From Prochlorococcus sp. AG-424-A03 (GTDB lineage: Bacteria; Cyanobacteriota; Cyanobacteriia; PCC-6307; Cyanobiaceae), in the NCBI GenBank assembly GCA_003213375.1, contig QCNA01000008.1:1-43387 (forward strand): a stretch of DNA of 43,387 bases, given 5' to 3'. Under the pieces are notes generated by a model that searched no databases, was not told the origin of the DNA, and was given only the letters and a program-made list of their open reading frames with translations. This document shows, piece after piece, positions 1 through 43,387 of this stretch. Within the stretch, counting starts at the first letter, position 1, and each line of letters opens with the position of its first letter. The position numbers were made by a program, and so were the translations under genes.

Positions 1-1
1 A

Positions 2-289
2 GATGAATTACAAATACCTTCTGGAAGATCAAAAAAACTTGTCAATACTGTAGAAGCTTCAACAAGATTAGATGCTATAGCTTCAGCTGGCTTTAGGGTA
101 TCACGAACCAAAATCATTGAAAGGATAGAAAATGGAATGCTCAGATTAAATGGAAGAAAAGTTAATAAGCCAACAATTAATCTAAAAATTGGCGACAAAC
201 TAGAACTTGAAAATAAAGGATTTATTGAAATTCTAAATTTAGAAATAACCAAAAGAGAACGATGGAAAGTTAAATTACTTAGAAAATGA
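2..289 (+). CDS. C-terminal part of S4-domain RNA-binding protein (photosystem II S4 / YlmH-like)
   Basis: Only the last 95 codons are inside the window; the start lies upstream. The translation contains a typical S4 fold: 'STRLDAIASAGFRVSRTK' followed by 'NGRKVNKPTINLKIGDKL', the helix-turn-strand RNA-binding element found in ribosomal S4, YlmH and pseudouridine synthases. Cyanobacteria carry a YlmH-like S4 protein annotated as photosystem II S4 domain protein, and the tail fits that family. The stop is TGA at 287-289, 49 bases before a tRNA gene on the same strand. Family assignment is good; the exact member is less certain because the N-terminus is missing. Confidence 0.8.
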   Translation, partial: DELQIPSGRSKKLVNTVEASTRLDAIASAGFRVSRTKIIERIENGMLRLNGRKVNKPTINLKIGDKLELENKGFIEILNLEITKRERWKVKLLRK

Positions 290-338
290 AACGCAACCTG
301 CTATTTTCTTATAAGGGGGATTAAAAATTCCTCAATTG

Positions 339-410
339 GGGCGATTAGCTCAGTGGTAGAGCACTACCTCGACACGGTAGTGGCCACTGGTTCGAATCCA
401 GTATCGCCCA
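339..410 (+). tRNA. tRNA-Val (anticodon GAC)
   Basis: A full cloverleaf can be drawn: 7-bp acceptor stem (339-345 with 403-409), D arm with AGTGGTAGA loop, anticodon stem CTACC/GGTAG enclosing loop TCGACAC with anticodon GAC at 371-373, and T arm with TTCGAATCC. The discriminator base is A at 410 and CCA is not encoded. GAC reads the valine codons GUC and GUU. It stands alone between two protein genes, as most Prochlorococcus tRNAs do. No integrase or tRNA-fragment repeat is visible next to it. Confidence 0.95.
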
Positions 411-477
411 TTAAAACTTTTGACGAACTAGGTTATATCCACAGAAAATAATTTCATTTTTTAGATTATTAAAAAAA

Positions 478-1095
478 ATGAAACTTAATCAAATAATTAA
501 CCTACATAAGGGGCTCACTGCATTTGTAGTGATAGGTCTTATGATTTTTTTTGATAATTTTACGATTGCTCCCTATGTTTATTTAGCCCTTCATGGTACT
601 TATGGATTACTTTGGCTTCTAAAAGAAAAGATATTTCCAGATCCTTATTTTAAAGAAAAAATCAATTTTTTAACTTCAGTTACTGGTTTTATTTTCCTTG
701 GAAGTTACTGGGTAGCTCCTTACATTCTTATCTCATCTCAGAAATCTGTTCCGAATATCGTAATAGCTGCATCTGTATCTATAAATATAATTGGTGTGTT
801 TCTACACTTTGCTAGTGATGCCCAAAAATATTTTTCTCTTAAATTAAAAAAAGATCTAATTAAAGAAGGATTTTTCAAAAATATAAGGAATACAAATTAT
901 CTAGGAGAAATACTAATTTATCTATCATTCGCCATACTTTCAATGAGTTTCATACCATTAGTAATTCTTGCAATATTTTTCTCTATAGTTTTTTTACCAA
1001 GAATGATAAAAAAAGATAAATCGCTTTCAAAATATGATTCATTCGAAGAATACAAAAAGAAAAGTGGTCTTATATTGCCTAAATTAAATGCCTGA
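478..1095 (+). CDS. Multi-helix membrane protein, DUF1295/isoprenylcysteine methyltransferase-like
   Basis: This 205-residue protein is almost entirely hydrophobic, with about five to six membrane segments. The C-terminal part, roughly residues 125-200 with 'NYLGEILIYLSFAILSMSF' and a final YxSFEEYKKKS-type segment, resembles DUF1295 (steroid 5-alpha-reductase C-terminal fold) and isoprenylcysteine carboxyl methyltransferases, which bind SAM or NADPH and act on membrane lipids. No substrate can be read from the sequence. The ATG at 478 follows an A-rich stretch without a clear Shine-Dalgarno site. The gene overlaps the next one by 8 bases, so the two are probably co-transcribed. Confidence 0.7.
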   Translation: MKLNQIINLHKGLTAFVVIGLMIFFDNFTIAPYVYLALHGTYGLLWLLKEKIFPDPYFKEKINFLTSVTGFIFLGSYWVAPYILISSQKSVPNIVIAASVSINIIGVFLHFASDAQKYFSLKLKKDLIKEGFFKNIRNTNYLGEILIYLSFAILSMSFIPLVILAIFFSIVFLPRMIKKDKSLSKYDSFEEYKKKSGLILPKLNA

Positions 1096-1639
1096 TAACA
1101 ACTTACCCAGTTGGAGGCAAGATTTAAAATCTTCTAGAAAAAAAGAGGGCAAATCACCCTCTAATAGATGGTTACAGCTTGCAACAGTCAGCGAAGAAAA
1201 TGAGCCAAGATTAAGAACAGTTGTTTTCAGAGGATGGCACAAAAATAGTTCAATGATTATTTTTACAGATAGAAGAAGTGAAAAAATTGGGCATTTAAAA
1301 TCCAACCCTAATGCAGAAATATTATGGTTCTTTTTGAAAACCAAATCACAATATAGATTCAAAGGGAAAATACATGAATTAAGTGATAACAAAATTTATT
1401 GGGATTTATTATCAGAAAAATCAAAATCTTCTTGGTTTTGGGGATCTCCTGGAGAGAAAATAAACCCAAAAGTCCAATCTGCTTATGAAATATTATCCAA
1501 TCTTCCCAAGTCAGAAAATTTTGCAGTTCTAAATTTTGAAATCGATTCAGTAGATCTTCTTAAATTAGAACAACCTGTTCATAAAAGATATCTTTGGGAA
1601 AAGAGTAAGAAATGGGAAAAAATTGAAATTAATCCTTAA
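1088..1639 (+). CDS. PNPOx-like FMN-binding split-barrel protein (Alr4036 type)
   Basis: The 183-residue protein has the pyridoxamine-phosphate-oxidase-like split barrel: 'LATVSEENEPRLRTVVFRGW' near residues 31-50 and 'FTDRRSEKI' just after are where such proteins hold FMN phosphate, and 'AEILWFF' is the following strand. The basic tail ending in 'RYLWEKSKKWEKIEINP' resembles the C-terminal region of pyridoxamine oxidases and of the cyanobacterial Alr4036-type proteins. It may oxidise pyridoxamine phosphate or be a general flavin reductase; PdxH activity should not be assumed. Its ATG lies inside the 3' end of the preceding gene (8-base overlap), which suggests translational coupling. Confidence 0.8.
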   Translation: MPDNNLPSWRQDLKSSRKKEGKSPSNRWLQLATVSEENEPRLRTVVFRGWHKNSSMIIFTDRRSEKIGHLKSNPNAEILWFFLKTKSQYRFKGKIHELSDNKIYWDLLSEKSKSSWFWGSPGEKINPKVQSAYEILSNLPKSENFAVLNFEIDSVDLLKLEQPVHKRYLWEKSKKWEKIEINP

Positions 1640-1713
1640 ATATTTCTAAATTGTATATTTATGTTGAAAAACATATAGTGATCAGTCAGTTTTAAAAAAG
1701 AAGTATTATTCAT

Positions 1714-1887
1714 ATGAATTTCTCAGAAATTCCAGAAAACCCTTTTATTTTTTTATCTTGGGTGACTGCTATAGGGCTATTTATAAGTCTTTCTGAAGCG
1801 ACCATTAAGATAAAACTTGAGAAGAGAAACAGTTATAGAAAAAGGTTAGAACTAATCAATAACCTTTATCCTAAAAAGTTAGCTTGA
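1714..1887 (+). CDS. Small single-helix membrane protein, 57 aa
   Basis: An ATG ORF with one membrane segment ('FIFLSWVTAIGLFISLS') followed by a strongly basic tail ('KIKLEKRNSYRKRLEL'), typical of cyanobacterial one-helix mini-proteins of unknown function. It ends convergently inside the 3' end of the DoxX gene on the other strand, overlapping it by 9 bases. No family name can be given. Confidence 0.55.
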   Translation: MNFSEIPENPFIFLSWVTAIGLFISLSEATIKIKLEKRNSYRKRLELINNLYPKKLA

Positions 1888-2430
1888 AGTATCTGAGAGT
1901 ATGTTCGCTTGCAGGAATTGAAAAAGGCCAGCTTTACTCGTTTCTTCTTTAACTTCGACTTCCCTAGAATTTTTGGAATTTGTTGAAGGAATGATTTCCT
2001 CTTCATCTTCTGATTTCAAAATTCTGATAATTACTTCATCTAGGGAGAAATTACCAGGCCCTGTTAATGCAATTGAAGTTGCTGAAGCAAAATACAAAAG
2101 TAAAAGCTCTAGTAAGAAAATATTAAAACCTGAAGTAACAAGTGCATGGTATATAGCGACAGAAATAGTTCCTACAATTGCCAAAGCCCCGAATCTTGTA
2201 GCTAATCCGATAATTAGTAGCCAACTACCACCTATTTCAGAGAATGCCGCTATGTATGATAAAAATATTGGGAATGGAAGATGTAAAGGTCTTACAAAAG
2301 CATCAGCGAAATTTTCTATATTTGCTAGTTTCTCATAACCGTGATGAATAAGAACAGTTCCAGTTATAACTCTAAGAATTAATAAAGCAGTATCTTTGCT
2401 AAACGACTTGGTAAGAATTGTTGAAAGCAC
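1879..2430 (-). CDS. DoxX family membrane protein
   Basis: The protein of 183 residues starts with a short cytoplasmic piece and then shows the DoxX signature: 'ALLILRVITGTVLIHHGYEKL' (helix 1), 'AAFSEIGGSWLLIIGLATR' (helix 2), 'GALAIVGTISVAIYHALV' (helix 3) and a fourth helix, with the conserved HHGYEKL and EIGG motifs. DoxX proteins are four-helix inner-membrane proteins of uncertain role, linked in other bacteria to sulfur and oxidative stress. The acidic, poorly ordered tail of about 55 residues is not part of the domain. A second, damaged DoxX gene is present at 28671-29051. Confidence 0.88.
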   Translation of the reverse strand: MLSTILTKSFSKDTALLILRVITGTVLIHHGYEKLANIENFADAFVRPLHLPFPIFLSYIAAFSEIGGSWLLIIGLATRFGALAIVGTISVAIYHALVTSGFNIFLLELLLLYFASATSIALTGPGNFSLDEVIIRILKSEDEEEIIPSTNSKNSREVEVKEETSKAGLFQFLQANILSDTSS

Positions 2431-2566
2431 TATAAAAAAATTATCCTTAAGTAAAAATAACTAGTCACAGTATCCATCGTGGATTAAACCGCAAAAGTCG
2501 GGCCTAATTAAGTATTTATACTTAGTGCTCTAATAAATTCTTATTCTGATTAGGGTATCAACTAAG

Positions 2567-3721
2567 TTAAAAATTATTTTTTGAAAAATTTTCTAATATT
2601 CTCTGATTTATTTTTGGAATATTTTCTTTAAATTTAAAAAACCCTCTTTTAGCAAATTTCCAAGCAAATAAATCTTCATCTCTCACAAGATTAAAAATTT
2701 TTTTATGGTGTAAATTTTTAAACTCAGTTATGAAATCATAGTTTTCTCCCACTCCAGGATAAATAATATCTATTTGGTTAGTATTTTTAAAAATATTTTC
2801 CAATGAATAAGGATCAATCTGTTCAACATTATCAAATTTCTCTACAACTTCAGAGACCAAATCTTGTTTAAATTTCAAAACAGATTCAGACAATTTAATT
2901 TGTCTTTGTCCATTTGTTAAAAGGACTATAAATACTTTTTTATAGCTTGGAAGTAAATTTTTAAGGGTTGCAAGGTGCAGATCATTTTCAAACATAATAA
3001 GAATATCTGATTTAGGATCCATATCATTTTTATAAATCTCATCTTCAAATGGTATTTGATTAGATTCTTCAAGAAAAATTTGTTGATTACTTATTTTTTC
3101 TACATTAAATCTATTGTTTGAAAACTTTCTGAGGTTTGATGATGAAAAAAGATATTGTTTTCCCTTCGTTTGCAATCCTCCGACCCATCTCCAGCTAAGG
3201 AGATTAGATGAAGCATCTCCATCAAAAAGATATTTATAGAAAAACTTTGCTCCCAATTGCCATGGGAGGCCTAAATTAAATATCCAAGTACTCGCAAACC
3301 ACATTCTTGTATGGTTATGCAAATAGTTGTAGTGCTTTAATTCATGGACCCAAGAATTAAAAAAATCTAATTCTGTATTGCCATTAATTGCACTTTCATA
3401 TAACTCATAATCAAAATCGAGATTGTTTTCTGAAATAAAATTTCTCCAAACTTTAGGTCTATTTTCCATCCACCCTTTCCAATAAACTCTCCAAAAAATT
3501 TCTTCAACAAATTTAGTTGAATTTTTGATTTTGTACTTAATTTTAATATCATGGATCAGATCATATTCCGATAATATTCTATGAGTAATGAAAGGCGATA
3601 ATTTTGAAACTGAACTTTCGTTATTTGGACCAAAATCAAAATTTCTTAATTTTGCATAATCATTGATTTTGTATTTCGCAAAATTTTCCCAGGTATTTTG
3701 AGCTTTTAATAAAAATGACAT
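2567..3721 (-). CDS. Photolyase/cryptochrome-like FAD-binding protein with atypical domain order
   Basis: Residues about 35-200 match the FAD-binding domain of photolyases: 'SSVSKLSPFITHR' (flavin-phosphate loop, usually TxxLSPxLxxG), 'EEIFWRVYWKGWM', 'HNHTRMWFASTWIF' (usually HNRxRM) and 'DGDASSNLLSWRWVGGLQ' (usually DyDxasNxxxWQWvaG). There is no N-terminal alpha/beta photolyase domain ahead of it; the FAD region begins at once. Instead residues about 235-360 form an alpha/beta segment with 'DILIMFENDLHLATLKNLL', reminiscent of the start of a photolyase Rossmann domain. It could be a circularly permuted photolyase, a cryptochrome-like sensor or an unrelated flavoprotein; repair activity is not shown. 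It is transcribed away from the mini-ligase at 3999. Confidence 0.82.
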   Translation of the reverse strand: MSFLLKAQNTWENFAKYKINDYAKLRNFDFGPNNESSVSKLSPFITHRILSEYDLIHDIKIKYKIKNSTKFVEEIFWRVYWKGWMENRPKVWRNFISENNLDFDYELYESAINGNTELDFFNSWVHELKHYNYLHNHTRMWFASTWIFNLGLPWQLGAKFFYKYLFDGDASSNLLSWRWVGGLQTKGKQYLFSSSNLRKFSNNRFNVEKISNQQIFLEESNQIPFEDEIYKNDMDPKSDILIMFENDLHLATLKNLLPSYKKVFIVLLTNGQRQIKLSESVLKFKQDLVSEVVEKFDNVEQIDPYSLENIFKNTNQIDIIYPGVGENYDFITEFKNLHHKKIFNLVRDEDLFAWKFAKRGFFKFKENIPKINQRILENFSKNNF

Positions 3722-3998
3722 TTTCTCATAACTTTAAAAAATTTTTTTTTGTATTGATAGAAATTTCAAAAATTTGCCTTCAAATTAATCCTTAAAATTT
3801 TCTATTTCACTTTTAAATAAATATGCTTGATTGAAGTATTTAATTTAAACGTCTTATCAGTACATTTTATACTCTTAAATCGCTCTCTGGGTAGGAGAAT
3901 ATTTAGTGGTCAATTACTTCTTAGATCAAATTTTAATTTTCAAATCTTTATTTAAATTATTTTTTCTAAAAGATTTTTAAATATTTATCAAAATTATT
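3722..3998. other. Intergenic region between divergent genes
   Basis: This AT-rich spacer must hold the promoters of the photolyase-like gene (minus) and the ligase-like gene (plus). A weak 24-codon frame starts with GTG at 3906 after a TAGGAG site and ends at 3980; it is too short to call. No strong hairpin is present. Confidence 0.4.
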
Positions 3999-4748
3999 AT
4001 GAATAATTTATTAGTGAGAGATGTTAAGTATCTAGATGAACAATACAGAATAGGTGAAAGCATAATTTCGGATGATGCATTTAAGCAACTTGAAAAGCTC
4101 TTTATTCCTGTTAATCCTGAGCATGACTTCTTTAATCAAAAAAATAATAAACTTTTGCCAAAATTAGCCAAAGAAAACTATAAAGAATTTTTGGAAAGTT
4201 TATTAACAAAAACAAGATTTAGCATTCAACCCAAAATTGATGGCAGTGCTATTGCAATTAGATATATAGATGGCAAGTTTAATAAAGCTATTACAAAAAA
4301 AGGATTTGATGTCTCAAGCAAAATTAAACAAATTAAAAATGTCCCCGATTGTATTCCTATCAAACGAGATTTTCAAATTAGAGGTGAACTATACGCTCCA
4401 ACCCAAGTTGCCGGCATTTCCCAAAGAATTTCAAGAAAATACCTCGATGATAAGAAAGGGATTGGAGAAAGTCTCCGCTTTTGCTGTTTCCAAATACTTA
4501 ATGGAAGACTTAATCAATACGAAACCCTTAACTATCTTAAAAAATGTGGCTTCAGCACCCCAGACAGTTACTTCACAAATCATACAAGCGAAATCCAAAT
4601 ATATAAAAAAAATTGGTTAGAGAAAAAAATATTTGCGAAATATCCAACTAATGGGATAGTTATAAAAATAAATAGTAGGAAATTACAGTTAATTAGAGAG
4701 AAAAGTTTATCTCAAAATAACGAATGGCAATATGCAATTGAAAAATAA
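3999..4748 (+). CDS. Stand-alone NAD-dependent DNA ligase adenylation-domain protein
   Basis: The 249-residue protein follows LigA from its nucleotide-binding Ia helices ('YLDEQYRIGESIISDDAFKQ', the usual YY..d.P.isDaeYD region) through the adenylation domain: KxDG with the nucleotidyl lysine K79 (79-82), 'RGE' at 128-130, 'NGIVIKIN' at 218-225 and 'NEWQYAIEK' at 241-249 in place of the usual PRWAIAYK. It ends exactly there, so the OB fold, zinc finger, HhH and BRCT domains of a full ligase (about 670 residues) are absent. It may still self-adenylate; joining activity is doubtful without the OB fold. Known motif, inferred biochemistry. Divergent from the photolyase-like gene. Confidence 0.85.
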   Translation: MNNLLVRDVKYLDEQYRIGESIISDDAFKQLEKLFIPVNPEHDFFNQKNNKLLPKLAKENYKEFLESLLTKTRFSIQPKIDGSAIAIRYIDGKFNKAITKKGFDVSSKIKQIKNVPDCIPIKRDFQIRGELYAPTQVAGISQRISRKYLDDKKGIGESLRFCCFQILNGRLNQYETLNYLKKCGFSTPDSYFTNHTSEIQIYKKNWLEKKIFAKYPTNGIVIKINSRKLQLIREKSLSQNNEWQYAIEK

Positions 4749-4856
4749 TATTAAATAATACCTTCAATAAGAGCTCACGATACTTACTTCCAGTATTTAC
4801 AGTGGAAAAGTAATTAAATTTTGGTTAAATACCAAGTCAATTTGCAGGATTACTAA

Positions 4857-5786
4857 ATGACTGCCACTATTTCAAGACCTAAAATCTCTAACTGGGAAAC
4901 ATCTAATATTCCAAACCTTACAGGCAAAACAGCGCTAATTACTGGTGCGAATAGTGGTCTTGGATACTACACTGCTAAGGCCTTAGCAGAAAAAAATGCT
5001 CATATTGTTATAGCTTGTAGATCGCTTGAAAAAGCTAATCAAACTATCAAAAAACTTAAAGGTCTTAATCCTGAAGGATTATTTACACCTTTAGAATTAG
5101 ATTTATCAGATTTAAAAAATATTGGTGAAGTTCAGTCCAAAATTTTTGATAATTTTGAAAATTTGGATTTACTAATCAATAATGCAGGCATTATGCATCC
5201 GCCTAAAACTCTGAGTGCCCAAGGATATGAAATACAATTTGCAGTTAATCATCTAGCTCACATGCTTTTGACTCTAAAGCTACTTCCAATTATTGAACAA
5301 AAAGAAGAATCTAGAATAGTGACGGTGACTTCCGGAGCACAATTTTTTGGCAAAGTTGGTTGGAAAAATCTGAAAGCCGAGAACTATTACAACAAATGGG
5401 AATCTTACTCCAATAGCAAATTGGCAAATGTAATGTTTGCTTTGGAATTAAATGAGAACTTAAAGCACAAAAATATACTTTCTTTAGCTGCTCACCCAGG
5501 AATTGCAAAAACAAATCTCTTTACTGCTCAAAAACCTAACCCTGGTCCATTAGAAACATTCTCATTGGAATTATTTAGTCCTATTTTTCAAACTGCTGAG
5601 ATGGGTGCTTTACCTCAGCTTTTTGCAGCTACTTCACCAGACGCGAGAGGCGGTGATCATTATGGTCCTAGATTTAATTTCAGAGGTCATCCAAAACTAT
5701 CCCCTACTTCTCCTTTCGCCATGAATAAAAAAGAAAGAAAAAATTTATGGGAAAAAAGCCTCGAAATACTTAATAACTTCTTATAA
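4857..5786 (+). CDS. Short-chain dehydrogenase/reductase (retinol-dehydrogenase/POR-like SDR)
   Basis: A classical SDR of 309 residues: the NAD(P)-binding TGxxxGxG motif lies at 29-36, NNAG at 108-111, the catalytic serine region around 159 and the YxxxK pair at Y184/K188. A basic residue after the second strand ('ACRSLEK') favours NADPH. The extended length and the C-terminal region resemble retinol-dehydrogenase-13/WWOX-like and light-dependent protochlorophyllide reductase relatives, but the Cys-rich POR features are not seen, so it should not be named por. The stop overlaps the 3' end of the minus-strand gene that follows by 6 bases. Confidence 0.88.
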   Translation: MTATISRPKISNWETSNIPNLTGKTALITGANSGLGYYTAKALAEKNAHIVIACRSLEKANQTIKKLKGLNPEGLFTPLELDLSDLKNIGEVQSKIFDNFENLDLLINNAGIMHPPKTLSAQGYEIQFAVNHLAHMLLTLKLLPIIEQKEESRIVTVTSGAQFFGKVGWKNLKAENYYNKWESYSNSKLANVMFALELNENLKHKNILSLAAHPGIAKTNLFTAQKPNPGPLETFSLELFSPIFQTAEMGALPQLFAATSPDARGGDHYGPRFNFRGHPKLSPTSPFAMNKKERKNLWEKSLEILNNFL

Positions 5787-6047
5787 ATTTTTCAATTTTA
5801 CTAACTTTAGAAAATACTTCAAGATATGTAATTCACTCTCTGAGAGTTTCATAAATTCTGTTAAGGCATCATAATTTTTTTCATCAATTTTTTTTGACAA
5901 TTGAATAAAACTATCATGGTTTTCATTAACAAAGCGCTCAGCAATCTGAGACGGAGTTAAACCCTTCTCAATTAATTCACCTGGAGCATTTTTCTCCCAC
6001 TTTTCATAAAACCAAGAGAACCAATATTTTGCCGTATTATCTTCCAT
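5781..6047 (-). CDS. Small helical protein, paralogue of the gene at 16507
   Basis: The 88-residue protein has no membrane segment and is rich in charged residues. It shares its layout with the product of 16507-16824: an aromatic start ('YWFSWFYEKWE' against 'EPWFKWLTREL'), a middle 'SQIAERFVNENHDSF' against 'QDVAEDFISRNSTAI', and a tail 'FMKLSESELHILKYF' against 'FLKLTECEMHVFRIL'. This is clear common ancestry. Function unknown; it seems restricted to this cyanobacterial group, but I cannot check. It converges on the SDR gene. Confidence 0.75.
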   Translation of the reverse strand: MEDNTAKYWFSWFYEKWEKNAPGELIEKGLTPSQIAERFVNENHDSFIQLSKKIDEKNYDALTEFMKLSESELHILKYFLKLVKLKNL

Positions 6048-6147
6048 TAATTAACTTTTCTTGTGCGAATACTATAAATACTAAAGAAAAATCTCATGAT
6101 TGAATTACCCTTTAAACACAATTAATATAAATACAATTATAAATTTA

Positions 6148-7578
6148 ATGATAGATAATCATTCAAGTAAAAGAAATATTAATCTTATAATTGGATTAGG
6201 TAAATCTGGATTTTGGGCTGCCAAGTATTTGAGAAGCATTAATAAGAGAGTAATTGTTTGGGAAAGTAAAGATGGGATAGAATTCTTAGAAAGAAAAACA
6301 GCATTAGAAGAGCTTAATATCATAGTTTATCTAAATAAAGAATTTGTATTTGAAGAAATTCAACCTTTTTTGAAAGAGATCGAATCTGTTGTTGTAAGTC
6401 CATCAATACCTTATGACCATATAACTATTATTGAATTAAAAAAAAAGGGAATTAAAGTAATTGGAGAAATTAATGTTGCATGGGAAATTTTAAAAGACAC
6501 AAATTGGATAGGTATTACTGGCACTAATGGCAAGACTACTGTTACTCATCTACTAAGCCATATACTCTGTGATACTGGATTATATGCTCCTTTTGCTGGA
6601 AATATTGGTACACCTTTATGTAAGTATGCTCACTCCAAAAAACATGAAAAAATTGATTGGGTTGTAGCTGAATTAAGCAGTTATCAAATAGAAATATCTC
6701 CAGAAGTAAAACCTAACATTGGAATATGGACAACCTTCACAGAAGATCATCTTGAAAGACATAAAACACTTGAAAACTATTTCAACATAAAAAAAAGCTT
6801 GTTAGAAAAATCTGATTTTAGAATTTATAATTATGACGATAAAAACCTAAGAAATCACTACAGTTCGCTATCAAGAGGGGTTTGGATAACAACTAGTTTC
6901 GATAAATCAAATTTTATTCATTGCGATTATTGGATAGATGAACAAGCGTACATTGTTGAGAGAGGGAAGAAATTATTCAAACTTGAACATTTTTCTTTAA
7001 AAGGAATGCATAATCTTCAAAATCTTTTATTGGTAATTGCAGCAGCAAGAAAAGTTGGATTATCTGGCAAGAAGATTAAAGATTCTTTATCTAATTACAA
7101 ACAATTACCCCATAGGATGGAAACAATTTATAAAAATAATGATCTGGAAATCATCAATGATAGTAAAGCTACAAATTTTGACTCATCTATTGCAGGAATA
7201 AGTTCAATTGAAGGTCAAATAATAATCATTGCTGGGGGCAGATTAAAAGGCAATGAATATAGTGAGTGGATAAAAGTTTTAAAGAAAAAAGTTAAATGTG
7301 TTTTCCTTTTTGGAGAAAGCTCAAAAGTCCTAAAAATGGCGCTTATTAATGAAGGATTTAAAAAAAATATTTTTGAATTTTCAGAACTTAAAGAGCTTTT
7401 AAATTTTGTTTTTCATTATTTACAAAATAATAGGGTTGGAACATTATTATTCTCACCTTCATGCTCTAGTTTTGATCAATTTAAAAATTATGAAGAGCGT
7501 GGAGATTATTTCAAGAAACTAATAAGTGAAAAATTAAAGGTTAATAAATCCATTTTTTGTTCAAGTATCATTTCGTAA
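6148..7578 (+). CDS. murD: UDP-N-acetylmuramoyl-L-alanine:D-glutamate ligase
   Basis: MurD adds D-glutamate to UDP-MurNAc-L-alanine in cytoplasmic peptidoglycan synthesis. The 476-residue frame shows a Rossmann start ('[16 protein letters not shown]'), the ATP P-loop 'GTNGKTT' at 125-131, '[10 protein letters not shown]', '[17 protein letters not shown]', 'LPHRMETI' with '[12 protein letters not shown]', and the C-terminal '[20 protein letters not shown]', all diagnostic of Mur ligases and of MurD in particular. The frame is open back to an ATG at 6100, but the ATG at 6148 (MIDNHSS) gives the usual N-terminus, so I chose it. No partner cell-wall genes are nearby, consistent with the scattered mur genes of picocyanobacteria. 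Confidence 0.95.
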
Positions 7579-7664
7579 TTTTCAGGTCGGTCATCACAAC
7601 AGTTTACCCTCTAGCAAATATTCACTTAATTAGTTAGATTTTGTCTATAAATTAACCACTAGCA

Positions 7665-7979
7665 ATGAGTGAATCTAACAATTTACCTCAAGCAATAAGT
7701 CATAAAAAATTAAGTTACTTGATGCTTAAGGCCCAAAAAGATTCTCATTTTTCTGATGAATTAGTAGAAATAGAAAGTCCTGAAAAAAGAGAATTTGAAG
7801 AGTTAATCAACAATTGGGAAGCTTCAACTAAGAAGGTAGTTAATGAGTTATCAAAAAGAAAAGAGAATTTACTAAAAGATAAATCACCAAATTCTTTAAT
7901 TGCACTTGGTGCTATGGAAGTTCACCTTAATATGGCTTTGCAAGCCTTAAATGCATTTAATAAAGGAGTTGACGGGTAA
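7665..7979 (+). CDS. Small soluble protein of unknown function, 104 aa
   Basis: A helical, highly charged protein with 'HKKLSYLMLKAQKDSHF' near the start and a more hydrophobic conserved-looking end ('LIALGAMEVHLNMALQALNAF'). It has neither a signal peptide nor a membrane segment. It stands alone between murD and the pirin gene and converges on the latter with 13 bases between the stops. I do not recognise a named family. Confidence 0.65.
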   Translation: MSESNNLPQAISHKKLSYLMLKAQKDSHFSDELVEIESPEKREFEELINNWEASTKKVVNELSKRKENLLKDKSPNSLIALGAMEVHLNMALQALNAFNKGVDG

Positions 7980-7992
7980 AATAACAGATAAA

Positions 7993-8727
7993 TTATAAGG
8001 AAGGCATCGAAAATAAGAGAAAATCTAAGTTTTTTTCAGTATCTATAGAAACATCATCATAATAATTAACTTCAAAACCCAAGCCATCTCCAGATTCGAG
8101 AAATATATTTGAATTAGAGTCTTTACTTTTTAATAAAAGATTACCTTCTATTATTTGTATCCAATTATATTTATCGATTTTTAATGGTAATTTTTTTTCT
8201 TTAATTGGCTTATATTTACAACGCCATAAAGAGATACTTTGATTTAGAAAAAGCTTATTATTTTTACCGTCTTTGTAATTAAAAATAAGATTGTCCCACA
8301 ACTTTTCATTTAATGAAATTTGATCATATCGAGGTTTGATATTTTCTTTTTGAGGGTATATCCAAATCTGGAACAACTTACAGTTCTCATTTTCTTCATT
8401 CTTCTCGCTATGAGAGATTCCAGTACCTGCAGACATAACTTGTACTTCATCTTTGTGAATTTTTCCAAGATTATTTAAAGAGTCTCTATGAGTTATTGCT
8501 CCTTTTGTTACGACAGTAATTATTTCCATATTTGAGTGAGAATGTGTATTAAATCCTGCATGAGGAGAAATAATATCTTCGTTTATAACTCTAATTTTCC
8601 CAAAATTATCCCATTTTGGATCTCTATGCTCTGCGAAAGAAAATGAATGCATTGAATGCAGCCAATCTCTTCTTGATAAAAATCTATCATCGGATTTTCT
8701 TATCTTAATAATATTAAAAACCATCAA
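7993..8727 (-). CDS. Pirin family protein
   Basis: The 244-residue bicupin carries the pirin metal site: 'GFNTHSHSNMEIITVVTKG' gives the H-x-H pair, and 'HRDSLNN' followed by 'VQVMSAGTGISHSEKNEE' gives the distal H-x3-E region. The start 'RDWLHSMHSFSFAEHRDP' is typical of YhhW/pirin quercetinase-like proteins. Pirins are iron-binding and some oxidise quercetin; the role in cyanobacteria is unknown. The gene begins with two ATG codons in a row; either may be used. It is monocistronic. Confidence 0.9.
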   Translation of the reverse strand: MMVFNIIKIRKSDDRFLSRRDWLHSMHSFSFAEHRDPKWDNFGKIRVINEDIISPHAGFNTHSHSNMEIITVVTKGAITHRDSLNNLGKIHKDEVQVMSAGTGISHSEKNEENENCKLFQIWIYPQKENIKPRYDQISLNEKLWDNLIFNYKDGKNNKLFLNQSISLWRCKYKPIKEKKLPLKIDKYNWIQIIEGNLLLKSKDSNSNIFLESGDGLGFEVNYYDDVSIDTEKNLDFLLFSMPSL

Positions 8728-8818
8728 AATTAAATAGAATAAAAAAATTCTAAATAATTAGAAAAATATTTGTAAAATTTTTTTGATAAATTATTCCTAA
8801 AAAAAGCAAATATCAAAT

Positions 8819-8947
8819 TTAAAAATTTATTTTACTCTGAGCCTTATTAGCCTTTATCAATATTTTTTGTGCTTCATCTCTTGTAAGGCATTTTTCTGCT
8901 TTTACATTTAAGTTTTTAAGTTTTTGCAGTTGCTTTGTGTTACTCAT
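8819..8947 (-). CDS. Small basic protein, 42 aa
   Basis: An ATG ORF encoding a lysine-rich helical peptide ('MSNTKQLQKLKNLNVKAEK', then a part with 'CLTRDEAQKILIKANKAQ'). The 'TRDEAQKILIKA' segment is coherent and amphipathic, which favours a real gene. No family is recognised. It lies upstream of pirin on the same strand, 92 bases away. Confidence 0.5.
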   Translation of the reverse strand: MSNTKQLQKLKNLNVKAEKCLTRDEAQKILIKANKAQSKINF

Positions 8948-9012
8948 AATTTAACCCGTTCTTAAAGTTACTTTAACATAAGCTTAAATTAATTGCCTCT
9001 GAAACCTTTGCA

Positions 9013-9555
9013 TCAAATCATTTTTAAATCTTTGAGAATGGAATTATCAGAACAGTATAGAGGATGTATTGGATTATCTTTGATTGTTTTCTTAATTAAA
9101 AGCGGTCCAAGAGGATTATCAAAATTATTTTTTCTGATTGAGTTATATTGCATTATTTTTTTTAATATTCTTTTATTTCTATTTAGAAATTTCCCTTTGT
9201 TACCCCAACCTAACCATAAATCACAATTTTTATTTTCAGACCAGTGTTTTAAGTTTTTATAAATATGATTATTGTTTAAATACCCAACAGGGTTTTTGTG
9301 ATTAAAGAGTCTTCCTGGATTACTTGAAATAAGAGCAAATAAATTGATTAATTTAACTTTGCCATAATTATTATTTTTCGAGATTTTAATTATCTTTTTT
9401 GTTGTATTATCCAAGAAAACTGCATCTGATAATGAAGGATTTAGACCAATAAAAATAATCTCTTTTTTAGATTTAGAAATCTTATAACTTAAACTCCATC
9501 TATATATTTTGTTAGCACTTATTAAACAATTTCTTTCTAAAAATAAATTTTTCAA
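9013..9555 (-). CDS. DUF1643 domain protein
   Basis: The 180-residue protein fits DUF1643: 'RWSLSYKI', then 'IIFIGLNPSLSDAVFLDNTT' (usually fimLNPStAdae.dDpTi), 'VKLINLFALISSNPGRLF' (vvNLFalrattP..L), 'NPVGYLNN' and 'LWLGWGNKG' (AWG..g). The biochemical role of the family is unknown. Its start codon overlaps the stop of the DUF2214 gene (9552-9555, 4 bases), so the two form a translationally coupled pair. Confidence 0.85.
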   Translation of the reverse strand: MKNLFLERNCLISANKIYRWSLSYKISKSKKEIIFIGLNPSLSDAVFLDNTTKKIIKISKNNNYGKVKLINLFALISSNPGRLFNHKNPVGYLNNNHIYKNLKHWSENKNCDLWLGWGNKGKFLNRNKRILKKIMQYNSIRKNNFDNPLGPLLIKKTIKDNPIHPLYCSDNSILKDLKMI

Positions 9556-10037
9556 CCTAAACCTACACCTCTAGCCATAAGAGTTGCGAATAAAGGTATT
9601 GTTGCAAAGCCAACTAATTCGGTGGTAATGATTAGTCTAAACCTCTTCACTAGGTTTTCTGAAATTTCAGGTAGTTTATTCTTACTTAGTGGAATTGCCC
9701 AGAGGATATATGTTGTTGTTGGGTATAAAGAAAGTAAGCCAACCAAAATGTAGAGCGAAACCTTAATCCAAAACACAGGATTACCCGTATAGAAATCACC
9801 TCCTTGACCAAAATACTTAACACGCAAAATCCCAGTAACCAATATTGCAACTCCTGCCAACCCATAAACCACATCTGCAATTATCATTGAGATCGTCTCA
9901 TTTCTATTAAGACCTACTTTGAGAGTCAATCTTTCAAACAAAAGAGAACCGAAACACAAAATAATTCCTAAATAATGAACATATGCTACTAATGCACTTT
10001 TAGCAATTTCACCTGTTAATAAAGTTCCCAATAACAT
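9552..10037 (-). CDS. DUF2214 family membrane protein
   Basis: A 161-residue protein with four predicted membrane helices. 'ALVAYVHYLGIILCFGSLLFE' at the start and 'ADVVYGLAGVAILVTGILRV' with 'KYFGQGGDFYTGNPVFWIK' are typical of DUF2214, a family of small cyanobacterial and proteobacterial inner-membrane proteins without a known activity. It is the first gene of a pair with the DUF1643 gene. Confidence 0.88.
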   Translation of the reverse strand: MLLGTLLTGEIAKSALVAYVHYLGIILCFGSLLFERLTLKVGLNRNETISMIIADVVYGLAGVAILVTGILRVKYFGQGGDFYTGNPVFWIKVSLYILVGLLSLYPTTTYILWAIPLSKNKLPEISENLVKRFRLIITTELVGFATIPLFATLMARGVGLG

Positions 10038-10123
10038 GTTCGTATCAAAATTTATACAATCCTAACCACCAAATGAAGAATTTGTTTAGAAATAAATTAA
10101 TAAATAAAAGCAAGGTATTGAAT

Positions 10124-10873
10124 CTAGGACTCTAAAAACCTTTTTTGACCATCTTCAAAGAAATCCTTTTTATTCCATACTTCGATTACATCTGGGAAAT
10201 GTTTTTCCATACAATTATCACAAACCCCATGGCTGAATCTAATATCACTAATTTTCGAAAGATATTTTTCTAAATGCATCCAATCGCCCTCCTTATTTTT
10301 CACTTCTCTGCAATAAGAACAGACAGATAAAATACCTTCCTGTTTGTGCAAGTTAGACAAAGCATCTAGCAAGTTCAATGACTTTTTTCTAAGCTCTAAA
10401 AATGAAACTATTTGCTTCGATAATAATTCCATAATATTGAATTGTTGTGTAGTTAGATTTCCTGGCTTTCTGTCTATTACACAAAGAGTTCCAAGTTTAT
10501 TACCATCACTATTTCTAAGGGGAAAACCTGCATAAAAACGAATCTTGGGGTCTCCTGTTACCAATGGATTATTTATAAACCTTTCATCTTGGAAAGCATC
10601 CTGAATAATTAATGGACTATTTTCTTTTATTGCATGGGTACAAAAAGACCAATCTCTTCTAGTTTCTGATATTTGAAGTCCTATTTTGGATTTAAACCAT
10701 TGTTTATCTTTGTCTACCAAAGTCATTAAAGAAATAGGCACATTACAGGTTGTAGCAGCAATTTTTGTAATATCGTCATAACATGATTCTGGCTTGGTTC
10801 CCAAAATCCTATATTCTGCTAAAGCTTTTAATCTTCTTTCCTCTTCTTCTTTTTTTGATACAAGATTCTGCAT
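10124..10873 (-). CDS. GAF-domain sensor-like protein with C-terminal zinc-type Cys motif
   Basis: Residues about 25-165 form a GAF domain of the stand-alone type ('RLKALAEYRILGTKPES', 'ITKIAATTCNVPISLMTLVD', 'QWFKSKIGL', 'RFYAGFPLRNSDGNKLGTLC'). The end has 'CSYCREVKNKEGDWMHLE' and 'FSHGVCDNCMEKHFPD', a CxxC...HGxCxxC arrangement that often follows GAF or PAS domains in bacterial signalling proteins. There is no kinase, cyclase or receiver domain, so any output must go through a partner. A bilin-binding cysteine in the GAF pocket is not evident. Monocistronic. Confidence 0.88.
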   Translation of the reverse strand: MQNLVSKKEEEERRLKALAEYRILGTKPESCYDDITKIAATTCNVPISLMTLVDKDKQWFKSKIGLQISETRRDWSFCTHAIKENSPLIIQDAFQDERFINNPLVTGDPKIRFYAGFPLRNSDGNKLGTLCVIDRKPGNLTTQQFNIMELLSKQIVSFLELRKKSLNLLDALSNLHKQEGILSVCSYCREVKNKEGDWMHLEKYLSKISDIRFSHGVCDNCMEKHFPDVIEVWNKKDFFEDGQKRFLES

Positions 10874-10992
10874 TAATCTTCACCAATAATTAAAACTTTA
10901 AAATTAAAGTTTCTCCAAAAAACTTTTTCCGTCTAATACTTAATAAAAAAAAGATAAACTTATTGAATTGTTACTTACTGATTTATTACTTA

Positions 10993-12237
10993 TTAGTTTA
11001 CTATTGATTGATTTAACTTTGAGACTGCCATCCCAGCGATCCATCCACTTGTCCAACAATGTTGAAAATTAAATCCACCAGTGATCCCATCAACATCCAA
11101 AACTTCCCCAGAAAAAAATAACCCTGGACAAATTAAGCTCTCCATACTTTTAAAATTAACCTCATTAATTTTTACACCGCCGGAAGTAACAAATTCCTCT
11201 CCAAATGGACCTTTGCCCAAAATTATATATTTATCCCTCATTAGAATATTTATCATTTTCTCTCTTTCATCCGCCAGTAAATCAGCCCACTTTTTCTCTT
11301 TATCAATACCTATTTTCTTTAATAAAAAAATCCACAATCTTTTTGTTAATAGTGGAACAGGTCTACTATTAATAAGATTCACCTTGCCTTTATTTAATCT
11401 TAAATAATTAATTTTTTCTTTTAACTCCTCATAACTTAAAGAAGACCATTTAATGATTAAATTAAATTTATATTTTTGGCTATAAAGTTCCCTTGCTGCA
11501 ATTGATGAAAGTTTTAATACTGCTGGCCCACTAAACCCCCAATGCGTTATTAGTAAATCGCCTCTATTTTGAAAATTCTTATTGTTTAAATTAATTTCTA
11601 TATCTATGCCCCTTATGGATACCCCACTACATTCATCCAAATTTGGTTCTTTTGTAGAAAAAGTAAAAAGAGATGGTACAGGTTTAACAATGGTGTGTCC
11701 AAGATTTTGAGCTAATTTATATCCGCTTGGATTACCTCCAGTTGAAAGAATAATATTTTTTGCAGTTACCTTTGCTTTTTTAAGACTAAAAATATTAAAT
11801 ATATTATCTGGAGTTTTTGAAATTTCTTTTACAAAAAATTTTGTTAGTATCTCTACGTTTTTTGATAAAGCACTTTTTCTCAAACAATCAATAACATCTG
11901 AAGATGAATTAGACACTGGGAATACTCTTAGATCTTCCTCAATTTTTAATTTTAACCCTTTTTTCTCAAACCAATCGTATACATCTCCAGCAGCAAAACG
12001 ATTAAATGATTCCAAGAGCTGAATTCCACCTCTGGGGTAATTCTCAATTAGTTCATTCGGTACCCATGTCGCATTAGTGACGTTACATCTTCCCCCTCCA
12101 CTAATCCTTACTTTCTCCATAAGTTTTGAAGTTCCTTCAAGAATTATTATTCTTTTTACTCCATTTTCAGCAGCAGTTATTGCTGTCATGAAACCAGCCG
12201 CACCGCCTCCAACAACTGCTAAATCAAAAGGTTCCAA
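10993..12237 (-). CDS. NAD(P)/FAD-dependent oxidoreductase, HI0933/YhiN (BaiN-like) family
   Basis: A 414-residue flavoprotein opening with the dinucleotide fold 'FDLAVVGGGAAGFMTAITAA' (GGGAAG at 10-15) and continuing with 'KVRISGGGRCNVTNA', the hallmark of the HI0933 family. 'VTSGGVKINEVNFKSMESLI' and 'GEVLDVDGITGGFNFQHCWTSGWIAG' make the second FAD-binding part. Members reduce C=C bonds of sterol-like compounds in gut bacteria; in cyanobacteria the substrate is unknown. Length and motifs are complete. Confidence 0.93.
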   Translation of the reverse strand: MEPFDLAVVGGGAAGFMTAITAAENGVKRIIILEGTSKLMEKVRISGGGRCNVTNATWVPNELIENYPRGGIQLLESFNRFAAGDVYDWFEKKGLKLKIEEDLRVFPVSNSSSDVIDCLRKSALSKNVEILTKFFVKEISKTPDNIFNIFSLKKAKVTAKNIILSTGGNPSGYKLAQNLGHTIVKPVPSLFTFSTKEPNLDECSGVSIRGIDIEINLNNKNFQNRGDLLITHWGFSGPAVLKLSSIAARELYSQKYKFNLIIKWSSLSYEELKEKINYLRLNKGKVNLINSRPVPLLTKRLWIFLLKKIGIDKEKKWADLLADEREKMINILMRDKYIILGKGPFGEEFVTSGGVKINEVNFKSMESLICPGLFFSGEVLDVDGITGGFNFQHCWTSGWIAGMAVSKLNQSIVN

Positions 12238-12422
12238 AAACTTATTATTTAATATGCTTCAATCTGATAATAGCAAGTAGTTATAAAGAAAAATTACTCC
12301 AAAAACCATAAAAAAATAAATATGAAACTTTAAAACTACATAATAAATAGGTACGATTCGCTAATTTTTAAATTTCTAGAAAAATCAACACAGTCGTTAT
12401 TTTTATGTTTTAAGTTAATTAA

Positions 12423-12659
12423 ATGAGTCTTTTATTTTCTTACGTTAAATATTCTGAGGCCAGTTTTCCTATGACTGGTCAATATACTGCTCTTCTTTTA
12501 ATAACTTCTGTTATTTGGGTTCTACTTTGGTTTGGATATAGACAAAATAAGATAAATGATGAGATCAAGAAAAAAGAAAAAGAAGAAAGAATTAATGCGA
12601 AAGTTGAAAGAAGAAAGAAGTTAGAGAGTTTGTACCCTACTAATAAAAAAACTGTTTAA
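12423..12659 (+). CDS. Small membrane protein with coiled-coil tail, 78 aa
   Basis: One membrane helix ('ALLLITSVIWVLLWFGY') is followed by a lysine/glutamate-rich coiled coil ending in 'RRKKLESLYPTNKK'. The same plan, an anchor with a cytoplasmic charged helix, occurs at 17034. A similar 'ERLYP' ending occurs at 39262. Function unknown. The next mini-gene starts 20 bases downstream. Confidence 0.7.
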   Translation: MSLLFSYVKYSEASFPMTGQYTALLLITSVIWVLLWFGYRQNKINDEIKKKEKEERINAKVERRKKLESLYPTNKKTV

Positions 12660-12679
12660 AATAAACTATTTTAGAAAAT

Positions 12680-12778
12680 ATGAAAAAAAATAATTTCAAA
12701 TCACTAATTCAGTACTTACCAGGGATTTTGATTCTTATTTATGTATTCTTTTTAGCATTTACTCAATTTATAAAATAA
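12680..12778 (+). CDS. One-helix membrane peptide, 32 aa
   Basis: A short ATG ORF: a basic N-terminus ('MKKNNFKSLIQYLPG') and one hydrophobic helix ('ILILIYVFFLAFTQFI'). Its position between two plus-strand genes with 20 and 21 bases of spacing suggests an operon of three. Nothing more is recognised. Confidence 0.45.
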   Translation: MKKNNFKSLIQYLPGILILIYVFFLAFTQFIK

Positions 12779-12799
12779 AATTTTTAAAAATTATTCGTT

Positions 12800-13672
12800 T
12801 TGATTGGAATCCTCTCTGCTTTTGGAGCTGCAACATCTTGGACATATGCATGCTTTATTTGGCGCGCGCAAACTAAAAAATATAAATCAATAGATATTAA
12901 TTTAATAAAAAATATAATAGCTTTTTTAATTTTTATACCTGCTTTTATCAATATAAGTTCTACAACTGAATTAAAAAACATATTTATCCTACTAATTAGT
13001 GGAATAATAGGTATTGGATTAGGTGATACTTTCTATTTAAAGTCACTACAAACAATTGGCACAAGAAAAACTTTATCTATAGAAACTCTTTCTCCGTTAA
13101 TGGCAGCTTTATCAGGGGAATTTTTTATTAATGAAAATTTAACAACTAAATCATGGTTTGGAATAATTATAGTAACGATTTCGCTATTCATAATTCTCAG
13201 AAAAGGTAACGATTTTAAAGAGGAAAACTCCTCTTTCTCAGAAAAAAATAACTTTAAGATTTTTGCTTTTCCTTTTTTATCAGTTTTATGTGCTGTTCTT
13301 GGAGGTCTTTTATCAAGGATGGTTTTCCTTCAAAGCAATTTATCTCCTTTCCTTACAACTGAAATAAGATTATTAGGTGCAATAATTTTTTTAATTAGTC
13401 TAAAAGGATTTAAGATTAATTTTTTCTTAAAAAACATAGACAAAAAACAACAAAAAAGATTTTTTATTTCAATACTTCTTGGAACAAATATAGGAATATT
13501 TCTACAACAAGTTGTGTTTAAAACCCTTCCCATAGGAGTAGGATGGGCTTTATTAAGCATATCTCCAGTAATTTCCTTATTTTTTGCTAAGACTGAGGAA
13601 AGAGAACTTACCAAAAAAATAATATTTTTTACTTGTTTTTTATTTTTTGGCTTGACATTAATAATTCTTTAA
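12800..13672 (+). CDS. EamA/DMT-superfamily transporter
   Basis: This 290-residue protein has about ten membrane helices in two EamA repeats. Each repeat ends with the usual helix-rich signature: 'GDTFYLKSLQTIGTRKTLSI' then 'LSPLMAALSGEFFINENLTT' in the first half and 'LQQVVFKTLPIGVGWALLSI' then 'SPVISLFFAKTEERELT' in the second. Such proteins export metabolites, but the substrate cannot be inferred. The start is TTG at 12800; no in-frame ATG lies close by. Probably downstream of the two mini-genes in one operon. Confidence 0.88.
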   Translation: MIGILSAFGAATSWTYACFIWRAQTKKYKSIDINLIKNIIAFLIFIPAFINISSTTELKNIFILLISGIIGIGLGDTFYLKSLQTIGTRKTLSIETLSPLMAALSGEFFINENLTTKSWFGIIIVTISLFIILRKGNDFKEENSSFSEKNNFKIFAFPFLSVLCAVLGGLLSRMVFLQSNLSPFLTTEIRLLGAIIFLISLKGFKINFFLKNIDKKQQKRFFISILLGTNIGIFLQQVVFKTLPIGVGWALLSISPVISLFFAKTEERELTKKIIFFTCFLFFGLTLIIL

Positions 13673-13749
13673 TTTCTGAGTTAATGTAAAAAATACTCAT
13701 GTTAATAAAAATCAAATTAAATAAAATTACCCTATAAACACTCAAAAAA

Positions 13750-13872
13750 ATGAAAACATTAAAGAAAAAAAGACTCGGCACATTAGAAGTTTATTTTATT
13801 TTTTTAAGTTGCATTTATGCAGGATTTATAGGTTATAAATCTCTATTAAATGTTTTATTTACTTGGAACTAA
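13750..13872 (+). CDS. One-helix membrane peptide, 40 aa
   Basis: ATG ORF with a basic start ('MKTLKKKRLGTLEVYF') and a single helix ('IFLSCIYAGFIGYKSLL'). It overlaps the 3' end of the opposite-strand mini-gene by 4 bases. Unknown function. Confidence 0.45.
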   Translation: MKTLKKKRLGTLEVYFIFLSCIYAGFIGYKSLLNVLFTWN

Positions 13873-14003
13873 TTAATTCTTTCTAATGATTTAATCAACT
13901 TACCTCCATCTTGGTCATCATCATCATTTGAAGCGAAAAATAAAAAAAATATTCCTACAGAAGCTATAGAAAGCGAAATTGACAATACAGAAAGCTCATC
14001 CAT
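13869..14003 (-). CDS. One-helix mini-protein with DDDQDGG motif, 44 aa
   Basis: The reverse strand encodes a helix ('VLSISLSIASVGIFFLFFAS') followed at once by 'NDDDQDGGKLI'. The same acidic-glycine motif, 'NDDQDGGMLI', ends the mini-protein at 15141-15323, so the two are likely related. The acidic patch next to a membrane helix could bind a cation or a basic partner; this is conjecture. Converges on the preceding gene with a 4-base overlap. Confidence 0.65.
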   Translation of the reverse strand: MDELSVLSISLSIASVGIFFLFFASNDDDDQDGGKLIKSLERIN

Positions 14004-14122
14004 AAATTAGAAATTTTTTTTATGATAAACGAAAAAAAATAAAAGACAGTAAAGAAATACACATTGTCGAAAATAAATATTTCTTTTATTTGTAAAATGA
14101 AAAAACACATCCGAGCTATTTC

Positions 14123-14398
14123 GTGAAAGTTCTAATAACTTCCCCCTGTAGTGCAAGCGTAATAATCCAGTATGGAATAAAAAGTTGGCCTATTTGGGAA
14201 TGTGAGCCAAGCAAATTTCAATGGAATTACGATGATAAGGAAATTTGCTTAATTATTGAAGGTCAAGCGAAAATAAGTACCCAAAACGGCGACATTTACG
14301 TGATTAAAGCAGGAGATCTAGTTGAGTTTCCTGCTGGAATTAACTGCGATTGGGAAGTAACCAAAAGTATTAAAAAACATTATCGATTGGGTAGCTAA
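14123..14398 (+). CDS. Small single-domain cupin (cupin_3 type)
   Basis: The 91-residue protein is one cupin barrel: 'PIWECEPSKFQWNYDDKEIC' then 'LIIEGQAKISTQNGD' and 'IKAGDLVEFPAGINCDWEV'. The pattern WecepgkF.w.yd..E.cliieG is that of the cupin_3/DUF861 group (relatives of EutQ and ureidoglycine aminohydrolase). The usual histidines of metal cupins are missing, so metal binding is uncertain. The start is GTG at 14123. Confidence 0.85.
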   Translation: MKVLITSPCSASVIIQYGIKSWPIWECEPSKFQWNYDDKEICLIIEGQAKISTQNGDIYVIKAGDLVEFPAGINCDWEVTKSIKKHYRLGS

Positions 14399-14489
14399 AT
14401 TTAAGAAAAAAGGTTTTTTCTTCTTTACTGTTAAGTCAATGTAGATAAAATATGGTTAATAAATAATTTTCTAGAAGGAAACTAATATT

Positions 14490-14660
14490 ATGCCTTTTAC
14501 AGATCAAGAATATTTTGAGGTTATTGAAAAAAACGAAATAGTAAAAAAGGCCTTTGAAAATATTAAGCAAATTTGCATTGATTTACAAAAACAAACAAAT
14601 TGTCCTGAAGAGGATCTAAAAGATTTTCTTGAATTTATTTCTAAACAATGGAATAAGTAA
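14490..14660 (+). CDS. Small acidic soluble protein, 56 aa
   Basis: ATG ORF preceded by AAGGA at 14475-14479, a good ribosome site. The product is helical ('EYFEVIEKNEIVKKAFENIK', then '...CPEEDLKDFLEFISKQWNK') with two cysteines. No membrane segment. Not a recognised family. Confidence 0.6.
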   Translation: MPFTDQEYFEVIEKNEIVKKAFENIKQICIDLQKQTNCPEEDLKDFLEFISKQWNK

Positions 14661-14724
14661 TAATTAAAAAGCCTTTTAAATACTAAATTTAAAATTTCAA
14701 TTTAGTTTTCTGAGACAATAAGTT

Positions 14725-14856
14725 CTAATCTAATTCCTTTTTTGGTTTTGTATTGATACTGGAAGTTCCCTTAGCAGCAGAAACAAAGAAAAAGAAGCCT
14801 ACAATTCCTGATATACCAAATATCGCAGCCAAAGGATCAAAAGTGAAAGAAAACAT
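14725..14856 (-). CDS. One-helix mini-protein, 43 aa
   Basis: I take the ATG at 14856 ('MFSFTFDPLAAIFGISGIVG') rather than an upstream ATG at 14907, because the shorter form has the usual layout of a short N-terminus, one glycine-rich helix ('AAIFGISGIVGFFFFVSAA') and a basic tail ending 'KPKKELD'. Cyanobacterial type, unknown function. Confidence 0.6.
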   Translation of the reverse strand: MFSFTFDPLAAIFGISGIVGFFFFVSAAKGTSSINTKPKKELD

Positions 14857-15140
14857 AGAATTTATAAAATCAAGATAAATAATAGTTTTTGAATCAAAAT
14901 TGTACAATTATTGTTAATTTTAAAAAATAACAATCGCGCGATTCATTATGTCATTATTAGTTTCTCAGTAGGTTCAAAAAATTTATTATTCAAATTGATT
15001 TTAAGAATAAAAATATCAATACATATAAAAGATCTATTCGTGCGAAAAAGAAAAGTTTTTAAAAAATATTTATAGAAATATTGAATAAAACACTGCCCAA
15101 AGGATCCACAATTGTTGTTTCTTTAGATTAATATCAACTC

Positions 15141-15323
15141 ATGACAGAATTTTACTTAGCTTCTTCCTCAGTAAGTCCTTTTACAGCGATTTTATGGTGC
15201 CTTTATCCCATAGCTCTTCTTGTAATCATTGAGTTACTTTTAGGGGGTGGGTTTGATGATGATAATAATGACGATCAAGACGGCGGAATGCTAATACCTG
15301 CTTACTCTAGATCAGACGTTTGA
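15141..15323 (+). CDS. One-helix mini-protein with acidic DDDNNDDQDGG tail, 60 aa
   Basis: The 60-residue product has a helix ('AILWCLYPIALLVIIELLLG') then a run of aspartates ending in 'NDDQDGGMLIP'. It shares the NDDQDGG(M/K)LI motif with the mini-protein at 13869-14003. The tail would lie at one membrane face. Function unknown; the repeated motif argues that it is functional. Confidence 0.7.
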   Translation: MTEFYLASSSVSPFTAILWCLYPIALLVIIELLLGGGFDDDNNDDQDGGMLIPAYSRSDV

Positions 15324-15361
15324 ATTTTTTAAATTAAAGACTCATAGAGAATTTAATTAAA

Positions 15362-15502
15362 TTGGCCAACAATATTGATACAACTCATATTTCTCTAATT
15401 ACACTTACCATCCTTACGATTGCCTCTCTAACCTGGCTCGTCTTAAGAACCCTTAAGGAAGGTAGAAAAGCTTTAAAAGAAGTAAATAAGGATAGATCGT
15501 GA
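15362..15502 (+). CDS. One-helix mini-protein, 46 aa (TTG start)
   Basis: The frame opens with TTG at 15362 and gives 'ISLITLTILTIASLTWLVL' as one membrane helix followed by a basic tail 'RTLKEGRKALKEVNKDRS'. No ATG or GTG occurs in frame before it, so the start is inferred. Base pattern is coding-like. Confidence 0.5.
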   Translation: MANNIDTTHISLITLTILTIASLTWLVLRTLKEGRKALKEVNKDRS

Positions 15503-15748
15503 AATACAATAAACATTCAAAACTATAGAATTTAATTAGATTAATAAAACTCTTAGATTTATAAATTTTACTAACTAAATAGATATATTCCAAAAATCTA
15601 CAAACTTTTTCTTCTCAAAGTTTGGGAAAAGCATAAAAAACTTTAATAAATACTAGAATTTGTTTGATTGCTAAGTCAAAAAATTACCAATCTGTTGAAA
15701 TTCCATTTTTATGAAATGTCCTCATTGTTATTACTTTAATAAATAAAA

Positions 15749-15844
15749 ATGCATCTAAATTCATTACTTTATATTTGTTCTATATCTTTATTCATTTATA
15801 TAATGGCGCTTTTTTGGAGAGACTTGCCAAATCAAAAAAAGTAA
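15749..15844 (+). CDS. Possible one-helix peptide, 31 aa
   Basis: A short ATG ORF ('MHLNSLLYICSISLFIYIMA', then 'LFWRDLPNQKK'). One hydrophobic helix and a basic end fit the other mini-proteins here, but there is no convincing ribosome site, so it may be chance. Confidence 0.35.
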   Translation: MHLNSLLYICSISLFIYIMALFWRDLPNQKK

Positions 15845-15926
15845 ATAAATAATTAATATTAAATTTATTGCCTATCAAAATAAATTGAGTTATTAATTTA
15901 ATAATGGATTTAATTTTTTTATATAA

Positions 15927-16091
15927 ATGCTGAAAGAATCTTCAAATAACAATAACAAAAATATATTCTCAGAAACTACAAGTATTGAAAAAGAAAAGAT
16001 GATTTGCAAAGACGGATTCTGTTCATTACCAAATCGAGATGAGCTCCCAAAACAAGATTCAAATGATATGAATTTATTTGATCCTATTTAG
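15927..16091 (+). CDS. Small Asn-rich soluble protein, 54 aa
   Basis: ATG ORF, polar throughout, with a central 'MICKDGFCSLPNRDELPK' carrying two cysteines separated by four residues. There is no membrane segment. The CKDGFC-LP segment looks conserved in character (a small Cys motif), but I know no family. Confidence 0.55.
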   Translation: MLKESSNNNNKNIFSETTSIEKEKMICKDGFCSLPNRDELPKQDSNDMNLFDPI

Positions 16092-16159
16092 TAAATAAAA
16101 AACATTTTGAGAAATTGAAGATTAAATTGATAGTATTAAATTCTTTGAATTTTTAATAC

Positions 16160-16495
16160 ATGCTTAATAACTTTTTAAATGCATATAAAGAGTTTTGGAT
16201 TAAAGCTACAGAATTCAAAGGATTCACATCTCGATCAGACTGGTGGTTAGTTCAATTAGCCAATCTTATAATTTCTTTACTAACTATCCCAATATTTTTA
16301 AAAACGTTTGGTTTCAATGCTTATGGATTAGTTTGTGTCATTCCTCAAATAGCTATTGATATAAGAAGAATCAGAGACTTTGGAAAAGATTGGAAATGGA
16401 TCTTTATTAATTTAATACCTATCTTCGGATGGATCTTGTGGTTCATCTGGTTAGGCTTTGGTAAGACTTGTAATGGGAAAAATAAACTTATATAG
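16160..16495 (+). CDS. DUF805 family membrane protein
   Basis: The 111-residue protein follows DUF805 closely: 'YKEFWIKATEFKGFTSRSDWW' (usually y.kkyf.F.GRasR.eyW), two helices, then 'AIDIRRIRDFGKDWKWIF' (RRLHDtgrsgWw) and a last helix ending 'GWILWFIWLGFGKTCNGKN'. The family consists of small inner-membrane proteins of unknown role. Complete length. Confidence 0.9.
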   Translation: MLNNFLNAYKEFWIKATEFKGFTSRSDWWLVQLANLIISLLTIPIFLKTFGFNAYGLVCVIPQIAIDIRRIRDFGKDWKWIFINLIPIFGWILWFIWLGFGKTCNGKNKLI

Positions 16496-16506
16496 AAATT
16501 AACTCC

Positions 16507-16824
16507 TCATTTTTTTCTTTTTTTAAAATCTACAAATCTTACCTTGTTTCTTAAGTCTATTTGTTTTTCAAGAATTCTAAACACATGCATCTCGCATTCG
16601 GTTAATTTAAGAAACTGATCGAGTGTATCTTTATCTTCTTCATCAAAATTCTCGAAAACTTCTGAAATAGCAGTACTATTTCTAGAAATAAAATCCTCTG
16701 CTACATCTTGTGGATTCTTGCCTGAATCGAAATCCTGAAAAGCTTCATAAGAATTAAGTTCTCTTGTTAACCATTTAAACCATGGTTCATTTTTATTATA
16801 TTTTTTATTTATGATTTTCTTCAT
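16507..16824 (-). CDS. Small charged protein, paralogue of the gene at 5781
   Basis: 105 residues, no membrane segment, very charged ends. The core 'FDSGKNPQDVAEDFISRNST', followed by 'FDEEDKDTLDQFLKLTECEM', matches the 5781-6047 product position by position. This one has a longer lysine-rich N-terminus and a basic C-terminus ('RFVDFKKRKK'). It converges on DUF805 with 11 bases between. Function unknown. Confidence 0.75.
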   Translation of the reverse strand: MKKIINKKYNKNEPWFKWLTRELNSYEAFQDFDSGKNPQDVAEDFISRNSTAISEVFENFDEEDKDTLDQFLKLTECEMHVFRILEKQIDLRNKVRFVDFKKRKK

Positions 16825-17033
16825 AAAAAAATTTTTACTAGTTTAATCATTATTAGTTATTCATTCTTTGACAGCTGTACAAATACTTATTTTAAAAAAC
16901 CAATTAAAGATTAACCTTATTTATTTTTTACAAAATAACTAGCATAATTACCATAAAGCTTTTTAAAGAATAAGTATTTATTACTCATTTTTTTGTTTAT
17001 GAGATAGCTAAAATGTATATTTAGTAAAGTAAA

Positions 17034-17252
17034 TTGTCAATTCCATTTTACGACTTTCCTTCATCTCCAATTTTAATAATTGGTGCTCTTGGCATTGCAG
17101 TAGCGATAGCAGTTTTTTTTGTCTCTTACCAAAAATATTTCAATTCTCCTTTAAACAAAGAGCGTGCAGAAAAGAAAAAATCCTTAATTAAGGAACAAAA
17201 AGAATTATATGAAAGATTAGAAAAAATAGAACAAGAATTAAAAAATTTATAA
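17034..17252 (+). CDS. Small membrane-anchored coiled-coil protein, 72 aa
   Basis: TTG start at 17034. One helix ('ILIIGALGIAVAIAVFFVSY') precedes a coiled coil rich in Lys and Glu ('KKKSLIKEQKELYERLEKIE'). Same design as the gene at 12423. Cyanobacterial hypothetical. Confidence 0.65.
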   Translation: MSIPFYDFPSSPILIIGALGIAVAIAVFFVSYQKYFNSPLNKERAEKKKSLIKEQKELYERLEKIEQELKNL

Positions 17253-17337
17253 AAATAACTCTTAAATAGAGATGAGTGAATGATCTCGAATTCAAGACCT
17301 TAATTTTTAAAACAGGGATTTTGGTCTATAAGGAGAT

Positions 17338-17493
17338 ATGGATAAAGATCATCTTATTGAGTTAATTTCTATTAGTCTTCTTTACGAGAGCAAAAATTCT
17401 GACTCTACTAAGAATCTTAGTGACTTTAAAAATTACTTAGAAAGATTAAATCTAGATCAATTGAGGACTATGTCTAAAGAATTTATTCTTTAG
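17338..17493 (+). CDS. Small soluble protein, 51 aa
   Basis: ATG ORF directly preceded by AAGGAGAT, an unusually close and strong ribosome site (2 bases between AGGAG core and ATG). The product is helical ('HLIELISISLLYESKNSD', then 'LSDFKNYLERLNLDQLRTMS') with no cysteine and no membrane segment. Unknown family. Confidence 0.6.
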   Translation: MDKDHLIELISISLLYESKNSDSTKNLSDFKNYLERLNLDQLRTMSKEFIL

Positions 17494-17575
17494 TATGATT
17501 TTTAAAAATTGTATTTTTTATTAAATAATCAATACTTTTTAAAAATTGTTAATATCAAAAAATAATAAGTGAAAT

Positions 17576-18682
17576 ATGCTTAAAGTAAATAGAAGCGATT
17601 TTTTAATAAAGCCATTTTTAAAAAGAAATAATATAAGAGCTTGTTATCAAATTATTTCTACCATCTTCCCAATAATTTCTATTTGGTTAATTGTCCACCA
17701 AATAATAATTCAACCTTTTTCATTATTGATTAAAGGATTACTATTGGTGCCTTTTATAGTTCTTCTAACTCTGTTCTCTTCTCGAACATTCTCATTAATG
17801 CACGATTGCGGACATAATTCTCTTTTTACAAAACGGAAATTAAACCGCTTTTTTGGATTTTTACTTGGCTTAGTTAATGGTATTCCCCAGAAGTCATGGT
17901 CAATTGATCATGCATTTCATCATAGAAATAATGGAAATTGGGAAATTTACAAAGGGCCGATAGATGTTTTAAGTCTTGAAGACTATAATTCCCTTACAAA
18001 AAGAGAGCAAATATTTTATAAAGTAAGTCGAAACTGGATTATGCTTTTCCCTGGCGGTTTTTTTTACTTAGTTTTAAAACCTAGATTAGGACTTATTGTT
18101 ATTATTTTTAATTTCACTAAAGATATATTGGAAGAGACTTTTATCAAAATAAAAAACAGAGAAATTTCTCAACTTCTCGCTATTAATTCAAGAGTAAAAC
18201 CACCTTTTTCTGATTATGGGGATAATTTCAGTGAAATATGTGAATTAATAATAAATAACATTGTAGTAATAGCAGTGTGGATTTTTATGTGTAATTGGTT
18301 GGGGTTAGTTTTTTTCTTATCATTTTATTCCATGGTATTAACCTTATCAGCAGCAATTTTAATATGTGTTTTTTTCGTACAACATAATTATGAGAATACA
18401 TATGCTAAAAATACAAAAAATTGGGACCTTTTAGATGGAGCGATTTTAGGTAGTAGTAATTTAGATATCCCTAATTGGCTAAATTGGTTTTTAGCAGACA
18501 TATCCTTCCACAGCATTCATCATCTTTCTGAGAGAATACCAAATTACAACTTAAGAGCTTGTCATAAAGCAAACATTCATCTACTCCAACAAGCAAAGTT
18601 TTTAAAATTAAGCGATTTTTCAAACTGCTTCAAATATATTATTTGGGATAATAAAAATGAAAAATTAATTCCAATAAGTTAA
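17576..18682 (+). CDS. Membrane fatty-acid desaturase
   Basis: A di-iron membrane desaturase of 368 residues with the three histidine boxes HDCGH (76-80), HAFHH (112-116) and HSIHH (312-316), plus an extra His in 'QHNYENTY' near 270. Four to six hydrophobic helices surround them. Such enzymes insert a double bond into membrane lipid acyl chains (or modify carotenoids) using ferredoxin in cyanobacteria. The regioselectivity cannot be read with certainty; HDCGH with a late HxxHH resembles omega-6/delta-12 types. A second, different desaturase lies at 20299. Confidence 0.85.
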   Translation: MLKVNRSDFLIKPFLKRNNIRACYQIISTIFPIISIWLIVHQIIIQPFSLLIKGLLLVPFIVLLTLFSSRTFSLMHDCGHNSLFTKRKLNRFFGFLLGLVNGIPQKSWSIDHAFHHRNNGNWEIYKGPIDVLSLEDYNSLTKREQIFYKVSRNWIMLFPGGFFYLVLKPRLGLIVIIFNFTKDILEETFIKIKNREISQLLAINSRVKPPFSDYGDNFSEICELIINNIVVIAVWIFMCNWLGLVFFLSFYSMVLTLSAAILICVFFVQHNYENTYAKNTKNWDLLDGAILGSSNLDIPNWLNWFLADISFHSIHHLSERIPNYNLRACHKANIHLLQQAKFLKLSDFSNCFKYIIWDNKNEKLIPIS

Positions 18683-18685
18683 GAC

Positions 18686-18838
18686 CTAATTTAACCTTCT
18701 TCTCAATTTTCTTTTTAGAGGAATGCTGCTATATGCATGAGTACCAATAGATGGAGGCAAGTCATTCTTTAAAGGATGTATAAAAGCATTTGCCATACTC
18801 TCTAACATTTTCGAAAGCCAATTAATTACTGATTTCAT
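18686..18838 (-). CDS. Small basic protein, 50 aa
   Basis: Found by hand on the minus strand: 'MKSVINWLSKMLESMANAFI', then 'PLKNDLPPSIGTHAYSS' and a very basic end with 'KRKLRRRLN'. The amphipathic start and the PPSIGTHAY segment look like a conserved mini-protein. Ends 3 bases beyond the stop of the desaturase gene, convergent with it. Confidence 0.6.
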   Translation of the reverse strand: MKSVINWLSKMLESMANAFIHPLKNDLPPSIGTHAYSSIPLKRKLRRRLN

Positions 18839-19128
18839 TTGAAAATCTAAAAGTGCACTTTATTATCTTCTAACTAAATTACTGAAAAGTAAATCAGTCT
18901 TTATGCTGATTTTTTTGGAAGATTACCTTATAAAATAAATATTAAATAATCAAAATGATTGTTTCCATTTGTGTTTTTATTTGAATAATATTACTATCTT
19001 TTTAAAGATAAACCAGTTGCAAAATAAAGTTAGTAAATAATACTTATTTTTTCGAATTAACTTAATAAATTAAATTATTTAACATAATTTCGTGCTATAT
19101 CTCTATTTCAAATAAATCTAATAATATT

Positions 19129-19287
19129 ATGAATGATTCATTTGTTTCTAAAAACCAGAATAAAGAAATAGATTCTATTAATTCATATTTCGAGTGTATT
19201 ACTGAATGCAGTATTGTGGATGGTCATCAAGAATGTATTACTCGTTGTTTAGAAGTTCATTTGAAGGGAGGTGATCAAAATGAATAA
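19129..19287 (+). CDS. Small four-cysteine protein, 52 aa
   Basis: ATG ORF encoding a polar N-terminus and a paired motif 'YFECITECSIVDGHQECITR' continuing to 'CLEVHLKGGD': C-x3-C-x8-C-x3-C, the CxxxC twin pattern seen in small metal- or disulfide-bearing helical hairpins. It overlaps the next mini-gene by 8 bases and contains its ribosome site. Function unknown. Confidence 0.65.
   Translation: MNDSFVSKNQNKEIDSINSYFECITECSIVDGHQECITRCLEVHLKGGDQNE
19264..19276 (+). promoter_or_regulatory. Near-perfect Shine-Dalgarno site inside the upstream gene
   Basis: AAGGGAGGTGATC complements the 3' end of bacterial 16S rRNA over about ten bases, and its GGAGG core is 8 bases before the ATG at 19280. Such a site is rare in this genome stretch and fixes the start of the second gene. 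Confidence 0.75.
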
Positions 19288-19432
19288 AAAAAATTCACCT
19301 CAAAGGAAAACAACTTTAAAATGGAACTCGAATGGAGAGCTTTCCGAAATTGATATGTTAAGAATTTTAGAAAAAATATCATCTCATGATCTTAATCAAT
19401 GTGAATTAACATGCGATTCTGATCAATCTTAG
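19280..19432 (+). CDS. Small soluble protein, 50 aa
   Basis: Starts within the end of the preceding gene, at the ATG set by the strong ribosome site. Product: 'MNKKNSPQRKTTLKWNSNGE' then 'LSEIDMLRILEKISSHDLNQ' and a tail with two cysteines spaced by three residues (CELTC). The CxxxC echoes the upstream partner, so the two may act together; inference only. Confidence 0.65.
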   Translation: MNKKNSPQRKTTLKWNSNGELSEIDMLRILEKISSHDLNQCELTCDSDQS

Positions 19433-19604
19433 AATTAATGATTTCTAGATCTTTTTAAATTATTAATTACGCAATAAAATTGATACTAATATAAAAAAAA
19501 GTATATCTATTAAGCTGCATTTTTGATCATCTGAATTCAGACTAGATTTAAGAATTTATTTTTCAATCTTTTTACAATATCTTATAGGTTTTGTTTTTAA
19601 AAAA

Positions 19605-19745
19605 TTAATTTTTAAAACTTCTCCCTTTTTTTAAGAATGTTTTACTAATTTCTTTTTTTGTTAGTTGAATCGGTTCTACTAAACCCGAATCCCCATGAGT
19701 TGGACAATAATAGGTCATAAGCATCCATTTTTTTTCTTCATCCAT
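19605..19745 (-). CDS. Small soluble protein, 46 aa
   Basis: Minus-strand ATG ORF: 'MDEEKKWMLMTYYCPTHGDS' then 'GLVEPIQLTKKEISKTFLKK'. The first half (a strand with aromatic residues, CPTHG) looks like a short folded element rather than random sequence. Unknown family. Confidence 0.55.
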   Translation of the reverse strand: MDEEKKWMLMTYYCPTHGDSGLVEPIQLTKKEISKTFLKKGRSFKN

Positions 19746-19930
19746 AAGTGCTCTATAAAATAATGGTTAATTAATAGGACGGATTATGAAAAAATTTTTG
19801 TTTTTTAATCTTTTTTTCTGTTTTACTTAATAATTTAAAAAAATTTTGAGTCTATTCTCACTAAATAGATATAAATACGCATGACTTTTGAGAAAAATCC
19901 TGCTATTTATTAATAAATTCAAAATTATTC

Positions 19931-20062
19931 ATGTCTCTAGAATCTATATTGATGGTAGTTGCTCCAATCTGTCTTTTTACTGTAGGAGTCATTGTTTTAC
20001 CTATTCTAGTAAAGCCACGTAAACAATCTGGTTTACCAAAGAAGTATATACGCGGTCTTTAA
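19931..20062 (+). CDS. One-helix mini-protein, 43 aa
   Basis: ATG ORF: 'SILMVVAPICLFTVGVIVLP' is one membrane helix, followed by a basic tail 'VKPRKQSGLPKKYIRGL'. Layout resembles small photosynthetic-complex subunits, but no photosystem or cytochrome subunit is recognised. Confidence 0.6.
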   Translation: MSLESILMVVAPICLFTVGVIVLPILVKPRKQSGLPKKYIRGL

Positions 20063-20298
20063 ATTAATTAAGCTTTAAAGAAGAGCAAAAACAATCCGCA
20101 TAAAAAATAATTAAAAAGGTTGCGATAAAAGAATCAAATAAAAAATTTTGTCACAAATAATTTAATTTGAAGATGAAATTCAAATCGTTACAACTTTATC
20201 CAAACAAAATTATAAATTCTTTTCATTATGAGATCCTGTAATGGATAATAGGATATATAAATTAACTTTTATTTGACAAAATTTTTAACCAAAAAAAT

Positions 20299-21465
20299 TT
20301 GAGTAATATAAAATTTTCAGGTCTTAAAGGCCAAGCGCTTGCAATAGAGGATAAAGATATTCCAAGCATAAAAGAATTTCAGGATGTTATCCCAGATCAC
20401 TACTTTAGGTGCAATACCAAAACTTCTTTGAGGTATCTTTTACAATCGGCTTTAATCCAATCATTAGTAGTTGCGATAGGATTATCTATTCCATTTACCC
20501 TAAAAATGATCCCAATTTGGATTATTTACGCATTACTTTCAGGTACCACTGCTATGGGATTCTGGGTAATTGCCCATGAATGTGGGCATGGAGCATTCTC
20601 TAAAAACAAGACATTGGAATCAATAACTGGCTATTTACTACATTCATTACTTCTAGTGCCTTATTTTTCTTGGCAGCGTTCTCATGCAGTTCATCATCGA
20701 TTTACAAATAACATAACCAATGGAGAGACTCACGTCCCTTTAGTCATTCAAGGGAATGGAGTTACAGAAAAAGTTGGCGGAGAAAAAGAATTACATTTTT
20801 CAAATTCCTTAGGTAAGAAAAAGTATGGAATTCTTCAACTTGTTTTACATCTAATTTTTGGCTGGCCTGCTTATTTACTTACGGGAAGTACGGGAGGTGT
20901 TAAATATGGAACTTCAAATCATTTTTTGCCAATTAAACCATTTTCTAAAGCATTATGGCCATCAATATGGGCCAAGAAAGTTTGGATATCAGATATTGGT
21001 GTAGGTTTGACATTATTGGGCTTTGTTTATTTAGTTTTCAAGTATGGATTATTTCCAGTAATTGCTATGTATTTTGGTCCTTTATTAGTGGTTAATTGTT
21101 GGCTAGTGGTTTATACATGGCTTCATCATACAGATTCAGATGTACCTCATCTTTCAAATACGGAATTTTCCTTTATGAGAGGCGCATTTCTATCTATTGA
21201 CAGGCCTTACGGTAGAGTCCTTAATTTTCTTCACCATAATATAGGTTCTAGCCATGTCGTTCATCATGTATGTCCAACGATCCCTCATTATCATGCAAAA
21301 AAGGCAACTATCTTAATTAAAAAAGCCTTTAAAAAAGCATATCTTTTTAATCCTGATCCAATACACAAAGCTTTATGGAATATTGCTTGTAATTGCGTTG
21401 CTGTTAAGCCAGACATCAAAAGAGGAAGATATATATGGCAATCGTCATACAAAATGGTGGATTAA
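20299..21465 (+). CDS. Fatty-acid desaturase, FAD2/omega-6-like
   Basis: 388 residues with boxes HECGH (93-97), HAVHH (129-133) and HVVHH (319-323), together with 'HTDSDVPH' and 'PTIPHYHAKKA'. HECGH, HTDxDxPH and PxxPHYHA are features of the microsomal FAD2-type (delta-12) desaturases, distinct from the HDCGH enzyme at 17576. It should desaturate acyl chains of membrane lipids, with ferredoxin as the likely electron donor. The start is TTG at 20299, the only sensible start before the conserved N-terminus. Monocistronic with a 236-base upstream region. Confidence 0.9.
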   Translation: MSNIKFSGLKGQALAIEDKDIPSIKEFQDVIPDHYFRCNTKTSLRYLLQSALIQSLVVAIGLSIPFTLKMIPIWIIYALLSGTTAMGFWVIAHECGHGAFSKNKTLESITGYLLHSLLLVPYFSWQRSHAVHHRFTNNITNGETHVPLVIQGNGVTEKVGGEKELHFSNSLGKKKYGILQLVLHLIFGWPAYLLTGSTGGVKYGTSNHFLPIKPFSKALWPSIWAKKVWISDIGVGLTLLGFVYLVFKYGLFPVIAMYFGPLLVVNCWLVVYTWLHHTDSDVPHLSNTEFSFMRGAFLSIDRPYGRVLNFLHHNIGSSHVVHHVCPTIPHYHAKKATILIKKAFKKAYLFNPDPIHKALWNIACNCVAVKPDIKRGRYIWQSSYKMVD

Positions 21466-21583
21466 TAACACAATAGATATTAATTCTTTATCACATTAAT
21501 TTACGCAAATCTGAAAAGAATATAAAAGAATTAGCAAAAGCAAATTTTTTATCTTAGAAAATTATCTAAATAAATTTATTCTT

Positions 21584-21745
21584 ATGAGTGGTGACAATTT
21601 GCATGGTAAGCAACCTATTAAATTTTATTCGGAAAAAATAACACTTACAAAAGTTGAATTATTAGAAAGACAGTTGAGTTTAGGCGAAAAAATTTCAGAT
21701 TTAGATCAAAAACATAAAGAATGGAGCAAAAAACTATCAGGCTGA
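21584..21745 (+). CDS. Small charged protein, 53 aa
   Basis: ATG ORF; a helical, polar product with 'ITLTKVELLERQLSLGEKIS' and 'DLDQKHKEWSKKLSG'. No membrane segment or cysteines. Unknown function. Confidence 0.55.
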   Translation: MSGDNLHGKQPIKFYSEKITLTKVELLERQLSLGEKISDLDQKHKEWSKKLSG

Positions 21746-21794
21746 TCATTGAATATTACGAATTTTATAACTGATTGATATTTGTATTTACTTA

Positions 21795-22412
21795 TCAATA
21801 AACTTTTCTGTAAATTATTGAAAAATTATTTGCAGGCATACCAATAATATCTTCTTGATAAAAACCATTTTTCTTACTCTCATCACAAACTTCCTCAAGA
21901 TTTTTAATACCCCAAAGATCATTTTGCATTTTCAATGAATTATCGAAAAAATAATTACTCTCGCTTGTATGCTTATTACAAATTTTGAATGGTCCATACA
22001 ACATCAAAAATTGTCCATTTTTAAGTAATTTTCCTGACTCTCTAAATAGTGCCTCAGTACAAGACCATTGAGCTACATGAATCATATTTATAGAGACTAT
22101 TCCTTGCAAAGAATGAGCTAATCTCAATGTAATTTTCCAAGGAATTTTTTCTACATCAATCTCAAGAGGCTGAGGCATTTTCTTAGTTAAGTCTTCATAC
22201 TCAATCCAAGAACTTATACTTTTTCTATGCACTAAATCCGGGTCACTTGTTTGCCAAATTATTCCAGGAAATCTTTTTTGAAAAAACACTCCATGTTCAC
22301 CACTACCACTCCCAATTTCCAATACTGAACCTTTATTTATAATTCGGGATAGTACATCACCAATGCAGTCTCTATTTCTTTGAGTTGCCGAAAAAAAAAG
22401 TCTATTATCCAA
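21795..22412 (-). CDS. DUF938 SAM-dependent methyltransferase-like protein
   Basis: The 205-residue protein begins 'RLFFSATQRNRDCIGDVL' and has the SAM-binding loop 'VLEIGSGSGEHGVFFQKRFP' (residues about 31-50), then 'WQTSDPD', 'INMIHVAQWSCTEALFRESG' and 'GQFLMLYGPF'. These are the conserved DUF938 blocks. The methyl acceptor is unknown. Complete length. Confidence 0.92.
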   Translation of the reverse strand: MDNRLFFSATQRNRDCIGDVLSRIINKGSVLEIGSGSGEHGVFFQKRFPGIIWQTSDPDLVHRKSISSWIEYEDLTKKMPQPLEIDVEKIPWKITLRLAHSLQGIVSINMIHVAQWSCTEALFRESGKLLKNGQFLMLYGPFKICNKHTSESNYFFDNSLKMQNDLWGIKNLEEVCDESKKNGFYQEDIIGMPANNFSIIYRKVY

Positions 22413-22463
22413 AATTAAAAAAATTGGGAATTATATCATCCAGAATAATTCTAAAATCATTTA

Positions 22464-22607
22464 TTATTTAACTTTTCTCAATTTAGGAGTCTTGAAAAAC
22501 ATTATTTTAAGGCTTAAGAATAATATTGAAATTGTAAGAGCAGGCAAGATATAAAGTATTACATCAGAACTCATTAAAGAAGGAATTCTTCCAAAAATTA
22601 AATGCAT
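22464..22607 (-). CDS. One-helix mini-protein, 47 aa
   Basis: Minus-strand ORF; one helix ('VILYILPALTISILFLSLKI') and a basic tail ('KTPKLRKVK'). A second ATG at codon 12 (MSSDV) would give a 36-residue form and may be the true start. It sits upstream of DUF938 on the same strand. Confidence 0.5.
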   Translation of the reverse strand: MHLIFGRIPSLMSSDVILYILPALTISILFLSLKIMFFKTPKLRKVK

Positions 22608-22714
22608 GTAGTAGGTCGCGAATGACATGAATTCATATATATCTAATTTATTAATAGCAATTATTTGAATTCAAAAACTACTTTTAGTCAAAAACTAAAA
22701 TTTCTCAAAAAAAA

Positions 22715-22746
22715 AGAGTCAGCCTGTATCCCTACTAGCTGACTCT
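22715..22746 (-). terminator. Minus-strand intrinsic terminator without an obvious gene
   Basis: A perfect 9-bp stem (AGAGTCAGC/GCTGACTCT) with a 14-base loop is followed, on the minus strand, by a run of eight to nine T. It would stop a transcript coming from 22750-22985, where I find no convincing minus-strand gene. Confidence 0.75.
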
Positions 22747-22969
22747 AATAACATATTAATTTAAATTAACTCTAAATGAGGACATCCCTCTAAAAAAACA
22801 AGGTGAAAAGCTTATATTTTTTTTTCAAATTTAAAAAATCAGAACAAAAATAAAAACACCTAAAGGGTATATTTCGACACATATATGTAGCAGTTTTTAA
22901 CTTTTCCTGACAAAAAAAGGGGGAAATCCCTGAGTTTCTTTACATTGTTAAATAAATATGTTATATTTG

Positions 22970-22985
22970 TTTACAAATTTACAAA
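22970..22985 (+). repeat. Direct repeat TTTACAAA x2 before the first hli gene
   Basis: Two adjacent TTTACAAA copies lie just before the ATG at 22990, and TTTACATT occurs at 22939-22946. TTTACAWW matches a half-site of the light-regulation element HLR1 bound by RpaB, but HLR1 normally has two bases between the halves. Regulatory role is tentative. Confidence 0.35.
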
Positions 22986-22989
22986 AAAA

Positions 22990-23097
22990 ATGACTCCAGA
23001 AGCAGAACGTTTTAATGGTTGGGCAGCAATGTTAGGTTTCGTTGCAGCCGTTGGTGCCTACGTGACAACAGGGCAGATTATTCCAGGTTGGTTCTAA
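22990..23097 (+). CDS. hli: High-light-inducible protein (short, 35 aa)
   Basis: The 35-residue product has the chlorophyll-binding helix core of Hli proteins, 'ERFNGWAAMLGFVAAVGAYV' followed by 'TTGQIIPGWF'. ExxNGxxAMxGF is the hallmark that binds chlorophyll in the thylakoid membrane; Hlips protect photosystem assembly and quench energy under light stress. Its TAA overlaps the next ATG by one base (TAATG), so the two hli genes are translationally coupled. The upstream region has TTTACA repeats. Confidence 0.93.
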   Translation: MTPEAERFNGWAAMLGFVAAVGAYVTTGQIIPGWF

Positions 23098-23237
23098 TGA
23101 AAAATAACGAACCAAAAGTAGTTGAAAAAGAAAAAATTGTTGCTGAAAAGCTTAATGGCAGATTCGCAATGTTGGGTTTTGTTGCTCTAGTTGGAGCATA
23201 TTTAACTACTGGTCAAATCATTCCTGGTTTTATCTAA
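23097..23237 (+). CDS. hli: High-light-inducible protein (46 aa)
   Basis: Second gene of the hli pair. After a charged N-terminus ('MKNNEPKVVEKEKIVA') comes 'EKLNGRFAMLGFVALVGAYL' and 'TTGQIIPGFI', the complete Hli helix. The ATG is fused with the stop of the first gene. Heterodimers of Hli proteins form chlorophyll sites, which fits a coupled pair; that these two pair is inference. Confidence 0.95.
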   Translation: MKNNEPKVVEKEKIVAEKLNGRFAMLGFVALVGAYLTTGQIIPGFI

Positions 23238-23255
23238 ATAAATTTTTTATTTTCC

Positions 23256-23287
23256 AAATAGCCTAATTGAATTAAATTAGGCTATTT
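23256..23287 (+). terminator. Intrinsic terminator of the hli pair
   Basis: A perfect 13-bp stem (AAATAGCCTAATT/AATTAGGCTATTT) with a 6-base loop runs into TTTTTT, 19 bases after the stop of the second hli gene. Confidence 0.92.
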
Positions 23288-23466
23288 TTTATGGAATTTT
23301 TCTAATTTAATAATCTATATTGGCCAAAACGATTTTATCTAAGAGAGGAAAAATATAATATTTACTACCTTTTTACAATAAATATTAATTTAATTATTCT
23401 TCTTCTTTAAAACCTAAATTTGCTTGTTAAATAATGCTATCTTTATCGAAATAATTCAAGAATTTA

Positions 23467-23595
23467 ATGAGAGTAAAGCTTGAACCCGAAACGGCATTTA
23501 TTGGCAAAAAGTTCGCTTATATATTTCTAGGAATAATATTTAGTCTAAATGCTCTAACCTTTATTTGGTTTTTTTTATTTTCAAATTTAAAATAA
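23467..23595 (+). CDS. One-helix mini-protein, 42 aa
   Basis: ATG ORF between the hli genes: 'MRVKLEPETAFIGKKFAYIF' then 'LGIIFSLNALTFIWFFLFS'. The polar start followed by a single helix is that of small thylakoid proteins, and the location suggests a light-stress link; both points are inference. Confidence 0.5.
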   Translation: MRVKLEPETAFIGKKFAYIFLGIIFSLNALTFIWFFLFSNLK

Positions 23596-23658
23596 AAAAA
23601 TCTAAATTTTCTTCTAAAAAGTTTAAAGAAAATGGGTTAAAAAACAGTTATTACGGTA

Positions 23659-23865
23659 CTAAAAAATTCCAGGAATGATCTGTCCTGTTGTCACATAGGC
23701 ACCTAGTAGTGCGACGAAACCAACCATAGCCCATCTACCATTCACTTTTTCTGCATTTTGAGGATATCCATCGTAAGACGCAGTTTCATCAATATAAGGC
23801 CTAGTTTCTGATGGGAACATATTTTGTCTTCCACCTGATTCTGTAGTTACTCCTGATTTTGTCAT
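23659..23865 (-). CDS. hli: High-light-inducible protein (68 aa)
   Basis: A longer Hli with a 38-residue hydrophilic N-terminus ('TTESGGRQNMFPSETRPYID') and the helix 'EKVNGRWAMVGFVALLGAYV' with 'TTGQIIPGIF'. It lies on the opposite strand from the hli pair and is convergent with it. The common TTGQIIPG ending shows that the three are close relatives. Confidence 0.95.
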   Translation of the reverse strand: MTKSGVTTESGGRQNMFPSETRPYIDETASYDGYPQNAEKVNGRWAMVGFVALLGAYVTTGQIIPGIF

Positions 23866-24110
23866 TAAAAAGATGATAATTGTTAATTAAAGTAACACAA
23901 ATATTAACTTATGTAAACCAAAATCTCCAATGTTTTTCTTCTGAGAATTCATTTTTAAGTCATTATGTGACAATTCTGTTTAAAAATTTAACAAGTCGCA
24001 TTTTAAAAATCACTTTTTTAATATCAAATTCGCAATCAATTTTTAAAATAAGCATTTATACTCACGGTAAGTAATTTTACTTAGTAGGATGATTAGAGCA
24101 TTTAGGAAGT

Positions 24111-24190
24111 GCTTAGCTGGTTAAGTCAGAAAATCTGAATTAACTTGGTCGTCATGAGCTTGCCGGTGGGATACTTGCAAGCTCTTTCAA
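24111..24190 (+). ncRNA. Probable small RNA with two hairpins and a terminator
   Basis: Two clean hairpins occur in a 454-base stretch without genes. The first, 24120-24144, pairs GTTAAGTCAG with CTGAATTAAC (9 of 10 pairs) around loop AAAAT. The second, 24156-24184, has a perfect 8-bp stem GAGCTTGC/GCAAGCTC with loop CGGTGGGATACTT and is followed by TTTCAATTTT. The segment is richer in G+C than its surroundings. The 5' end is not determinable; 24085-24115 is likely. I cannot match it to a named Yfr RNA. Confidence 0.6.
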
Positions 24191-24319
24191 TTTTAAAAGC
24201 AAGCAAATATACTTAGCATTAATATAATCATTTGAACTATTGAATTAAATCTTGAAGATTATCTACTAGTGTCAAAGATTTATTTATTTGCTAGATAGAT
24301 AATAGACTGAACAAAATGT

Positions 24320-24421
24320 ATGTCTTTAGATTTTATTCTCATTCCATCCTGTATTTTGATTATTCTTTTTCTTTTAAATCGAGAAAATATGATCTACAAA
24401 AAAAATCAAAAGGTTAAATAA
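24320..24421 (+). CDS. Possible one-helix peptide, 33 aa
   Basis: ATG ORF 'MSLDFILIPSCILIILFLLN' with a basic tail. It overlaps a second ATG in another frame at 24316; I prefer this one because of the helix-plus-basic-tail layout. No ribosome site is evident. Confidence 0.35.
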   Translation: MSLDFILIPSCILIILFLLNRENMIYKKNQKVK

Positions 24422-24557
24422 TATCATTATTCTAAAAAAGCTTAGTACTTAAGATTTGAGATCGTAAAACTTATTTTTTTCCTGAAAATAATAGATTTTA
24501 AAAAAAGTACTTTAATATAATAAAGTTTGAAAAACCTCAGAGAATTTAGTTGAGAAA

Positions 24558-24677
24558 CTATACAAACTTTTTTCTTAAGTTTAATTTGTCCCAATATAGT
24601 TTTGCATTATTAATTTGCTTTTGTTTTTGTTGGCAGTGTATGCAATTGCATTCGTATATCAAAGTTTTATTTTTCAT
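24558..24677 (-). CDS. Small CxCxxC protein, 39 aa
   Basis: Minus-strand ATG ORF: 'MKNKTLIYECNCIHCQQKQK' then 'QINNAKLYWDKLNLRKKFV'. The C-x-C-x2-C cluster directly after a short strand looks like a metal or Fe-S site in a mini-protein and is unlikely to arise by chance in such AT-rich DNA. Not a named family that I can recall. Confidence 0.6.
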   Translation of the reverse strand: MKNKTLIYECNCIHCQQKQKQINNAKLYWDKLNLRKKFV

Positions 24678-24854
24678 CCCTAAACCCTTTCTTATTAAGA
24701 AACCAAATTTTTTGCTTTACAGCAAGTAAAAAACTATTTTTTTTTTGAATATTGGTAAATTAAAAATTTTTTTTCAAATAAATTTTATTTTGGTTTATAC
24801 AACATTCATATTTTATAATGCTGGAAAAGACAGTACAAATTAAATAAATTTCTT

Positions 24855-26060
24855 TTGAAACTTGCAAATCAACAAGTAATTAAAAAAGCTTTCAGTAAAA
24901 TTATTGCTCCCTGGTATTCAATACCTTTAATAGATAGATGGTTATTAGGTCAAATCATCCCTCCTATGATATTTGCAATTTCTGCATTTACTGTTATTTC
25001 ATTATCTGTTGGGGTAATGTTCGATCTCATAAGAAAAATTGTTGAATTTGGTTTACCTCTATTTTTAGCTTTAAAAGTTCTTTTTTTTAGTTTGCCTAGC
25101 TTTTTAGTTTTGTCATTCCCAATGGCAGTTTTGCTTTCTACATTATTAGCCTATGGAAAATTATCAAGCAATTCAGAATTATTAGCTTTGAAATCTTTAG
25201 GGATAAAAACTTCCAGAATTATTTCTCCAGCCATTGCTCTTTCGATATTTATGACGGGTTTAACTTTCTATTTCAATGATAATTTAGTCCCTGCAAGTAA
25301 CAAGTTAGCAGAGGTAACATTAAGAGCAGGAATTGGTAGTTCATTTAGTAGTGAAACAGGTAAAGATAATATTATGTTTTCTAGATATGGCTCTCGAATA
25401 GATCCTTCGACTAATAAACCAACAAAACATAACAACTACCTAACCCATATATTCTATGCATCATGGTTTGAGAATAATATTATGGAGGGAGTTACTGTAT
25501 TAGATTTTTCCAGGGCAGATATTCAACAAATCTTAAAAGCGGAAAGTGCAACTTTTGATAAAAATAATTCTTCTTGGAATTTTATAAATGGAAGTATGGT
25601 AACTATAGATCGAAATGGTCAAACTGGAAATATTCAATTTAAACGATACATATACCCATTTGTAGAAGGACCATTGGAATTAGCACAAGTTCCTAAAGAT
25701 GCTAATGAAATGACTTTAAAGCAGGCTATAAAAGCAGAAAAAATTTATAAAAAAACTGGAAACTTAAAGGAATTAAGAAGAATAAAAGTCCGCATTCAAG
25801 AAAAATTTACTCTACCTTTTGCATGCTTAGTATTTGGTTTAATAGGAAGCAGTTTAGGATCTAAATCTAATTTAAGATCTTCAAAAAGTCAGGGATTTGG
25901 ATTAAGCGTGATTCTTATATTAATTTATTATGTAATGTCATTTATATTTAGTTCATTTGGAGTGAAAGGCATTTTAAATCCTATTTTAGCTGCATGGTTG
26001 CCTGTCTTAATTTCTCTAGCAGGTGGAATTTATTTATTAAGAAAATCAAGTTCTTTTTAA
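24855..26060 (+). CDS. LptF/LptG (YjgP/YjgQ) family permease
   Basis: 401 residues; an N-terminal block with three helices ('LLGQIIPPMIFAISAFTVIS', 'LSLPSFLVLSFPMAVLLSTL'), the conserved 'YGKLSSNSELLALKSLGIKT', a periplasmic beta-jellyroll part (about 170-300) and C-terminal helices. This is the LptF/G fold that moves lipopolysaccharide from the inner membrane to the periplasmic bridge with the ATPase LptB. Cyanobacteria often have a single LptF/G-type gene. TTG start at 24855. No lptB or lptC gene is in the window. Confidence 0.9.
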   Translation: MKLANQQVIKKAFSKIIAPWYSIPLIDRWLLGQIIPPMIFAISAFTVISLSVGVMFDLIRKIVEFGLPLFLALKVLFFSLPSFLVLSFPMAVLLSTLLAYGKLSSNSELLALKSLGIKTSRIISPAIALSIFMTGLTFYFNDNLVPASNKLAEVTLRAGIGSSFSSETGKDNIMFSRYGSRIDPSTNKPTKHNNYLTHIFYASWFENNIMEGVTVLDFSRADIQQILKAESATFDKNNSSWNFINGSMVTIDRNGQTGNIQFKRYIYPFVEGPLELAQVPKDANEMTLKQAIKAEKIYKKTGNLKELRRIKVRIQEKFTLPFACLVFGLIGSSLGSKSNLRSSKSQGFGLSVILILIYYVMSFIFSSFGVKGILNPILAAWLPVLISLAGGIYLLRKSSSF

Positions 26061-26131
26061 GACTTTAAAAAAATTAATAAGAATATAAAGTAATTAGCAG
26101 AGTTTTTTTAAAGTATAAGATTCTGTGATCT

Positions 26132-26716
26132 CTATATCACATCTATTTTTTGGTAACCATACCAATCAGGATAATTATTTTCTTCAATAAAATCATTGTC
26201 TGGTATTAATTCAATTTTCCAATTCCCTATCTTTTTTATTAGTTCACAATTATCACAACTAATTAATATTTCTATAGAAGCCATATCATCTTTATGCTTT
26301 TTTTCATAACCAATAAGCCATTTAGATTTAGCTTTATTTTTTGCCTCTAACTTATTCGAAGCTATAACTAAACCAAACTCATGTTTTTCTTGCATAGAGC
26401 TTGGATCATAGCCTCCAATATTGACAAACCATAAATTCTTTTGATTCTTGGTTCTATTAGCTAATTGATTTTTGTTAATTTTATCATTTTCAAAATTCTT
26501 CAAAATTATCTTATAGCCATCTAAATATTTTATTTTTTTATAGCTATCAATGTGCAAACCTTTTGGAGATCCAAACCAATCCTTTCTCAAAGTATCATAT
26601 GTATCCTCAATTTTAGATCCAACAACCCATCTAACATCATGGAGTTCAATATTAGCTTTTTTTGCTCTACCTCCAAGCACAACCAAATAAAGAAAGTTAT
26701 TTTCTAATTTTTCCAC
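26132..26716 (-). CDS. DUF1543 protein with two repeats
   Basis: 194 residues. The first half, 'LYLVVLGGRAKKANIELHDV' followed by 'RWVVGSKIEDTYDTLRKDWF' and 'HIDSYKKIKYLDGYKI', is the DUF1543 unit. The second half repeats the pattern more loosely: 'LWFVNIGGYDPSSMQEKHEF', 'VIASNKLEAKNKAKSKWLIG'. The family is of unknown function. Complete. Confidence 0.9.
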   Translation of the reverse strand: MEKLENNFLYLVVLGGRAKKANIELHDVRWVVGSKIEDTYDTLRKDWFGSPKGLHIDSYKKIKYLDGYKIILKNFENDKINKNQLANRTKNQKNLWFVNIGGYDPSSMQEKHEFGLVIASNKLEAKNKAKSKWLIGYEKKHKDDMASIEILISCDNCELIKKIGNWKIELIPDNDFIEENNYPDWYGYQKIDVI

Positions 26717-26800
26717 TTTTAATAAAAAAAATTTACAAAAACTTTAAATTAAATTTTCAAGAATTATCCCCATACGATTTTTATTAAGACAGAGATTTCT

Positions 26801-26944
26801 TTAATTGAACCAACCTTTTTTCTTTACTTTAACTTTTGGTGAAGTCTCAATCTTAGGTGCTTCGTCTACTCTACCTTTAATAATCATTAATGGAACTATA
26901 GCCCATAGTGCTAAAAATAATATCCAAAATAAGTAAATGTTCAT
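26801..26944 (-). CDS. One-helix mini-protein, 47 aa
   Basis: ATG ORF on the minus strand: 'MNIYLFWILFLALWAIVPLM' then 'IIKGRVDEAPKIETSPKVKV' and a basic aromatic end. Upstream of the DUF1543 gene on the same strand. Unknown function. Confidence 0.6.
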   Translation of the reverse strand: MNIYLFWILFLALWAIVPLMIIKGRVDEAPKIETSPKVKVKKKGWFN

Positions 26945-27059
26945 AGTATTAAAGTCATTAAAATCATACTAAAATCAATTAAATAATATTCGCGAGTTTC
27001 TTTTTAAAGTTCTAATTTAGATGTATAATTAAAATTTTTTTTAATCAGTTAAAAATATT

Positions 27060-27105
27060 TGCACTCGACAAAACCACTGCTTTGCTTCAGGATGTGTGGA
27101 GTGCA
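27060..27105. other. Hairpin with long loop before a Cys-rich gene
   Basis: TGCACTC (27060-27066) can pair with GAGTGCA (27099-27105) around a 32-base loop that is G+C-richer than the flanks. It lies 31 bases before the GTG at 27136 and could be a leader structure; no known riboswitch is recognised. Confidence 0.3.
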
Positions 27106-27135
27106 TATTTAAAATGACACGATAATTTTCTTTTC

Positions 27136-27309
27136 GTGAATCTTGTTAAATCAAACTTTTGCTTATCTAAAATAGAATTAAAAATTAATAGCAAAACGAA
27201 AATATGTGATTTATGTCATAAGCCAGATAAAATTCATTACAGAGTAAAATCCATAATTCATAGAGACTGGATTTTTTGTTGTAAAGAATGTTGGATTGTA
27301 ATTTCATAA
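27136..27309 (+). CDS. Small zinc-ribbon-like CxxC protein, 57 aa (GTG start)
   Basis: Frame read by hand. The core 'KICDLCHKPDKIHYRVKSII' and 'HRDWIFCCKECWIVIS' has two knuckles, C-x2-C and C-C-x2-C, as in small zinc-ribbon proteins known across cyanobacteria. The GTG start is the best in-frame candidate; a later start would trim the poorly conserved N-terminus. The listed antisense frame over the same bases is not credible. Confidence 0.65.
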   Translation: MNLVKSNFCLSKIELKINSKTKICDLCHKPDKIHYRVKSIIHRDWIFCCKECWIVIS

Positions 27310-27504
27310 CATAATGATTATTCCTATGGTGGCACAAGAAAGTCCAAATAATAAATTTCCCTGAAAAATAATATAGAAAAAACAATCACATAATTAGAGA
27401 CTTAGAAATCTATAAATTTCTTTAAATAAGAACTTGACAATTAATGATGATATTTAAACATGATTTATGAAATTTACCAACAAAAATAAATTTCTTTTTT
27501 TTCT

Positions 27505-27993
27505 TTGATTTATCTTTTTAATGTACTTTTTTTTAATAGAGTCTTGTCTTATTTTGCTAAACCAAACTTTATAGTTTATGACGAATGGTTTGATAATGAT
27601 TTAAAAAAAAATAAACTTAATGTTAAAAATAAAAAAATAACAAATATTTCAAAAATTCATGAATTTTTTTATGAGCAATCGAATTACAAAGTTGGTGCCT
27701 CTGAAAATAACTTACAGATAGACATTCATGAAAATAGGGATGAACTATTTAATAATTATTATTTTGAAAACGATTCTGAAATATATGATTCATTATCAAA
27801 TAAAAAATTTCCATTCTTTGGAAAAATTACCAAAAACAAACTTAACTTTAATATCAAAAATAAAATAATTTATACTTTATCAATTTTTGGATTTGTAATT
27901 ATTTTTGGATTACTAATAGTTTTTATTTCGCAATCTAAAAAAAATAAATCGTCCATAACAAATAAATCAATTTTATTAGAAAAAAGATTTTGA
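27505..27993 (+). CDS. Membrane-anchored protein of unknown function, 162 aa
   Basis: TTG start. A hydrophobic N-terminus ('MIYLFNVLFFNRVLSYF'), a long Asn/Lys-rich hydrophilic middle and one clear helix near the C-terminus ('IIYTLSIFGFVIIFGLLIVF') followed by a basic tail. The composition is extremely A+T-rich even for this window, typical of fast-evolving genes. Overlaps the opposite gene by 18 bases. No family recognised. Confidence 0.55.
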   Translation: MIYLFNVLFFNRVLSYFAKPNFIVYDEWFDNDLKKNKLNVKNKKITNISKIHEFFYEQSNYKVGASENNLQIDIHENRDELFNNYYFENDSEIYDSLSNKKFPFFGKITKNKLNFNIKNKIIYTLSIFGFVIIFGLLIVFISQSKKNKSSITNKSILLEKRF

Positions 27994-28473
27994 TTTTCTA
28001 AAAAAGTCATTAATTTCTTTTTTTATAGATTTATATTCTAAATTAATTTCTTTAATAAATTTATCTACTTCTTTTTTATTATTCTTATATTCATTTATTT
28101 TTTGTTTGGTTTTCTCATAGAAAATGGATTCAAATTTTCCTGGACTTACCTCCTCAATCCAATATCCTGCTAAACAATAAATTTGATTTGGAACAACAGT
28201 TATAATAAATAATTTTTTGGAATTTTTATATTGATCAATTATCTTATTAGCTAAATTACCTTTAGTTTTGTTAGTCCCAAATAGAGTAATATCTTTTGCT
28301 AAAGACTTAAAATTCTTCGATAGATTCTTACTTTTTTCTAATGTATTTCTAGAAATTATTTTTTCTAGAGAATAACAATAATCGAAAAAATTAGTATTTT
28401 CTTTTTTTGAAGGATATATAGTTATTAGAGAACTAAAAAGTAAAAAAGAAGTTAAAATAAATTTTTTAAACAT
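27976..28473 (-). CDS. Secreted protein of unknown function, 165 aa
   Basis: A clear signal peptide ('MFKKFILTSFLLFSSLITIY') precedes a lysine-rich domain with 'FIITVVPNQIYCLAGYWIEE' and a long C-terminal coiled coil ('KKEVDKFIKEINLEYKSIKK'). It should be exported to the periplasm or cell surface. Convergent overlap of 18 bases with the preceding gene. No family recognised. Confidence 0.6.
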   Translation of the reverse strand: MFKKFILTSFLLFSSLITIYPSKKENTNFFDYCYSLEKIISRNTLEKSKNLSKNFKSLAKDITLFGTNKTKGNLANKIIDQYKNSKKLFIITVVPNQIYCLAGYWIEEVSPGKFESIFYEKTKQKINEYKNNKKEVDKFIKEINLEYKSIKKEINDFFRKSKSFF

Positions 28474-28670
28474 TTAATTTTAATTAAATTTATCATTTCA
28501 TAAATATAAAAAGACAATGCGTAAATTACTATTAATTACCTTAAAAAGATTCACATTAATTAAAAAGATTTCTATTAATTGAGCTAAACCTCTTTGAGAA
28601 GAATTTAAAAGTATTTCGGACTTATAAAGTATTTATCAAAAGCATAAAATTTTTTTCTTATAATAAAATT

Positions 28671-29051
28671 ATGAAAAATTCTTTTTTGAAAAATAAAAGT
28701 TTCAAATCTTTTTTAGATTTTTTTTCAAGATTATCAATTTCAGCAATATTTATCTAGGCAATACCAGGCAAAATAAATGATTTTGAGAGAACAGTTGAAT
28801 ATATTTCTTCAAAAGGTATTCCTGAACCAATTTCATCTATTCTTCTAGTGGGAGCAATTATATGTCTTATCTTGGGTTCTGGATTTTTTATATTTGGGGA
28901 AAATCAAAAAATCGGTTCCGTCTTTTTATTACTATTTATTATTCCAACAACAATAATTTTTCATGTATTCCCTTTTCATCAAAAAACAGTATTGTTCAAT
29001 CTCGCATTGATAGGTGGATTAATTATTACTGCAATAAGGGAACCAAAATAA
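28671..29051 (+). pseudogene. DoxX family gene with an in-frame TAG stop
   Basis: From ATG 28671 to TAA 29051 one frame encodes a whole short DoxX protein (126 codons), apart from TAG at 28755-28757 (codon 29). Before it: 'FLDFFSRLSISAIFI'; after it: 'AIPGKINDFERTVEYISSKG', 'IPEPISSILLVGAIICLILG', 'PTTIIFHVFPFHQK' and 'LALIGGLIITA', the family's conserved blocks. The stop interrupts helix 1, in the highly conserved FI-x-aipGKI region. A GTG at 28848 could start only a fragment. Either inactivated by one base change or a sequencing error. Confidence 0.8.
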
Positions 29052-29076
29052 ATTACTTAATTAAGGAAACCTAAAT

Positions 29077-29104
29077 ATTTTTTATTTTTTATTTTTTATT
29101 TTTT
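29077..29104. repeat. Tandem repeat, 4 x ATTTTTT
   Basis: Four exact 7-base units follow the DoxX pseudogene and run into the 3' end of the next minus-strand gene, whose TAA stop (29096-29098) lies within the repeat. Prone to slippage. Confidence 0.8.
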
Positions 29105-29290
29105 ATTTCTTAATTCTGGGAAGCAATTTGCAATATGAATTAATTCATAAACCTCTTTGCTATCGTATTTTTTATTCGGAATTCCACTTCCCACCTCTAT
29201 ACCTCTTTCTTTCATCTTCTTTAATATCAATTGTTGTCTTTGCATACTTGACATAGACTTAAATCTTTTGGCTCGTTCTTCTTTATTCAC
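29096..29290 (-). CDS. Small basic soluble protein, 64 aa
   Basis: 'MNKEERAKRFKSMSSMQRQQ' followed by 'LILKKMKERGIEVGSGIPNK' and 'EVYELIHIANCFPEL'. Rich in Lys/Arg with a coherent fold-like C-terminus. No family known to me. Confidence 0.6.
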   Translation of the reverse strand: MNKEERAKRFKSMSSMQRQQLILKKMKERGIEVGSGIPNKKYDSKEVYELIHIANCFPELRNKK

Positions 29291-29333
29291 TAGATTTAAA
29301 TTTAGTTAAACTTTATTGTTAGGATTATATCTA

Positions 29334-29456
29334 TTAGCGATTCATTAAATAAGTAAGAAAGCCAGTAAATGTAAGTAACTTAAATCCAATAAAGAAAGGC
29401 AAATATTTTTTGACCTTTTTGCCAACCGGCATTAATTTGTTTAATGAATTGATCAT
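29334..29456 (-). CDS. One-helix mini-protein, 40 aa
   Basis: ATG ORF on the minus strand with a basic start ('MINSLNKLMPVGKKVKKYLP') and a hydrophobic helix ('FFIGFKLLTFTGFLTYLMN'). It is followed on the same strand by the gene at 29096. Confidence 0.5.
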   Translation of the reverse strand: MINSLNKLMPVGKKVKKYLPFFIGFKLLTFTGFLTYLMNR

Positions 29457-29542
29457 GATTCACAGTAAATTATAATTTTTACAAATATCCTAACGAATTT
29501 TTTTTAGAATTATTCCATTTGATTTGTACATTTTGAATAGTA

Positions 29543-29575
29543 GATCTAAAGTAGAAGGGTTATATCCCTTTTTTT
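29543..29575 (+). repeat. Leader hairpin element, copy 1 (ATCTAAA + AAGGG/CCCTT)
   Basis: GATCTAAA, four bases, then AAGGG-TTATAT-CCCTT and a T run that ends directly at the ATG 29576. Two relatives occur at 32632 and 37409. It looks like a terminator but sits against a start codon. Confidence 0.6.
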
Positions 29576-29962
29576 ATGAATGATAAAGAAACAATAATTT
29601 CATTATTAAATGAGTTTGCCAATCCAAAAAAAATGGCCTATTTTTTTCTTGACAATGCGACTCCAGATTTTTTATTTATAAGACCGAGTGGTAATCCTAT
29701 AGATGCAGAAGGGTTTGAACAAATGATTACTGATGAAATTGTTCAAGAAAAGGCAGAAATAACTAAAATTCACCGATTCGAATTTTTAAGCGAAAATATA
29801 GTAATGTGCATTTTTACACTAGGTTCAAAATTTACTTATAAAGGAACACCTAATGATGACTTACCAACAGTTACGTCAATTTTTAAAAAAGTAAATAATG
29901 TTTGGAAAATTCACTGGATGCAAAGATCTACAGGAAATTCGGATTTATCTTTATGGGATTAG
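29576..29962 (+). CDS. NTF2-like / DUF4440 protein
   Basis: 128 residues with the SnoaL/NTF2-like cone: 'ATPDFLFIRPSGNPIDAEGF', 'IHRFEFLSENIVMCIFTLGS', 'LPTVTSIFKKVNNVWKIHWM'. Proteins of this fold bind small ligands or act as mild enzymes or adaptors; no specific role can be given. The ATG follows a hairpin and T run with no ribosome site between, which is odd. Confidence 0.82.
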   Translation: MNDKETIISLLNEFANPKKMAYFFLDNATPDFLFIRPSGNPIDAEGFEQMITDEIVQEKAEITKIHRFEFLSENIVMCIFTLGSKFTYKGTPNDDLPTVTSIFKKVNNVWKIHWMQRSTGNSDLSLWD

Positions 29963-30042
29963 CAAAGTTAATAGCACTTTTAATGGTGCTACTACTTGTA
30001 GGAAGTTCTTTTGTTGGTTTAATTTTGTATTTTATAAAATAA
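29953..30042 (+). CDS. Very small membrane peptide, 29 aa
   Basis: ATG inside the 3' end of the NTF2-like gene (10-base overlap): 'MGLAKLIALLMVLLLVGSSF' and 'VGLILYFIK', one complete membrane helix with a lysine at each end. Size and layout recall tiny cytochrome b6f or photosystem subunits, but it matches none that I know. Confidence 0.5.
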   Translation: MGLAKLIALLMVLLLVGSSFVGLILYFIK

Positions 30043-30122
30043 GTAGATCAAATAAATAATACCCAGTAATTATTTCTTGTTTTAGAAAATAATTGCTCCT
30101 TTTATGCTAATTAATTTGATTT

Positions 30123-30197
30123 TCAGGTAAAAATAAAAACTTTAGACAGACTAACGCCTATATCTAAAGCCAATAAAGCAATTAGTAACTTACTCAT
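30123..30197 (-). CDS. Possible micro-peptide, 24 aa
   Basis: 'MSKLLIALLALDIGVSLSKV' on the minus strand. Its ATG overlaps the TGA of an 18-codon frame (30194-30250, 'MQPISEELYKKIVESSKK') by four bases (ATGA), a micro-operon layout also found at 32726-33071. Very short; may be chance. Confidence 0.3.
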   Translation of the reverse strand: MSKLLIALLALDIGVSLSKVFIFT

Positions 30198-30521
30198 TTT
30201 TTAGAACTCTCAACTATTTTTTTGTAAAGTTCCTCAGAAATAGGTTGCATAACCTTTTAAAAATCTAATTACAAATTAATTAATTTAAAATTAATTTCTC
30301 GTTACTAAATATACGAATATATGAATTTTTAAATAGGCAAAAAATATATTCACTATAAGTTCTTCTTATAAAGTATGAATAAATACTTAATCCAAAAACG
30401 TCAATAAATGTCCAAACTTTTTTTTTAAAATAAATAAGAAATCTTATTTCAAGTAAATAGATCCTCTATAAGTAAGCTTTATAATCTTTTCTTCTTGTTT
30501 TCTACAATATACGAATGACTT

Positions 30522-30656
30522 TCCATTGAAATACATGTTTACCATGATGCAGCTCCTGAACTTGCTCAAGTCCCCGTCCTATGGCTTGAGTCGTACTGCG
30601 GTCTATCAGATGGTAGATCGGACGATTTTGTAGTATTCACTACAATCTATTTATAA
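30522..30656 (+). pseudogene. G+C-rich coding-like frame without a start codon
   Basis: The frame reads 'SIEIHVYHDAAPELAQVPVL' then 'WLESYCGLSDGRSDDFVVFT' to TAA at 30654-30656, which looks strongly protein-like. It has no ATG, GTG or TTG; an ATG at 30515 is one base out of frame (ATG ACT T|TCC ATT GAA) and meets TGA after four codons. The segment is far richer in G+C than its flanks and also folds (GGTCTATC-AGAT-GGTAGATC; CTCAAG/CTTGAG). It is a frameshifted gene, a programmed frameshift or a structured RNA. Confidence 0.45.
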
Positions 30657-30681
30657 AGTATTTATACTTAGATGTCAACAA

Positions 30682-30828
30682 TTAATAGAAACTAAACTTA
30701 AATTTAAAGGTAGATTCGGCTTTCATAAACTCCCGAACAAGAATAAAGAACATATAACTACGAGTAACGCCCATAAAAACTGAAACAAATGCTAGAACTA
30801 CACAAATAGGGCAATGTGGGAATCCCAT
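30682..30828 (-). CDS. Small membrane protein, 48 aa
   Basis: Minus-strand ATG ORF: 'MGFPHCPICVVLAFVSVFMG' then 'VTRSYMFFILVREFMKAEST'. One helix, with a CPIC pair at the N-terminus. Its ATG overlaps the stop of the upstream frame by one base (TAATG), so the two form a pair. Confidence 0.55.
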   Translation of the reverse strand: MGFPHCPICVVLAFVSVFMGVTRSYMFFILVREFMKAESTFKFKFSFY

Positions 30829-30944
30829 TATTTATTTTCCAATATAAACTTCAATTCAGTCTCTGCATTAAGAATATCGATCCTTCTCTTGAGCAGTTTA
30901 AAAAATTTAATTATTTTCTTCAAAATTAAACCCTCTTTAGGCAT
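30828..30944 (-). CDS. Small basic helical protein, 38 aa
   Basis: 'MPKEGLILKKIIKFFKLLKR' then 'RIDILNAETELKFILENK', an amphipathic helix followed by a coiled-coil-like piece. An internal TTG (codon 8) has AGAGGG before it and may be the real start. First gene of a TAATG-coupled pair. Confidence 0.5.
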   Translation of the reverse strand: MPKEGLILKKIIKFFKLLKRRIDILNAETELKFILENK

Positions 30945-31152
30945 CAATAATAATATTATTTAAGAATGAATATATCAATGAGCAAAAATACTGAAGCCAT
31001 TGATATAACAAAAGTTTCGTAGCAAATTTATACAATAAACAACACCAACATATGCTCAGATAATCTTGCTCAATTAGCTTATTCAGAGTCAAATATTAAA
31101 TTGGTGATCTAGTTACCTTGCAGTGCTATTTTTCTTTTGCTAAAAAAATAGA

Positions 31153-31191
31153 GCGGACTAAAGTCCAATACTCCACGAGGATTTAGTCCGC
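31153..31191 (-). terminator. Minus-strand terminator hairpin in a gene-free stretch
   Basis: A perfect 10-bp stem (GCGGACTAAA/TTTAGTCCGC), extended by three more pairs past one bulged base. On the minus strand it is followed by CTCTATTTTTTT. The 392-base gap 30945-31336 holds no convincing gene, so a minus-strand small RNA from about 31195-31330 is possible. On the plus strand its loop is complementary to 31326-31342. Confidence 0.65.
31171..31187. repeat. Inverted repeat arm (17 bp), partner at 31326-31342
   Basis: CTCCACGAGGATTTAGT is the exact reverse complement of ACTAAATCCTCGTGGAG at 31326-31342. The partner covers the GTG start of the mini-gene at 31337. Confidence 0.85.
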
Positions 31192-31336
31192 TGCCTAAAG
31201 CCTGAGAGTGCAAATTTTTCTTAATTAATATGCAAGTATGCTTTATGAGGTAAATATCTTGATTGCGTAATAAATTTATTTTGTATATTACTATTACAAA
31301 AATGATTAGTTTATTTAAATTAGTTACTAAATCCTC

Positions 31337-31456
31337 GTGGAGAAAGCTTTAGTAAATTTCTTTTATTGGTTACTGATAAGATCAGCCGAATCTCATTATG
31401 GAGAATCATTTGTATCTGTAGAAGTTCCATCTAATTCAATCAAAGGTTTTTCTTGA
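31337..31456 (+). CDS. Mini-protein of the EKxxxNFxYW family, 39 aa
   Basis: GTG start; 'EKALVNFFYWLLIRSAESHY' then 'GESFVSVEVPSNS'. The mini-protein at 35773 has the same plan ('EKSFLNFIYWILVKSAESYY', 'GDSLKTEVPYTP'), which shows that both are real genes of one family. The helix is amphipathic to hydrophobic. The start codon lies in a 17-base inverted repeat. Confidence 0.65.
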   Translation: MEKALVNFFYWLLIRSAESHYGESFVSVEVPSNSIKGFS

Positions 31457-31601
31457 TTTTAGAAAGTTTTTAATACTTAAATTCATAGCTTTCTGAAAAT
31501 TGAATAACTAATTTGATTTAATTTGGTTAATTATCTCTATTGCAAATAAAGATAAGGTTGTTAATCTTGCACTTAAAGAAGAAACTTAATTTCTTAAACT
31601 G

Positions 31602-31811
31602 ATGCAATTTGATCATTTAAATTTCAATGAAGATGATGGCCTCATGTCCATAGAAGATTTAAGGGCTTTACGTCTTCGAAAAAAGAAAATTGAAAGTGAT
31701 AAGAAAGCTAGAAAGTATATCCTGGATATAAATCAAAGATATAGAAAAATGAGTACCAGCAAAAGTAATAACTTTTTAAGGAATATGAACCCTTTTAAAA
31801 AAGCCGCATAA
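31602..31811 (+). CDS. Small very basic protein, 69 aa
   Basis: ATG start. 'MQFDHLNFNEDDGLMSIEDL' (acidic) then a Lys/Arg-rich helix ('RALRLRKKKIESDKKARKYI') and 'NNFLRNMNPFKKA'. May bind nucleic acid or ribosomes judging by charge alone. Followed by a terminator at 31901. Family unknown. Confidence 0.6.
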   Translation: MQFDHLNFNEDDGLMSIEDLRALRLRKKKIESDKKARKYILDINQRYRKMSTSKSNNFLRNMNPFKKAA

Positions 31812-31900
31812 ATTGTTAATCTTGATTTTGTTAATTTGTTTAACTTTGCAACTTTCAGAGTAAGATTTTAATGGTATTTCTTTGGAAGAGTTTCACCAAG

Positions 31901-31921
31901 AGGGGTCAATTTTTGGCCCCT
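31901..31921 (+). terminator. Intrinsic terminator
   Basis: A 9-bp stem AGGGGTCAA/TTGGCCCCT (one G-T pair) with loop TTT, followed by TCTTT, 89 bases after the gene ending at 31811. The gap 31812-32137 otherwise has only a weak 27-codon frame at 32032-32115. Confidence 0.75.
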
Positions 31922-32137
31922 TCTTTGCGGAGATATTTTCTAATTGAAACTCGTTATGAAATTAAAGTAATACTTTCCTAGAAGGCGAAAGTGATGTAAA
32001 TCTTTTGTTAAAAGTTTTTTGTTACCACTTAATGAAAACTCTATATCTTCAATTAAATCCTGTTATTAAAAAAACAAAAGTTTTAGTTTATGGACCATTT
32101 CCCATAATTTATTGAAATTCTTCATTTGCGATTTTTA

Positions 32138-32341
32138 ATGGCTTCACCTACAAGTTGGGAATTCTACAAAGAAATTGAAACTAAAACTCTATGGGTCAAT
32201 ATTTGTACCCAAAATTTAGAAGGAGTAGCTATTTCGATCAATAAATGGTGGAAGACAAGATATCCAGCATACAAAATCAGAATAGTTTCTAAAAAAGAAT
32301 TTGAGCTAGTAAAAATGCAAGCTGAGAAAAAGGAGCAATAA
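32138..32341 (+). CDS. Small soluble protein, 67 aa
   Basis: I take ATG 32138 ('MASPTSWEFYKEIETKTLWV') rather than TTG 32126. Then 'NICTQNLEGVAISINKWWKT' and 'RYPAYKIRIVSKKEFELVKM'. It has the look of a small alpha/beta domain. Probably a picocyanobacterial hypothetical. Confidence 0.65.
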   Translation: MASPTSWEFYKEIETKTLWVNICTQNLEGVAISINKWWKTRYPAYKIRIVSKKEFELVKMQAEKKEQ

Positions 32342-32417
32342 AATTATTCTTTGGTAAATATTGATGCTGAATATTTAATTTTTGCAGCTATTATAAAATC
32401 AATAAATTAAAGAACAA

Positions 32418-32573
32418 ATGAACTCTGCATTTGCAAAAGTATCAAATTTGAAAGTTAACAGGGCTTCTAAAATAGCTATTACTCTTGCATCATCAACTTT
32501 CTTTTTGTATGCCTTGGGTCAAGCACCAATTTTTAAAAATATTCTTGCAGGTGCCTTCTCTTGCTCTGGCTAA
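32418..32573 (+). CDS. One-helix mini-protein, 51 aa
   Basis: 'MNSAFAKVSNLKVNRASKIA' then 'ITLASSTFFLYALGQAPIFK' and 'NILAGAFSCSG'. One moderately hydrophobic helix. The leader element at 32632 follows it. Confidence 0.55.
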   Translation: MNSAFAKVSNLKVNRASKIAITLASSTFFLYALGQAPIFKNILAGAFSCSG

Positions 32574-32631
32574 ATAAAATACTGTTTTTTTAGAGAAGCT
32601 AAAAAGCTTAAGTAGACTATGATTGAAAGTC

Positions 32632-32665
32632 GATCTAAACTTAGAGGGATAAATCCCTCTTTTTT
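32632..32665 (+). repeat. Leader hairpin/terminator element, copy 2
   Basis: GATCTAAA, then AGAGGGA-TAAA-TCCCTCT followed by six T. It is a good intrinsic terminator for the gene at 32418, but its 5' box and hairpin recur before genes at 29543 and 37409. Confidence 0.75.
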
Positions 32666-32725
32666 AATGTTTAATAGATTTATTGCTGAAAAGATAATGA
32701 CTCTTCTTATTTCTCTTTGCAGCTG

Positions 32726-32842
32726 ATGAATATTTCCCCGCACCTATTAATTGATGCTGTGATATTAAGCGCTGCCCTTACGATAACTTTGGTATTAAGA
32801 GCAAAAGGTAATGCTGCCAGAAAAGAAAAAGAAAATAAATGA
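32726..32842 (+). CDS. Micro-operon gene 1: one-helix protein, 38 aa
   Basis: 'MNISPHLLIDAVILSAALTI' and 'TLVLRAKGNAARKEKENK': one helix and a basic tail. Its TGA overlaps the ATG of the next gene by four bases (ATGA). Confidence 0.6.
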   Translation: MNISPHLLIDAVILSAALTITLVLRAKGNAARKEKENK

Positions 32843-32979
32843 TTACTAAAGAAGAAGAAAAAGAATTTAAAAAACCTAAATTATATAGATTTTGGAACTT
32901 TCTTATTTATGGAAGTTCCATAGCTATTGGAGTTTTCTTAGTTTATTTATATTCTGCTTATGTCTTTATAAATAAATGA
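32839..32979 (+). CDS. Micro-operon gene 2: one-helix protein, 46 aa
   Basis: A charged start ('MITKEEEKEFKKPKLYRFWN') then one helix ('FLIYGSSIAIGVFLVYLYSA'). Both ends overlap neighbours by four bases, so translation of the three is coupled. Function unknown. Confidence 0.65.
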   Translation: MITKEEEKEFKKPKLYRFWNFLIYGSSIAIGVFLVYLYSAYVFINK

Positions 32980-33071
32980 CTTACATCTTCGGCATAGCGA
33001 TTACTTATGGGGTTGTAAGTCTTTTATTGCTTGGTGGGTTTGCATACTTTACTTTTAAAATGAGACGCTAA
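32976..33071 (+). CDS. Micro-operon gene 3: one-helix protein, 31 aa
   Basis: 'MTYIFGIAITYGVVSLLLLG' and 'GFAYFTFKMRR'. A single glycine-rich helix with a basic C-terminus, the size of small b6f or photosystem subunits, but not identifiable as one. Starts by a four-base overlap. Confidence 0.6.
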   Translation: MTYIFGIAITYGVVSLLLLGGFAYFTFKMRR

Positions 33072-33201
33072 TTTTTATATCTTTTCCAATAAAGATTTAT
33101 TAGATAAATTTTTTGATTTTTGTAGAGAATATCGACAAAAAATTCCACATCAAAAGATGGCTGAGATTTTAAGAGAATATGCAGATAGATTAGATGAATG
33201 A
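33064..33201 (+). pseudogene. Coding-like frame without a usual start codon
   Basis: The frame reads 'NKDLLDKFFDFCREYRQKIP' then 'HQKMAEILREYADRLDE' to TGA at 33199-33201: a coherent helical protein. No ATG, GTG or TTG lies before the internal ATG (MAEIL). It may start at a rare codon, depend on the upstream micro-operon (overlap of 8 bases) or be decayed. The gap from here to 33438 shows nothing else. Confidence 0.35.
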
Positions 33202-33438
33202 TAGATACTAGCAGACATAAGAAGGTATTAAAAGAATAAAATTTCTAGCAAAATTTATACAAAATTTTTTAAATTTGGAATAAATTTTTTGAAGATATTT
33301 TCCTTGCAATTATTCATAATTTGAGATTTTTTTTTGATCCTTAATCCGTACAATTTTGTTCCTCTTACCGCACACATAAAACTTGAAATTTACTATTCAA
33401 ATGAATTAGAACATAGTTGTAGTAAAGGGGTAAGTCTT

Positions 33439-33591
33439 ATGGCACTAAATGACACATTTACTATCCAAGAAATTAATTTGGATAAAAAAGACCTTTCATT
33501 TGATAATAAGCTCAAAAAAATTGAAGCTTATTGGAATAATGAATGTACAGAACATCCGAGTAACAACCATTGCAAGATTTTTTGTGATTAA
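33439..33591 (+). CDS. Small Cys-rich-tail protein, 50 aa
   Basis: The frame is open from 33334, but ATG 33439 has AAAGGGG 8 bases before it and gives a compact product: 'MALNDTFTIQEINLDKKDLS', 'FDNKLKKIEAYWNNECTEHP', 'SNNHCKIFCD'. The YWxNEC...P...CKIxCD ending resembles a mini-protein family I associate with Prochlorococcus stress islands; that recollection is unverified. Soluble. Confidence 0.75.
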   Translation: MALNDTFTIQEINLDKKDLSFDNKLKKIEAYWNNECTEHPSNNHCKIFCD

Positions 33592-33601
33592 AAACTTTAA
33601 C

Positions 33602-33647
33602 TTTTAGGTATTCTTACGCTTGATTTTTACATAATACCCGTACTAAA
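33602..33647 (+). promoter_or_regulatory. Promoter/leader cassette, copy 1
   Basis: TTTTAGGTATT, 3 bases, AC-CTTGATT, then TACTAAA with 15 bases between TTGATT and TACTAA. The same arrangement occurs at 36576-36621. TTGATT and TACTAA could serve as -35 and -10. The gene at 33678 begins 31 bases after the box. Confidence 0.6.
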
Positions 33648-33677
33648 GAATAACCAGAAAGAAAGGAGGCCAAGCAA

Positions 33678-33779
33678 ATGACTAATTTAGGTATAGAAAT
33701 TTTATTTTGGACAATTTTAATTTCTTATCTGGGATTAAGGTTTTCTCAAACTTGGAATGGATTCAAAAAACAGTATTAA
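33678..33779 (+). CDS. One-helix mini-protein, 33 aa
   Basis: AAAGGAGG at 33662-33669 is a perfect ribosome site 8 bases before the ATG. 'MTNLGIEILFWTILISYLGL' then 'RFSQTWNGFKKQY'. The N-terminus resembles the mini-protein at 35948-36106 (MTNLAIELL). Next gene follows 15 bases downstream. Confidence 0.75.
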   Translation: MTNLGIEILFWTILISYLGLRFSQTWNGFKKQY

Positions 33780-33794
33780 TTAGGAGAATAGAAA

Positions 33795-33941
33795 ATGAAA
33801 CTACAAACTCAGTTCACGGTTCCAAACAAAAAATTAAAAGATCTTGATTATGTTAAAAAAGTAGATTTTTTAGAAGAAATTTTAAATAAAGAATATATAG
33901 ATTATCCAAATCAAGAAGATTGCCTGGTTTGTTGCAATTAA
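33795..33941 (+). CDS. Small protein with CxxCC end, 48 aa
   Basis: TAGGAG lies 8 bases before the ATG. 'MKLQTQFTVPNKKLKDLDYV' then 'KKVDFLEEILNKEYIDYPNQ' and 'EDCLVCCN'. The terminal C-x2-CC may be a metal or disulfide site. Co-transcribed with the gene at 33678 under the cassette promoter. Confidence 0.72.
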   Translation: MKLQTQFTVPNKKLKDLDYVKKVDFLEEILNKEYIDYPNQEDCLVCCN

Positions 33942-34020
33942 AAAAAATTAAATAGCTGTTTTTTAAAAGTAAATAAATTTTTATTAGTATTTATAAATTT
34001 TCTAAAAGGGAGTTAGCACT

Positions 34021-34539
34021 ATGGAATTAAGATTCTTCCCAATAAATATTTTTAGAGAGACTCCAAAAGTCACATTCTTCGATGCAGGCATAGATAGTTC
34101 TAACGGTTCTGATGTTGTGATCCATTCTGGAGAAGCTATATCTCCTCCAGATGATTTAAAAGATGAGCAATATTACGTTCACAATCATCAAATTGACCAC
34201 AATTTAGTTATCACTGGAGAAAGGACATTTGTTTTAATAAATCCTTCCTGGGATGAACCTCATCATGTGATTTATTTAAATAGATCTATGGGAGCATTAG
34301 AAATTCCTATAGGAACTTATCACAGATCTATCTCAGGGAAAGAAGGTAGTATTGTTTTAAACCAACCCAAGAGAGATAAATTTTTTGATCCTTCTAAAGA
34401 ATTTACCCCTCAAAAGTTAGACAAAATTAATTTAATTAAGGCAAGAAAAAGTCCGCCTGTTTATTGGATTTACGAAAATAACAAAATCAAAAGAGTCTAT
34501 TTTAATCCTCTAGAAAGAAAAGTTAAAACTCTTGTTTGA
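34021..34539 (+). CDS. Cupin-like (double-stranded beta-helix) protein, 172 aa
   Basis: GGGAG lies 8 bases before the ATG. 'YYVHNHQIDHNLVITGERTF' and 'LEIPIGTYHRSISGKEGSIV' have the His pair and later His of cupin/RmlC-like barrels, and the C-terminal strand part ends 'YWIYENNKIKRVYFNPLERK'. It may be a sugar-nucleotide epimerase relative or a storage or sensor cupin; no substrate is evident. It is directly followed by the LOG gene (one base between stop and ATG), so they form an operon. Confidence 0.72.
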   Translation: MELRFFPINIFRETPKVTFFDAGIDSSNGSDVVIHSGEAISPPDDLKDEQYYVHNHQIDHNLVITGERTFVLINPSWDEPHHVIYLNRSMGALEIPIGTYHRSISGKEGSIVLNQPKRDKFFDPSKEFTPQKLDKINLIKARKSPPVYWIYENNKIKRVYFNPLERKVKTLV

Positions 34540-34540
34540 A

Positions 34541-35395
34541 ATGAAAAAACATATATCCCCTATTAATAATTTAAAAAACCTGAATTTAATTATTAATTCT
34601 GATACTTATAAATTGGCTCACGAAGATATTGGTTTACTTAGCCGAAATGAAATGCGTGGAGTCAGAATGCTTCTTGAAATTACTAAACCAGATTTAATCC
34701 TTGAAGAAAATAAAATTCTTTCAACAATAATTATTTTTGGAGGCGCAAGCATTACAGAAGAAGTAAATATAAAAAAGAGACTTGAAAATATAGAAGAGTT
34801 GCTTAAAAAAAATCCTAAATCGATACTTTTAAAACGAAATTTAAATAGATTAGAAAATTTGCTTCTTATGAGTCATTACTATCAATCCGCAAGGGAGTTT
34901 TCTAAACTTGCTTCAATTAGTAATCAAAATAAAAACTGTAATTCTCATGTGATTGTGACAGGTGGGGGGCCAGGAATTATGGAAGCTGCTAATAGAGGTG
35001 CATTTGAAGCAGATTGTAAATCTATAGGGTTAAATATCAGTCTGCCTAATGAACAAATCCCAAATGCTTTTATAACTCCCGGTCTTTGCTTTAAGTTTAA
35101 TTATTTTGCATTAAGAAAGATCCATTTTGTCATGCGATCAGTAGCTGCTGTATTTTTCCCTGGAGGTTTTGGAACACTAGATGAATTATTTGAACTATTG
35201 ACACTTTGTCAAACAGGAATGAAAACTAAAATCCCAATCATACTTTTTGGTCAAGATTATTGGAATAAGATAATTAACTTCGAATATCTAGCTGATCTTG
35301 GATTAATTGAAGATGAACACTTAAATCTTTTTCAATATGCAGACACTGCATCAGAAGCATGGAAAATTATCAAATCATCAAAAAAGTCAGCCTAG
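34541..35395 (+). CDS. LOG family protein (lysine-decarboxylase-like fold)
   Basis: 284 residues from ATG 34541; an in-frame TTG at 34532 would overlap the previous gene. Core motifs are 'VIVTGGGPGIMEAANRGAFE' and 'AAVFFPGGFGTLDELFELLT', the latter the PGGxGTxxE signature of LOG/TIGR00730 phosphoribohydrolases, which release free cytokinin-type bases from nucleotide monophosphates. The extra N-terminal helices (about 100 residues) make it the long bacterial form, often annotated as a Rossmann-fold nucleotide-binding protein. The substrate in this organism is unknown. Confidence 0.92.
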   Translation: MKKHISPINNLKNLNLIINSDTYKLAHEDIGLLSRNEMRGVRMLLEITKPDLILEENKILSTIIIFGGASITEEVNIKKRLENIEELLKKNPKSILLKRNLNRLENLLLMSHYYQSAREFSKLASISNQNKNCNSHVIVTGGGPGIMEAANRGAFEADCKSIGLNISLPNEQIPNAFITPGLCFKFNYFALRKIHFVMRSVAAVFFPGGFGTLDELFELLTLCQTGMKTKIPIILFGQDYWNKIINFEYLADLGLIEDEHLNLFQYADTASEAWKIIKSSKKSA

Positions 35396-35413
35396 AAAAC
35401 TACAAGCTGACTT
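35384..35413 (-). terminator. Minus-strand terminator overlapping the LOG gene end
   Basis: Perfect 8-bp stem AAGTCAGC/GCTGACTT with a 14-base loop; on the minus strand it is followed by TTTTTTGATG. It ends the mini-gene at 35436 and covers the LOG stop codon. The stem core GTCAGC/GCTGAC is the same as in the terminator at 22715. Confidence 0.8.
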
Positions 35414-35435
35414 GATAACAAATGTAGAAGAATGA

Positions 35436-35552
35436 TTAATAAGTATTTGATATTTTATTTTTCATGCTTTCAATCTTATTGATTAATTCATCTAACCATT
35501 CTGTATTATTTTGCTCTTGTCTTTTATGGCTTTGACTTTTTTGAGTACTCAT
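35436..35552 (-). CDS. Mini-protein of the NNTxWLDxLIN family, 38 aa
   Basis: Minus-strand ATG ORF: 'MSTQKSQSHKRQEQNNTEWL' then 'DELINKIESMKNKISNTY'. The gene at 36351-36458 encodes a relative ('NNTLWLDKLINQLEKKS'). A matching terminator stands 23 bases downstream. The opposite plus-strand frame at 35511 is a shadow. Confidence 0.72.
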   Translation of the reverse strand: MSTQKSQSHKRQEQNNTEWLDELINKIESMKNKISNTY

Positions 35553-35772
35553 AAATTTCTTACTTTTATAGTTCATTTAATATATCTTCAGAAATTAAAG
35601 GAATCAATAAGCAAAATTACCAAATCGATTGACAAAACAAGCTTTAGTAGCATTTCATACAAACCTAACCAACACAAATTAACTAAGAAAATCTAAATCT
35701 TCAGTTAAGTATTTTCTACGATGTTTTTATTTTAAATTCTGATTTGAATTAGGAAAGGGTATAGATATTCCT

Positions 35773-35880
35773 ATGGAAAAATCATTTCTAAATTTCATTT
35801 ATTGGATCTTGGTAAAATCAGCTGAAAGTTACTACGGAGATTCATTAAAAACAGAAGTACCTTATACACCTTATTTTTAG
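35773..35880 (+). CDS. Mini-protein of the EKxxxNFxYW family, 35 aa
   Basis: 'MEKSFLNFIYWILVKSAESY' then 'YGDSLKTEVPYTPYF', a paralogue of the product at 31337. About 60% of the first 25 residues agree by eye. Possible ribosome site GGAAAGGG upstream at 35751-35758. A hairpin follows at 35904. Confidence 0.7.
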   Translation: MEKSFLNFIYWILVKSAESYYGDSLKTEVPYTPYF

Positions 35881-35903
35881 TTTTGGTGGACTTTAACTTT
35901 TAA

Positions 35904-35931
35904 TAATAGATCTCTAGTTTGAGATCTATTA
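35904..35931. other. Perfect 11-bp hairpin after a mini-gene
   Basis: TAATAGATCTC/GAGATCTATTA with a 6-base loop (TAGTTT), 24 bases after the stop at 35880. No T run follows on the plus strand, so termination is uncertain; it may protect the mRNA end. Confidence 0.6.
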
Positions 35932-35947
35932 GTTCGGAAGTAATTTA

Positions 35948-36106
35948 TCAAAAAACACAATATGGGTTACTTATAGATTCACTACAAAATAATCTCTTAC
36001 GTTGAATTTCTTTTACTGATTGTGAATAAATTTTAGCGGTAAGGATTGCTCCAAAATTAACTAAAACTACAATTAGAAGAAGTAGCTCAATTGCGAGGTT
36101 GGTCAT
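35948..36106 (-). CDS. One-helix mini-protein, 52 aa
   Basis: AAGGAGG stands 8 bases before the ATG on the minus strand, an excellent ribosome site. 'MTNLAIELLLLIVVLVNFGA' then 'ILTAKIYSQSVKEIQRKRLF' and a short tail with two cysteines. The start resembles the mini-protein at 33678 (MTNLGIEIL). Confidence 0.7.
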   Translation of the reverse strand: MTNLAIELLLLIVVLVNFGAILTAKIYSQSVKEIQRKRLFCSESISNPYCVF

Positions 36107-36148
36107 AAGATTACCCTCCTTAAATCTATATAAAAAATCTATAAGGTC

Positions 36149-36184
36149 AAAATAGGTATTGAATAGAGTTTAAATTCCTATTTT
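36149..36184 (-). terminator. AT-rich terminator-like hairpin
   Basis: AAAATAGG/CCTATTTT, 8 bp, 20-base loop, directly after the last stop of the decayed gene on the minus strand. T-rich on both sides, so it could act in either direction. Weak. Confidence 0.4.
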
Positions 36185-36348
36185 TAACCATCGAGATTCT
36201 CTGGTAATAATCTAGGTTCACAATTTTCGACGCATTCTTATAGAGACTTTTCAGTATTATTCTTAATTACCCAACTACGAAGACAATCATAAAAGGCATA
36301 CTTGGGATCTAATTCATTTTTGAATTGTTAATTTCTAAATGTATTCAT
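36184..36348 (-). pseudogene. Small protein gene with two in-frame stops
   Basis: From ATG 36348 to TAA 36184-36186 a single 55-codon frame reads 'MNTFRN' stop 'QFKNELDPKYAFYDCLRSWV', 'IKNNTEKSL' stop 'ECVENCEPRLLPENLDG'. The stops are TAA at codons 7 (36328-36330) and 37 (36238-36240). The text between is plainly protein-like, with Cys residues spaced as in a small Cys motif. It starts 2 bases after the upstream mini-gene. Two independent nonsense changes point to decay. Confidence 0.6.
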
Positions 36349-36350
36349 GA

Positions 36351-36458
36351 TCAAACTCCCTTTGATTTTTTTTCAAGTTGATTAATTAATTTATCCAACC
36401 AAAGAGTGTTGTTGATCTTTTTTGTGCCTTTAAAGTATTTCGTTTTGAACGTACTCAT
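36351..36458 (-). CDS. Mini-protein of the NNTxWLDxLIN family, 35 aa
   Basis: 'MSTFKTKYFKGTKKINNTLW' then 'LDKLINQLEKKSKGV'; relative of the 35436 product. GAGGGAT precedes the ATG. Its 5' leader (36459-36530) can form a hairpin AATCAGT/ACTGATT and is G+C-richer than the surroundings. Confidence 0.65.
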   Translation of the reverse strand: MSTFKTKYFKGTKKINNTLWLDKLINQLEKKSKGV

Positions 36459-36575
36459 GTACTTATCCCTCAATCAGTGGGTCCAGCATAGGGGTGCTTA
36501 TTGAAATTTCCTAGAGCAAAAATACTGATTGTGAATATAGTGAAATATTAAAAACTGATTAATTTATAATTTATA

Positions 36576-36621
36576 TTTTAGGTATTACAACTCTTGATTC
36601 GTGTATATAACTCATACTAAA
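36576..36621 (+). promoter_or_regulatory. Promoter/leader cassette, copy 2
   Basis: TTTTAGGTATT, 3 bases, AC-CTTGATT, and TACTAAA after 15 bases, as at 33602. The downstream ATG is 25 bases after the box. A looser third relative may lie near 37310-37335 (TTGATT...TATATAAC). Confidence 0.6.
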
Positions 36622-36645
36622 TAATTTCTAAAAAGAAGGTTAATT

Positions 36646-36816
36646 ATGACTTACGGAAATCTAATTAAAAATAAAATTCAACATGTATTTGGTAATTTGT
36701 TTGATTCGTTATCTATTGAGAGAAAACTAACTGATGGTCAAATGGAATGTATGCAATTCGGTATTTGTGATTATGCTCCAAGACAAGTTGAGGAAGTTCC
36801 CTTTTTTCATTATTAA
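36646..36816 (+). CDS. Small two-cysteine protein, 56 aa
   Basis: AGAAGGT lies 5 bases before the ATG. 'MTYGNLIKNKIQHVFGNLFD' then 'SLSIERKLTDGQMECMQFGI' and 'CDYAPRQVEEVPFFHY'. Soluble, with Cys residues six apart. Driven by the duplicated cassette. Unknown family. Confidence 0.68.
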   Translation: MTYGNLIKNKIQHVFGNLFDSLSIERKLTDGQMECMQFGICDYAPRQVEEVPFFHY

Positions 36817-36843
36817 TTTGAATCAATTTTAAAGTAAGGATAA

Positions 36844-37158
36844 TTAGCTTCTCCTCACCCAATCAGGAGATCCACTAAACCAATCAGCAAGATCATCATT
36901 TTTGGGATCAAAATGATTTTCAGTTTCTAAGCCATCAAGGCCTAGATTCTGGATGAGTCCATTTATTCCATCTGATTTTTGCTTGCCATATCTCCTCAAG
37001 CTATTAGCTTTCTTAAGCCATGTCCATATAGTTGAATTATGTTTTGCAAGCTTTTCTACATAAATTCTTTCTTCCAATGCTACTGGTTCATCTAATGAAA
37101 TCCTCTTTACAATATCCTTAATTTTTAAACGAGTCTTGTTGGTTAGAAACATATTCAT
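36844..37158 (-). CDS. Conserved-looking soluble protein, 104 aa
   Basis: Helical with a basic first half ('TRLKIKDIVKRISLDEPVAL', 'YVEKLAKHNSTIWTWLKKAN') and an acidic end ('NDDLADWFSGSPDWVRRS'). It looks like a picocyanobacterial hypothetical and has normal codon use. Two ATG codons six bases apart can start it. Function unknown. Confidence 0.7.
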   Translation of the reverse strand: MNMFLTNKTRLKIKDIVKRISLDEPVALEERIYVEKLAKHNSTIWTWLKKANSLRRYGKQKSDGINGLIQNLGLDGLETENHFDPKNDDLADWFSGSPDWVRRS

Positions 37159-37408
37159 AAAAGAAGTTAATGATTTATAAAAGTTTTTTTTATGAATGTC
37201 TTGTCAATCTTTATTTCAAGAAAAAGTATTTTTTAGAGGCTTTTCAAGGACAAATATATGTATTTAGCAACAGGTACATTTATTTGGTAAAAAAGACTAC
37301 TTAATTTGATTTATATAACTTATACATAAACAACTCCTATATAAGTTTCTCTGCTTAATTTAAGATTTAATTTATAAAATTGAATAAGGAAATTTTACAT
37401 TTACAATC

Positions 37409-37443
37409 AATCTAAAATTAGAGGAACATAACCCTCTTCTTTG
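37409..37443 (+). repeat. Leader hairpin element, copy 3
   Basis: AATCTAAA then AGAGG-AACATAAC-CCTCT and TCTTTG, 27 bases before the ATG at 37470. Related to the copies at 29543 and 32632. The rest of the 311-base gap 37159-37469 is AT-rich with no further gene. Confidence 0.55.
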
Positions 37444-37469
37444 TTGACAAACTCTTTATTTAATCACTA

Positions 37470-38186
37470 ATGAAAGGTCAATGGACAAAAGTTTATAGTG
37501 GTGATTTACCTCTTAGATCTTGGTGGGTAGATTCAGGTAGTGACAGTAAATATATATCTATAGTTTTACCAGAGGTGTTTGGGATAAATCACTGGATAAG
37601 AAGTTTTTCTGAAAAATTAGCCTCACAAAACGTACCTGTATTAGCATTACCTCTTTACGGAAGAACAGCTCCAAAACTAGATTTGGGATATAGCGAAAAA
37701 GAATTGAAATTAGGAAGGCAACATAAAAATTTAACCACTTTAAAACATATTATTGAAGACGTTTCTGCAGCCATAAATTGGGTTCAAGAAAAATATCCAA
37801 AAAAGAAAATCTCAATTATTGGATTTTGTTTTGGGGGTCATTCAGCACTCATAGCTTCTTCGTTAAAAGGAATAGAAAGTACATTTTGTTTTTATGGAGC
37901 TGGGGTAACAGTACCAAGAACCGATACTAATTTTGCTCCTATAGACTTGCTTGAAAAAGTTTCTGGAAAATTAATTTTCATTTGTGGCTCTTCAGATGAT
38001 TTAATTCCCTTACAAGATAGATTAGAAATTAAAAAAAGATTTAAAAAACTAGATCCTTTAGAAGAGAGATTTATTTATGTCGAAGTTAAAGGAGCTGATC
38101 ATGGTTTTATGTGCGAGGAAAGAGAATCCTTCCATAAGGATGCATCATCAAATGGTTGGAATTTATTGATGAAAGAATTACATTAA
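37470..38186 (+). CDS. Dienelactone hydrolase family protein
   Basis: An alpha/beta-hydrolase of 238 residues with the DLH features: nucleophile elbow 'IIGFCFGGH' (Cys as nucleophile, near residue 118), acid in 'FICGSSDDLIPLQDR' and catalytic His in 'VKGADHGFMCEE'. The second block 'VPVLALPLYGR' is also typical. Family enzymes open lactone rings; the true substrate in a marine cyanobacterium is unknown. Confidence 0.9.
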   Translation: MKGQWTKVYSGDLPLRSWWVDSGSDSKYISIVLPEVFGINHWIRSFSEKLASQNVPVLALPLYGRTAPKLDLGYSEKELKLGRQHKNLTTLKHIIEDVSAAINWVQEKYPKKKISIIGFCFGGHSALIASSLKGIESTFCFYGAGVTVPRTDTNFAPIDLLEKVSGKLIFICGSSDDLIPLQDRLEIKKRFKKLDPLEERFIYVEVKGADHGFMCEERESFHKDASSNGWNLLMKELH

Positions 38187-38370
38187 TAAATTGCATGAGA
38201 ATGATTTTGATCAGTGTCTGCACTAATAATTTATAAAAATTCAATACCTTTATAAAAAACTTTTAAAAAATGGTTTTAGATTAAATCACTTGAAAAGTCA
38301 AATCAAGTACTGTCAAAAATGAAAAAAATAAATACTATAAGTCTAAATAATTTTCTAGAAATTCAAATTC

Positions 38371-38799
38371 ATGATGAAAAATTTTTTACTAGCATTTGTT
38401 TTTGCATTAATGCTTATCAACCCTAATATTTCTATAGCTGCAGAATCTCCCGTAAATGTACAAGAAGTCTTTGTTGGTTCTGAGACTATGGATGGAGATG
38501 CTCTTAAATACCCAAAAGGGAAAGCAGAAATAAGATTACAAAGAGTCGAGTTAGCTGAAGGAGGGATAGTTCCGCTCCACTCTCATCCAATTCCTTTATT
38601 AGGAAATGTTGAACAAGGTACGATAGTTGTCAAAAGACAAGGGATGGAAGATCTTATCTATACAGCAGGTGATACTTTTATAGTTGGTCCAAAGACACCA
38701 AAACATACAATGGGTAATGCAAAAACTGATAATGCAATAGTTTGGTTTGCAGCAATAGGAGCAAAAGATGTTCCAATTTTAATTCCCGCTGAGGGATAA
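38371..38799 (+). CDS. Secreted cupin-domain protein
   Basis: A signal peptide ('NFLLAFVFALMLINPNISIA', cleavage after AA) leads a single cupin: 'LAEGGIVPLHSHPIPLLGNV' then 'EQGTIVVKRQ' and 'YTAGDTFIVGPKTPKHTMGN', with the HxH...E...H metal set. It should lie in the periplasm. Two adjacent ATGs can start it. The following gene starts three bases downstream. Confidence 0.88.
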   Translation: MMKNFLLAFVFALMLINPNISIAAESPVNVQEVFVGSETMDGDALKYPKGKAEIRLQRVELAEGGIVPLHSHPIPLLGNVEQGTIVVKRQGMEDLIYTAGDTFIVGPKTPKHTMGNAKTDNAIVWFAAIGAKDVPILIPAEG

Positions 38800-38801
38800 A
38801 T

Positions 38802-39265
38802 TTGAACCTTGAATCAATTATTTTTGATTTTCAGTCAAACTACAATAATGAGCAATTAGCTACTTTATTTATGAAGTTAAAAAATATTTTAAAAACTACT
38901 GGGGCACTTCATATTTTATTGGGATTATTAATTATTTTCCTACTGATTTTTTCTGTTGAAACTATTGCAGGCAAAGCTTCAACTGAAACATTGCTTCTTG
39001 TTAGAGGTACTGCAGATGTTGTAGCAGCTAGTAATTTAGGAATTGGTTGTTTATTGATTATTTGTAGTTCCATAAGAGATAAAGCCTCTTTAAGAAAATT
39101 TTATCAGGTGAATTAGCTTTGATGTTTTGTTTTTTAGCAGTAGCTCTATTTAATACTTTTAACGCTGGGACAATTGTTGATGGAGGACCTCCTCCGCCTT
39201 TTTGGATTGTTTTAATAGTGAATCATCTTTTATGTATTTATGGATTAGTTAACAATAAAAATTGA
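38802..39265 (+). pseudogene. Four-helix membrane protein (DUF4345-like) split by a frameshift
   Basis: Frame 1 (TTG 38802 to TAG 39116, 104 codons) holds 'ALHILLGLLIIFLLIFSVET' and 'LVRGTADVVAASNLGIGCLL'. A different frame, open from 39083 to TGA 39265, continues with 'ILSGELALMFCFLAVALFNT' and 'VDGGPPPPFWIVLIVNHLLC'. Adding one A to the AAAA run at 39094-39098 would join them as ...SLRK-ILSGEL.... The joined layout resembles DUF4345-type proteins (four helices with a G-P-rich loop). It may be a true mutation, a read error, or two overlapping genes (second from ATG 39122). Confidence 0.6.
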
Positions 39266-39411
39266 AACTCCAACTCCTCCCACCACTTTTCAAACTATTC
39301 AAAAAAAGCACTTTCCTCTTATCTCTGAATCAAAATACCTGCCCTGTATTAGATGCTGAAGAGATAAAAAAGAAAGAACAGAAAGAAGCGATAGAAAGGT
39401 TGTATCCGTAA
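39262..39411 (+). CDS. Small basic protein, 49 aa
   Basis: TTG start overlaps the preceding TGA by four bases (TTGA). 'LQLLPPLFKLFKKSTFLLSL' then 'NQNTCPVLDAEEIKKKEQKE' and 'AIERLYP'. The charged helix and LYP ending resemble the tail of the 12423 product. Unknown. Confidence 0.5.
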   Translation: MKLQLLPPLFKLFKKSTFLLSLNQNTCPVLDAEEIKKKEQKEAIERLYP

Positions 39412-39523
39412 ATTTTTAAGGGAAATTTCTTTGGACATATATAGGAAGTAGCACGGTCACATTGCCCCCGTACCACCCCACGAAAACCACACATAGATAA
39501 CTAACAGTTAAAACTTAAAACAA

Positions 39524-39844
39524 ATGGACAGAATACAACAAATAAAAGAAGCACACCCTTGGCTTGACTATGAAGATTTAGTAAAGGTTCTTATCTACCA
39601 TCACCAAGGTTCCTCATGGATCCATAACCTACAAAGAGACAAGCTACAGCAGTCTATAGATGACTTCAGCAAGCTTGTTATATCAAAGAGAAGGAAAGCC
39701 CTTGAACCCTTTGTAGAGTACGTTCTAGACGTGTACTACAACGGTGTAGATGAGTATGGAAATCAGATAGAAGAATCAAGTAGAGAAGAGTCTTTTGAGT
39801 ATAGATGGAATAAAGCAAGAGCTATCCTTTTGAAGAGCAAATAA
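39524..39844 (+). CDS. Soluble protein of unknown function with atypical composition, 106 aa
   Basis: 'MDRIQQIKEAHPWLDYEDLV' then 'KVLIYHHQGSSWIHNLQRDK' and 'EPFVEYVLDVYYNGVDEYGN'. All-helical in character, no membrane segment. The gene and about 80 bases upstream are clearly richer in G+C, with many C-ending codons (TAC, GAC, TTC, CTAC), unlike its neighbours. This suggests recent transfer, for instance from a phage, but no phage gene is beside it. Function unknown. Confidence 0.68.
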   Translation: MDRIQQIKEAHPWLDYEDLVKVLIYHHQGSSWIHNLQRDKLQQSIDDFSKLVISKRRKALEPFVEYVLDVYYNGVDEYGNQIEESSREESFEYRWNKARAILLKSK

Positions 39845-39894
39845 ACTTGTCGTTTTCTATTGCTAAAGTCAAATTTCAGGTAAAGTACCTATCC

Positions 39895-41700
39895 TCAGCC
39901 AATTGTTTTGCCATCATTTCTGCTGATTGCAACAATAGCCGATCTGGGTACTGAGCTCCCACCATCAGGAAAGTGACATTTGTCAGGATTATTTTCACCT
40001 GGATGCTGGACTCCTACAAACATAGTCTTTTTATCACTACTCCATGTGATACCAGTGATTTCACACTCTTTAGGACCTACTAAAAATCTGTCAATTTTAC
40101 CTGTCCTAGGATTTGCGCATAACATTTGGTTATTACCCATTCCTTCAAAGGCTCCTTGATTAGTATATTTACCATCAGTTTGTATCCATAAGTTACCTTT
40201 TGAATCAAATGCGATTCCATCAGGTGAATTAAACATATTATCCTTCGTAATATTTTCAGAGCCCTTCATTAAACCTTCTCCAACAACAGGATTACCAGCC
40301 ATTGCAAATAAATCCCATTTAAACCCGTCAGCGGCATGTTCATTATTGTCAGGAGTCCATCGAACTATTTGACCATATGGATTTTCGACTCTTGGGTTAA
40401 CTGCATTAACAGGTTGATTAGGTTTAACACCTCTATTTTTATTATTAGTTAAGGCACAATACGCCTCCACTTTATTAGGATTTGCAGCCACCCATTCAGG
40501 TCGATCCATAGTTGTTGCACCAACTTGGGTTGCCGCCATCCTTGTGAAAATACTAATATCTGAATCGCTCATTCCCGATTCTTTTAAATTAACCCATCTC
40601 CCGGTTCCATTCTCATTAAAAATCGCCACAAATAAATCACCTTCCGTTAATAGATCATAATTTGATGCAGCTCCTTTTATGTACTTTCCTTTTGAAACGA
40701 ATTTGTATAGATGCTCTCCTCTTTCATCATCTCCCATATAGGCAACAACTTGACCATTCTTGGAGACAACAACTTCACAGTTTTCATGTTTAAATCTACC
40801 CATTGCCGTCTGTTTCCTTGGCATTGATTGTGGCTTAGAGGGATCAATTTCAGTAATATAACCATGCCTATTAATTTCATTCGGATTTTTTACAACATCA
40901 AATCTATCCTGATTCATAACCCAGTTGTAACCCCAATCTTTAGTTTTAACCCCATATCTTTTCAAATCTGCTGACAGATTTGCATTAGGGTCTGATGGAG
41001 ATGAGAAATAACCGTGAAAATTCTCTTCACAAGCTAAATAAGTTCCCCAGGGAGTTCTGCCATTACCACAATTATTAAATGTACCTCTTGCTAATTTGCC
41101 TGTTTGATCCTCATCTGTTTTAAGTAATGGATGACCTGCAGCCGGTCCGTCTATAGCCACTTTCGTATCTGCAGTAATTTTTCTGTTATAAAGAGAATCT
41201 TTAACTATTTCCCACTTCCTACCTTTTTGTGCAACTTCAAAAATCGATACTCCATGTGCAGCCATGCCTTTTCTAACATCATCAGGTGTTTCAGGAAGCC
41301 CACTAGCACGGTTACCATAAATTATTTTTCTATTACAGTATTCATTATTGACTGCAAGTACTGACTTGCCATTAACCTCAAAAAGACTCATTCCATCATT
41401 GTTATCTCCAAATGATAGTTCTTGCGACTCCCCAGTTCCTCTTGTTTGCTGATCAAATTCAGGGGCTCCGCTCCATAATGGATCACCCCAAGCTGCAACC
41501 GTATGCCAACTAAAACCTTTTGGGACAGTAATTGTATCTTTACTATTGGCTGCTAAAGGTGTAAAACTAATGCCATTAAAGTCTGAACCAAATCCAATTG
41601 CTTTGCTTGGAATAGTGGCAGCAGCAAAAGCACCTATTCCTATAGCAAATGAACCCTGAAGAAATTTTCTTCTTGAAACAACTTCGTTAAAATCAGACAC
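39895..41700 (-). CDS. phoX: PhoX-type (DUF839) secreted phosphatase
   Basis: 601 residues. A Tat signal ('SRRKFLQGSFAIGIGAFAAA') exports it folded. 'TRGTGESQELSFGDNNDGMS', 'GTYLACEENFHGYF', 'FKHENCEVVV' with 'VAYMGDDERGEHLYKFV', and 'NMFNSPDGIAFDSKGNLWIQ' are the conserved DUF839/PhoX blocks that hold Ca and Fe ions. PhoX enzymes release phosphate from organic esters under phosphorus stress; some DUF839 members may have other roles, so the symbol is likely rather than certain. The upstream region contains Pho-box-like repeats (41739-41768). Confidence 0.85.
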   Translation of the reverse strand: MSDFNEVVSRRKFLQGSFAIGIGAFAAATIPSKAIGFGSDFNGISFTPLAANSKDTITVPKGFSWHTVAAWGDPLWSGAPEFDQQTRGTGESQELSFGDNNDGMSLFEVNGKSVLAVNNEYCNRKIIYGNRASGLPETPDDVRKGMAAHGVSIFEVAQKGRKWEIVKDSLYNRKITADTKVAIDGPAAGHPLLKTDEDQTGKLARGTFNNCGNGRTPWGTYLACEENFHGYFSSPSDPNANLSADLKRYGVKTKDWGYNWVMNQDRFDVVKNPNEINRHGYITEIDPSKPQSMPRKQTAMGRFKHENCEVVVSKNGQVVAYMGDDERGEHLYKFVSKGKYIKGAASNYDLLTEGDLFVAIFNENGTGRWVNLKESGMSDSDISIFTRMAATQVGATTMDRPEWVAANPNKVEAYCALTNNKNRGVKPNQPVNAVNPRVENPYGQIVRWTPDNNEHAADGFKWDLFAMAGNPVVGEGLMKGSENITKDNMFNSPDGIAFDSKGNLWIQTDGKYTNQGAFEGMGNNQMLCANPRTGKIDRFLVGPKECEITGITWSSDKKTMFVGVQHPGENNPDKCHFPDGGSSVPRSAIVAISRNDGKTIG

Positions 41701-41738
41701 AACATAAAAGTGATAACTAATTTAAAAATCTATCTCTA

Positions 41739-41768
41739 AAGTTAAATTTAATTTAAGGAGTTTCTAAA
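41739..41768 (-). promoter_or_regulatory. Pho-box-like triple repeat before phoX
   Basis: On the minus strand: TTTAGAAA-ctc-CTTAAATT-aaa-TTTAACTT, three 8-base units with 3-base spacers. Each matches 7 of 8 positions of the cyanobacterial PhoB consensus YTTAAMMW. In DNA this AT-rich such matches arise easily, so the call is weak, though the spacing and location fit. Confidence 0.35.
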
Positions 41769-41826
41769 GTTTAAAATCAGCTCGAAAAGAGCATAAGAGT
41801 TTAGTTGCTTTCTAATAAAAAACTTG

Positions 41827-41874
41827 TTGACTCATACCCTTTTCAGTTGCTATAAATGTTAGTACACTTGTACC
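41827..41874 (+). promoter_or_regulatory. Promoter with LexA (SOS) box
   Basis: TTGACT (41827-41832), 18 bases, TATAAA (41851-41856) form a sigma70-type promoter. AGTACACTTGTACC at 41861-41874 matches the known cyanobacterial LexA consensus RGTACNNNDGTWCB at every defined position and lies over the expected transcription start. It is the only such full match I noticed in the window. Confidence 0.75.
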
Positions 41875-41882
41875 ATATAACT

Positions 41883-42110
41883 ATGGAGGACTGGCAGGAA
41901 TGGGATTACCTAGAGGACGAAATATTAGTAAGAAAACGACGGAAGATATGTATTACTTGCAATCACTTCAGGTACAGCACGACAAGTTCTTGTGTCACCA
42001 TCCTTACTTGTCCCTTTCATCAAAAGCTTATTCCTCAAGGTGATCATCTAATTAAGGGCTGCAGATACTGGAGAGAGAACAGCAGAATATTCGCTCCAGA
42101 AGCAGCTTGA
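41883..42110 (+). CDS. LexA-box-controlled small Cys-rich protein, 75 aa
   Basis: The ATG at 41883 is chosen because an earlier in-frame ATG (41856) lies inside the promoter and LexA box. Product: acidic start 'MEDWQEWDYLEDEILVRKRR' then 'KICITCNHFRYSTTSSCVTI', 'LTCPFHQKLIPQGDHLIKGC', 'RYWREN'. Cysteines in C-x2-C ... C ... C-P-x-H ... C-x-Y-W suggest one or two zinc-ribbon sites. The gene stands alone and ends in a terminator at 42144. Under SOS control it may act in DNA-damage response; the action is unknown. Confidence 0.8.
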   Translation: MEDWQEWDYLEDEILVRKRRKICITCNHFRYSTTSSCVTILTCPFHQKLIPQGDHLIKGCRYWRENSRIFAPEAA

Positions 42111-42143
42111 GCTTCGGGTTCGCGGTTGTTTATAGAGAGCATT

Positions 42144-42170
42144 AAACTTAGTCTATGACTAGGTTTTATT
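42144..42170 (+). terminator. Intrinsic terminator
   Basis: AAACTTAGTC/GACTAGGTTT (10 pairs, one G-T) with loop TAT, then TTATT, 33 bases after the stop of the LexA-box gene. It makes that gene a single transcription unit. Confidence 0.7.
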
Positions 42171-42176
42171 ATGCCT

Positions 42177-42416
42177 GCTAGAATATTTAATCAATATTGC
42201 TAGAATAAGCAACTAACCTATTCCTTGAAAAACATTGCAATAACTAGATTTCTTAATTTAACATCAAATAAATAAAAAAGCCTGTATCAAGCGATCTGTA
42301 ACTATATATATTTCCTAAACTTTCTTCGATTAATTATTTTAGATAAAATTAAAAGAGCTTTATTTTTGCTGAGAAATTAGGCGAAAGTAACAAAACTTAT
42401 TCTAGCAAAATTCTAG
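42177..42416. repeat. GCTAGAAT / ATTCTAGC motifs, two copies each way
   Basis: GCTAGAATA at 42177-42185 and 42199-42207; TATTCTAGC at 42398-42406 and ATTCTAGC at 42409-42416. The inverted pairs frame a gap of about 190 bases without a gene before the EVE gene. May be operator sites or chance; CTAG-bearing repeats are uncommon. Confidence 0.4.
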
Positions 42417-42444
42417 CAAACCCAATTTCCTTAAACTGATTGAT

Positions 42445-42903
42445 ATGACTGATATTAACTACTGGCTAATGAAAAGTGAGCCTGATGCTTACAGCATAGA
42501 TACTTTAAAAAATGACGGTGTAACTTTATGGGATGGAATAAGAAATTATCAGGCTCGAAATTTTATGAGAAAAATGAATAAAGGAGATAAAGTTTTTTTC
42601 TATCATTCGAATTGTAAACCCCCAGGTATTGTGGGACTTATGGAGGTAATAGATCTAAATATTGTTGATCCTACTCAATTTGATCAAGATTCAAAATATT
42701 TTGATCCAAAATCGAAACCTGATAATCCGAGATGGGATTGTGTAAAAGTAAAATACATTTCTAAATCAACTAAGATTTTAAGTTTACCTGAATTAAAGAT
42801 TACATTTAATGAGGATGAGTTATTAGTCGTAAAAAAAGGAAATAGGTTATCTATATTACCTGTCAGAAATGATGTTGCAAAAATAATACTAGAAAAAATA
42901 TAA
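42445..42903 (+). CDS. EVE domain protein (THYN1-like)
   Basis: 152 residues filling one EVE domain: 'YWLMKSEPDAYSIDTL', 'TLWDGIRNYQARNFMRKMNK', 'GDKVFFYHSNCKPPGIVGLM' and 'NPRWDCVKVKYISK'. EVE domains are PUA-related folds that read modified bases in DNA or RNA in other systems. In cyanobacteria the target is unknown. Complete and typical length. Confidence 0.93.
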   Translation: MTDINYWLMKSEPDAYSIDTLKNDGVTLWDGIRNYQARNFMRKMNKGDKVFFYHSNCKPPGIVGLMEVIDLNIVDPTQFDQDSKYFDPKSKPDNPRWDCVKVKYISKSTKILSLPELKITFNEDELLVVKKGNRLSILPVRNDVAKIILEKI

Positions 42904-42909
42904 AGAATT

Positions 42910-43161
42910 TTAATCCTTAAAATTCATTGAAAACATATTGCCAATATAAAGTCTCGTTAAATCCCTATTTTGAAATCCTTTTTGCATCAAAAATCCCGCA
43001 ATAGCGGCTTGTAGTATCCTGTATTGATCCCAGTTAGGATGATCCTCAACGAATTCTTTCATAGCCTTTTGAAGATTTTCTTGAAGTTCGCATTTGAAAC
43101 TTATTACTTCATCTTTATGATTTAATACTTTTGAATTTTCGTCGTAATTTAACTCTTGCAT
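42910..43161 (-). CDS. DUF2811 protein
   Basis: The 83-residue protein has the DUF2811 core 'LQKAMKEFVEDHPNWDQYRI' and 'LQAAIAGFLMQKGFQNRDLT', ending 'RLYIGNMFSMNF'. This small cyanobacterial family has no known activity. Converges on the EVE gene with 6 bases between the stops. Confidence 0.88.
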   Translation of the reverse strand: MQELNYDENSKVLNHKDEVISFKCELQENLQKAMKEFVEDHPNWDQYRILQAAIAGFLMQKGFQNRDLTRLYIGNMFSMNFKD

Positions 43162-43351
43162 ATTAAAAAAACTTTATTGGAATTTAAATCTACAAGTTGT
43201 AGTTTTCTCCAAAATTACTGAATCGTCAACAAGCATTATTAAAAGACAGTCTCAGGTTATAGAATAATGAGAATTCAGTCATAAATTGGGTAGTCATGGA
43301 AATCAATTTTGTAAATTTAAATCTTACTTAAATATAAAGATTTATATAAAA

Positions 43352-43387
43352 TCAAAAGTTTTCCACATGCTTTAGATCATCAGATAT
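43352..43387 (-). CDS. Possible C-terminal end of a minus-strand gene
   Basis: The last 11 codons before a TGA read 'ISDDLKHVENF' and stay open to the window edge. This may be the tail of a gene beyond it; too little to identify. 43162-43351 shows no other gene. Confidence 0.3.
   Translation of the reverse strand: MSDDLKHVENF

Follow-up and report, generated by a model that had tools for sequence, protein, structure and literature searches.

The window, by which we mean the whole stretch of 43,387 nt that was analysed (Prochlorococcus sp. AG-424-A03, contig QCNA01000008.1), carries near its 3' end a promoter, a LexA-type box and a 75-codon gene, which were found where the earlier note had placed them. 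The features read from the sequence are the following:

41827–41832, + strand: -35 element TTGACT, read from the sequence
41851–41857, + strand: -10 element TATAAAT, after an 18-nt spacer from the -35 element, read from the sequence
41861–41874, + strand: LexA-type operator AGTACACTTGTACC, 22 nt before the ATG, exact match to RGTACNNNDGTWCB
41883–42110, + strand: gene for the 75-aa cysteine-rich protein P0001, ATG at 41883, stop codon 42108–42110 included
41949–41960, + strand: codons of C23-x2-C26 (C-I-T-C), cysteines conserved in alignments A2 and A4
42009–42020, + strand: codons of C43-P-x-H (CPFH), cysteine conserved in A2 and A4
42060–42071, + strand: codons of C60-x2-W63 (C-R-Y-W), C60 and W63 invariant in A2 and A4
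42093–42107, + strand: C-terminal tail A-P-E-A-A, a PE-type ending

The operator AGTACACTTGTACC fits RGTACNNNDGTWCB, the Nostoc LexA consensus, on both strands, as claimed beforehand for the cyanobacterial consensus, and it is placed where the start of transcription would be expected. Translation likewise bore out the description of a 75-residue product with CITC, C37, CPFH and CRYW. The gene had also been called isolated, which holds within the window, but of four other genomes inspected two, those taken as MED4 and MIT9301, have it directly 3' of a same-strand ORF of 105–106 aa. A PhoX-type gene (39895–41700, − strand) stands in the window between the 106-aa ORF and the cysteine-rich gene, the two being adjacent in the genomes assigned to MED4 and MIT9301.

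Within the window the Nostoc consensus gave three strand-matches at two places against 0.05 expected, and three were reached in none of 100 shuffles. The box differs from the narrower pattern AGTACWNWTGTWCT by one mismatch, at the last base, and this pattern was not enriched in the window at two mismatches (11 found, 9.6 expected). The signal from a single window is thus modest, and the case rests on comparison. An automated promoter scan of the window did not list the promoter of the cysteine-rich gene, since it requires the second hexamer to have T as its sixth base, which TATAAA does not; a column profile of 51 distinct upstream regions from Prochlorococcus shows the -10 element to be conserved. 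Elsewhere in the window there is a second box-like site (36450–36463, AGTACATGAGTACG), with the nearest listed ORF starts 196 and 344 nt away, and Rfam matches were obtained for a Yfr20 RNA (24096–24183, + strand) and a glutamine-II riboswitch (30565–30627, − strand).

A scan of genome contigs recovered 190 relatives, the best 80 of which were kept as loci. Among the 48 near orthologue loci (L037–L084), 44 have the strict RGTACNNNDGTWCB at −22 or −24, and in the remaining four (L057, L066, L069, and L082) the box is one base off. Over the 51 distinct upstream regions the box reaches a mean of 1.88 bits per column, compared with 1.48 for positions −57 to −23, 1.31 for the gap between box and ATG, and 0.73 for −80 to −58. 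In 97 of 128 distinct promoters of the family TTGAC occurs 20–34 nt 5' of the box, as against 4 of 127 control windows. One of the near loci (L047), with 100% protein identity, sits on a contig filed as a Flavobacteriaceae MAG, probably a Prochlorococcus contamination.

Relatives of P0001 were detected in 250 of the 300 genomes searched from the taxonomic family of the window, which we take to be the Cyanobiaceae of GTDB, with up to eight matches per genome (179 of 196 when counting high-quality genomes). In a sample of the phylum 45 of 339 genomes were positive, all 45 within the same taxonomic family. The cysteine-rich family therefore appears, as far as searched, special to picocyanobacteria, and the window gene is one copy of a multi-copy family. 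A second, decayed copy, with a stop and a frame change, was found in the window's own genome (C15:25682–25893, L155) after an intact DUF1651 gene.

The wider comparison began with 214 distinct members, taken as best matches rather than drawn at random; 14 that were partial or had less than 120 nt upstream were dropped, and 200 full-length members were retained. A proximal box (two mismatches at most, within about 160 nt upstream) precedes 161 of these, the best proximal site having no mismatch in 86, one in 57, two in 18, and three or more in 39, while the downstream control windows of the 200 members contained no site with fewer than three mismatches. Two of the 39 members lacking a proximal box lie too near a contig end, and in 36 of the 37 assessable ones a site with no more than one mismatch lies between −520 and −160; the distal downstream control gave 0/37 at up to two mismatches. 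It is here that DUF1651 (PF07864) enters, as DUF1651-like ORFs behind LexA-type boxes precede 35 of these 37 members (the exceptions are L175 and L093), whereas the copy in the window is a single gene behind a box of its own. Combining the proximal and distal rules, 197 of the 198 assessable members have a box, and the divergent copy L093 has none, either proximal or at −520 to −160. Because near-identical promoters share ancestry, members were also counted by cluster. Some member has a proximal box in all 17 clusters at 70% identity and in all seven at 60%, and at 85% this is the case for 40 of 46 clusters, with six lacking it. The check proposed in the earlier note, retention of the box by orthologues, thus came out in its favour, and its proposal of SOS control is supported as far as sequence goes.

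The arrangement with DUF1651 is also that of the second copy in the genome assigned to MED4, where the order is a box at 652922, a DUF1651 gene, a 45-aa ORF, and a 76-aa family member (653377–653607), followed by a 52-aa ORF on the other strand and then a ClpS-like ORF. In passages of the published work, yfr7 (652625..652844) is placed between purK and PMM0684 (Axmann et al., PMC1242208), PMM0684 is given as a DUF1651 gene (Fedida and Lindell, PMC5490813), and PMM0684, PMM0685, and PMM0686 are equated with PMED4_07401, 07421, and 07441 (Steglich et al., PMC2518516). As these tags allow one gene between each pair, and the five ORFs follow in order, the family member should be PMM0685. Both PMM0684 and PMM0685 are assigned there to the phage-induced genes of group 2 and lie close together in island 2 of MED4 (PMC2518516, citing a result of Lindell 2007), and DUF1651 genes are reported as phage-induced in three strains (PMC5490813). 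A second boxed DUF1651 gene of the same genome (box at 774764) is near the interpolated place of PMM0819, which according to the same report is phage-induced (PMC5490813). Of the six DUF1651 genes in the MED4-assigned genome, three carry a box no more than about 150 nt from the domain. The counterpart of PMM0686 by order (L150:10613–10792) encodes a short protein resembling ClpS, with an E of 0.00031 that falls just below the cut-off, and PMM0686 is reported in a passage of Steglich et al. as the most phage-induced host mRNA (PMC2518516).

The induction of PMM0684 and of PMM0685, the family member by order, inside an island, the phage induction of DUF1651 genes in three strains, and the multi-copy nature of the family with its decayed copies could also be taken to indicate a phage-related or island-borne accessory (for defence, as a toxin or as a phage helper) that senses infection by its SOS box and is not a repair or checkpoint gene. 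We consider this unlikely, since relatives were absent from phage records and IMG/VR viral contigs at the sensitivity used, the PADLOC defence models gave no match for the window protein and only a weak one, to Csf1, in 2 of 45 members (best E 0.0048), and the spread over the high-quality genomes of the taxonomic family (179/196) is core-like. Control by LexA as part of the SOS response offers a simple and testable reason for the response of PMM0684 and PMM0685 to phage.

Nothing credible was found for the window protein in Pfam, NCBIfam, or PHROGs. The commonest weak Pfam match was DUF7140 (PF23601), seen in 14 of 80 members (best E 0.0061), with 12 bits for the window protein against a cut-off of 27. 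Several other candidates were discarded: EF-1 alpha for the window protein (15 bits, cut-off 502) is a chance match, the DksA/TraR C4 zinc finger (PF01258; 2 of 80 members, best E 0.033) requires two CxxC where the protein has one, and the PDB profile matches to a starch synthase stretch (E 0.013 and 0.022) and to ATG3 (0.31 and 0.45) were taken as chance. A first structure model had a mean pLDDT of 64, and a second one, built with 80 sequences, reached 74.9 (pTM 0.52), with ten-residue blocks at 81–84 over residues 21–60. Foldseek searches of both models against the PDB, plus a viral set, gave nothing at E 0.001 or below. Compared with 278 chains, the second model had four at Z of at least 2, the best three being HiPIPs (Z 2.6–2.9, rmsd 3.7–5.7, 56–65 residues aligned), values under 3 at which a common arrangement can be the reason.

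These fold rows bear on a different view of the product, a cytoplasmic, HiPIP-shaped iron-sulphur protein that would be an SOS-made redox component. The idea came from the cysteine spacing, before the second fold search, as C-x2-C-x16-C-x16-C-x2-W resembles the C-x2-C-x16-C-x13-C-x2-W of the Allochromatium HiPIP; in ten aligned HiPIPs (PF01355) the second gap is 9–16, which includes the 16 of the cysteine-rich protein, but the last gap is 12–14 instead of 16. The profiles do not support it. The profile-profile comparison (hhalign) scored above all 100 column shuffles, but its probability was 10.8% and 4.6% and the register does not pair the cysteines as needed; PF01355 matched 2 of 80 members (best E 0.15), and the first, poorer model had no HiPIP among the matches listed. 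The HiPIP assignment was accordingly not adopted, the HiPIP-like fold of the model being a weak lead, and a redox component of this kind seems quite improbable to us.

The protein itself is under purifying selection, with a pooled pN/pS of 0.087 across 45 distinct orthologous CDS. These came from the window and from 44 of the 48 near loci; L047, L080, L082, and L083 had been excluded in advance because they were misfiled or short. Residues C23, C60, G53, L56, and W63 are invariant in the alignments of 45 and 80 members (A2 and A4), and C26 and C43 are invariant in A2 and at least 90% conserved in A4. The cysteines are retained down to about 30% identity, and C37 is absent from the ETFAT subfamily. 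Hence, of the zinc-ribbon-like protein proposed in the earlier note, the four nearly fixed cysteines (C23, C26, C43, and C60) stand, while no zinc-ribbon model or fold was matched. A PE-type tail closes 148 of the 160 members examined, perhaps as a degron or docking tail, which is a conjecture. That the box is real but serves an RNA product or incidental regulation, with the ORF as a passenger, might be suggested by a short gene devoid of known domains, and is very improbable in view of the pN/pS, the cysteines kept to such low identity, and the lack of any Rfam match at gathering scores at the cysteine-rich gene.

In whole-genome searches, the genomes taken as MED4, AS9601, and MIT9515 have two perfect AGTACNNNTGTACT places each, the first of them 22–23 nt before the cysteine-rich gene. 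The second belongs to recA in the MED4-assigned genome, and in the other two it has the recA site sequence given by Li et al. in the text of their study (PMC3091678). The genome assigned to MIT9301 has a third perfect place, so that these four single-contig Prochlorococcus genomes contain no more than two or three perfect sites each, the box of the cysteine-rich gene being one of them. The MIT9312-assigned genome had only the recA-type perfect site, and a boxed copy of the cysteine-rich gene was not seen in it. For the window's own genome, recA has the perfect site and the cysteine-rich gene a box with one mismatch, and further boxes precede umuD, DUF1651, DUF3104, and small unclassified genes. 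The LexA of this genome, read by eye, keeps an A-G bond, the serine of GDSM and the lysine of LKY, which we take to be the self-cleavage motifs. Its lexA gene is preceded by a GGTACAAATGTATT box, the site listed for MED4 lexA (PMC3091678).

The operator motif is therefore shared, in the same genomes, with the LexA/SOS regulon of marine picocyanobacteria (recA, lexA, umuDC), for which a passage of PMC2921402 gives the motif TAGTACA-N2-TGTACTA before recA, umuC, umuD, and lexA, and Li et al. (2010) report 29 LexA sites in MED4 at p below 0.01 (PMC3091678). The cysteine-rich product differs from this regulon in not being a known repair protein and in belonging to a multi-copy family that was seen, among the genomes searched, in the taxonomic family of the window only. 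What marks a regulon member by sequence is present here, namely an operator at the promoter, its retention in orthologues, and a LexA of the self-cleavable type in the genome, and SOS control of the gene seems well supported. A repressor other than LexA could read the box, as some cyanobacteria without lexA have LexA-like sites (PMC3091678, in the text cited), but the genome of the window has like boxes before recA, umuD, and lexA, and we see hardly any likelihood in this.

Mitomycin C raises recA, lexA, and umuC and, in CC9311, also sync1608–1613, 1615, and 1620–1623, according to passages of Tetu et al. (PMC3744912). The genome assigned to CC9311 has umuD (sync_1606) at 1476754, lexA (sync_0831) at 768012, and one full-length family member (1489750–1489941) with the box AGTACAGGTGTATT, about 13 kb past umuD. 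By interpolation this member would be approximately sync_1620, near the induced sync1620–1623, which fits but is no proof. In the same passages, 15 of 27 genes with a predicted LexA box in CC9311 and 10 of 46 in WH8102 are up with mitomycin C (PMC3744912), so the box predicts induction poorly, and Kolowrat et al. describe a lexA pattern nearly the same with and without UV (PMC2921402). The mitomycin-induced sync1474/SYNW1405 was also considered as a family member and set aside, as the interpolated place has a boxed DUF3104-like gene and no family member.

Overall, we consider it probable that the cysteine-rich gene belongs to a LexA-repressed picocyanobacterial SOS family, that it is released upon damage, and that it encodes a Cys4 metal protein that binds a partner. 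In the normal state LexA, on the box just after the -10 element, would block RNA polymerase. Once DNA is damaged, or the chromosome is degraded by a phage, RecA filaments would form on which LexA cuts itself, the near-consensus promoter would fire, and the 75-aa soluble protein would be translated from a transcript with a leader of roughly 20 nt. C23, C26, C43, and C60 would hold one metal site, most likely zinc and possibly an iron-sulphur cluster. LexA binding at the window box, the metal and the role are steps that we infer. As no obvious catalytic residues were seen, binding to a partner would be the protein's most likely mode of action, whether as adaptor or as inhibitor, a guess also made in the earlier note, while DNA is repaired or the cell cycle is paused; we regard a role as adaptor or inhibitor as evenly balanced, and a cell-cycle brake specifically as doubtful. 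SulA, YneA, and SidA are SOS-made small inhibitors, lineage-specific and LexA-repressed. The cysteine-rich protein is likewise small and lineage-specific, with predicted LexA control, but unlike them it is rich in cysteines and apparently soluble.

In the most abundant photosynthetic cells, SOS genes are known mainly from DNA repair. A widespread unnamed family, nearly all of whose checked members carry the operator, is thus a prime candidate for an SOS effector of the lineage's own. A statement from 2010 holds that the use of SOS repair by any Prochlorococcus strain was not known (in a passage of PMC2955971), and the titles, abstracts, and passages of the literature covered have no description of the cysteine-rich family as SOS-controlled, while the supplementary site tables of Li et al. 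(2010) may list some of its members. As a tentative extension, possible rather than likely, the puzzling host genes that lytic phages induce in Prochlorococcus may in part be the SOS regulon, breakdown of the chromosome freeing the boxes of DUF1651 and cysteine-rich genes (PMM0684–PMM0685) from LexA, and the Cys4 family, possibly built around an iron-sulphur core like that of HiPIPs, may be a dedicated effector in the damaged, infected cell.

Other small genes were observed behind LexA-type boxes. DUF3104 genes are so placed in two Prochlorococcus genomes, the window's own (C2:10917–11162, L152) and the one assigned to MED4 (L308:5349–5624), and a similar-looking boxed gene occupies 1358494–1358793 (L242) of the CC9311-assigned genome, where sync_1474/SYNW1405 is expected by interpolation. 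A LexA-type box is common to a partly hydrophobic, cysteine-bearing ORF of 76–96 aa, a possible SOS membrane mini-protein, and a divergent epimerase-like gene (L309:2236–2523 and, in the own genome, L153:8081–8311). Two further small ORFs also start just 3' of LexA-type boxes, one of 65–68 aa (L152:7636–7842 and L308:8728–8922) and one of 70 aa (L154:9360–9569).
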